In this document: positions 1 to 37,441 of the stretch, piece after piece
Layout of the letters: every line of letters begins with the position of its first letter
Position numbering within the stretch: the stretch's first letter is position 1
IMG/VR virus record: IMGVR_UViG_3300017752_000054
Coordinates: 1 to 37,441 of that record
Origin: a virus
Direction: 5' to 3' (one strand)
Length of the DNA stretch: 37,441 nucleotides
The notes under the pieces: model-generated
Database searches by the model: none
What the model was told of the DNA's origin: nothing
Seen by the model: only the letters and a program-made list of their open reading frames with translations
Translations under genes and position numbers: made by a program

Positions 1-123
1 ATAGCAAACGCTTGCGAATGGGTGCAGGTGGAGATTTTGAAATTTTTCATGATGGCTCAAATAATTACATTAAAGGTGCTAGTAGCGACCAAGATATAAT
101 TTTTCAAGGCGTAGATGGCGGCA
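1..123. repeat. Left copy of 123-bp terminal overlap
   Basis: Bases 1-123 are identical to 37319-37441 by direct reading. The repeat lies inside the tail-fibre gene and keeps its reading frame. Exact identity, compared with the roughly 90 percent identity of other repeats in this gene, points to an assembly overlap of a circular or permuted molecule rather than a biological repeat. Confidence 0.9.
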
Positions 124-1268
124 ATGCAATCACAGCGCTCACCCTTGATATGGAAAATGCAGGCGCGGCTACGTTTAATTCGGGTGTAGTAGTTAACGAA
201 TCAGGTGCCGATGCTGACTTCCGCGTTGAGTCCGACACCAATACTCACGCTTTGTTTGTTGATGGCGCAAAAAACTCAATTATAGGAATTGGACACACAC
301 CCACAAGCGACACTCATGATTTTTGGTCAACTATCTTTCTTGGCGAAAAAGGTTCAATTATAAGCGAGGTTAACGCATCGGGCGGCGGCCCCGGAATGTA
401 TCTAACAGACAACTTATATATTGACAAAGACACCGGAGCTTTTGCAAATATTACCACAGATGAATCTTCTGCTTATCGGCAAGAAGCAGGGGAACACCGA
501 TTCTTTTCACAAGCATCGGGTAGCGCAGGTGCGGCTGTTACATTATCAGAAAAAATGCGCGTCAGCTCATCAGGCCGCGTAGGCATTGGTAGTAGCTCGC
601 CTGCTTACAAACTACACGTTGCTCCTTCAGATAACGATGGAATTATTATTGACTCGTCTTCAGATTCGCATACTGGCTTTTTATATTTTGGCGATGCGAC
701 AAGTAGTACTGTAGGCGCCATCAGTTACGACCATTATTCTGATGCTATGCGCTTTCAGGTTAACGGCGCAGAGCGCTTCCGCATCGATTCGGCAGGGGTG
801 TTGGTGGGTACGTCTGTATCTGCAATGTCCGCCGGCGGAGTTCGTCTTAGAAATAATAACGGCAACATTGGAGAAATTGCTCTTTCAAATAACTCAGGGT
901 CAGCCGATTATGTTGCTAGATTCTTGTGGGGTTCTTCTCCCACATTAGTCGGTAACATTACTGTCAGTTCTAATGCTACAGCTTACAACACCTCATCAGA
1001 CCAACGCCTCAAGGACAACATCGTAGCCGCGCCTTCTGCTTCTGACGACATTGATGCTATCCAAGTACGTTCGTTCGACTGGAAGGCTGACGGGTCACAC
1101 CAGAAGTACGGCATGGTCGCACAGGAACTACAGGGCGTTGCACCAGAGGCTGTATCAACACCAAAAGACTCAGAAGACATGATGGCTGTGGACTACAGCA
1201 AGCTAGTGCCGATGCTTGTAAAAGAAATTCAATCACTACGTGCCAGAGTTGCACAACTTGAGGAATAA
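1..1268 (+). CDS. Tail fibre protein, C-terminal part with peptidase S74 chaperone domain (continues from 37441)
   Basis: This is the 3' part of the fibre gene that starts at 35131; joined across the terminal overlap it encodes about 1151 residues in a single frame. The last ~95 residues are a peptidase S74 intramolecular chaperone: SSDQRLKDNI, then DAIDA-like and FDWKADG motifs and YGMVAQELQ. In this family the domain trimerises the fibre and then cuts itself off at a Ser-Asp site, here the Ser before DQRLKD. Upstream are glycine-, serine- and aspartate-rich beta-type repeats such as the ALTLDM cassette, continuing those before 37441. The C-terminus ends with a predicted helix (LVKEIQSLRARVAQLEE), typical of S74 trimer helices. 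It should form the receptor-binding spike. Two small genes follow immediately. The function is secure; specificity cannot be read from sequence. Confidence 0.92.
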   Translation, partial: SKRLRMGAGGDFEIFHDGSNNYIKGASSDQDIIFQGVDGGNAITALTLDMENAGAATFNSGVVVNESGADADFRVESDTNTHALFVDGAKNSIIGIGHTPTSDTHDFWSTIFLGEKGSIISEVNASGGGPGMYLTDNLYIDKDTGAFANITTDESSAYRQEAGEHRFFSQASGSAGAAVTLSEKMRVSSSGRVGIGSSSPAYKLHVAPSDNDGIIIDSSSDSHTGFLYFGDATSSTVGAISYDHYSDAMRFQVNGAERFRIDSAGVLVGTSVSAMSAGGVRLRNNNGNIGEIALSNNSGSADYVARFLWGSSPTLVGNITVSSNATAYNTSSDQRLKDNIVAAPSASDDIDAIQVRSFDWKADGSHQKYGMVAQELQGVAPEAVSTPKDSEDMMAVDYSKLVPMLVKEIQSLRARVAQLEE

Positions 1269-1271
1269 ACA

Positions 1272-1568
1272 ATGAACTGGACAATTGCACAACTTGAAAG
1301 AAACACATCAGATGATGGCGTAGTGATAGCACATTGGAGTGTCAGCAAGACAGACGGAGCAAACACTGTGTCTTGCTACGGCACTGAAGGTTTTACCCCA
1401 GATGCATCAGCGGCAGGCTTTGTACCCTTTGCTGATCTAACTGAAGCTGACGTTATCTCTTGGGTAACAACTGCTTTAGACACAACAGCGATTGAAGCAA
1501 GTTTAGATGCACAACTGGTTGAACTAGCCACACCCACAACTGCCGTGGGCGTACCTTGGGCCGCTTAA
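1272..1568 (+). CDS. Small protein next to tail fibre (DUF7936-like)
   Basis: This 98-residue protein begins three bases after the fibre stop codon and is clearly co-transcribed with it. It starts MNWTIAQLERNTSDDGVV, contains YGTEGFTPD and FADLTEADVISWV, and ends GVPWAA. The pattern matches a small family (DUF7936-like, assigned from memory) often found just downstream of tail fibres in marine phages. No signal peptide, membrane segment or catalytic motif is visible. It is paralogous to the next gene. A role as fibre-associated protein or assembly helper is only inferred from position. Confidence 0.75.
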   Translation: MNWTIAQLERNTSDDGVVIAHWSVSKTDGANTVSCYGTEGFTPDASAAGFVPFADLTEADVISWVTTALDTTAIEASLDAQLVELATPTTAVGVPWAA

Positions 1569-1590
1569 AGTTAACTAAAGGAAAACTAAA

Positions 1591-1935
1591 ATGGCAATAA
1601 CAACTACTTGGTCAGTGACCGACATGACACACGTTGACGCTGATGGTGGCGTTATTAAAGCGTACTGGAACTGTGTAGCAACGTCTGACACAACTCCATC
1701 GTACTCTGCTTCAGAAGGTGGAAAGTTGCTATGTACCTACGATGCTTCTAGCAACTCGTATATACCATATGCCGATCTCCAAGAGTCTGACGTTTTGGGT
1801 TGGATTTGGACTAGCCTTATCAAAGATGAAGAGACAGCGGAAGAAGCAAAAGCCCGCATTGAAGCTAACCGCACCTCTCGCGTTCAGAATCAAATTGATC
1901 GTGCGGCGACACAAACGACTGGATTACCTTGGTAA
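1591..1935 (+). CDS. Paralogue of the preceding small fibre-adjacent protein
   Basis: This 114-residue protein shares the plan of the gene before it: an N-terminal TTWSVTDM strand, the sequence VIKAYWNC, the block PYADLQESDVLGWIW and a C-terminal GLPW. It carries an extra charged helical stretch (DEETAEEAKARIEANR) before the end. The start is preceded by AAAGGAAAAC, a usable ribosome binding site. The two adjacent copies look like an old tandem duplication that has diverged. The function is unknown. Confidence 0.75.
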   Translation: MAITTTWSVTDMTHVDADGGVIKAYWNCVATSDTTPSYSASEGGKLLCTYDASSNSYIPYADLQESDVLGWIWTSLIKDEETAEEAKARIEANRTSRVQNQIDRAATQTTGLPW

Positions 1936-1973
1936 ACTTTTAGAAACAATGTAAATTTTAAGGAACAAAAACA

Positions 1974-2255
1974 ATGAACGTAGACATCAAAACTCTCATC
2001 TCTATGTTGCCACTAGGCACTGTCATAATTGCATCTATCATTAGCTGGTCGCAGGTCACACTTTCGACTGAATTAAATGAAGAAAATATTGCAGAGAATG
2101 AAGCTCAAATTAAAGAGAACGCGGAGACCATTCAAGACTTAGACAAGAAAGTTTCTATTGTTGAATTAAAAATCGACAGTATGCAGGACGATATTAGAGG
2201 TGCTAGAGCAGATACTACGTTAATCATTAACATGCTTAGAGAGAGTAGTAAATAG
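1974..2255 (+). CDS. Membrane-anchored coiled-coil protein; possible holin or inner-membrane spanin
   Basis: The 93-residue product has one hydrophobic segment near the N-terminus (about residues 8-25, LISMLPLGTVIIASIISW). A long acidic/lysine-rich heptad-like helix follows (ELNEENIAENEAQIKENAE and onward) to the end. It sits directly upstream of the lysozyme gene, abutting it with no spacer. One membrane helix plus a periplasmic coiled coil fits an i-spanin or a class II/III holin, but no family signature is recognised and no embedded o-spanin lipoprotein was seen. The lysis role rests on topology and position. The site before the start is AAGGAACAAAAACA. Confidence 0.7.
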   Translation: MNVDIKTLISMLPLGTVIIASIISWSQVTLSTELNEENIAENEAQIKENAETIQDLDKKVSIVELKIDSMQDDIRGARADTTLIINMLRESSK

Positions 2256-2675
2256 ATGAACTTTGAACGGCTGAAAGAAAATATAATTCGACATGAAGGC
2301 ACTAGACATCTCATTTACGAATGCACAGCGGGCAAACTCACAATCGGCGTCGGACACAACTGTGAAGACAAGCCATTATCGGATGCTGCAATCTCGCAGA
2401 TTTTAAGCGACGATATCGCTGATGCCATTGCTGATTGTGAGCGCTCAATTGAAAACTTCAAGAGCTTCCCAAGTCCGGTGCAAGAAGCTCTTGTCAATAT
2501 GAGTTTTCAAATGGGCATCGCCGGCCTTTTAAAATTCAAGAACACTTTGCGGTATCTGTCGAGCGGACACTGGATTGCGGCTGCCGATGAAATGCTTGAC
2601 AGCGCGTGGCATCGCCAAACAAAAACACGCAGTCTTGAAGTGAGCGGATGGGTGCGGGAGTGCGCGGATGCCTGA
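2256..2675 (+). CDS. Endolysin, T4-type lysozyme (GH24)
   Basis: The 139-residue product cleaves the glycan backbone of peptidoglycan to release virions. It aligns with T4 lysozyme: HEG with Glu14 near the N-terminus, LTIGVGH (T4 YTIGIGH), ALVNMSFQMG (T4 ALINMVFQMG) and AWHRQTKTR (T4 RWYNQTPNR). The catalytic pattern is Glu14-x8-Cys23-x5-Thr29, so cysteine replaces the usual Asp20 of T4. This D/C variation is known in GH24 endolysins and is compatible with activity. There is no N-terminal signal or SAR segment, so export should depend on a holin. The ATG follows directly after the upstream stop codon. It is somewhat shorter than T4 lysozyme (164 residues). Confidence 0.92.
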   Translation: MNFERLKENIIRHEGTRHLIYECTAGKLTIGVGHNCEDKPLSDAAISQILSDDIADAIADCERSIENFKSFPSPVQEALVNMSFQMGIAGLLKFKNTLRYLSSGHWIAAADEMLDSAWHRQTKTRSLEVSGWVRECADA

Positions 2676-2783
2676 CGACCAGCAAGTGTGTACTATTTGC
2701 GAAACTTTATTCTTCATATGCACTTTTCTATGCATGACTTATTTGATCAACATGCTCCACTGAATATGAAAGGAGATTCTTCT

Positions 2784-3128
2784 GTGCTGAAATTACTGAT
2801 CGGACCCGTGGTCGATCTTGTGTCTACAACCCTTAACAATAGAGCGGCGGTAAAACAAGCCGAGCACACAAGAAAGCTGCAAGTGATTCAGAATGAGGCA
2901 TCTTGGGATGCGACGCAGGCTGCTAACGCCCACAACTCAATGAAGGATGAATGGTTTGTTTTTCTGCTGTCGATTCCGTTAATTGGCGCATTCATCCCAG
3001 AAGCTCGTCCATACATCGAAGATGGCTTTCTATGCCTAGACGAAATGCCAGAATATTACAAAGGGTTTTTGGCTGCGGCTATTGCCGCGAGCTTTGGCAT
3101 AAAAGGACTTGCAAAGTTTAAGAAATAA
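2784..3128 (+). CDS. Putative holin of the 3TM / gene-transfer-agent type
   Basis: I place the start at the GTG of 2784 because AAGGAG lies eight bases upstream; an in-frame ATG at 2766 and a longer frame from 2688 have no such site. The 114-residue product has an N-terminal amphipathic stretch (LKLLIGPVVDLVS), a charged linker and two clear hydrophobic segments, WFVFLLSIPLIGAFIP and GFLAAAIAASFGIKGL. The block DEWFVFLLSIPLIGAFIP resembles proteins labelled GTA-type 3TM holin (PF11351) in marine phages, recalled rather than searched. Its place right after the lysozyme supports a role in membrane permeabilisation. Confidence 0.72.
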   Translation: MLKLLIGPVVDLVSTTLNNRAAVKQAEHTRKLQVIQNEASWDATQAANAHNSMKDEWFVFLLSIPLIGAFIPEARPYIEDGFLCLDEMPEYYKGFLAAAIAASFGIKGLAKFKK

Positions 3129-3131
3129 CTA

Positions 3132-3218
3132 TGGTGCCTGGAGCCGGAGTCGAACCGGCACGAGATTTCTCTCGACAGATTTTAAGTCTGTTGCGTCTAC
3201 CAATTTCCCCACCCAGGC
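3132..3218 (-). tRNA. tRNA-Leu (anticodon UAA), complete with encoded CCA
   Basis: Read on the minus strand, a full class II tRNA folds. The acceptor stem GCCTGGG pairs with TCCAGGC (last pair G-U). The D arm carries TGGTAGAC, and the anticodon arm ACAGA/TCTGT holds loop CTTAAAA with anticodon UAA. The variable arm is CGAGA/TCTCG, and the T arm GCCGG-TTCGACT-CCGGC is followed by discriminator A and genomic CCA (TGG at 3132-3134 on the + strand). It is intact, so it may function, and it lies between the lysis genes and the integrase. Leucine tRNA genes are common integration targets for such phages, so it may be, or overlap, attP. Confidence 0.95.
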
Positions 3219-3508
3219 ATGTCTTTTAACATTGTGTCTCTCTAAATAGAGTTGACGTGGTTTGTGTCGCGCAGTATAGTCAGCAGGCGAAGTGAGGGAT
3301 ACCGCAATTTTTGCATCCAGATCCCTTTCGGCGAAGCAAGGTGTGTGAATAACAGTGCTTCACAAGATAACTGCTGCGGAAGCTCTCGAAGAGGGAATCA
3401 CTACCCCTCCCCAAGCAATTTGAGGGCAATAGCATATCTTACTGAAAGCGTAGTTATTTCCGCAGTGAAACAAGGGAAACTTTGAGGGAAAACTAACGGA
3501 GAGAAGCT
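3219..3508. other. Intergenic region upstream of integrase; candidate attP arm/regulatory region
   Basis: No convincing gene is seen in these 290 bases. The octamer TTTGAGGG occurs at 3419-3426 and 3481-3488. An 8-bp inverted repeat CTGCGGAA/TTCCGCAG lies at 3374-3381 and 3458-3465. Position between a tRNA and a tyrosine integrase is where arm-type integrase or excisionase sites are expected. A 22-codon GTG frame at 3355-3423 (reading HKITAAEALEEG) could be an excisionase remnant, but it stops early and is not supported further. Confidence 0.4.
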
Positions 3509-4387
3509 ATGAAACTACGAGATTACATCAGCGACAACGTACACTTAATTTGGCCTATTGGGAACCACCGCAAGAGATCCATCCAGAAGCTCCAAGAGTT
3601 CATGTCTTTTAATGGCAACGGCTCCCGTGATCTGTCTGACTTCAGCGCACGAGACATCAAAGAGTACACAAATTGGCTGCGCGAAGAGGCTATTAACTTG
3701 CGCTCAAACAAGCGTGGCTTGAGTAAATCGACAATAAACAAAAGATTAGCGGCGGTCAGCAAAGTATTCAATACCGCAGTTGATGATAAACTGATAAGCG
3801 CCAACGGAAAGCCCAGAATAAAAGCGGAGAACGTACCGACCGAGCGCGGTCGGCACTTCACTCAACGCGAGATTGCACTACTGAAGCGTTATTACGCCGA
3901 CTCAGATTATCCAGAGATGGTTGACTTTTTAGAGCTCTGCATGAACACGGGAATGCGTAATTCCGAGATGCTGTCGATAAATAAAGATGAAGCAAGTGCC
4001 GATGACAAAGTCGCTGGAAAAATCATTGAGAACGGAACGGCTGTGCGGTTAGAAAACACGAAAAATGGCCGAGGGCGCACAGTGCCTCTAAATCAAAAAG
4101 CATCAAGAGCGTTAAAAAATTTAGGGTATCGCCCATTTGATCACTACAACCATCGCCACTTTTACACGAGTTGGCAAAATGCTAGACGAAAAGTTGCGCC
4201 TGGTGATACGTCCTTTGTTTTTTATTGTGCTCGGCATAGTTTTGCTTCGTATTTAGCAAACGAAAAGAATATTTCAATCAAGATTATTGCCGACCTGATG
4301 GGACATACAGATATCTCGACAACAGCTCGATATATTCACACTAAACCATCGCAGGCGTTCGCGATTGTGAATGCACTGGAGTTATAG
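3509..4387 (+). CDS. int: Tyrosine-family site-specific integrase
   Basis: The 292-residue recombinase would insert the phage into and excise it from the host chromosome. The N-terminal ~110 residues are a helical SAM-like core-binding domain (LSKSTINKRLAAVSKVFN). The catalytic domain shows Arg150 in NTGMRNSE, Lys185 in the beta-hairpin NTKNGRGRTVPL, Arg242-His243 in CARHSFAS, His266 in LMGHTDISTT and the nucleophile Tyr275 in ARYIH. The usual His of the HxxR box is Tyr239 here, a substitution tolerated in some family members. GGAGAG precedes the ATG. The tRNA-Leu upstream on the other strand is the likely target, and a strong terminator follows. Length is normal for compact phage integrases. 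Confidence 0.95.
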   Translation: MKLRDYISDNVHLIWPIGNHRKRSIQKLQEFMSFNGNGSRDLSDFSARDIKEYTNWLREEAINLRSNKRGLSKSTINKRLAAVSKVFNTAVDDKLISANGKPRIKAENVPTERGRHFTQREIALLKRYYADSDYPEMVDFLELCMNTGMRNSEMLSINKDEASADDKVAGKIIENGTAVRLENTKNGRGRTVPLNQKASRALKNLGYRPFDHYNHRHFYTSWQNARRKVAPGDTSFVFYCARHSFASYLANEKNISIKIIADLMGHTDISTTARYIHTKPSQAFAIVNALEL

Positions 4388-4398
4388 TTTTAGATAAC

Positions 4399-4434
4399 GC
4401 GGCCTTTCAAAAAACACCGAACGGCCGCTTTTTT
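4399..4434 (+). terminator. Rho-independent terminator after integrase
   Basis: GCGGCC (4399-4404) pairs with GGCCGC (4423-4428) across an 18-base loop and is followed by six T. It closes the integrase transcript before the repressor gene. Confidence 0.75.
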
Positions 4435-4508
4435 AATAATTCCTAATAATTGTATACATTAATACATAAATAAATAGAATTCATTGTAATGCAGACAGGA
4501 GATCAAAA
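4435..4508 (+). promoter_or_regulatory. AT-rich leader of repressor gene with inverted repeat
   Basis: This very AT-rich stretch contains TGTAT (4451-4455) and ATACA (4462-4466), a perfect 5-bp inverted repeat with a 6-base spacer that could bind a dimeric regulator. TTGTAT at 4450 and AT-rich hexamers about 17 bases later could make a host-type promoter. The ribosome binding site AGGAGA lies just before the repressor ATG. All roles are inferred. Confidence 0.4.
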
Positions 4509-5222
4509 ATGCAACTTGCCGGACTTACTTCCCCCCCAAAAAAACACCGATGCCAAAAACAAATTGCGGCGGCTTTGCTTGTCGCGTACAAAAAACGGTG
4601 TAGCGTGATGAAGCCTCGAAATTTAAAAATCACTCAAGAAATAGTTGCTCGAAAACTTGGCGTGAGTCAAAGTTTGATATCGCAATATTTCGCAGGCGAC
4701 TTGCCAATTCCTGATGCCAAGCTCCAAATTTTTTGTGACTTTTTGAGAATCCGTCCAGTTGACATTGATCCTAATTTTCAAAGCACGCCAGAAAAACACA
4801 AAAGCAAATTTTTTGTATTGGACACAGGGAATTGCGGACAAGAGTTTTTAAATTCTGAAGCATATTACGAAGAGTCACTTGGTCATTTGATTGGAATAAA
4901 AACCAAATACACGGCTGACATCCGATTGTTGGAAGACGGAAAAATTGTTTACGAGCACGGCGGTGTACTCCAAGCATTTCTGCACTTGACGTTTGTCGAT
5001 GCGCTTTCAAAAGAAGAGCTGAAAAAAGTCAATCTCGTAGCAGTTTCGAGATGGAAGGACTATAAAAAACAAATCCCAGGCCAGTTTTTGTTCATGCGCA
5101 AAAACACCTATTTAGCTAAATTAGCTAAACAAAAACAAATGGAGAAAGAACAAATTGTCGATTTCAACGAGCGCAGGCAGTGGGGGCCGTGCATGGCGGT
5201 TTTGCAGATTATCTTGAAGTAA
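4509..5222 (+). CDS. HTH (Cro/CI-type) DNA-binding repressor
   Basis: The 237-residue product carries a helix-turn-helix of the XRE/Cro-CI type at about residues 41-65 (ITQEIVARKLGVSQSLISQY), the recognition helix being SQSLISQYFAG. The remaining ~150 residues match no family I recognise. The Ser-Lys motifs of a LexA/CI S24 autopeptidase are not visible, so it may not be cleaved through RecA. It stands alone with its own AT-rich leader between integrase and RNA polymerase, the place for the lysogeny repressor. AGGAGATCAAAA precedes the ATG. The likely job is to silence the polymerase gene next door. An activator or Cro-like role is possible. Confidence 0.8.
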   Translation: MQLAGLTSPPKKHRCQKQIAAALLVAYKKRCSVMKPRNLKITQEIVARKLGVSQSLISQYFAGDLPIPDAKLQIFCDFLRIRPVDIDPNFQSTPEKHKSKFFVLDTGNCGQEFLNSEAYYEESLGHLIGIKTKYTADIRLLEDGKIVYEHGGVLQAFLHLTFVDALSKEELKKVNLVAVSRWKDYKKQIPGQFLFMRKNTYLAKLAKQKQMEKEQIVDFNERRQWGPCMAVLQIILK

Positions 5223-5384
5223 TTTTTACCAACCGTCACTTTTTTCACATTAAAAATGTTTGTGTCCCCCCATTGAGGGAAGCAGTGATTTTTTTTGAAA
5301 CACACGTTATCCACTAACGAATAGCTGTACTAATGATAGAGGGATTCAGTATTCCCGAATTATCAAAAAAATAGGAGAAAACAA
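5223..5384 (+). promoter_or_regulatory. Leader of the phage RNA polymerase gene
   Basis: These 162 bases separate repressor and polymerase and must hold the host-dependent promoter that starts lytic growth. TTGAAA at about 5296 is a possible -35 box, but the -10 box is unclear. The quasi-palindrome GGGATTCAGTATTCCC at 5341-5356 shares 13 bases with a hairpin at 16097-16117. AGGAG precedes the GTG start. Confidence 0.5.
5340..5356. promoter_or_regulatory. Candidate operator upstream of RNA polymerase
   Basis: The sequence AGGGATTCAGTAT (5340-5352) followed by TCCC forms an imperfect palindrome. The same 13 bases occur on the opposite strand in the perfect hairpin at 16097-16117. A repressor site is inferred; an RNA structure is the alternative. 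Confidence 0.4.
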
Positions 5385-7874
5385 GTGAGAAGTGTTCAAG
5401 ACATCAGCGAACGGGAGTCAAAAACTTTGGGACTCCAACGACACGCTAAAAAACAAGAAAAACAATCTCCGCAGTATCGGCAAGCCGAGCTCATTGTAAT
5501 ATCTGAAGTTCAACAAGACGTTGCAGACTTCATACGCGCCGAAATCGAGAGTCAAGAGCGCGCATCGTCTGGTCGGCGCATGAAGTGGTATGACGACCTA
5601 AAGGGCTTAAACTGTGACGTTCTCGCGTTACGAGCGCTACAGTGCGCCGTGAGTGGTGCAATCAATAATAAGCCGTGGGTAGCAGTTATGGCTAGCATGG
5701 GCGAGCACATCTATCAAGAATTTCTCGGACAGCAATTTGATGGAGCTGAAGATATTGACCATGCGGTGCAAAAGAAAAAGCTGTTCGAGAAAAAAACGCT
5801 GTACAGCAGAATAAGATTCGTTCAAGGGCTTTTAATTGAGCACACGAAGTGGAAGACCGAGAGAAAAGTCACAGCGGCAACGCCATTGATCAACGCGGTT
5901 CTCGCAAGTAAAGTTTTTGAGCGTTTCGAGCGGACAGTGAAAGTTAATGGTAAATTGAAAACGGAAGTAAGAGTTGTTTTCAGTGCGCTTGGCACAGCAA
6001 GTTTAGAGGCGCATAACGAGCGCATAGAGTGGGCAGCAGCAGTGTTTTTACCAATAGCTGGCAAGGATGCGGGAGGTAATCCACTGAAGCCAGTGCCGTG
6101 GACATCGACAAAGTCAGGTGTATATCACGACCGCAAATTGTCGGCATTAGTACCACTGATTCGGAACGGTGCCGAAGCTCAAAACACGGCAATTGACGCA
6201 TTGTGTGCAAAACGCTTACCGAAATTTATGGAAGCGTTGAATGTACTTCAGAATGTACCATTCGCGATTAATGAATATGTATTGAGTGCTGTAAAATACG
6301 CTTGGGCTAATAACATTGTTTTAAGTAAATTTCCCTCGCAAACGCGCCTGGATTTACCGCAGCCTGTAAAACAATGGGGCGACATGAGTCGTGATGAGCG
6401 AGAGCTTTTTAAGCAAGATCGCCAGGCAGTAAAAGAGCGCAATTTACAAATTACAAATGACGTGTGGCAGATGCGCCAAGACACCGACATCGCGGATCTG
6501 CTGGTAGAAAAACAAGAATTTAGACTCGGCGCGAATTGCGATAAGCGAGGACGTGCTTACTTCGTCTCACCCTTTAATTATCAGAGGGGTGATTATCAAA
6601 AAGCTCTTTTTTTGTTGAAAAATAAACAGCCAGTAAAAGACAGTTTAAAGTGGCTTCTCATTCACGCTGCGAATACTGGCGACTTTGATAAAGTTTCAAA
6701 GCGTGAACTCGTAGAGCGGCAAATTTGGGCCACAATGAATTTGGATTGGATAACGGCGTGCGGAAAAGACTTTGAGGCGAACACACAATGGCACCAGGCC
6801 GATAAGCCGTTTCAATTTTTGGCGGCGTGTAGAGAGCTGTATTTATACACCCAAGATCCTGATAATTACGAGAGCGGCCTCCCCGTCGCAATTGACGCAA
6901 CGAACAGTGGGGCGCAGCATTACAGCGCGATTACGCGGAGTCAAAAAGATGGTGCGCTCTGCAATCTTGTACCACAGGATAAAATCGCGGATCTATATGA
7001 GGTGGTCGCGGATAAAGTCACTAATAGCATTAGCGTAGATCATTGCGAAAAATATCAAACTCAGCGTCAACAGTGGTTGGCTTTTGGAATTGGTAGAGGC
7101 GATGTGAAGCGCAACGTAATGACGTATTTTTACTCGTCGAAAGCTTGGGGCATGGCACAACAGCTTGTCACTGACACAATGCAGCCGTTGGAGCGTAAAA
7201 GGCTAGCCAACCGAGAGTTTGAGCATCCATTTGGACGCACCGAGTGGCAGCAAAAAAGTGCCGCAATGTACGCCGCTAAACACATTTTTAGCGCTGTCGA
7301 AAACACTGTAAGTTCGGCGGCAGAGACTATGTCATATTTGCGTAGCTGCGCTGGTCTGCTTGCGGCTGAAAATAAGCCACTGATATGGAAAACGCCAAGT
7401 GAATTTGTGGCGCATCAATATTACAGTCATAAAGTTGGCAAAAAGTTAAAACTGTGGTTTTTTGAAAATGAATTAAGACTCCCTACGCATAAACGTCGCA
7501 GTGTAGCGGTTGCGGAGGATACGAGTAAATGCGATATACATCGAATGAAAAATGCTTGTGGTGCGAATGTTATTCACAGCTTGGACTCTGCGCACCTTTT
7601 GTTGACAGTGCTTGCGTGCCAAGAGAAAGGCATCAATGATTTTTTTGTGATCCACGATTCATTTGGGAGCACTTCTGCTGACATGGAGAAAATGTACGCG
7701 ACTGTGCGTGAGACTTTTATTGCTATGTACGCAGAATATTGTATTTTTGAAGTCGTCGATAAAAGCACACGCGCTGTTTTGTCTCTATCGAATCTTGAAA
7801 AAATGGAGAAAATTCCGACTAAAGGCGACCTCGATTTGAAAGCGATTACAAAGAGTGAGTGGTGCTTTAGTTAA
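5385..7874 (+). CDS. T7-type single-subunit DNA-directed RNA polymerase
   Basis: The 829-residue enzyme (T7 has 883) would transcribe the phage's own middle and late genes. Motif A is VAIDATNSGAQHYSAITR with Asp504 (T7 Asp537). Motif B is DVKRNVMTYFYSS with Lys575 and Tyr583 (T7 Lys631, Tyr639). Motif C is FVIHDSFGS with Asp758 (T7 Asp812), preceded by VIHSLDSAHL. The region around 686-715 (KLKLWFFENELRLPTHKRR) corresponds to the promoter-specificity loop. The C-terminal 'foot' ends WCFS where T7 ends FAFA. The GTG start is chosen for AGGAG nine bases upstream. It follows the repressor directly and ends in two terminators, so it is a self-contained early unit. All catalytic residues are present. 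Confidence 0.97.
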   Translation: MRSVQDISERESKTLGLQRHAKKQEKQSPQYRQAELIVISEVQQDVADFIRAEIESQERASSGRRMKWYDDLKGLNCDVLALRALQCAVSGAINNKPWVAVMASMGEHIYQEFLGQQFDGAEDIDHAVQKKKLFEKKTLYSRIRFVQGLLIEHTKWKTERKVTAATPLINAVLASKVFERFERTVKVNGKLKTEVRVVFSALGTASLEAHNERIEWAAAVFLPIAGKDAGGNPLKPVPWTSTKSGVYHDRKLSALVPLIRNGAEAQNTAIDALCAKRLPKFMEALNVLQNVPFAINEYVLSAVKYAWANNIVLSKFPSQTRLDLPQPVKQWGDMSRDERELFKQDRQAVKERNLQITNDVWQMRQDTDIADLLVEKQEFRLGANCDKRGRAYFVSPFNYQRGDYQKALFLLKNKQPVKDSLKWLLIHAANTGDFDKVSKRELVERQIWATMNLDWITACGKDFEANTQWHQADKPFQFLAACRELYLYTQDPDNYESGLPVAIDATNSGAQHYSAITRSQKDGALCNLVPQDKIADLYEVVADKVTNSISVDHCEKYQTQRQQWLAFGIGRGDVKRNVMTYFYSSKAWGMAQQLVTDTMQPLERKRLANREFEHPFGRTEWQQKSAAMYAAKHIFSAVENTVSSAAETMSYLRSCAGLLAAENKPLIWKTPSEFVAHQYYSHKVGKKLKLWFFENELRLPTHKRRSVAVAEDTSKCDIHRMKNACGANVIHSLDSAHLLLTVLACQEKGINDFFVIHDSFGSTSADMEKMYATVRETFIAMYAEYCIFEVVDKSTRAVLSLSNLEKMEKIPTKGDLDLKAITKSEWCFS

Positions 7875-7894
7875 AGATTACACGGTTTGCCCTC

Positions 7895-7916
7895 GCCGCC
7901 TTCGGGCGGCTTTTTT
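7895..7916 (+). terminator. Strong terminator after RNA polymerase
   Basis: GCCGCC-TTCG-GGCGGC followed by six T is a textbook intrinsic terminator with an ultrastable UUCG tetraloop. An identical copy lies at 8181-8202. Confidence 0.92.
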
Positions 7917-7918
7917 AT

Positions 7919-7940
7919 GCCCCTTCCCCAGGGGCTTTTT
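7919..7940 (+). terminator. Second, tandem terminator after RNA polymerase
   Basis: GCCCC (7919-7923) and GGGGC (7931-7935) form a 5-bp stem with a 7-base loop followed by a T run. It stands three bases after the first terminator's T tract. Confidence 0.75.
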
Positions 7941-7980
7941 TATTTTCAGCTTGTTCAAACCTCAAAAAAGGTAATTCACA

Positions 7981-8165
7981 TGACTCAAGCACAATTTAAA
8001 ACTCTGTTATTGGAGTATGACTTTACTTATCCATTCAGCGACGACCACAGCGCATATAAGCGCGGAGAAGCTCAACAGCTTGAGATTATCAAAGCAATTA
8101 AAGACGACACCACAGGCTCATTAGAGAGGCTCTATCGTGCTTTTTTAGTCCGTCATAGTTTATAA
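7981..8165 (+). CDS. Small protein of unknown function between two identical terminators
   Basis: The 61-residue product begins MTQAQFKTLLLEYDF and ends LYRAFLVRHSL. I choose the ATG at 7981 because AAAGG lies upstream; the longer frame from 7887 starts inside a terminator stem. No domain, signal or membrane segment is recognised. The gene is bracketed by matching GCCGCC-TTCG-GGCGGC terminators, so it may form a separate short transcript or be expressed by read-through. A role as a small early accessory protein is possible, with no direct support. Confidence 0.65.
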
Positions 8166-8180
8166 ATTTTTCCCTCCCTT

Positions 8181-8202
8181 GCCGCCTTCGGGCGGCTTTT
8201 TT
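8181..8202 (+). terminator. Terminator, duplicate of 7895-7916
   Basis: The same GCCGCC-TTCG-GGCGGC stem-loop with six T, and the following ATGCCC, are repeated exactly from the copy after RNA polymerase, which suggests duplication of the unit or insertion of the small gene between copies. Confidence 0.9.
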
Positions 8203-8238
8203 ATGCCCGTTTCAAAACCACAAAAGGAGCACCACCGC

Positions 8239-8748
8239 ATGGCAAAAGAAAAGAAACTACGCTTTCAAACTCCGATAGCTGAAACCAGTTTTACGCATTT
8301 GACCACACCTGACTTCGAGTACAGCGACGATGGCGTCTACAGCGTTATTTTAATGTTTGATCAACGACCACAGTTTTTCGACGACATAGAAACGTACGCA
8401 AAAGAGACATTTGGAGCGAGTAAGAAAGTAAGTTTACCCTTTAAAAAAAACGATGAAGATCGGTGGATTTTCAAAACAAAATCGAAGTATCGTCCAAAGT
8501 TTTTCGACTCCCGTGGCAAAGGTATTCCAGATGAAGATGTTCAAAACATCTGGGCAGGATCAGTGGTGCGCGTCGGAGGCACTTACAAAGCATATGATAA
8601 CGCCATGAAAGGCGTGACAACGTATCCTGGTCGCGTGCAAATCATTAGCTACGCGCAGTCAAACAGCGGCTTCGACGCCGTAGACGACGGGTTTGTTCAC
8701 GAGGAAGTCGCCCGAGACACATTCGATTCCGACGATGACCAATTCTAA
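8239..8748 (+). CDS. Single-stranded DNA-binding protein (T7 gp2.5-like)
   Basis: The 169-residue product would coat ssDNA and recruit polymerase and helicase at the fork. It starts MAKEKKLRFQTPIAETS and shows TPDFEYSDDGVYSVILMFD, FFDSRGKGIPDEDVQ and IWAGSVVRVGGTYKAYDN, matching the order of strands in T7 gp2.5. The C-terminus is strongly acidic and ends in phenylalanine (DTFDSDDDQF), the hallmark tail of phage SSBs that contacts the other replisome proteins. The ATG at 8239 follows AAAGGAGCACC; the longer frame from 8179 would begin in the terminator. The gene overlaps endonuclease I by 14 bases. gp2.5 of T7 is larger (232 residues). Confidence 0.88.
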   Translation: MAKEKKLRFQTPIAETSFTHLTTPDFEYSDDGVYSVILMFDQRPQFFDDIETYAKETFGASKKVSLPFKKNDEDRWIFKTKSKYRPKFFDSRGKGIPDEDVQNIWAGSVVRVGGTYKAYDNAMKGVTTYPGRVQIISYAQSNSGFDAVDDGFVHEEVARDTFDSDDDQF

Positions 8749-9139
8749 ATGGCGTTATCGCTCTGGACTTGAGGAAAAGATCAGTGAGCAGATCGCTGCG
8801 GCAGGACTTTGTGTTGAGTACGAAGAGCACAAAATTAATTATTTAGTACCCGCGCGTGCTGCTACTTACACACCGGATTTTCGCCTACCAAACGGCCAAG
8901 GAGGCTTTTTTTTTGTAGAGACGAAAGGACTTTGGGATCTCGAAGATCGCAAGAAACATTTACTCATTAAAGAGCAATATCCCGAACTTGACATCCGTCT
9001 AGTTTTCCAAAACGCCAACGCAAAAATCTATAAGAAATCAAAGACGACATACGCCATGTTTTGTCACAAAAACGGCTTTATGTTTGCGCACAAAAAGATT
9101 CCAGACGATTGGCTTTTCCCGACAGGAGACATTCTATGA
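8735..9139 (+). CDS. Endonuclease I, Holliday-junction resolvase (T7 gp3-like)
   Basis: The 134-residue enzyme cuts branched DNA and, in T7, helps degrade host DNA. It matches T7 endonuclease I closely: RSGLEEKISEQ with Glu13 (T7 Glu20), YEEHKINY, TYTPDFRLPNG with Asp48 (T7 Asp55), and VETKGLWDLEDRKKHLL with Glu62 and Lys64 (T7 Glu65, Lys67), followed by QYPELDIRLVFQNA. All four catalytic residues are present. I choose the ATG at 8735 because homology begins there; an upstream ATG at 8693 lies deep inside the SSB gene. It overlaps the SSB end by 14 bases and the next gene by four (ATGA). Confidence 0.95.
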   Translation: MTNSKWRYRSGLEEKISEQIAAAGLCVEYEEHKINYLVPARAATYTPDFRLPNGQGGFFFVETKGLWDLEDRKKHLLIKEQYPELDIRLVFQNANAKIYKKSKTTYAMFCHKNGFMFAHKKIPDDWLFPTGDIL

Positions 9140-9438
9140 AACAAACAATTCTTGAGCTTGTTGAAAACGAAAAAGAGCGCAAATTTTTGGACTACCACAG
9201 AGACAATCCGCACATTTATGAGCTGTTCAAACGCTATGCCCTCGTTGCGATTGATAGCGGAAGAACGCGGTTTGGCGCAAACAGCATCATCGAGCGCATA
9301 CGCTGGTACTCGTCGGTGGAGTCCGAAGACGATTTCGGGTTCAAAATTAATAACAACCATGCGCCTTACTATGCGCGACTTTTTGTTGGGCAGTATCCGC
9401 AGCACTCTAAATTTTTCTCACTAAGAAATTTGGGGTGA
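9136..9438 (+). CDS. Conserved phage protein of unknown function
   Basis: The 100-residue product starts at an ATGA overlap with endonuclease I, implying translational coupling. It is charged and probably globular, with RYALVAIDSGRTRFGANSII, then IRWYSS and FKINNNHAPYYARLFV near the C-terminus. That last block recurs in hypothetical proteins of many phages, from memory. There is no membrane segment or catalytic motif that I can name. Context between resolvase and methyltransferase suggests a DNA-metabolism accessory role. Confidence 0.78.
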   Translation: MKQTILELVENEKERKFLDYHRDNPHIYELFKRYALVAIDSGRTRFGANSIIERIRWYSSVESEDDFGFKINNNHAPYYARLFVGQYPQHSKFFSLRNLG

Positions 9439-9444
9439 TTCAAT

Positions 9445-10555
9445 GTGGATAATGCCGGACAACTACCCACTGTCGTTTCATTATGCGCGGGATATGGTGG
9501 CATCGAGCGAGGATTTGACCTTGCTGGGTTTGAACATCGAGTCATCTCTTATGTGGAGATCGAAGCCTTCGCCATTGCGAACCTGGTTGCGAAGATGGAA
9601 GCCGAACTCTTACCTCCCGCACCTATTTACACGGATCTTAAAACCTTCCCAGCGCACCTCTTTCGAGACAAAGTTAGCGTTATCACTGGCGGTTATCCGT
9701 GTCCCCCTTTTAGTTCCGCAGGCAAAAGGCTCGGTGACAAAGACCCCCGACACCTATGGCCCTACATCAAAGGAATTATCAGAGCAGTTCGACCTACTCG
9801 ATGCTTCTTTGAAAACGTCGAAGGACACATCAGCCTCGGACTCAGAGAAGTCATTAGCGACCTGGAAAGCCTTGGTTACAGAACGACGTGGGGAATATTC
9901 AGTGCGCGTGAAGTCGGCGCACCGCACCAGAGAAAGCGAGTCTACATTTTGGCCGACCGTAACAACGGACTCAGAGAAGTCGCGAACTAAGAAATACGCG
10001 CAAGGTGGAATGCCGTTGGTAGCAGCAGTCAAGTGGGCGACTCCCCGAGTAGCAGACTCAGCGGGTGGGCCAAGGACTTTGAACGAGAAGGGTCAACGTG
10101 TATCGGTAAGCGATACAACAAAGACGTATGGGGCAAATCTTAGCGATCAGGTTAGGCATTGGCCGACTCCGACTAGTCGTGATTACAAGGGTGGATATAC
10201 AGAAGACTCCTTGACGAGAAAAGATGGAAAGTCACGCCGCTTTGACGTTCTCCCTAATGCTGCCATTGGGGGGCTTGGGACTGACGTTGTAAAGGGACAT
10301 CTAAATCCCGACTGGGTAGAGCAGTTAATGGGTGTGCCTTTAGGTTGGACATCGCTAACAGGTACAACTACGCAGTGGACGAATCGCTGGGCAGACGGCT
10401 CATGGGAGGAAGGTATTCCTCGCGTTGTTGAGAGCGTTGCAGATCGCGTTGATCGCATCCGAATGTTGGGCAATGGTGTGGTTCCCGCGACTGCCGCAAA
10501 AGCGTGGCAGGTGCTGACACAACGACTTTGTAGCGGGGGTGTAACGTGCGCATAG
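9445..10555 (+). pseudogene. C5-cytosine DNA methyltransferase, reading frame broken
   Basis: Two overlapping frames together make one enzyme. The first (9445-9990, GTG start) holds motif I LCAGYGGIERGF, motif IV GGYPCPPFSSAGKR with the catalytic Cys, motif VI ENVEGH and motif VIII HQRKRVYI. The second frame carries the rest to 10555: three WPTPT-like units (FWPTVTTDSE, WATPRVADS, HWPTPTSRD), LNPDWVEQLMGVP and motif X MLGNGVVPATAAKAW. The shift lies near 9946-9990. The C-terminal frame ends overlapping the DNA polymerase start, as in an intact operon. A full product would be about 369 residues. It may be a true frameshift, a small deletion, a sequencing error or a programmed shift. If functional it would mark phage DNA against restriction. 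Confidence 0.85.
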
Positions 10556-12333
10556 CTTTTGATTTGGAAAGCGACGGACTGCTTCCTGAGCTCACAAAAA
10601 TACACTGCATAGCTTTTCAGTGTCTTAACCTTGAAAACGCAAAACCAAAGATCCGATATACGCCAACCGGGCTTGAGGACATCGTTAAGATGCTGAATGA
10701 CGCTGACGAAATCATTGGACACAACATTCTAAATTTCGACATTCCAGCGATTCAAAAAGTGTATACCTGGTTTAAACCGCGCGGAAAGATTACCGATACG
10801 CTTGTTCTTTCACGCCTTGTTCGCGCAAATCTTCGCGAAGACGACCTGGTTCACACGGTTAAAAACAAAAAGTCACCGCTCCCCGGATCTAAAATCGGTA
10901 GTCATAGTCTGGCGGCATGGGGTATCCGGCTCGATTTTCCGAAAGGCGATTACACCGGCGGTTGGCAAAAGTTTACGAAAGATATGGCGACGTACTGTAT
11001 GCGCGACGTTGATGTCACTGTGAAGCTCTATGACTATCTGTTGAAGCAAAAGTTCAGTGAGCAAAGCATTGCGCTCGAACACAAGATGGCAGTCATTTGT
11101 GACGAAATCGGTGCTAACGGTTGGACCTTCGACATTCCAAAAGCTAAATCCCTCTATGCTGATTTGGTATCCCGCCGCGCCGTTCTGGCAGACGAACTGA
11201 AGAATCTTTTTGAACCGTGGGTGGAGACTGAAGAATTTATCCCAAAGCGAGATAACAAAACGCTGGGCTATAAAGCGAATGAGCCTTTTATCAAACGCCG
11301 CACAGTCGAGTTTAACCCAAATTCAAGAGCACATATCGCCCGTTGTCTCATAGAAAAATATAGTTGGAAGCCAGTGGAATTTACACCAACTAAAGATCCT
11401 AAAATTGACGACCTCGTGCTTGCCAATCTGCCATATCCAGAAGCACAAAAGATCGCGCAAATGTTTTTAATTCAAAAGCGTATCGCGATGCTTGGCGAGG
11501 GCAAAAAGGCGTGGATGAGTCTTGTTGAAGACGACGGAAAGATACGCCATCAGTTAATTGCAAACGGTACAGTGTCTGGTCGCGCATCTTGTCGATCCCC
11601 AAATCTACAACAGGTGCCGGGGCTGCAATCAAAATACGGCAAAGAGTGTAGAGAGCTATTTACAGTACCCCACGGTTGGACGCTCTGCGGTGCGGATCTT
11701 TCGGGCATCGAAGTACGTTGCCTGGCGCATTTTTTGTTTCCGTGGGATAAAGGCGAATATGCGAATATTATTCTGAGCGGAGACATTCACACGCACAATC
11801 AAAAGGCTGCTGGACTCGCGGAACGCTCGCAAGCAAAGACAATGCTCTATGCCATGCTCTTTGGTAGCGGCAACGCCAGGCTGGGCGAGATTGTAGGTGG
11901 CAAAGCAAAAGACGGGAAAGCCATCAAAGATCGTTTTAACAAAGCCGTACCAGCCTTTGCGAACTTACAAGACAAACTCAGAGAAACACACGAAAAACGA
12001 GGACACCTAATCGGTCTGGACGGGCGAAAACTGTACATACGTTCTGCTCACCGAGCTCTAAGTCAACTTCTCCAATCTGCCGGCGCGCTTATCTCGAAAC
12101 AATGGATAGCCAATATTCACGAGGGGATTGCGACAGACGGCTTATCAACAGATGCACGCATTGTCGGGTGGATACACGACGAAGTGCAAATCGCAACGAC
12201 AACAGCGGAGGTCGCCGAGCATGTCGGTAATTTATCTCGAAGAATGGCTCAAAAAACGGGCAGAGACTTCAATTTTAAAATCGCAATCGAAGCCGAATAT
12301 AGCACCGGCAAATCATGGGCAGATACCCATTGA
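10546..12333 (+). CDS. Family A DNA polymerase with 3'-5' exonuclease (T7 gp5-like)
   Basis: The 595-residue replicative polymerase has an intact proofreading domain: FDLESDG with Asp6 and Glu8, HNILNFDIPAI with Asp65, and YCMRDVD with Asp154. The polymerase domain has GTVSGRASCRSPNLQQVPG, motif A CGADLSGIEVR with Asp384, the O-helix AKTMLYAMLFGSG with Lys431 and Tyr435, and motif C WIHDEVQIA with Asp545. Tyr435 is at the position of T7 Tyr526 and E. coli Phe762. It is shorter than T7 gp5 (704); much of the loss is in the segment (about 218-255) where T7 has its thioredoxin-binding loop. The GTG start follows GGGGGTG and overlaps the methyltransferase end by 10 bases. Confidence 0.96.
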   Translation: MRIAFDLESDGLLPELTKIHCIAFQCLNLENAKPKIRYTPTGLEDIVKMLNDADEIIGHNILNFDIPAIQKVYTWFKPRGKITDTLVLSRLVRANLREDDLVHTVKNKKSPLPGSKIGSHSLAAWGIRLDFPKGDYTGGWQKFTKDMATYCMRDVDVTVKLYDYLLKQKFSEQSIALEHKMAVICDEIGANGWTFDIPKAKSLYADLVSRRAVLADELKNLFEPWVETEEFIPKRDNKTLGYKANEPFIKRRTVEFNPNSRAHIARCLIEKYSWKPVEFTPTKDPKIDDLVLANLPYPEAQKIAQMFLIQKRIAMLGEGKKAWMSLVEDDGKIRHQLIANGTVSGRASCRSPNLQQVPGLQSKYGKECRELFTVPHGWTLCGADLSGIEVRCLAHFLFPWDKGEYANIILSGDIHTHNQKAAGLAERSQAKTMLYAMLFGSGNARLGEIVGGKAKDGKAIKDRFNKAVPAFANLQDKLRETHEKRGHLIGLDGRKLYIRSAHRALSQLLQSAGALISKQWIANIHEGIATDGLSTDARIVGWIHDEVQIATTTAEVAEHVGNLSRRMAQKTGRDFNFKIAIEAEYSTGKSWADTH

Positions 12334-12601
12334 TCAAGCCTTTCTATCAAATGCAACTGAGGAAATTCTAGACATACTAGCTATGCACATGGTTCTCGAT
12401 ATCGCGAATCGGACGCCTTTCACATGCAAATCAAAATTTGCTCGGCAGAACGCAGAATGGATAGCGGTGTGCGCATCCGAAGGATTTCTCACAACGAAAG
12501 TTTCTGCCGAAAAATGGGGGAACCGATGGCGCACTACAAATAATGGTAAGCAACTGCTAGAGGAGCTACAGGATGACATTACAGAATTTCTTAACGAATG
12601 A
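12221..12601 (+). CDS. Small protein overlapping the polymerase 3' end, function unknown
   Basis: The 126-residue frame begins MSVIYLEEWLKKRAE at an ATG with GGAGGT eight bases upstream, an excellent ribosome site placed inside the polymerase gene. It shares 113 bases with the polymerase in another frame, then continues alone to 12601, where it overlaps the exonuclease by 29 bases. The unique part contains ATEEILDILAMHMVLDIAN and a C-terminal WGNRWRTTNNGKQLLEELQ, which looks like a small helical or winged-helix-type fold. No family is recognised. It fills the only gap between polymerase and exonuclease, which supports its being real. Confidence 0.65.
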   Translation: MSVIYLEEWLKKRAETSILKSQSKPNIAPANHGQIPIDQAFLSNATEEILDILAMHMVLDIANRTPFTCKSKFARQNAEWIAVCASEGFLTTKVSAEKWGNRWRTTNNGKQLLEELQDDITEFLNE

Positions 12602-13340
12602 AAAGTGGGCGCAAAAGATGAGTTTGTTGATTGATGCCGACTTGTATTTATTTAGAGCATTGATTGCTACCGAAGAAGAAGTTGAATGGACTACAGACTG
12701 CTGGTCGTTATACAGTGATGTAGCAGCCGCAAAGGAATCTTTCAATGCACAAGTTGAGCGTTGGAAGCAAAAATTTGAAGTCGATAGTGTTGTGATGTGT
12801 ATCACTGGCGACAAGAATTTCCGCAAGAGTCTTGACCCAGAATATAAGTCTCATAGAAAGAAAAGTCGCAAGCCGCTGGGATACTCAGCGTTTGTCGAGT
12901 GGTGCAAAGAGAGCTACGCCTACTGCTGCGAACCGACACTCGAAGCTGACGACGTGATGGGCATTCTCGCAACCGCTCCCGACAGCAAAACAATCATCGT
13001 ATCTGACGACAAAGACATGCTGACGATCCCTGCGAATCTTTACCGGCCACAACGCGAAGAGCTCGGCATGAGCTCAAAAGAAACTGCGGACCGCACTTGG
13101 CTTTTGCAGACGATGGTCGGTGATTCCGCTGACGGCTTCCCAGGGCTGCCACGAGTAGGCCCAGTAACAGCGGAGAAAATTCTGGGACGAGACGGTGGCT
13201 GGTCCCAAGTCGTCCAAGCATTCCAAAAAGGGGGGTTTTCGGTTGACGATGCGCTGTTACAGGCGCGCTTGGCAAGGATCTTGAGATACACAGATTGGAA
13301 CCAAGAGACTGCCGAAGTGCGTCTGTGGGAACCCGCATGA
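12573..13340 (+). CDS. 5'-3' exonuclease, FEN-like (T7 gp6-like)
   Basis: The 255-residue enzyme removes RNA primers and, in T7, recycles host DNA. Acidic metal ligands are evident in LLIDADLYLF, CITGDKNFRK, PTLEADDVMGILA and IIVSDDKDML. The helical DNA-binding element is MVGDSADGFPGLPRVGPVTAEKILG in two parts. The closing RLARILRYTDWN matches T7 gp6 near its end. I keep the start at 12573, which has AGGAG seven bases upstream and gives an N-terminal extension like that of T7 gp6; an ATG at 12618 is possible. It overlaps the preceding gene by 29 bases and the next by four. Confidence 0.93.
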   Translation: MTLQNFLTNEKWAQKMSLLIDADLYLFRALIATEEEVEWTTDCWSLYSDVAAAKESFNAQVERWKQKFEVDSVVMCITGDKNFRKSLDPEYKSHRKKSRKPLGYSAFVEWCKESYAYCCEPTLEADDVMGILATAPDSKTIIVSDDKDMLTIPANLYRPQREELGMSSKETADRTWLLQTMVGDSADGFPGLPRVGPVTAEKILGRDGGWSQVVQAFQKGGFSVDDALLQARLARILRYTDWNQETAEVRLWEPA

Positions 13341-13621
13341 AGCTCACAAAGTACGACCTCAAGCAACTCGATCTCACGGCACAAGACAAGCACTACGATC
13401 ACAGCGACATGCGGTGGCTGTATGAGACTAAAACATGGCCCGGTGGTTACGCAAATATATGCATACATCACAGCGTCATAAAACCAAACTCAAACTGCCC
13501 AGATTGTAAATACACACTACGCAAAAAAAGGAAGACAGACAATGGCAACAGCTCACACACACCCGTTCGACACAGTCACATCGACAGACACCACGGAAGT
13601 GGCATCCCCGGTATGCCCTGA
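13337..13621 (+). CDS. Small protein with Cys/His cluster, unknown function
   Basis: The 94-residue product starts at an ATGA overlap with the exonuclease. Its N-terminal part is acidic/lysine-rich. Residues about 41-62 hold CIHHSVIKPNSNCPDCKY, a Cys-His-His...Cys-x2-Cys spacing that could bind one zinc ion. The C-terminal ~25 residues lie in a different frame from the following gene, with which it shares 80 bases, so they may be unconstrained. No family is recognised. Confidence 0.65.
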   Translation: MKLTKYDLKQLDLTAQDKHYDHSDMRWLYETKTWPGGYANICIHHSVIKPNSNCPDCKYTLRKKRKTDNGNSSHTPVRHSHIDRHHGSGIPGMP

Positions 13622-13820
13622 TCACTACAAAAGTGGCGGCCTAGAAGCAATAGAAGTGATGCGCGCATTTTTAAGTCGCGAGCAATTTATTGGATATCTC
13701 CGTGGAAACGTCTTGAAATACGAACTGCGCTTGGACAAGAAAGGCAAAGCATTTGAAGATCAAATGAAAGCTATTAAATATGCTGAGTGGTTAGCCGACG
13801 AACTCGCGATAAAACGGTAA
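13542..13820 (+). CDS. DUF3310 protein (C-terminal-type domain of T7 gp1.7 nucleotide kinase)
   Basis: The 92-residue product contains PDHYKSGGLEAIEVMRAFL, then FIGYLRGNVLKYELRLDKKGK and DQMKAIKYAEWLADEL, the DUF3310 signature. In T7 this domain is part of gp1.7, an unusual nucleotide kinase that phosphorylates dGMP and dTMP; small free-standing versions are common in phages and their activity is untested as far as I know. AGGAAGA precedes the ATG. The gene begins within the preceding one, in another frame. Confidence 0.85.
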   Translation: MATAHTHPFDTVTSTDTTEVASPVCPDHYKSGGLEAIEVMRAFLSREQFIGYLRGNVLKYELRLDKKGKAFEDQMKAIKYAEWLADELAIKR

Positions 13821-14027
13821 CAGTGAATGGTGACCTACCCTGGCGCAACGAAAGGCGGCGTAATTTTAGTCCAAGCGTAACGCTTAAGAAACTCCGCAGG
13901 CCGTTCGTTGTCGCCAGAGCAAATCATTAAAGGAGGAACAGTGTAGGATTTTGCCTACAGTATGACTAGTGATTTTAATTAAATTTAAAGAATCTCACCC
14001 AAAAACAATCAAAAAAGGCTAATTTAA
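13821..14027 (+). promoter_or_regulatory. Leader of primase-helicase with hairpin and start-stop codon pair
   Basis: This 207-base gap has a 35-codon GTG frame (13823-13930) without a ribosome site. An excellent site AGGAGG (13931-13936) is followed by GTG directly joined to TAG at 13941-13946. The hairpin TGTAGG-ATTTTG-CCTACA at 13942-13959 overlaps this pair. A translational or attenuation control of the helicase, or a decayed gene, is possible. Confidence 0.4.
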
Positions 14028-15671
14028 ATGGAGACGCATGATACTCACGAAAAGGGAATCTTTATCAGACATGTCCCTTGTAAGCAATGTGGTAGTAGTG
14101 ATGCTTGCGCAGAATATACTGATCATATCTTTTGTTTTGCTTGTAACCATTACCACGATTTACTAGTTGACGAGCACTCTGTCAAAACGGGTGTAAACTC
14201 AAATGAGATCAACATTAAAACAAAAAATACCGCATTTGTCACAAACGGTGAGTGTAAAGCGCTATCAGTACGCGGCATTCATCAAGAGACTTGCCAACGC
14301 TTCCAATACTTGACTGCGAAAAACAGAAGCGGCACGACAGTGCAAGTCGAGCAGTACCGAGATAAAAAAGGTAATTTGGTAGCCCAGAAAACCAGAGACA
14401 AAAACAAGCAGTTTAAAATAATCGGCAATAGTCAAAAAATGCCTCTCTTTGCGCAGTACCGTTACAGCGGCGAAGGCGATCGTCTAGTGATCACCGAGGG
14501 CGCTATGGACGCAATGAGCGTATCACAAGCATTTGGTCATAAGCACATCGTCGTTGTTAGCGTCCCCAACGGCGCACAGTCGGCTAAAAAATCCATTCTC
14601 GATAATCTCGACTTTGTTCTCGGCTATAGCGAAATATGCCTGTTTTTTGACGGCGACACGCCAGGCAAAGAAGCAACCAAAAGCTGTATCGAAGTGCTCC
14701 CTCTCGGCAGGGTATCTGTGGCATCCATGCAAGATTACAAAGACGCGAATGAAGCCCTAGCCGACAAAAACCCAAGAGCAATTATCGATGCAATAATGAA
14801 TGCAACGAAAGCGCGCCCAGACGGCATTGTATTAGCCGAGGATCTACGAGATATCATTGTAGTACGTGACGACATGTCAGCCATTAGATACCCTTACACG
14901 CGCTTAAATGAGCTCACAATGGGTATCCAGCCGAGCACAATGATAACGCTCTGTGCCGGCTCTGGCGTCGGCAAATCGACCTTAATCAGAGAGCTAGCGT
15001 ATACGCTGCACCAAGCCAACCAGGTGCTCGGTATGATCATGCTCGAAGAGACAAATAAACGCACTCTACAAGGATTAGTAGGCATTCACCTCAGTAAGAA
15101 CATTATTAACTTCCAGCACGTAGCAACGGATGAGCAAATCGTGCAAGCACATAGCGATCTTTTTACTGATCGCCCTCTCTTTTTGTACGACCACATGGGT
15201 ACTCGGAACATCAAAGTGATCAAAAACCACATTCACTGGATGGTAGCCCACGGAGCCAAGGTAATCATTCTGGATCATATAAGTATGCTCATCGGCGAAG
15301 CTACGAGCAAAGTACAAGATGAGCGCCGGCTCATCGACACTCTTATGACAGACTTCAGATCACTAGTGCAAGAACTAGGAATCACCCTATTTCTCATTTC
15401 GCATCTCAAAAGACCAACCCACGGCGCACACGAAGACGGCACAGCGAAAATCGATGCTAGCCAACTGCGAGGCTCTGGTGCCATCGTGCAGCTCAGTGAT
15501 ATCTGCATTGGACTCAGCGTCGATCCCGACGATGTCTCGACGCTCAGACAGATAGTTGTCCTCAAAAACAGACACACCGGGCAAGTTGGGTACGCCGACA
15601 AGCTCTGCTATGACCGACATAGTGGGCGACTAAAAGAGGTAACCGAAGAGTTCGTCGATGTGCCATTTTAA
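14028..15671 (+). CDS. Primase-helicase (T7 gp4-like)
   Basis: The 547-residue fusion lays down primers and unwinds the fork. The N-terminal zinc ribbon has Cys18, Cys21, Cys36 and Cys39 (CKQCGSSDAC... CFAC). The TOPRIM primase core shows ITEGAMDAM with Glu157 and FFDGDTPG with Asp208/Asp210. The RecA-like helicase shows Walker A AGSGVGKST (310-318), MLEE with Glu340, Walker B VIILDHIS with Asp416, LISHLKRP with His459 and LRGSGAIVQLSD (480-491), all as in T7 gp4. The C-terminus is acidic and ends in Phe (VTEEFVDVPF), the tail that in T7 binds polymerase. AAGG precedes the start. It closes the replication operon. Confidence 0.96.
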   Translation: METHDTHEKGIFIRHVPCKQCGSSDACAEYTDHIFCFACNHYHDLLVDEHSVKTGVNSNEINIKTKNTAFVTNGECKALSVRGIHQETCQRFQYLTAKNRSGTTVQVEQYRDKKGNLVAQKTRDKNKQFKIIGNSQKMPLFAQYRYSGEGDRLVITEGAMDAMSVSQAFGHKHIVVVSVPNGAQSAKKSILDNLDFVLGYSEICLFFDGDTPGKEATKSCIEVLPLGRVSVASMQDYKDANEALADKNPRAIIDAIMNATKARPDGIVLAEDLRDIIVVRDDMSAIRYPYTRLNELTMGIQPSTMITLCAGSGVGKSTLIRELAYTLHQANQVLGMIMLEETNKRTLQGLVGIHLSKNIINFQHVATDEQIVQAHSDLFTDRPLFLYDHMGTRNIKVIKNHIHWMVAHGAKVIILDHISMLIGEATSKVQDERRLIDTLMTDFRSLVQELGITLFLISHLKRPTHGAHEDGTAKIDASQLRGSGAIVQLSDICIGLSVDPDDVSTLRQIVVLKNRHTGQVGYADKLCYDRHSGRLKEVTEEFVDVPF

Positions 15672-15847
15672 GTAAATAATGCGTACTGAAAACTCCCAAA
15701 AACCCACCAAAAACACCCTAAAAACACCCTAAAATGACCTTTGATTCACTTTTTGTAAGCTATTGTTTTATCGAGGGTTTTTCTTTGTGTCTTACTATTA
15801 GAGAAGACGCTAGGTGTACTCTAAGAGATGACGAAGAGAAGAAAAGA

Positions 15848-15955
15848 AATAATAGAGAGACTATAGATTCACTATAAGAGAGACTATAGATAACTATAAG
15901 AGAGACTATAGTTACTAAAGAGTCTCTGTAGGAGTCGCTGTAAGAGAGACTAAAA
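15848..15955 (+). repeat. 22-bp repeat array resembling T7-type promoters
   Basis: The core ACTATAAGAGAGACTATAG occurs exactly at 15871-15889 and 15893-15911. Degenerate units are at 15848-15866, about 15914-15930 and 15937-15955, keeping a 22-23 bp register (15893 to 15937 is 44). The stretch TTCACTATAAGAGAGA resembles the T7 core CTCACTATAGGGAGA. The array points toward the structural genes. Promoters for the phage polymerase, or origin iterons, are inferred. Confidence 0.75.
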
Positions 15956-16096
15956 TTTATATTCTATTTATGTCGGCACATTATAGTGTCGGCAACAGTA
16001 CAACTAAAGTAACACCTAATGTAACGTAAGTCCCTATTTTTAAAGAAACTTATTTGGGTAGTCCGATATGTTTTTCTTGAGACAGGCAGTGCTCAC

Positions 16097-16117
16097 CAAG
16101 GGATACTGAATCCCTTG
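16097..16117. promoter_or_regulatory. Perfect hairpin/palindrome sharing a motif with the RNA polymerase leader
   Basis: CAAGGGAT-ACTGA-ATCCCTTG is an 8-bp perfect inverted repeat with no T tract after it. Its reverse complement contains AGGGATTCAGTAT, identical to 5340-5352. A protein-binding operator or RNA-processing hairpin is more likely than a terminator. Confidence 0.5.
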
Positions 16118-16146
16118 TCGTCCTAAGTGTAAGATATATATACCAA

Positions 16147-16281
16147 ATGGCCTGCAAATCAGGGACTCCCGCCGCAAAATACGACCCCCATGCGTTCAAA
16201 ACTAAAGCCAATTCAAAATGTCAGCTAAAGACCGCTTGTTGTTGTTGTTGTCCGACCTTTTTAAGAGGAGCTCCACAGTGA
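16147..16281 (+). CDS. Small cysteine-rich protein with five consecutive cysteines
   Basis: The 44-codon frame encodes MACKSGTPAAKYDPHAF and, near the C-terminus, a run of five cysteines from five TGT codons (16240-16255). The N-terminal wording resembles small proteins I associate with marine podoviruses, but I cannot name a family. The stop overlaps the GTG of the next gene (GTGA), suggesting coupling. The ribosome site is weak. It may bind metal or not be translated at all. Confidence 0.5.
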   Translation: MACKSGTPAAKYDPHAFKTKANSKCQLKTACCCCCPTFLRGAPQ

Positions 16282-16436
16282 AAACCACAGTTACCAATGA
16301 CCTCACCCAAGCGTACACCCTTAATTTCCTACCGGCTCTCGAAGTAATCTGTGAGCGCCGAACTTTCGGTTACCGCATTCGTGCTCTCCGCGTCAGCTTC
16401 ATGTCCCACTCCATCTGGTTTGAAAGTGATCGCTAG
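16278..16436 (+). CDS. Small protein of unknown function
   Basis: The GTG at 16278 is preferred because GAGGAG lies seven bases upstream; the same frame has an earlier ATG at 16218 with no such site. The 52-residue product begins MKTTVTNDLTQAYTLNFL and is mildly hydrophobic without a clear membrane helix. It overlaps its neighbours by four and one base, so it belongs to a coupled cluster of tiny genes at the start of the late operon. Confidence 0.55.
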   Translation: MKTTVTNDLTQAYTLNFLPALEVICERRTFGYRIRALRVSFMSHSIWFESDR

Positions 16437-16690
16437 TGGCTACTCCAAGGCGTGGCAAAGCGAAGGCTAAGGTTACGGCATCTGGACGCAAAGTAAGTTA
16501 CGGTCAAGCTGGCCGTTCATCTGATGGTGGTCCTCGCGTGCGCCCTGGTACATCGAAGGGTGATGCGTATTGCGCTCGATCTTTTGGACAAATGAAAAGC
16601 CACCCGCAAGCTGCTGCTGATCCCAATTCGCCATTGAGACTTTCTCGGAAGCGCTGGAAGTGTTCTGGCCGTAAGTCATCTCGAAGTTAA
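16436..16690 (+). CDS. Small basic protein, DUF6321-like
   Basis: The 84-residue product starts at a GTG sharing one base with the previous stop codon. It is rich in Lys, Arg and Ser. SYGQAGRSSDGGPRVRPGTS, then GDAYCARSFGQMK and SPLRLSRKRWKCSGRKS recall a conserved protein of cyanophages and other marine phages, to my memory DUF6321. Two cysteines could bind metal. The role is unknown; position at the head of the structural block suggests a virion or assembly protein, or a DNA-binding one. Confidence 0.75.
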   Translation: MATPRRGKAKAKVTASGRKVSYGQAGRSSDGGPRVRPGTSKGDAYCARSFGQMKSHPQAAADPNSPLRLSRKRWKCSGRKSSRS

Positions 16691-16726
16691 CTGATTGCTC
16701 ATCCTCATCATCAAAAGGACAACACC

Positions 16727-16915
16727 ATGCCTGCTAAGAAAAGTAAGCCAGGTTTATACGCCAACATTGCCGCAAAGAAAAAACGAATAGCATCTGGATC
16801 TGGTGAGCGTATGCGCTCGAAAGGTAGTAAGGGAGCACCAACTGATGCTGCCTTTGTTGCTGCTGCGAAGACTGCCAAAACCCCAATGCGCAAGAAACTG
16901 TCGAAAAAGAGCTAA
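16727..16915 (+). CDS. Small lysine-rich protein
   Basis: The 62-residue product begins MPAKKSKPGLYANIAAKKKR and ends KKLSKKS, with about one third basic residues. It has AAAAGGA upstream of the ATG. Similar short basic proteins (LYANI-AKKKRI-SGSGE pattern) occur in many marine phages; the function is unknown, perhaps nucleic-acid binding. A 20-base piece of its 3' end is repeated 33 bases downstream, past the stop. Confidence 0.72.
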   Translation: MPAKKSKPGLYANIAAKKKRIASGSGERMRSKGSKGAPTDAAFVAAAKTAKTPMRKKLSKKS

Positions 16916-16940
16916 ATTTAGCGCAAGAAACTGTCGAAAA
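16888..16940 (+). repeat. 20-bp direct repeat spanning the end of a gene
   Basis: The 20 bases GCGCAAGAAACTGTCGAAAA occur at 16888-16907 and 16921-16940, 33 bases apart, on either side of the stop codon at 16915. It looks like a recent small duplication. Confidence 0.85.
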
Positions 16941-16969
16941 CCCACTCGTAAAACTACTAGGAGTACATG

Positions 16970-17098
16970 ATGCCATCAGGACCAGGAACTTACGGCTCTC
17001 GCGTAGGGCGACCACCCGCAAAGAAGACGACCAACAAAACGGCGAACATGAAGTTTAAAAAAGGCCAGACAGTTGCGTCAGGAAAAAAAAGGAAATAG
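16970..17098 (+). CDS. Very small basic protein
   Basis: The 42-residue product begins MPSGPGTYGSRVGRPP and ends in lysine-rich FKKGQTVASGKKRK. AGGAG lies six bases before the ATG, a strong site, and the next gene follows after three bases. The GTYGSRVGRPP pattern is typical of short hypothetical proteins next to tail genes in marine phages. No function is known. The ATG at 16967 is an alternative start. Confidence 0.68.
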   Translation: MPSGPGTYGSRVGRPPAKKTTNKTANMKFKKGQTVASGKKRK

Positions 17099-17101
17099 CC
17101 A

Positions 17102-17830
17102 ATGGGACTCGAAAGCGCTTCGTACATCAGTTCACTCAATGTAGCTAACCCAGCGGCACAAGATGCTTTGAGCCAAGCGGATGATCATTTGCGGTTAATA
17201 AAGACTGCGGTCAAACAATCATTTCCAAATATTGATTCGGCTGTAACGGCAACGCCTGCGGTTCTCAACACGGTGACTGCCATTACTTCAGATGGTAGCA
17301 CTCCAAGTCTCAACACTAATATTTCGGGTGCCGAAGTCAAGACGCTGATAGGTGTTGTCGAGCCTGCGATTGCTATCAGTGGTTCGACGGTATCTCTCGA
17401 TAGTGACACTGATGCTAGCTCTGTGTGGACTTTGCTAAAGACTGAAGCCTTCAAGACTATTTATCCGGTTGGTGCAATCTATACGTCCATCACTGCGACG
17501 GACCCTGGCACGCTTTTCGGTGGCACTTGGACAGCATTTGGCGCAGGTAGAGTGCTCGTCGGTTATAACAGTAGCGACAGTGATTTTGATACGGTTGAGG
17601 CTACTGGGGGCAATAAAACGCATACATTAACTGTCGATGAGATGCCAGCGCATACCCACGATATTCTATATCAAGAGCTTGATGATGTGGGGGTCACTAC
17701 GCACCCTGCGGGTACACAACCGGGAGATCCGACAGCAACGATTGCTACTCAATCTACTGGCGGCGGTAACGCGCACACCATTATGCAGCCATATTTGGTC
17801 GTGTATATGTGGAAGCGTACACAACTATAG
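17102..17830 (+). CDS. Tail fibre/collar-type structural protein
   Basis: The 242-residue product has a helical N-terminus (about 1-60, with DALSQADDHLRLIKTAV, common in virion-attached fibres). A C-terminal collar-like domain starts at IYPVGAIYTSITATDPGTLF, then GGTWTAFGAGRVLVG, EMPAHTHD and the final MQPYLVVYMWKR. This arrangement is seen in short tail fibre and baseplate gp10-type C-terminal domains that bind surface receptors. Together with the S74 fibre it gives the phage two candidate receptor-binding proteins. AAGGAA precedes the start. The virion role is well supported; exact position in the tail is not. Confidence 0.82.
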   Translation: MGLESASYISSLNVANPAAQDALSQADDHLRLIKTAVKQSFPNIDSAVTATPAVLNTVTAITSDGSTPSLNTNISGAEVKTLIGVVEPAIAISGSTVSLDSDTDASSVWTLLKTEAFKTIYPVGAIYTSITATDPGTLFGGTWTAFGAGRVLVGYNSSDSDFDTVEATGGNKTHTLTVDEMPAHTHDILYQELDDVGVTTHPAGTQPGDPTATIATQSTGGGNAHTIMQPYLVVYMWKRTQL

Positions 17831-17838
17831 GAGAGACT
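17823..17838 (+). promoter_or_regulatory. Isolated copy of the 22-bp-array core at a gene junction
   Basis: AACTATAGGAGAGACT differs at one base from the array core AACTATAAGAGAGACT and is even closer to the T7 CTATAGGGAGA core. It spans the previous stop codon and doubles as the ribosome site (GGAGAG) of the next gene, so chance cannot be excluded. Confidence 0.45.
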
Positions 17839-17842
17839 CGAC

Positions 17843-19474
17843 ATGCCGAATGCCTCTCTCACAAATATGTCAGAAACAGGTGTCATTACTGATATCGAGC
17901 CGGCGAACTTGCCAGTGAACGCTTTCACGCGAGCAAAGAATGTGCGATTTGATGAAGGGTCAGTGCAGCGCGCCCCGTTGTTTTATGTGGTACAAAACTC
18001 GTTGTCAGTAGCTCCTGCGTTTTGCTTCGGGATCACAACCACCACGGGGGGTTTTTCAACGGTCGTGCTAGTGTCAGACACTTATGATATCGATGAGTTT
18101 GCAAATGGAAGCGTGAGCAACAAGAACAGCTTTACTGTTAGCGCAACCACTGAGCCTTTCACTGGTACTTCATTAGCTAACGTGACGTACATCAATCGTG
18201 TTGATCGGGTGCCAGTCTTCAGGCTTAACGGTAGTAATAATAACTTTGTAGATTTAACTAACTGGCCGTCGAACTACCGGGCAAACTCTCTGCGCGCTTT
18301 CGGTGACTTTTTGTTGGCTCTCAACACAACCGAAGCTGGTGCTACGTTTCCAACGCGCGTTCGTTGGTCGAACTTAGCGCTATCTAATGCTGTACCAGAC
18401 TCGTGGGACGCAACGGATCTCACCAAAAGCGCCGGCTTTAATGACCTGGTGCAAATGCGTACACCGATAGTTGACGGACTGCCCCTCGCGAGTAACTTTA
18501 TTATTTATAGTAGCGATCAAGTTTGGTTGGCTGATTTCGTCGGCGGCACTTTTGTGTTTAGCTTTCGTAAACTCTTTGGCGACTGCGGCGTCATCAATCA
18601 AAATTGCATAACGGAGGTTGCTGGTAAGCATTATGTTTTCGGAACAGACGACATATATGTCCATGACGCTAATTCCAAGAACTCCATCGCTGATCAAAAA
18701 GTAAAAAAGTATGTTTTCTCAACGATAGACACTGGTAAAACTTCACTGTGCTTTACACAGCATAACAAAAAGTTAAATGAGATTTATTTCTGCTATCGCT
18801 CGAATGACGATATGTCGGTTCAAGATATCGGTGCCGACAAGTGCAACCGCGCTGCAGTTTATAACTACGCGAATGGCACCTGGTCGTTTATGGATCTGCC
18901 GAATGTGACCAGCGCGACTACGGCAGCAATTTCGACGATTATTACCTCGTATGCCAACGCAAGTTCTCTCGACTACAGCATCGGAGGCTCATATGCGTCG
19001 CAGGAAGCTGGACAAGATCAGCACGTAGTCTTTGTCGGCAATCAAGCGCTAGACGCAGCGGGTAATGCGGCTATTCCATCGACTAACAGACTGTATGGAC
19101 TGGACGATGCGGACGGCGGCACTTTGACAGCGCCTTTTGATACTGAGTCTTATGAATACATTAAGCTCGAACGCACAGGAATTGATCTTGATCAGATGGC
19201 GTCTTTGAATGGCTACAAAGTTATTACCAAAGTTACGCCGCAAATATCGGGAACGCAAGCAAGAGGCACTTTTAATTTTGCCTTTGCCGGTAATGATCTT
19301 ATGAGCGACGCTCCAGATTTTTCTAATATAGTAAATTTTGATCCTCTCTCACAGCACAAAATTGATGTCCGAGCATCTGGCCGTTATCTCTCTTATTCAC
19401 TAACTTACACGGCAATCATGGATTTTAACTTTGTCGGATTTGATGCCGAAATTAAGGTCACCGGGAGACGATAA
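17843..19474 (+). CDS. Large tail protein, probably tail nozzle/stabilisation protein
   Basis: The 543-residue product is beta-rich, with no membrane segment. Its repeated short strands suggest a propeller: RAKNVRFDEGSVQRAP, LRAFGDFLLALN, VRWSNLALSNAVPDSWD, FIIYSSDQVWLADF, FGTDDIYVHD and VYNYANGTWSF. This pattern is that of P22 gp10-type packaged-DNA stabilisation proteins and of T7 gp12-like nozzle proteins in marine podoviruses. It would close the tail tube below the adaptor. Its place just before the gene-13-like protein equals that of T7 gene 12. The family assignment is from motif memory. Confidence 0.68.
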   Translation: MPNASLTNMSETGVITDIEPANLPVNAFTRAKNVRFDEGSVQRAPLFYVVQNSLSVAPAFCFGITTTTGGFSTVVLVSDTYDIDEFANGSVSNKNSFTVSATTEPFTGTSLANVTYINRVDRVPVFRLNGSNNNFVDLTNWPSNYRANSLRAFGDFLLALNTTEAGATFPTRVRWSNLALSNAVPDSWDATDLTKSAGFNDLVQMRTPIVDGLPLASNFIIYSSDQVWLADFVGGTFVFSFRKLFGDCGVINQNCITEVAGKHYVFGTDDIYVHDANSKNSIADQKVKKYVFSTIDTGKTSLCFTQHNKKLNEIYFCYRSNDDMSVQDIGADKCNRAAVYNYANGTWSFMDLPNVTSATTAAISTIITSYANASSLDYSIGGSYASQEAGQDQHVVFVGNQALDAAGNAAIPSTNRLYGLDDADGGTLTAPFDTESYEYIKLERTGIDLDQMASLNGYKVITKVTPQISGTQARGTFNFAFAGNDLMSDAPDFSNIVNFDPLSQHKIDVRASGRYLSYSLTYTAIMDFNFVGFDAEIKVTGRR

Positions 19475-19475
19475 A

Positions 19476-19754
19476 ATGGCAATCAACGACAAAGTCGATC
19501 TTGTGCTACAGAGGTACGCTAGACAGCCTTTTCCGACGATTCCAGAGGCTTTAGGAAGATATCTACAAGATGAATTGAGGCGCCTTGAGACGGCCATACA
19601 GAGCCTCTCAGAGGCATCCATTCAAGCCATAGATGAACCCCCCGCCAATCCACGCAAAGGCACTGTACGATTCGCGCTGTCGCCGTGGGATCCCCTCGGT
19701 AATGGCACGCTAGGGCTTGTCGTTTACAACGGCACCGCTTGGGTTGCTGTGTAG
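19476..19754 (+). CDS. Small structural-region protein, unknown
   Basis: The 92-residue product has a helical first half (YLQDELRRLETAIQSLSEA) and a beta second half (KGTVRFALSPW, LGLVVYNGTAWVAV). The helix plus YNGTAW ending resembles small virion attachment proteins, but no family is certain. The start follows GGGAGACGATAAA. It lies one base after the preceding gene's stop and shares one base with the next, so translation is likely coupled. Confidence 0.7.
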   Translation: MAINDKVDLVLQRYARQPFPTIPEALGRYLQDELRRLETAIQSLSEASIQAIDEPPANPRKGTVRFALSPWDPLGNGTLGLVVYNGTAWVAV

Positions 19755-20059
19755 TGAATTCCGCAGTTTTACTTATTGAAAACGACGAGTTTGAGGCACA
19801 TTTGCAGCAATTTGGTGAGCGTACATTTGTGCATTGTGCGGTTTTCGCTCCGTGGACTAAATCTTTGAGATTCACAATTCAAGAACATCTGAACCAAATA
19901 ATGGCATGGCGTAAAGATCCGCTTTTTGCGCTTCACAATGTCGGAGACAAAAAGCATTTGACGTTTTTAAGAATCATGGAATTCACTTTCGATCATCACA
20001 TTGAAGACACTCCAGATAATGTCCCTCGGATGGTCTACAAGCGAAAACAAAAGAGGTAA
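19754..20059 (+). CDS. T7 gene 13-like (DUF2833/GNAT-like) morphogenesis protein
   Basis: I place the start at GTG 19754, which overlaps the previous stop (TAGTG); an ATG at 19739 is the alternative. The 101-residue product ends with DPLFALHNVGDKKHLTFLRI and FTFDHHIED, which parallels T7 gp13 DTLWNYVWVGNTSHIRFLKT and FHEEYT. T7 gp13 is an acetyltransferase-like protein needed for virion internal protein assembly. The N-terminal half is shorter than in T7 (138 residues). Location just before the internal virion proteins agrees with T7 gene order. Confidence 0.72.
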   Translation: MNSAVLLIENDEFEAHLQQFGERTFVHCAVFAPWTKSLRFTIQEHLNQIMAWRKDPLFALHNVGDKKHLTFLRIMEFTFDHHIEDTPDNVPRMVYKRKQKR

Positions 20060-20064
20060 TAAAA

Positions 20065-21093
20065 ATGGGATTCGATCCATTAACAATGGCACTTACGGCG
20101 GGCGGCTCATATCTAGGCTGGAAAGGTGAGAAAGACGCCCGTAAAGAACAGCGCCGTCAGTCTGATTTACAAGCTGCTGGATACAACTTTTCGGCTCCGT
20201 ACATCGAGCGCAGTTACGACCGTGCCGAAGCTGCTCTTAACGACTCGCTAGAGCAAGGTACGTACACGGGCCAAACGTATGCAGACATGAATCCGTTCAT
20301 GGACGAGGGACTTCGCTTCGGTGGTCAAGCGGGCGCACAAATCGGAATGAGCGGTGCGGAAATGGCCGATACTGCCCGCGGCTTTGCAGGTAATTACAAT
20401 GATCTGTATTCGCGGGCTAACCAAGACCGCATTGGCAGCGCAATGGATTATGCGACGGCAAATAGCTCGCCACTCATCCAAGCCGCGATGCGTAATGACT
20501 TTCGTAATTTAAGCGAAAACACGATTCCTGGAATAAATGTAAGCGCCTCTGGCGGGGCGAATATGAATTCTAGCCGCGCTGGGGTAGCTGAAGCCGTAGC
20601 AAATCGGGCATTTGATGACCGAATGGCAGACACGAGCGCTACCATAAATGACTCACTCATGTCGCGCTATTTGTCGGATGATCAACAGCAATTTGTGAAT
20701 GCAATGAATGCAAATAGAGCGCTAAGTGGCGTGTACAACACGGGGCTACAAAATATGTCGCAGGGCGCAAACATGATGACCGCCGCTGGTCGCGGTTACA
20801 TGGATTACGACCAAGGCGCGCTCACTGATGCTTATAACCGATTCAACGAAGCTCGTGATTTCCCACTTCAGCAGAACATTCAGTATCAACAAGGTATTCT
20901 TAACAACGCCGTCTATCGATCACCTCAGAACCCTGTTGCAGTGACTGCTAGCCCTCTGTCGGGTGCAATTGGCGGCGCGATGCAGGGTTTTGGCTATTCT
21001 AAAATGTTCGCCCCCGCGCCAAAGGAGGCGCCCGCTTCTGCCCCTAATTCTGTAGGACCGATGCGCAGTGGGTATATATTTCCGCAATCATAA
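20065..21093 (+). CDS. Internal virion protein (T7 gp14-like position)
   Basis: The 342-residue product is Ala/Asn/Met-rich and mostly helical. It starts MGFDPLTMALTAGGSYLGWK (a possible short hydrophobic insertion segment), followed by a basic stretch KDARKEQRRQ. Later blocks SGGANMNSSRAGVAEAVANR and DFPLQQNIQYQQGILNNAVY are of a type found in internal or DNA-ejection proteins of marine podoviruses. The order gene-13-like, this gene, a 403-residue protein, then a giant protein parallels T7 13-14-15-16. Direct similarity to T7 gp14 is not evident. AAGAGGT precedes the start. Confidence 0.75.
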   Translation: MGFDPLTMALTAGGSYLGWKGEKDARKEQRRQSDLQAAGYNFSAPYIERSYDRAEAALNDSLEQGTYTGQTYADMNPFMDEGLRFGGQAGAQIGMSGAEMADTARGFAGNYNDLYSRANQDRIGSAMDYATANSSPLIQAAMRNDFRNLSENTIPGINVSASGGANMNSSRAGVAEAVANRAFDDRMADTSATINDSLMSRYLSDDQQQFVNAMNANRALSGVYNTGLQNMSQGANMMTAAGRGYMDYDQGALTDAYNRFNEARDFPLQQNIQYQQGILNNAVYRSPQNPVAVTASPLSGAIGGAMQGFGYSKMFAPAPKEAPASAPNSVGPMRSGYIFPQS

Positions 21094-21125
21094 ACAAAAC
21101 ATCTTTAAAGATGGAGTTTTTTAAA

Positions 21126-22334
21126 ATGATGAACAATTTACCGCCTTATGTTCCGAATATTGGTGTACCCGATCAGCGTTTTTTTGATGCCGATACAAAG
21201 GAAATCGTGTCGATAATGGGTGGCGCGCCACCGCTTTACACTGGTAACCCGCAAAGTGTGTTTAACAATCCCGTGCTGCCTGCATTAGCGAGTAACAATG
21301 CTCCACCGCCTGCTGCATTAGCGAGTAACAATGCTCCACCGCCTGCTGCTTTGTCGAGTAATCTTGTAAATACCAATGTTTCTCCAATGCCAGCCGCGCC
21401 AAGTTTACCCAATTCGCGAAGACCGATGCCGCCGATGCCGTCAGCATATACCGTGACTGTTGATAATGAGAAAGACTATCAGCGGCTCATAGACCAATTA
21501 AATGCCCCCAGTGTTTCGACACCTGCGCCTGTCACGAGCCAACGTCGCAACAATACTCGCGTACAGATACCGCCGAATCAGCAGATACCGCCGAATCAGC
21601 AAATTGGCAAAAGAGAGCGTTTTCTGCGAATGGGAACCGCAATGCTCGCCAGTGGAGGCTACCAGGGCGGTGGTTTGACCGAAGGTTTGGCGGCGGCGGG
21701 TGGTGCTTATGCGGATGTCAACCAAGCCAATCGCACAGCCGCGCTTGCCGAATACGAGAGAGCTCAAGAAGCTGAAAAAATAGCGATGGAAGAGCAACGA
21801 ACTCGACTCGAAAAAAAGCGAAAACGCGAACAAGAAGCTCGGTCAGTTGGATATGAGTCTGCTAAATTAGAAAATCTTTATAGCACACTCAAAAAAGCAG
21901 GCGATAAGGTCACTGGACCGCTACAAGGCACTTTCGGTGATTATTTAGATCGAATGTCGTCAACATATGGAGATGCAGCTATCGCTGATCTTAGAAATCA
22001 GTTGAAAGAATACAAAGTTGACGAGACGCTAAAACGTATTGCACTCACCAAGGGAGCAGTCAGCGATAGAGAGATGGCTATATTTGAAAGTCCATTTCCA
22101 AAAATGACGGACCGTGAAGAAGTTTGGCTGCTAAATATTGATCGAAAACGTAAAATCGCCCAAAAAATCTACGAGAGAATGCTTAATGATATGCAAGTCG
22201 AGCCGGATTATGAGCCTGATTATTTACCGAGTAATTCAATGGTACAAACCCAAGGAACTCAGCAGCAGCCCACTCAACCGAATTTACTGCCTCTATCATC
22301 CGAAGACGAGGCTCTTTTTGAAAACATTCCATAA
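21126..22334 (+). CDS. Internal virion / ejection protein (T7 gp15-like position)
   Basis: The start at 21126 is preferred because GGAG lies upstream; an ATG at 21111 is possible. The product (~402 residues) has a Pro/Asn/Ala-rich first third with two copies of an 11-residue unit (ASNNAPPPAAL) and of IPPNQQ. A glycine-rich patch (GGYQGGGLTEGLAAAGGAYA) is followed by a long charged coiled coil (AEYERAQEAEKIAMEEQRTR). A helical block with ALTKGAVSDREMAIFESPFP and DRKRKIAQKIYERM comes next. The C-terminal block recalls ejection proteins of other podoviruses. The family is not certain; the role is inferred mainly from neighbours. Confidence 0.7.
   Translation: MMNNLPPYVPNIGVPDQRFFDADTKEIVSIMGGAPPLYTGNPQSVFNNPVLPALASNNAPPPAALASNNAPPPAALSSNLVNTNVSPMPAAPSLPNSRRPMPPMPSAYTVTVDNEKDYQRLIDQLNAPSVSTPAPVTSQRRNNTRVQIPPNQQIPPNQQIGKRERFLRMGTAMLASGGYQGGGLTEGLAAAGGAYADVNQANRTAALAEYERAQEAEKIAMEEQRTRLEKKRKREQEARSVGYESAKLENLYSTLKKAGDKVTGPLQGTFGDYLDRMSSTYGDAAIADLRNQLKEYKVDETLKRIALTKGAVSDREMAIFESPFPKMTDREEVWLLNIDRKRKIAQKIYERMLNDMQVEPDYEPDYLPSNSMVQTQGTQQQPTQPNLLPLSSEDEALFENIP
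21282..21347 (+). repeat. 33-bp in-frame tandem repeat
   Basis: Two exact 33-base units (21282-21314, 21315-21347) encode the proline-rich linker; a partial third follows. A second, 18-bp tandem repeat is at about 21564-21599 in the same gene. Confidence 0.9.
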
Positions 22335-22346
22335 AAAGGAGCAACC

Positions 22347-25300
22347 ATGACGACACAGACACGCCTCCCGGAAGATTTCAAAGCGGCTTATGAGTACCAC
22401 AAATCTCAGGGTGATTTCATTAAAGCAAAGCGCGTAGCGGATTTATATCGTCAACAATTGGCAGGACAGCCGCAGCCTACACAGCAGCAAACAATTGCGC
22501 CCCTAGCAGGACAGCCGCAGCCTACACAGCAGCAAACAATTGCGCCCCCTGTTGCAGTCGCTGACCGTGACAATGCGTTGCAGTTTAGCGTTGATCAGCT
22601 CCAAAAAACTGGAGGAAATTTAATCGAGTTTGCTGGTCGTGCGACAGGTATGCCAAGCATTGAGCAATACGGACGCGATGTGATTGAACAGCAAGAAACT
22701 GACATTGCCGAAGGGGGTTATCAATCAAGCTATGCCGATCCCCTTAAAGATTACATTCAGCGCGGTGATTACGGAACTTTTGCAAAAGCTCTAGGGACCA
22801 AGATGGCTGAAAATGCAGCATCGGTGGGAGTTGCCCCGGCAACGGTTGCTGCGGCTACAGGTGCCGCTGTGTATGGTGCGCCTGCGGCAGTCATTGCAGG
22901 ATTGTCGACGCTCGGCACAGCCGCAACTGTTGGCTTAGGCATTGGTGAGGCAGTAGGCGAGCAAAAAGATAAATTGGGCGATTTCAATACCGCTACGGCA
23001 GGTGCAACAGGCTTGCTAATTGGTCTACTCGACCGCGTGGGCGCAAAAGGTATTTTAAAAGCTGATACGCTTGCAAATATGTCACTCAAAGACATTGCAA
23101 AGGTGCTTAAAGATAAAGGGCCAGCAGGCAGTGCCAAAAAATTCTTACGTGCTTTTCGAGACGAGTTTTTGACTGAGGGTGCGCAAGAATCTACGCTTAT
23201 TGGAGCTACCGCGCTTCAAGGCGGGCAATACACTGGCGACGAAGTTTTAGGGCGTGTGTCGGATGCTTCACTTATTGGCGGCGCTACTGGTGGAAGCATT
23301 CGCGGCGCAGTGGATGCAACAAATGCCGCAAAATCTGGACTTAGCGGTGTTTTACAAAAAGCGCAAAAATTACAATTCAATAAACCTCAAAAAGTTGAAG
23401 ATTTAGGCGAAATTACAGAAGGAAATTTCATTGAGGCACCTGCTGTTGGCAGAGGGCGCGATCAAAAAATTGCAACTGAAGATAAATTTTCTGATATCGA
23501 ACGCGAAAAAGTTGCAACGGCTCGCGGTGCAAAGGGCGCAATGGCTCGACGATTAATTGATAAAGTTGTTCTCGACGAGTACGACTTAACGGACGTCGCT
23601 ACTGCTTCTACTTCTGGTGCTCGCTCAGCGATTGACTCGATTCACAAAGATTTAGTTTCAGCGCTGAAATTAAGTGCTGGAAATATTAAAAAAACTTACA
23701 AGGAAACATTAGCAAAAGATGAATTATCAGTTCTCGAAAAAGTGACATCTAAGGCACAAAACAAAACGAAAAATGTTGTTGACAATAGCGACATCAGTGA
23801 AGTGCTTGATATTTTGGGGAATACGCCAGAAGCTGTGGATTTTATTAATCTTGCGTTACAACTTAATGAAGTAACTATTTTACACAACGCTGGATATATT
23901 GGCGGCGTCAGTAAATTAACTGATCAATTTTTGCCTTTTACGGATGTCACTGGAATAAACTACAACCCGCAAAGACAAACTCCTACTGTAACTAACACCG
24001 CAGCTCAATTTGTTACGTCGCCAATTGGAATCACGGGACGCGCAATTGATAAAATTACTGGTAGACGCTTTCCGCTTCAGAGATACATGGAGCAAAACAA
24101 AAATGCACCAGGATTACCCTTGCCAGAACGAGGCGGTAAAGTTGCTCTGGCAATAGCAGCGCAAGAACGCGAAAACCAACAAACAGATAGATTCAATCGT
24201 GCGACTGACAGTTTGCTCGCAGAGCAGCTTAGTTCAGATGATGCGATAATGGGATCGCCGCGTGATATTTTTGGGCGAGGCACGGGGCTGAAATTGCCCG
24301 ACATAATTTCAACACTCGAAAATTTAAGTGCTGAAGCCCAAGATGCTGATGTCAAAGCACTGTATGACGCAAATGTTGTCGCGTTGCGGACTGGAACAGA
24401 ATCTGCACCAAATATGAGTGCTGTTATTGCGCAGGTGCGCCGTCGTATCGCGCAAGATCCTGCATTACAAGCTCTTCAAATTGCGCCAGCCGAAGCAACG
24501 GGTGCTCGTGCCAATCTACAACAAAACCAAACCGCCGGCCAAGCACTAACAAGCCAAGCAAATATAAATTATGAGCGCGGTGTTCAAGCTAACCGTGATC
24601 GCGCCAAATCGCTCCAAGAGCAATTGATGGCAGATAAAGCGATTTCTGCTAGCGACAAAGCGCTAATTGGTGCGAAGTTGGATGAGCTGCAATATGGTAA
24701 TTTAGGTGTACGCCCATTAGAAAGTTTAAATTCGATGTTGCGGAGTTTGAAAGAGAGCAACGTGTCGATTGAAGCCGTCGATAATTATTTTATGCCGGCG
24801 GCAATGGCTATTGGAAAACAGCAAAAGAATGCACCAAAGCCTGCGGATGATTCAGAGCTAGCACTTTCTTATACGCCGCCAAAACGCTCTAAAAGTGGAA
24901 AATACATTGGGGCTCCAACTGGAATGGACACATCTTCCAAGCTCCAACGCTTGCGGAAGAGTATGCAGTCGTTAGCAGAGCAAGGGGAATACGGTAGATT
25001 TTGGTATGAGTATAGCGGTAAAGCCATCCTAGAAATAACCGATGGTAATATTGATGATGCGCGAAAACTTATATCTGCAATCGCAATAACATCGCCACAA
25101 ACTGGCGTTGATACTAATTTTGAATTTGCTTTGCAAGCCTATTACCAGTGGAAGAACGGACAGCCTATCCGCACTGGTATTTTCCCAACGTCAATGTCTG
25201 AAAAGTTAGAGGATGTATTTGCGGGTAAGACATTTACGGGTCGTAAAATTGGTAACTTTGAAAATAATTTACTGCGCACAATTGATCCTGAATTAACCCA

Positions 25301-27599
25301 GGGTGTGACGACAGATATTTGGATTATGCGAGCGTTTGGGTATAACCAAGACGCACCCACGGATTTAAACTACGATTTTGTTGAAAATGAGATTCAAAAA
25401 ATTGCTAGGGATCTCGGTTGGGAGCCGCAACAAGTGCAGGCCGCGATCTGGGTAGAGATCAAATCACGGCAAGAAAATCCTAGTGTAAAAGCAGCAACTG
25501 ATAAATTGTCGGAACAAAAAGGCTACATTAAATTTGTACCGAACAAAAAAGGCAAGTTGGTTCGAGAGTTCCAAGATTTAAGTAACGCAACTAACCCAAA
25601 AGAAAAACGTAAAGGCATCTTAAAAAGCGAACAGGCGCATAACCGTATCTGGCTTGAAAAGGCGCTCCGTTATGATCCTGATGAAACTGATCGAAACCGC
25701 GCAAAGTTCGATTACAGTGACGCCGCAGCACAGAAAATTTTACAAGTGAGTGTCGAGACAATCCCAAGCACTAAAAGTAGTCATTTTCCAGAAATATTCT
25801 CCGCAAGTGAAGGTGAGATCATTGAGTATCACCATGCGATGAACAAAGCACTTCTAGATGATCGCGGAATGGATATTGTGGCGCAAAGGCTAGGGATTTT
25901 AAATTATGGGTTTAGCAGTGGTGTTGGAGCGTGGGAGGGGCGTACAGATCCAGTTTCTCAATCTCTTATAGTGGCACCGAAGCAGTACAAAGAAGACGGC
26001 ACAATCAGTGATGATGCTAAAATATTAATAGAAGCCTATGCCGCTATTAAAGGCATTCTATTTAAGCAAGATGGTATCGGGTATCACAAGCCATTTTTTA
26101 AAGGGATGAAAGTGGCAGACATGAATGGTTCTGACATTAACATTGGCAGACCACTTTCAGTTAGTGAAACTTTAGCACTCCATGAATTAATTACAGCTCA
26201 AATTCCAGCGGAAGTTAATAGTAACAACATATCGCTCGTGAGTTCTCCAGAAGGTGTTAGGGTTTTAAACTTTACGAAATATGATGAAAATGTTTTACCT
26301 AATTATACTCGAAAAAAAGCCGATCCCAGCTTTCAAAAAATTGTACTTAATGCATTAAGTGATATAACATTTGATAATGGCGAGACATGCACGCATTCTC
26401 GATTCACAAGTGATGGTAATTTACTTCAAAACAAATGGAATGGAGGGCAAACAAATGGCGAAGGTTATTACCAGGACCGCTTCAAAGGACGACCCGATTT
26501 ACAACGAACCATTGAGGATGTTCTCCGCGAACTCTTTCCGCGAGTACGCACAGTCGAAGAAGACTTCTCAAGACGCTACGGGTGGACTGCTAACAAAGGA
26601 CTTAACGCAAAGTTCGACCCTGATCGGCAAGCAGAAGAGCTAGCAGAAAGCCTTCAATCTCCAGTTGTAAGTCAACCGCAGGGTGTCCCTGCACTCGCGC
26701 CGTTTACACCCCGCGCACCGCCAAGCATTCCAAGCATTCCAAAGCCCACCGTCGGTGAAGTGAAAGAGCAACTTCCAGAAGCCGACGCTAAGTTCTCCAT
26801 TGGAAAAAAAGGCAGTAAATATGAGAACGGACTGCCAACTTTTGACGACGCAAAAAGATTCATTGCTGAGCTTGGTTATAGTTTAAATCTTTATCAAAAC
26901 TTTGATGCTTTTAACCGCGATATGAAAGCTATGTCTGGCGAAGAACGCGACCGAATGACAACAAAAGGGTCTTTCGCAAGGCGCACTGGTACGATTTTAA
27001 TCAATCCAATGCAAGGTAATTTAGAGCGCTTTTTGACGGTCTTGCATGAAACCGGACATGGTCTTGGCAAAACAAACACAAACAGCAATTTATTTATGCC
27101 GATGCTCGAAGAAGGATCTTTCGAATCTCTCGTAGAAAATAACTCCAAAATTCAAAACGAGATGGCCGCTATTCAGCGCGATGAGTATCGGAGAGAATTG
27201 TCGGATGGCCGAACCGTACGCCAAGACGTACGCTCTGGCATAGACATGGCTGTGTCTGGCAGTATGACTATTGAAGAAGCCATGCAATTAAGCGATTACC
27301 AAGAATATGCCGCAACGAACACTGAGCGCGTTGCAGATGCATTCGCGTTTTACCTTTTTGATCCAAAGAGAATGAAATCAAACTATCCCGCGACGGCTAA
27401 AGAAATTCAAAACTATTTTAAAAGGCTTCAAAAGCGCGATCCATCAATGCCAGTCACTTTTCAAGCGAATCCGTTGACGGTTATTTTGGCGGCAGTCATG
27501 GCAGGTGTCGCACAAATGGCTGCACAAGATGACGAAGAAAAAGAGAATCGTCCACAGCCTGGCGCACTCACCCCTTCTGTCGGCGCACTGTCAGCGTAA
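22347..27599 (+). CDS. Giant internal virion protein with C-terminal zinc-protease domain (T7 gp16-like position)
   Basis: The 1750-residue product takes up 14 percent of the genome. A short N-terminal helical domain is followed by two 15-residue repeats. Next is a hydrophobic Ala/Gly-rich region at about 166-204 (AVYGAPAAVIAGLSTLGTAA) suited to membrane insertion. A middle domain at about 850-1050 (ISAIAITSPQTGVDTNFEF; TGRKIGNFENNLL; TTDIWIMRAFGY) resembles HhH glycosylase-like phage domains, tentatively. The C-terminal domain has VLHETGHGLG, an HExxH zinc motif with His1567, Glu1568, His1571, and ERVADAFAFYLFDP about 90 residues later, where Glu1660 or Asp1664 may be the third ligand. No lytic transglycosylase motif like T7 gp16 was found. 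It probably is ejected into the host with the DNA. AAAGGAG precedes the ATG. Confidence 0.82.
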   Translation: MTTQTRLPEDFKAAYEYHKSQGDFIKAKRVADLYRQQLAGQPQPTQQQTIAPLAGQPQPTQQQTIAPPVAVADRDNALQFSVDQLQKTGGNLIEFAGRATGMPSIEQYGRDVIEQQETDIAEGGYQSSYADPLKDYIQRGDYGTFAKALGTKMAENAASVGVAPATVAAATGAAVYGAPAAVIAGLSTLGTAATVGLGIGEAVGEQKDKLGDFNTATAGATGLLIGLLDRVGAKGILKADTLANMSLKDIAKVLKDKGPAGSAKKFLRAFRDEFLTEGAQESTLIGATALQGGQYTGDEVLGRVSDASLIGGATGGSIRGAVDATNAAKSGLSGVLQKAQKLQFNKPQKVEDLGEITEGNFIEAPAVGRGRDQKIATEDKFSDIEREKVATARGAKGAMARRLIDKVVLDEYDLTDVATASTSGARSAIDSIHKDLVSALKLSAGNIKKTYKETLAKDELSVLEKVTSKAQNKTKNVVDNSDISEVLDILGNTPEAVDFINLALQLNEVTILHNAGYIGGVSKLTDQFLPFTDVTGINYNPQRQTPTVTNTAAQFVTSPIGITGRAIDKITGRRFPLQRYMEQNKNAPGLPLPERGGKVALAIAAQERENQQTDRFNRATDSLLAEQLSSDDAIMGSPRDIFGRGTGLKLPDIISTLENLSAEAQDADVKALYDANVVALRTGTESAPNMSAVIAQVRRRIAQDPALQALQIAPAEATGARANLQQNQTAGQALTSQANINYERGVQANRDRAKSLQEQLMADKAISASDKALIGAKLDELQYGNLGVRPLESLNSMLRSLKESNVSIEAVDNYFMPAAMAIGKQQKNAPKPADDSELALSYTPPKRSKSGKYIGAPTGMDTSSKLQRLRKSMQSLAEQGEYGRFWYEYSGKAILEITDGNIDDARKLISAIAITSPQTGVDTNFEFALQAYYQWKNGQPIRTGIFPTSMSEKLEDVFAGKTFTGRKIGNFENNLLRTIDPELTQGVTTDIWIMRAFGYNQDAPTDLNYDFVENEIQKIARDLGWEPQQVQAAIWVEIKSRQENPSVKAATDKLSEQKGYIKFVPNKKGKLVREFQDLSNATNPKEKRKGILKSEQAHNRIWLEKALRYDPDETDRNRAKFDYSDAAAQKILQVSVETIPSTKSSHFPEIFSASEGEIIEYHHAMNKALLDDRGMDIVAQRLGILNYGFSSGVGAWEGRTDPVSQSLIVAPKQYKEDGTISDDAKILIEAYAAIKGILFKQDGIGYHKPFFKGMKVADMNGSDINIGRPLSVSETLALHELITAQIPAEVNSNNISLVSSPEGVRVLNFTKYDENVLPNYTRKKADPSFQKIVLNALSDITFDNGETCTHSRFTSDGNLLQNKWNGGQTNGEGYYQDRFKGRPDLQRTIEDVLRELFPRVRTVEEDFSRRYGWTANKGLNAKFDPDRQAEELAESLQSPVVSQPQGVPALAPFTPRAPPSIPSIPKPTVGEVKEQLPEADAKFSIGKKGSKYENGLPTFDDAKRFIAELGYSLNLYQNFDAFNRDMKAMSGEERDRMTTKGSFARRTGTILINPMQGNLERFLTVLHETGHGLGKTNTNSNLFMPMLEEGSFESLVENNSKIQNEMAAIQRDEYRRELSDGRTVRQDVRSGIDMAVSGSMTIEEAMQLSDYQEYAATNTERVADAFAFYLFDPKRMKSNYPATAKEIQNYFKRLQKRDPSMPVTFQANPLTVILAAVMAGVAQMAAQDDEEKENRPQPGALTPSVGALSA
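22461..22550 (+). repeat. 45-bp in-frame tandem repeat
   Basis: Two near-exact 45-base units starting at 22461 and 22506 encode a Gln/Pro-rich linker (AGQPQPTQQQTIAP) near the N-terminus of the giant virion protein. Confidence 0.88.
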
Positions 27600-27613
27600 C
27601 AAGGAGATTTAAT

Positions 27614-27880
27614 TTGAACTATACCGCAGCAGATTTTGTGCAAATCCTCTTGCGTATCGAAAACGTGATGGACAGTACATTATTAAATACAGCGCAAAAA
27701 CACATAATTTTTAATGAAATGCTTACAGCATTGCCGGCAACATTTTATTGCACGCAATCGCAGCAAACAAGAGAGATTGTAAGCTCAATTCTAAAGGACA
27801 AAATTAATGCAAGAAACAAACGAGCAACCCGTGCCGCCGCAAAAAAAGCAACGCAAAAGGTCGCCTCCGATACCGATTAA
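27614..27880 (+). CDS. Small protein before terminase, unknown
   Basis: The start is a TTG with AAGGAG seven bases upstream and no better ATG. The 88-residue product is helical (FVQILLRIENVMDSTLL) with a basic Ala/Lys-rich tail (RATRAAAKKATQKV). It overlaps the next gene by 74 bases in another frame. No family is recognised. It might be a DNA-packaging accessory. Confidence 0.6.
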   Translation: MNYTAADFVQILLRIENVMDSTLLNTAQKHIIFNEMLTALPATFYCTQSQQTREIVSSILKDKINARNKRATRAAAKKATQKVASDTD

Positions 27881-28334
27881 AGACATCACAAAAAGCCGCG
27901 CTGGTCCCGATCATTATTTTTCTAATTTGATGAAAACTCCTGAAGGCCGAGCACTACGCAAAGAGTGGTCCAATAAGCCCAAAAAAAATGCGGGTCGCCC
28001 ACTCGGTGTGCCAGATGGACACCGCGCAAACACAATTAAGCCAAAGCGTACTGCTGCCAAAAGGTACGCCACTCGAATGGTGAATCTCATGATAAAACAA
28101 GGTTATGACTTAGACGATGAATACCAACGCGAAGCACTGCGCACCGCTGTCGAAGTAATGCGCATCGACGGAGCTTCACGAGAAAAACTACAAGCTGCCA
28201 GGCTAGTTTTAGATTTCACAAAAAGCAAACCTGCCGCGAAATCCGATGTGACGATAAACGCTGCCGAAGATTTTTTAGCAGCGGTTCTTGCCGAGGAAAA
28301 AACAAATGGAGCCAGCGCTAAGAAAGATTCGTAA
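27807..28334 (+). CDS. Terminase small subunit (putative)
   Basis: The 175-residue product lies directly before the large terminase and overlaps it by 29 bases. It is basic, with a disordered Lys/Pro N-terminus. The block KKNAGRPLGVPDGHRANTIK resembles the N-terminal DNA-binding patch of many small terminases. The helical middle (ALRTAVEVMRIDGASREKLQ) and LVLDFTKSKPA could form the oligomeric core. AAAGGA precedes the ATG. Sequence similarity is weak, so the assignment leans on position. Confidence 0.68.
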   Translation: MQETNEQPVPPQKKQRKRSPPIPIKDITKSRAGPDHYFSNLMKTPEGRALRKEWSNKPKKNAGRPLGVPDGHRANTIKPKRTAAKRYATRMVNLMIKQGYDLDDEYQREALRTAVEVMRIDGASREKLQAARLVLDFTKSKPAAKSDVTINAAEDFLAAVLAEEKTNGASAKKDS

Positions 28335-29877
28335 GCGCCTGAGAAATGAGTTTGCGTTGTACGCAAAAAGCGCGCTGAAAATAAGAACTAAAATAGGCGA
28401 CATCTCACCGCTCAATCTCAATACAGCACAAAAGATTCTGGATAAAGCTGTTACTGATCAACTAGAAAGCGAAGGTAAAATCCGCATAATCATTTTAAAG
28501 GCGCGTCAGCAGGGCTTATCGACGCACGTTGGCGGCTATCTGTATTTTTCTGTAAGTCAGCGTAGTGCTCAAAAAGCGATGGTTGTGACTCATCATGCAG
28601 ATTCTACTCGCGCCCTTTTTGACATGACAAAACGCTTCCACGATAACTGCCCGGCGATTCTCAAGCCTCACACGAAGTACAGCTCGCGCCGCGAAATGAA
28701 CTTCGATGTTTTGGATTCTTCTTTTGTTGTATCGACCGCCGGAGGTGAGTCAATCGGACGTGGTGAGACACTTACATATTGTCACGCCTCCGAGCTTGCC
28801 TTTTGGGCAAAGTCATCAGCACGCGACAATTGGAATGGACTTACCCAAGCCGTGCCAAATCAAAAAGGAACTGCTATTTTTGTCGAAAGTACGGCTAACG
28901 GTGTGTCTGGCGTTTTCTACGATCTGTGGAAAGGTGCCGTCGCTGGCACAAATGGTTATGTTCCAGTTTTCATTCCGTGGTTTATCGATGAAAGTTATCG
29001 TGAGCTAGTACCAGTAAATTTTGAGCGTACCCCAGAAGAAGAAACCCTGGTTGAAGAATATGAGCTCGACAATGAACAGCTTATGTTTCGGCGCAAAAAA
29101 ATCGCACAGAACGGCATAGATTTGTTTCGCCAGGAGTACCCCGCAGAAGCGGATGAAGCCTTTTTAACAACTGGTCGCCCGGTGTTCAACCCGGATGAGC
29201 TGCAACGAATGCTCAAAACAGCACCCGATGTACAAGAGCGATTGGCGCTCGAAGGCAACGAATGGAACTATCATTCGAAGGGTGAGCTGACAACATATCT
29301 GAAGCATGATCCCGGCGAGCAATACATTATAGGGGCCGACGTTGCGATGGGCGTTAGAGGCGGCGATTACTCTGTTGCGCAAATTTTAGACAGTAAAAAA
29401 CGTCAAGTAGCAACATGGCGCGCCCACGCACATCCAGACTTTTTCGCAGAGATTCTCTATGCGCTTGGCGAGTATTACAACATGGCGTACATCATCGTGG
29501 AGAACAACTCACACGGCATCTTAACGTGTACGAGACTCGGTAAAGACATGGCGTACCCGCATTTTTTTACAGATATTGCCGTGGACAAATTGACTGAAAA
29601 TCAAACGGTCAAACTCGGATTCACTACGACTGCAAAAACCAAGCCGCTAATCATTGACGAGCTTCGAGCGGCTGTCCGTGACGGAGAAATCCAAATTAAT
29701 GACAAAGTAACTTTGCGCGAAATGCTGACTTACATTGTGACGGAATCTGGTGCAATGCAGGCAGAGCCGCAGTGCTTTGACGATTGCGTAATGGCTCTCG
29801 CGTTTGCTAATCACATACATGAGGACGCTTGGGAACCAATCCATGTACACGACGACTTTTATTTAGAGGCGGTATAA
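28306..29877 (+). CDS. Terminase large subunit (ATPase and nuclease)
   Basis: The 523-residue packaging motor has a Walker A-like LKARQQGLST (64-73), Walker B region LTYCHASELAFW with Glu163, and VESTANG (coupling region, 194-200). The C-terminal RNase H-like nuclease shows IIGADVAMG with Asp345, YIIVENNSHG with Glu399 and CFDDCVMAL with Asp492/493. These are features of Terminase_6-type headful or related enzymes, not of T7 gp19. I start at ATG 28306 with GAGGA upstream; a TTG at 28288 would add six residues. The portal follows after three bases. The type of DNA ends cannot be told from the sequence alone. Confidence 0.93.
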   Translation: MEPALRKIRKRLRNEFALYAKSALKIRTKIGDISPLNLNTAQKILDKAVTDQLESEGKIRIIILKARQQGLSTHVGGYLYFSVSQRSAQKAMVVTHHADSTRALFDMTKRFHDNCPAILKPHTKYSSRREMNFDVLDSSFVVSTAGGESIGRGETLTYCHASELAFWAKSSARDNWNGLTQAVPNQKGTAIFVESTANGVSGVFYDLWKGAVAGTNGYVPVFIPWFIDESYRELVPVNFERTPEEETLVEEYELDNEQLMFRRKKIAQNGIDLFRQEYPAEADEAFLTTGRPVFNPDELQRMLKTAPDVQERLALEGNEWNYHSKGELTTYLKHDPGEQYIIGADVAMGVRGGDYSVAQILDSKKRQVATWRAHAHPDFFAEILYALGEYYNMAYIIVENNSHGILTCTRLGKDMAYPHFFTDIAVDKLTENQTVKLGFTTTAKTKPLIIDELRAAVRDGEIQINDKVTLREMLTYIVTESGAMQAEPQCFDDCVMALAFANHIHEDAWEPIHVHDDFYLEAV

Positions 29878-29880
29878 AAA

Positions 29881-31908
29881 ATGGCTATAGATTACGAAGC
29901 GCTGGACGATGATCAGATCGTGACGAAGCTGGATGATTGCATAAGTCGAAGCGTCGGCTACTACGATTCTGAAATTTCGCAAGAACGTCAGAAAGTGCTC
30001 GAATATTACACAGGAGCTCTTCCTAAGCCAGCGCATGATGGCAATAGTAAGTACGTGAGCTTAGACGTGTATGACACCGTTGAGTGCATGAAAGCGACAC
30101 TTCTAGAAACATTCAGTGCAGGCGAAGGCACCGTCAAATTCGTACCGCAAAGTGCTGAAGATGTTGAAATGGCGGCGTTATGTACGGCGTACACAGATTA
30201 TGTTGCGCATCGCCAAAATGATATTTTTAGCGTCATGCAAACGGCTATTCACGACGGCTTGTTAGCGAGAGTTGGAATCTGTAGAGCGTACTGGCGGGAG
30301 AGCGAAGACTTTCACATTGAGTATTTTGATGATGTCACTGATTCAGAACTAGACATGCTTCTTTCGCAAGAAAATGTTGAGCTTCAAGATAGCGAAGAAG
30401 ATGAACTCGGACTTACCAGCGGTTCTGTATATGTTTACCGAGATACGAGCCAGGTTGTCATCGAAAACATTGCACCAGAAGAGTTTCTGATCGAGCCGCA
30501 GGCTAAAAGTTTAGATGACATAGGCTTTTGCGCGCATCGGACCACAAAGACGGTTAGCGAGTTACTCGAAGAGGGATACGACGAAGATTTACTTGAAAAG
30601 ATCGGGCCACATTCCGATGTTGATATGGAAACCGATCCAGAAGTTCTCTCGCGTCATGAAAACGTGTCAAGCGTGAGGGGCTTCAATAGCTTTGGATATC
30701 AAGACCAAGTTCGCTCAGTCACCGTTCACGAATGCTACATCGATTTAGATGTTGAGGGAGACGGTATTGCCGAGCTGTATAAAGTAATTAAAGCGGGAAA
30801 TATTCTGCTCTATAAAGAGAAAGTTAACCGCCGTCCATTTGTTGCGTTCTGTCCGATTCCAATGCCACATGCTTTCTTCGGGAGTAATTTTGCCGACAAA
30901 ATAATACCCACACAAAATGCTCGAACCGTGCTCACTCGGAGCATTTTAGATCACGCGATGATCACAAATAATCCACGATATATTGTCACCAAGGGTGGGC
31001 TCACCAATCCCAAAGAACTGATCGATAACCGCGTCGGCGGAATCGTCAACGCAACACGTCCAGATGCCATCGTACCAATGCAGCAGGCGAGCCTTAACCC
31101 TTTTATTTTTCAGACGATCAAACTTTTAGATGAGCAGCTTGAGGATACGTCGGGTGTGAGCAGAATCTCGCAAGGCACCAATAAAGACGCAATATCCAAG
31201 CAAAATAGTGCGGCAATGATTGAGCAACTTCAAACAATGTCGCAGGGGCGGCAGAAAATAATAGCTCGTAATTTCGCCAATCAATTTGTCAAGCCGCTCT
31301 ACAACATGATCTATCAGCTTGTCATTGAAAACGAGCAAGATGACAAATTAGTTGAGCTAGCAGGCAACTATGTTCGCGTCTCACCGAGTAAATGGGCAGA
31401 TCGACGCGATGTAAGTATTTCGCTGCACCTGGGATATGGGGAGCGCGAGCGCGAGTCACAAAAATACCTTGCGATGCATCAACTGTTTTCCACTGACGAA
31501 ACACTAAGCACGATGTATGCCCCTCAAAATAAATACGCACTAATTTCAAAAATAATGGATCTTGGCGGCATCAAGAATGTGTCGGAATACTTAACAGACC
31601 CGAATCAGCTACAGCCGCAAGAGCCATCACCGTCTGAGCAATTACGGCTCGAAATGCTCCAGAAGCAAATTGAAGTAACTGAGCGTCAGACTCAGATTGC
31701 AGAGATGAAAGTACAAATGCAAGCCCAGAATCAAGCGCTTCAGTTGCAGCTAGATACTTTGAAAGCTGAGACTGAATTCGCTTTGAAATCCGATACGATG
31801 GATCTAAAAGAAGCTCAACTCGCGCACAAAGTGAAGATTGATGAAGCTGAACTTGAGCTGACACAACAGGCCGACACAATTACGGCTATTGCAAGCCCAC
31901 GAGGCTAA
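29881..31908 (+). CDS. Portal protein
   Basis: The 675-residue product would form the dodecameric ring through which DNA enters. Recognisable are SKYVSLDVYDTVECMKATLL, FVPQSAEDVEMA, an acidic insertion at about 155-185, and the central crown/stem part with RPFVAFCPIPMPHAFFGSNF and ISKQNSAAMIEQLQTMSQGR. A long C-terminal coiled coil (MLQKQIEVTERQTQIAEMKV) forms the barrel. It belongs to a portal family common in marine podoviruses with P22-like barrels and is not like T7 gp8. GAGGCGG precedes the start. Confidence 0.9.
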   Translation: MAIDYEALDDDQIVTKLDDCISRSVGYYDSEISQERQKVLEYYTGALPKPAHDGNSKYVSLDVYDTVECMKATLLETFSAGEGTVKFVPQSAEDVEMAALCTAYTDYVAHRQNDIFSVMQTAIHDGLLARVGICRAYWRESEDFHIEYFDDVTDSELDMLLSQENVELQDSEEDELGLTSGSVYVYRDTSQVVIENIAPEEFLIEPQAKSLDDIGFCAHRTTKTVSELLEEGYDEDLLEKIGPHSDVDMETDPEVLSRHENVSSVRGFNSFGYQDQVRSVTVHECYIDLDVEGDGIAELYKVIKAGNILLYKEKVNRRPFVAFCPIPMPHAFFGSNFADKIIPTQNARTVLTRSILDHAMITNNPRYIVTKGGLTNPKELIDNRVGGIVNATRPDAIVPMQQASLNPFIFQTIKLLDEQLEDTSGVSRISQGTNKDAISKQNSAAMIEQLQTMSQGRQKIIARNFANQFVKPLYNMIYQLVIENEQDDKLVELAGNYVRVSPSKWADRRDVSISLHLGYGERERESQKYLAMHQLFSTDETLSTMYAPQNKYALISKIMDLGGIKNVSEYLTDPNQLQPQEPSPSEQLRLEMLQKQIEVTERQTQIAEMKVQMQAQNQALQLQLDTLKAETEFALKSDTMDLKEAQLAHKVKIDEAELELTQQADTITAIASPRG

Positions 31909-31936
31909 TTGTTTTTAAACTCGACAAGGAGACAGC

Positions 31937-32194
31937 ATGGAACCCAATAAAGATGAGCTGATTGAACTCGGTAATAATTCAGAAGTTTTATTAAAAAATC
32001 CGACGTTTATTCTGACAACTAACCAACTGATTGAAGGCACTTTTGCAAACTTCGTGAATACGAAACCAGACGAGACGCAAAAGCGCGAATCAAGTTATTA
32101 CCACCACCGCGCATTGATGGATATCGTCGCAACTCTACAGCAACGAGTTGCCGTGCGCGATCAAATGTTAAACGAAACAGAAACAGAGGAGTAG
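31937..32194 (+). CDS. Small protein between portal and scaffold, unknown
   Basis: The 85-residue acidic product begins MEPNKDELIELGNNSEVLL, with a helical C-terminus (ALMDIVATLQQRVAVRDQML). AAGGAGACAGC precedes the ATG. The small size and position between portal and scaffold fit a head-assembly helper. No family is recognised. Confidence 0.7.
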   Translation: MEPNKDELIELGNNSEVLLKNPTFILTTNQLIEGTFANFVNTKPDETQKRESSYYHHRALMDIVATLQQRVAVRDQMLNETETEE

Positions 32195-32198
32195 CACT

Positions 32199-33197
32199 AT
32201 GGCTAATGCTAACGTGCAAGACACTCGCCCGGCGCTTGATGATTTAGATAGCGCCGCTGACGCCCTTTTATCTAGGTGGGAAGACGCTCCAGAAGAGGAG
32301 CTATCTGAAAATCAAGATCAGGCAACTGATGACGCATCTATAATTGAGACAGATGACGAATTAGAAAAAGAGGTAGCAGAAGACGAAGACACTGAAGATG
32401 ACGCCGCAGACCCTGCGAACGATGCTGACCACGATGAACAGGAAGAGTTAGAAATCGACGACGATATGCTCGTTGAAATACCTGTTGACGGTGAGCATAA
32501 GCAGGTATCTGTAAAGGATCTCAAGCGTCTTTACGGTCAAGAAGCTAGTCTCACACGTAAGTCTCAAGAACTTGCATCTCAACGCAAACAAGCCGATGAA
32601 AACATCCAACGCACTTCGGCGCAATTACAGCGAATGATCGAAAAAGCACAAGAGCGGTATAAGCCTTACGAAGAGGTCGATATGCTCATTGCCTCGCGCC
32701 AGATGGACGCACAAGATTTCGCACAATTGAGAAAAGAAGCTGCGGAGGCTGAATCCGACGTTAAATTTTTGACCCAAGAAGCAGATCAATTTTTCAGCCA
32801 ACTACAAGCACAACATTCGGAGCAGCAAAAAACTGCGGCGAAAGAAGCTGTAAAAGTGCTCGAAAAGGAAATGCCAGGTTGGAACGACTCAATGTACAAC
32901 GATATTCGTACATATGCCATTTCAGCAGGCTTACCCGAACAAGCTGTTAATAGCTTTACCGATCCAAATGTCATCATGCTTTTAAATAAAGCGCGATTAT
33001 TTGATCAAAGCAAAAAGGTCGCTACTGTGAAAAAATCAAAAGTTGCAACGAAGGTTCTTCGCTCAAAAAAAGCGCCCCCCACACAAGTGGATAAATCAAA
33101 GAGTCGCCAAAAAGCGGCAATTGATTCGCTTCGGTCGGGAGACGCCAATGATTTGGACGTTATTTCAAACGCTTTGTTAGCGCGATGGGAGCAATAA
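32199..33197 (+). CDS. Capsid scaffold protein
   Basis: The 332-residue product has the usual scaffold make-up: a highly acidic N-terminal third (ELEKEVAEDEDTEDDAA), a central coiled coil (SLTRKSQELASQRKQADENI; LRKEAAEAESDVKFLTQEAD) and a basic C-terminal helix region (KKVATVKKSKVATKVLRSKK) that would bind the capsid protein. It lies immediately before the capsid gene. GAGGAG precedes the ATG. The function is secure by composition and position rather than by sequence identity. Confidence 0.85.
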   Translation: MANANVQDTRPALDDLDSAADALLSRWEDAPEEELSENQDQATDDASIIETDDELEKEVAEDEDTEDDAADPANDADHDEQEELEIDDDMLVEIPVDGEHKQVSVKDLKRLYGQEASLTRKSQELASQRKQADENIQRTSAQLQRMIEKAQERYKPYEEVDMLIASRQMDAQDFAQLRKEAAEAESDVKFLTQEADQFFSQLQAQHSEQQKTAAKEAVKVLEKEMPGWNDSMYNDIRTYAISAGLPEQAVNSFTDPNVIMLLNKARLFDQSKKVATVKKSKVATKVLRSKKAPPTQVDKSKSRQKAAIDSLRSGDANDLDVISNALLARWEQ

Positions 33198-33217
33198 AAA
33201 AAATGAGGTAAAACCAC

Positions 33218-34102
33218 ATGGCTACTTATACTAGTTACGACGTTGTCGGAGCAAAAGAAAGTGTGGCCGATATTATCACAGATATCAGCCCAACTGACAC
33301 GCCCGCGTTTACGCTTTTCAAAACTGAAAAGATATCAGCGCGAATCCATTCTTGGCTCGAAGATGATCTTGCATCAGCCGGCGTTAATGCCGCTGTTGAA
33401 GGAGCTAATTTCAGCGCAGGTTCACTTAATCAAGCCACAACGCGCACCAATAACACCCAAATCTTGACCAAGACATTTGCGGTAACAGCCACGCAAGACA
33501 CAGTCGCAACATATGGACGTGCGAAAGAAACTGCGTACCAACTTGGAAAAGCACTTAAAGAAATCAAGCGCGATTTAGAACTTGCGATTGTGGGTGTTGA
33601 CCAAGCCGCCGTAACTGGCAGCGCAAGCGCAGCACGAAAGTTTGCATCGATGAGTCAGCAAATCTCAACTTCAGTAGATGCCGGCGGGAACAGTACAGAT
33701 CCGCTGACCGAAGCAAAGATTCTCACTCTCGGCCAAACTTTGTACACAGCCGGCAGTGAGCCATCAGTGCTTATGATAAAGCCTGCCGACAGCACGATCG
33801 TCGCAGGTTTTGCTGCAAGCTCAAATCGACAACGCGATCTAGCAGAAGCCACAACGCTAGTGAATGTCATCGATGTGCTCGTGACGCCATTCGGCCAATA
33901 TCGCACGGTGCTTAATCGTCATCAGCTTTCAACGCACGCTTTCTTGATCGATCCAGCGATGTTCAAGACGCTTGTGTTGCGTCCGTTCTTCCGGGTGAAA
34001 AATGCCACGGTTGGCGATGCTGAGACTCACAGCGTTGTCGGAGAGTACAGCTTGAAGCATATGAATTTCGCGGACTCAGGAATGATCACCGGACTTTCAT
34101 AA
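33218..34102 (+). CDS. Major capsid protein, SU10/DUF5309 type
   Basis: The 294-residue product is a compact HK97-fold capsid subunit of the DUF5309 (SU10 major capsid) group: ITDISPTDTPAFTLF, NAAVEGANFSAGS, TQILTKTFAVTATQDTVATYG, ALKEIKRDLELAIVG and the C-terminal HSVVGEYSLKHMNFADSGMI. T7 gp10 is of a different type. No frameshift or decoration domain is seen. GAGG precedes the ATG. A terminator follows, as after T7 gene 10, which would raise capsid mRNA over downstream genes. Confidence 0.9.
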   Translation: MATYTSYDVVGAKESVADIITDISPTDTPAFTLFKTEKISARIHSWLEDDLASAGVNAAVEGANFSAGSLNQATTRTNNTQILTKTFAVTATQDTVATYGRAKETAYQLGKALKEIKRDLELAIVGVDQAAVTGSASAARKFASMSQQISTSVDAGGNSTDPLTEAKILTLGQTLYTAGSEPSVLMIKPADSTIVAGFAASSNRQRDLAEATTLVNVIDVLVTPFGQYRTVLNRHQLSTHAFLIDPAMFKTLVLRPFFRVKNATVGDAETHSVVGEYSLKHMNFADSGMITGLS

Positions 34103-34124
34103 GTTCTAGCGCTTAATGAAAATT

Positions 34125-34180
34125 GATCGGGCCATCGATGATGGGGCCGTCTCCTCCCCTAGGTGCGCCCGGTCTTTTTT
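34125..34180 (+). terminator. Terminator after capsid gene
   Basis: GATCGGGC (34125-34132) pairs with GCCCGGTC (34167-34174), eight pairs with one G-T, followed by six T. The large internal part (34133-34166) can fold further. The place corresponds to the late terminator behind gene 10 in T7. Confidence 0.75.
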
Positions 34181-34209
34181 CTTTGTTTTTTTACAGGAGG
34201 CAACCAAGC

Positions 34210-34497
34210 ATGAAAAATATAGAAACAGAATATCTTGATGGCGGCGATAACAGCGTCATCCGAAAACACACGCAGGATATTCCACGTAATTATCTTGATT
34301 CGCTCAAAATACAGCGCGAAGACTCCCTGGGACAGCGTGAGAATGAATTTATGCGTGTTGCCAGCGTACCAGTTGTCGTACATGAGCAATGGCTCCGCGA
34401 GGGCTTCGACATGATGAAAGAAAGTCCTACGGCAATTCTCAAACGGCTTCGCAATCAAAATCTCGATGCTTTCATAACGACCAAAAAGAGGGTGTAA
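34210..34497 (+). CDS. Small protein between capsid and adaptor, unknown
   Basis: The 95-residue product begins MKNIETEYLDGGDNSVIRKH and is charged and helical; FMRVASVPVVVHEQWLREGF is the most hydrophobic stretch, too short for a membrane segment. AGGAGG ten bases before the ATG is among the strongest ribosome sites in the window, so the gene is probably well expressed despite the terminator. Similar 90-100 residue proteins sit between capsid and adaptor in other marine podoviruses. The function is unknown. Confidence 0.75.
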   Translation: MKNIETEYLDGGDNSVIRKHTQDIPRNYLDSLKIQREDSLGQRENEFMRVASVPVVVHEQWLREGFDMMKESPTAILKRLRNQNLDAFITTKKRV

Positions 34498-34499
34498 CA

Positions 34500-35108
34500 A
34501 TGAATCTTGGCGACCTTCGGACCCATTTCAAAGCTCTTTTAAATCGCACAGACGTTTCGAGCCAGCTCATTGATACTTTTCTGGATCAGTCGCAAACAAG
34601 AATCATGCGGACTTTGCGCGTTCCAAACATGGAAAAGCAACATACTTACACAATCAGCGCATCTACAAGCTCTGTCGTATTACCAGCAGATTTTCTGGAA
34701 GCCATCGATCTCTATTTCGACGATTATCTACTCCGAAGAATACCGATGCGCGAAATGCTTCTGCGCCGAAAGAATGGAGAGTCTGGAAATCCACACTTTT
34801 TTGCGCGAGAAAATGAGAAGTTTTTACTTTTTCCTGCGCCCTCCTCTGGGACACTTACGCTAAATTACTACGCTACGTTTGCCACCATGAGCGCTGACAG
34901 CGATGAGAACGGACTCGCGCAAATGGCAAGCGATGTGCTTTTGTACGGCGCACTGGTGTTCGCAGCAGATTATTACTTAGACGACCGTCTGCCGCAATTT
35001 GAAATGCGTTTTGGGCAGCTATTGAACGAGATTCAACTCTTCGCGGACGACGCGGAGCTCGCTGGACAGCTCACATCAATACGGCCAACGACTTTTTATG
35101 ATGACTAA
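34500..35108 (+). CDS. Head-tail adaptor (T7 gp11 / P22 gp4 role)
   Basis: The 202-residue product starts MNLGDLRTHFKALLNRTDVS and contains FLDQSQTRIMRTLRVPNMEK, then SSVVLPADFLEAIDLYFDD and LNYYATFATMS, ending in a helical part with LLYGALVFAADYYLDD. The layout (helical bundle, short beta part, helical bundle) is that of adaptors that dock under the portal. The ATG is three bases after the preceding stop. The similarity to T7 gp11 is positional and architectural. Confidence 0.82.
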   Translation: MNLGDLRTHFKALLNRTDVSSQLIDTFLDQSQTRIMRTLRVPNMEKQHTYTISASTSSVVLPADFLEAIDLYFDDYLLRRIPMREMLLRRKNGESGNPHFFARENEKFLLFPAPSSGTLTLNYYATFATMSADSDENGLAQMASDVLLYGALVFAADYYLDDRLPQFEMRFGQLLNEIQLFADDAELAGQLTSIRPTTFYDD

Positions 35109-35130
35109 AAATTGAAACTGAGGGAATCAC

Positions 35131-37441
35131 ATGGCTACTGGCTTTTATAGTGGATCTGGCGTTACTACAACAAACACTACTGCGATCGAGTCTGCAAAAA
35201 CACAGGCAGAAAATAGTGCAACCGCTGCTGCTACGAGTGCAACCGCTGCTGCCACGAGTGCAACCGCTGCTGCCGCTACGGCTGCGGCAATGGCAACGGT
35301 TTTAGACGAAGATAATTTTGCAAGCGACAGTGCGTCTGCGGTTCCAACTCAGCAGTCAACGAAGGCGTACATTGCTAGTCAAGCAACGACCGCTACTCAA
35401 GCACGCGCTTTGGTAGAAAGTGCTACAGATTCCAATGTATTTACCGATGCTGACCACACAAAGCTGAATGCGATAGAAGCATCGGCTACTGCGGATCAAA
35501 CTGCAGCCGAAATCAGGACGCTCGTAGAAAGTGCTACAGATTCCAATGTGTTTACCGATTCTGACCACACAAAGCTGAATGCGATAGAGGCATCGGCTAC
35601 TGCGGATCAAACTGCAGCCGAAATCAGGACGCTCGTAGAAAGTGCTACAGATTCCAATGTATTTACCGATTCTGACCACACAAAGCTGAATGCGATAGAG
35701 GCATTGGCTACTGCTGATCAAACTGCAGCCGAAATCAGGACGCTCGTAGAAAGTGCTACAGATTCCAATGTATTTACCGATGCTGACCACACAAAGCTGA
35801 ATGCGATAGAGGCATCTGCTAATGCATATACTTTGCCGTCTGCAACTGAAACAACATTGGGCGGCGTGGAGCTTTTCAGTGACACTGTTCAAGCCGTTGC
35901 TGCAAATTCGGTCACTGTTGGATCTTCAAGAACTTATGGTATTCAACTGAATGCGGATGGGCAAGCGGTAGTGAATATACCGTGGACGGATACTGTTGGC
36001 GTTCCGACAGTGAAAGCCAATCAAGATGGCACGACGACAACACCGACGAGTAATGCCATTCAATTAATCGCTGGAAATAACATAACGATATCTGAAGTTG
36101 GATTGCCAGGTAATTACAATTTCTCAGCGACGGGTTTGTTACCAACAGCAGGCGGTACAATGACGGGAGATTTGCTGTTTGGCGATAATAAGTCAATAAA
36201 ATTAGGAACTGACAACGATTTAATCATTAAGCACGATGGCAGTAATTCTATAATCGAAGACGCGGGAACCGGGAATCTAAAATTAGTCGTACAGGATTTG
36301 CAAGTCGTCGATCAATCAAGTAACGCTCTTTTCTCGACTGCAAGTGGTGCTGAAACGATATTTTATGCGTCTGGATCAGACGAAGCGTTTAAAATTTTTG
36401 GCGACTCTGACGGGGCTGTGAGAGCGAAGACCAATATAAGAATTCACGACTTACAAGGTAGATTCCAAACGGGCCGTGCCGCTGTTGCAGATGCAGGTTC
36501 AGGTGCAGAATACTGTTTTGAAATGTATGCATCGTCAAATACCGCCGCCGCTGATGATGACCACGGAAACATCAAAGTGAAAGGGGGTGGAAATTTAAAT
36601 GTGATCACGGACGCTGCTGTCGTGATTAACGCTACTACGATAGATATCAATGGCAATGCAGACATATCGGGCACTATAGCAGCAGGGGGTGTTGTAACGG
36701 CAAACGCAGGTGTGGTAGTAGATAACATCACGATTGATGGTAATGAGATTGATGTAAGTTCTGGCAACCTAACCCTAGACGTTGCAGGAGACATTATCCT
36801 CGATGCTGATGGTGGTAATTTAAAATTCGCAGACAATGGCACAGTAAAATTAGATATTTATGAATATAATTCAAATTTATATTTTGACAATCCAGTATCT
36901 AATTCTGGCGTTATATTCCAAGGTACAGACGGAAGCGCGTCCATATCGGCCCTCACACTTGATATGTCAAACGCAGGAGCCGCTACTTTCACAGGAGCAG
37001 TAACAGCCAACGCAGGTGTAGTGGTAGATAACATCACAATTGATGGTAATGAGATTGATGTAAGTTCTGGGAACCTAACCCTAGACGTTGCAGGAGACAT
37101 TATCCTCGATGCAGATGGTGCTGATATTATCTTTGCTGACGGAGGAACCCAATTTGGGTTTATAGGAAACTCTAGCAGTGACTTGGTAATGAAGTCACAA
37201 GTTCAAGACAAAAACATTCTATTCAAAGGCAACGATGGCGGCAATACAGTCACAGCCCTTTCACTTGATATGTCAGCGGCGGGCGAAGCTACATTCAATG
37301 ATGATATAAATTTAGGCGATAGCAAACGCTTGCGAATGGGTGCAGGTGGAGATTTTGAAATTTTTCATGATGGCTCAAATAATTACATTAAAGGTGCTAG
37401 TAGCGACCAAGATATAATTTTTCAAGGCGTAGATGGCGGCA
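35131..37441 (+). CDS. Tail fibre protein, N-terminal and central part (continues at base 1)
   Basis: The gene opens with GAGGGA before ATG 35131 and stays open to the window's end, joining in frame with the S74-ending part at 1-1268. The N-terminus (MATGFYSGSGVTTTNTTAIE) is followed by Ala/Ser/Thr-rich 7-residue repeats (SATAAAT, three times from 35215). Four 37-residue repeats (VESATDSNVFTDADHTKLNA with ATADQTAAEIRTL) follow, a well-known phage fibre module. Later parts have TAGGTMTGDLLFGDNKSIKL and two near-identical 40-residue segments. This makes up most of the shaft. It lacks a recognisable T7 gp17 N-terminal domain, which fits a non-T7 tail attachment. Confidence 0.92.
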   Translation, partial: MATGFYSGSGVTTTNTTAIESAKTQAENSATAAATSATAAATSATAAAATAAAMATVLDEDNFASDSASAVPTQQSTKAYIASQATTATQARALVESATDSNVFTDADHTKLNAIEASATADQTAAEIRTLVESATDSNVFTDSDHTKLNAIEASATADQTAAEIRTLVESATDSNVFTDSDHTKLNAIEALATADQTAAEIRTLVESATDSNVFTDADHTKLNAIEASANAYTLPSATETTLGGVELFSDTVQAVAANSVTVGSSRTYGIQLNADGQAVVNIPWTDTVGVPTVKANQDGTTTTPTSNAIQLIAGNNITISEVGLPGNYNFSATGLLPTAGGTMTGDLLFGDNKSIKLGTDNDLIIKHDGSNSIIEDAGTGNLKLVVQDLQVVDQSSNALFSTASGAETIFYASGSDEAFKIFGDSDGAVRAKTNIRIHDLQGRFQTGRAAVADAGSGAEYCFEMYASSNTAAADDDHGNIKVKGGGNLNVITDAAVVINATTIDINGNADISGTIAAGGVVTANAGVVVDNITIDGNEIDVSSGNLTLDVAGDIILDADGGNLKFADNGTVKLDIYEYNSNLYFDNPVSNSGVIFQGTDGSASISALTLDMSNAGAATFTGAVTANAGVVVDNITIDGNEIDVSSGNLTLDVAGDIILDADGADIIFADGGTQFGFIGNSSSDLVMKSQVQDKNILFKGNDGGNTVTALSLDMSAAGEATFNDDINLGDSKRLRMGAGGDFEIFHDGSNNYIKGASSDQDIIFQGVDGG
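35413..35856 (+). repeat. 111-bp tandem repeat, four units, in tail fibre
   Basis: Units start at 35413, 35524, 35635 and 35746 (exact 111-base period) and are nearly identical, the last truncated. They encode the FTDADHTKLNAIEA-type module of the fibre shaft and could let shaft length change by recombination. Confidence 0.92.
36694..37120 (+). repeat. 121-bp direct repeat, two copies 306 bp apart, in tail fibre
   Basis: 36694-36814 and 37000-37120 match except for a few substitutions, in frame (306 bases is 102 codons). They encode DNITIDGNEIDVSSGNLTLD and AGDIILDADG. Related ALTLDM cassettes follow at about 36950, 37255 and 140. Confidence 0.88.
37319..37441. repeat. Right copy of 123-bp terminal overlap
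   Basis: Identical to 1-123; see the left copy. Removing one copy gives a unit of 37,318 bases. Confidence 0.9.

Follow-up and report, generated by a model that had tools for sequence, protein, structure and literature searches.

How prophages remain silent in phages that carry their own T7-like polymerase is an open question, for which the study of Pseudomonas phage LUZ100 offers a proposed MarR model only (PMC10134795). The LUZ100 module comprises a MarR-like regulator, an integrase and an RNA polymerase (RNAP) with the phage promoter phi1, and the MarR-like protein, encoded upstream of the integrase, was proposed to repress the phage promoter before RNAP; that work left stable lysogens of LUZ100 unconfirmed (PMC10134795). 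As summarised in the same work, the MarR model names sites at the RNAP promoter and no late-region site (PMC10134795).

The window analysed here, the whole stretch of 37,441 nt of IMGVR_UViG_3300017752_000054, looks like a complete phage genome because bases 1-123 recur exactly at 37319-37441. Intergenic DNA makes up 4.6% of it. The features that bear on the comparison with LUZ100 are as follows.

3132-3218, minus strand: tRNA-Leu, upstream of the integrase gene; the single Rfam match in the window.
3509..4387, plus strand: tyrosine integrase (Pfam Phage_integrase, E 1.1e-18; phrog_1).
4399..4434, plus strand: terminator-like hairpin, GCGGCC...GGCCGCTTTTTT, between the integrase and HTH genes (fold z -4.1).
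4509..5222, plus strand: XRE-type HTH protein (HTH_3; Pfam HTH_3, E 4.7e-6), candidate repressor.
5260..5290, plus strand: TTGTGTCCCCCCATTGAGGGAAGCAGTGATT, a conserved block of the RNAP leader and possible phage promoter or attenuator.
5385..7874, plus strand: T7-like single-subunit RNAP (Pfam RNA_pol, E 3.4e-80).
14028-15671: T7-type primase-helicase.

As in LUZ100, a tRNA-Leu gene on the minus strand is followed by a tyrosine integrase and then by RNAP on the plus strand, which is the gene order of temperate T7-like phages, and a repressor of the RNAP leader during lysogeny can again be proposed. Unlike LUZ100, with its MarR-like regulator upstream of the integrase, the window has an XRE-type HTH gene between integrase and RNAP; directly upstream of the integrase no regulator ORF could be annotated, this place being taken by the tRNA and by an intergenic stretch of 290 nt. 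The phage promoters of LUZ100 (ATTACCACACAG...) also differ from the elements found in the window. The module may therefore work like that of LUZ100 yet not be of the MarR type. The HTH protein matches phrog_8 and phrog_4 (transcriptional regulator/repressor); no relatives of it were detected in viral or genome contigs, the phages gave one weak match, and a single-sequence AlphaFold model reached a mean pLDDT of 33, too low for use. The RNAP shares about 30% identity with Autographiviridae RNAPs. The portal is of the SU10 type (Pfam SU10_portal, E 5.9e-183) and not the Autographiviridae portal expected among T7-like structural genes, and its best phage matches are larger podoviruses. A 28-base terminator-like sequence, GCCGCCTTCGGGCGGCTTTTTTATGCCC, is present twice, at 7895-7922 after RNAP and at 8181-8208 after the next small gene.

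Three sites in the window share a 17-bp dyad layout with a TCA(G/C)TA centre. All of them are intergenic: one stands before the integrase, one before the RNA polymerase and one before the late operon.

5340..5356, plus strand: site 1, AGGGATTCAGTATTCCC, in the RNAP leader; matches the late palindrome at 15/17 positions.
16097..16117, no strand assigned: site 2, perfect palindrome CAAGGGAT-ACTGA-ATCCCTTG, in the late leader; 8-bp stem and 5-base loop.
3392..3408, plus strand: site 3, AGGGAATCACTACCCCT, in the integrase leader; 14/17, in the same orientation as site 1.

The initial annotation had reported that the 13-mer AGGGATTCAGTAT at 5340-5352 (plus strand), followed by TCCC at 5353-5356, is shared with the other strand of the perfect hairpin at 16097-16117, one copy lying before the polymerase gene and the other before the late operon. 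Sequence and placement were both confirmed: the 13-mer is exact at 5340-5352 (plus) and 16103-16115 (minus), and elsewhere in the genome it has no copy with 0 or 1 mismatch and one with 2. Site 2 matches site 1 when read on the minus strand. Between site 1 and the AGGAG (5373-5377) that precedes RNAP lie 16 nt. Site 3, absent from that annotation, lies in a segment whose orientation is reversed in the sister genome described below. When the genome was scanned with the 17-base palindrome AGGGATTCAGTATCCCT at a threshold of at least 13/17, exactly the places 16099 (17), 5340 (15) and 3392 (14) were recovered, and a scan for the arms only (AGGGA-N7-TCCCT, at most one mismatch) returned two places in the genome, 3392 and 16099, both intergenic. 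No sigma-70-like promoter overlapping site 1 or 2 was found, a point against their reading as operators. Two further candidates were set aside: a half-site-like AGGGATACCG at 3295 was dropped, the sister reading AGGGAACCTG there, and a role of site 2 as an intrinsic terminator was ruled out, its stem having no T run after it.

A single shared 13-base pair is unremarkable by itself, since the window holds 71 maximal exact repeat pairs of at least 13 bases. A 13-mer common to these two leaders arises in 0.5% of Markov shuffles, and one common to any two intergenic stretches in 11%; likewise, perfect 8-bp hairpins are no more frequent than chance predicts (3 in the window against 2-8 in shuffles). 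Matches of at least 14/17 to AGGGATTCAGTATCCCT are expected 0.05 times in the shuffled whole genome and 0.002 times in its shuffled intergenic part, and a permuted-palindrome control gave a probability of 0.016 for at least one match and 0/3000 for at least three, in statistics that are optimistic in being computed once the first two sites were known, the third site having played no part in the choice of query. It is the pattern of three sites, not the 13-mer or the hairpin alone, that exceeds chance.

The operators of lambda-type CI and Cro are imperfect dyads of about 17 bp, grouped at one divergent promoter. The window resembles such sets in its imperfect dyads of about 17 bp and in offering an HTH_3-type protein as candidate binder. 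It differs from them in that its sites are dispersed over 12.7 kb, with a single site per region, and in that none lies at the regulator's own promoter; from the MarR model of LUZ100 it differs in having a site in the late region.

IMG/VR was searched for relatives with the RNAP, helicase and integrase proteins, and one distinct relative was found, the sister IMGVR_UViG_3300029448_000159 (L001/L034/L035), besides one 99.9% identical fragment. The sister, which likewise looks complete because its contig ends overlap, shares about 89% nucleotide identity and the same gene order with the window, and its RNAP is 92% identical. The HTH gene is absent from the whole sister genome. Site 1 is absent as well (L001), where the RNAP leader is shorter, and the counterpart of site 3 is degenerate, which leaves no good site in the integrase leader. 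Between its integrase and RNAP the sister carries a terminator-like hairpin, different from that of the window but in the equivalent place, then the block TTGTGTCCCCCCATTGAGGGAAGCAGTGATT, identical in both genomes, and a short leader without site 1. Site 2, in contrast, is kept as CGCCAAGGGAT-ACCGA-ATCCCTTGGCG, with a stem of 11 bp against 8 in the window. Across 39 nt around the late palindrome the two genomes differ by 8 substitutions, all of them outside the 16 arm positions (hypergeometric P 0.008), so the late palindrome looks constrained. Thus, in this one genome pair, sites 1 and 3 co-occur with the HTH gene and site 2 does not, and the late site, kept in a genome lacking that gene, does not depend on the HTH protein alone. 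A sister pair with and without the HTH gene constitutes a natural comparison.

Two structural differences between the sisters were also recorded. A segment of about 100 bp between tRNA-Leu and integrase (window 3348-3458; L035 17728-17850) is inverted in the sister, with an alignment score of 144.5 inverted against 66 forward and at most 64.5 in shuffles, and it is flanked by inverted repeats around TGCTTCAYAAGATA. This looks like site-specific inversion, perhaps inside attP, beside a tyrosine integrase. Close to where the late operon starts, about 300 bases (16459-16756) are missing in the sister, and a small ORF (84 aa, 16436-16690) is found there in the window.

These observations can be read as the traces of a repressor and its operators. 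The best explanation, quite conceivable if short of probable, is that the sites at 3392-3408, 5340-5356 and 16099-16115, with a half-site of about AGGGATTC, serve a phage repressor as operators. A phage-encoded repressor dimer, most likely the XRE-type HTH protein of 4509-5222, would bind the three dyads, and in the lysogen it would sit in the leaders of the integrase, RNA polymerase and late genes; the location of the sites in three leaders, all intergenic, fits a small regulon of this composition. Site 1 lies between the HTH and RNAP genes, which run in the same direction, and this placement suggests that the dimer would also keep transcription of the HTH gene from running on into RNAP; repressor synthesis would then not launch the lytic programme. 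The late site might be an older palindrome that was adopted by the HTH protein, or one retained after loss of the HTH gene. We infer binding, repression, a dimer operator and the adoption or retention of the late site alike from the arrangement of these sequences. The scheme in its full form is a doubtful one, namely that in a temperate phage with a T7-like polymerase one XRE-type repressor and three dispersed single operators would control integrase, polymerase and late genes, one operator lying in an invertible segment beside the integrase and one blocking read-through from repressor to polymerase.

The initial annotation had already assigned the two sites it knew to the HTH protein at 4509. 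That assignment gains from the third site before the integrase and from the sister, which lacks the HTH gene together with site 1 and a good site 3; it loses from the late palindrome, which persists with a longer stem in that same sister, and from the region upstream of the HTH gene itself (4388-4508), which holds no such site (best match 9/17, null mean 9.2). Repressors of the XRE/CI-like kind commonly, though not universally, autoregulate. An inverted repeat, TGTATACATTAATACA, at 4451-4466 overlaps a sigma-70-like promoter before the HTH gene, and it could be an alternative, possibly real operator of the HTH protein. As for the further claim that no such switch had been described, it holds for the phage of the window as far as could be found, but repression at the RNAP leader was already proposed in temperate T7-like phages (PMC10134795). 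With few named sites and one candidate repressor, the question of prophage silence becomes directly testable in a different regulator family.

RNase III cuts T7 mRNAs at hairpins in their leaders. The main rival to operators is an RNA hairpin plus coincidence: site 2 would be a clade-conserved stem-loop of the late mRNA 5' leader, serving processing or stability (e.g. as an RNase III target), and site 1 an unrelated small hairpin before the ribosome-binding site of RNAP. We consider this rather unlikely. The late leader of the sister does fold strongly without any HTH gene in the genome (11-bp stem, -20.8 kcal/mol, z -4.6), site 1 is able to form a hairpin too (-9.5 kcal/mol), and the sharing of an intergenic 13-mer in roughly one shuffle in nine, as given above, leaves room for coincidence. 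Nevertheless, the late hairpin of the window is barely more stable than shuffles (z -1.07), and no compensatory pair changes accompany the longer stem of the sister, which arises from one-sided changes; this explanation also leaves the third site at 3392 and the lack of copies in coding DNA unaccounted for.

That the sites are bound by a protein other than the HTH protein, such as a host regulator, an integrase-associated factor or another phage protein, appears more doubtful still. It would suit the persistence of site 2 without the HTH gene and the location of site 3 between tRNA-Leu and integrase, where the integrase and its helpers may bind, yet on this reading the sister, in which the other regulatory blocks are conserved, ought to have retained sites 1 and 3, and it has retained neither. 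Pairing between the two RNAs is very improbable. Here the plus-strand leaders would form complementary hairpins (loops UCAGU and ACUGA), through which late mRNA would lower RNAP synthesis late in infection. The predicted duplex is strong (-32.2 kcal/mol, where shuffles average -12.7 and 0/300 of them are as strong), and the opposite orientation of the two copies that pairing requires is observed; however, such complementarity follows automatically from a palindrome shared in opposite orientation, the paired region stops 16 nt upstream of the ribosome-binding site, and the late hairpin of the sister would have no partner.

Beyond the sister pair, a widespread operator was rejected on exact scans of IMG/VR. 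The scan for GGGATTCAGTATNCCC returned 25 contigs, which by estimate is not above chance for a collection of that size, and the scan for CAAGGGATN5ATCCCTTG returned 11 contigs, with only L028 and the sister as relatives among them. Nor was such a palindrome seen before RNAP in the relatives collected by RNAP profile (identity of about 34% or below across most of the protein). In the closest of these, L039 (34% RNAP identity), the integrase adjoins RNAP with no gene between them, so the lineage of the window may have acquired the HTH gene; loss in the sister is the alternative history.

Besides the dyads, the control regions contain a second shared element. Among the 7-mers that both genomes conserve, TTGTGTC alone is present in all three control regions, with copies at 3232, 3262, 5260 and 15785, and it is a candidate phage RNAP promoter element, better conserved than the 13-mer. 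Its presence in all three regions links the RNAP leader and the late region at a level that was missing from the initial annotation. The copies at 3232 and 15785 extend as TCTCTAAATAGAG and TTACTATTAGAG, and in this extended form they bear a resemblance, and no more than that, to T7-family promoters. The copy at 15785 belongs to a longer element.

15785..15958, plus strand: TTGTGTC element, then 22-bp repeats in tandem (about ACTATAAGAGAGACTATAGATA, at 15848-15958), upstream of the late palindrome.

The tandem repeats are present in fewer copies in the sister, and the array as a whole is a possible late promoter, set of tandem promoters or replication origin. Further into the late leader, a direct repeat, TGTCGGCA-CATTATAG-TGTCGGCA, occupies 15971-15994 and is identical in the sister.
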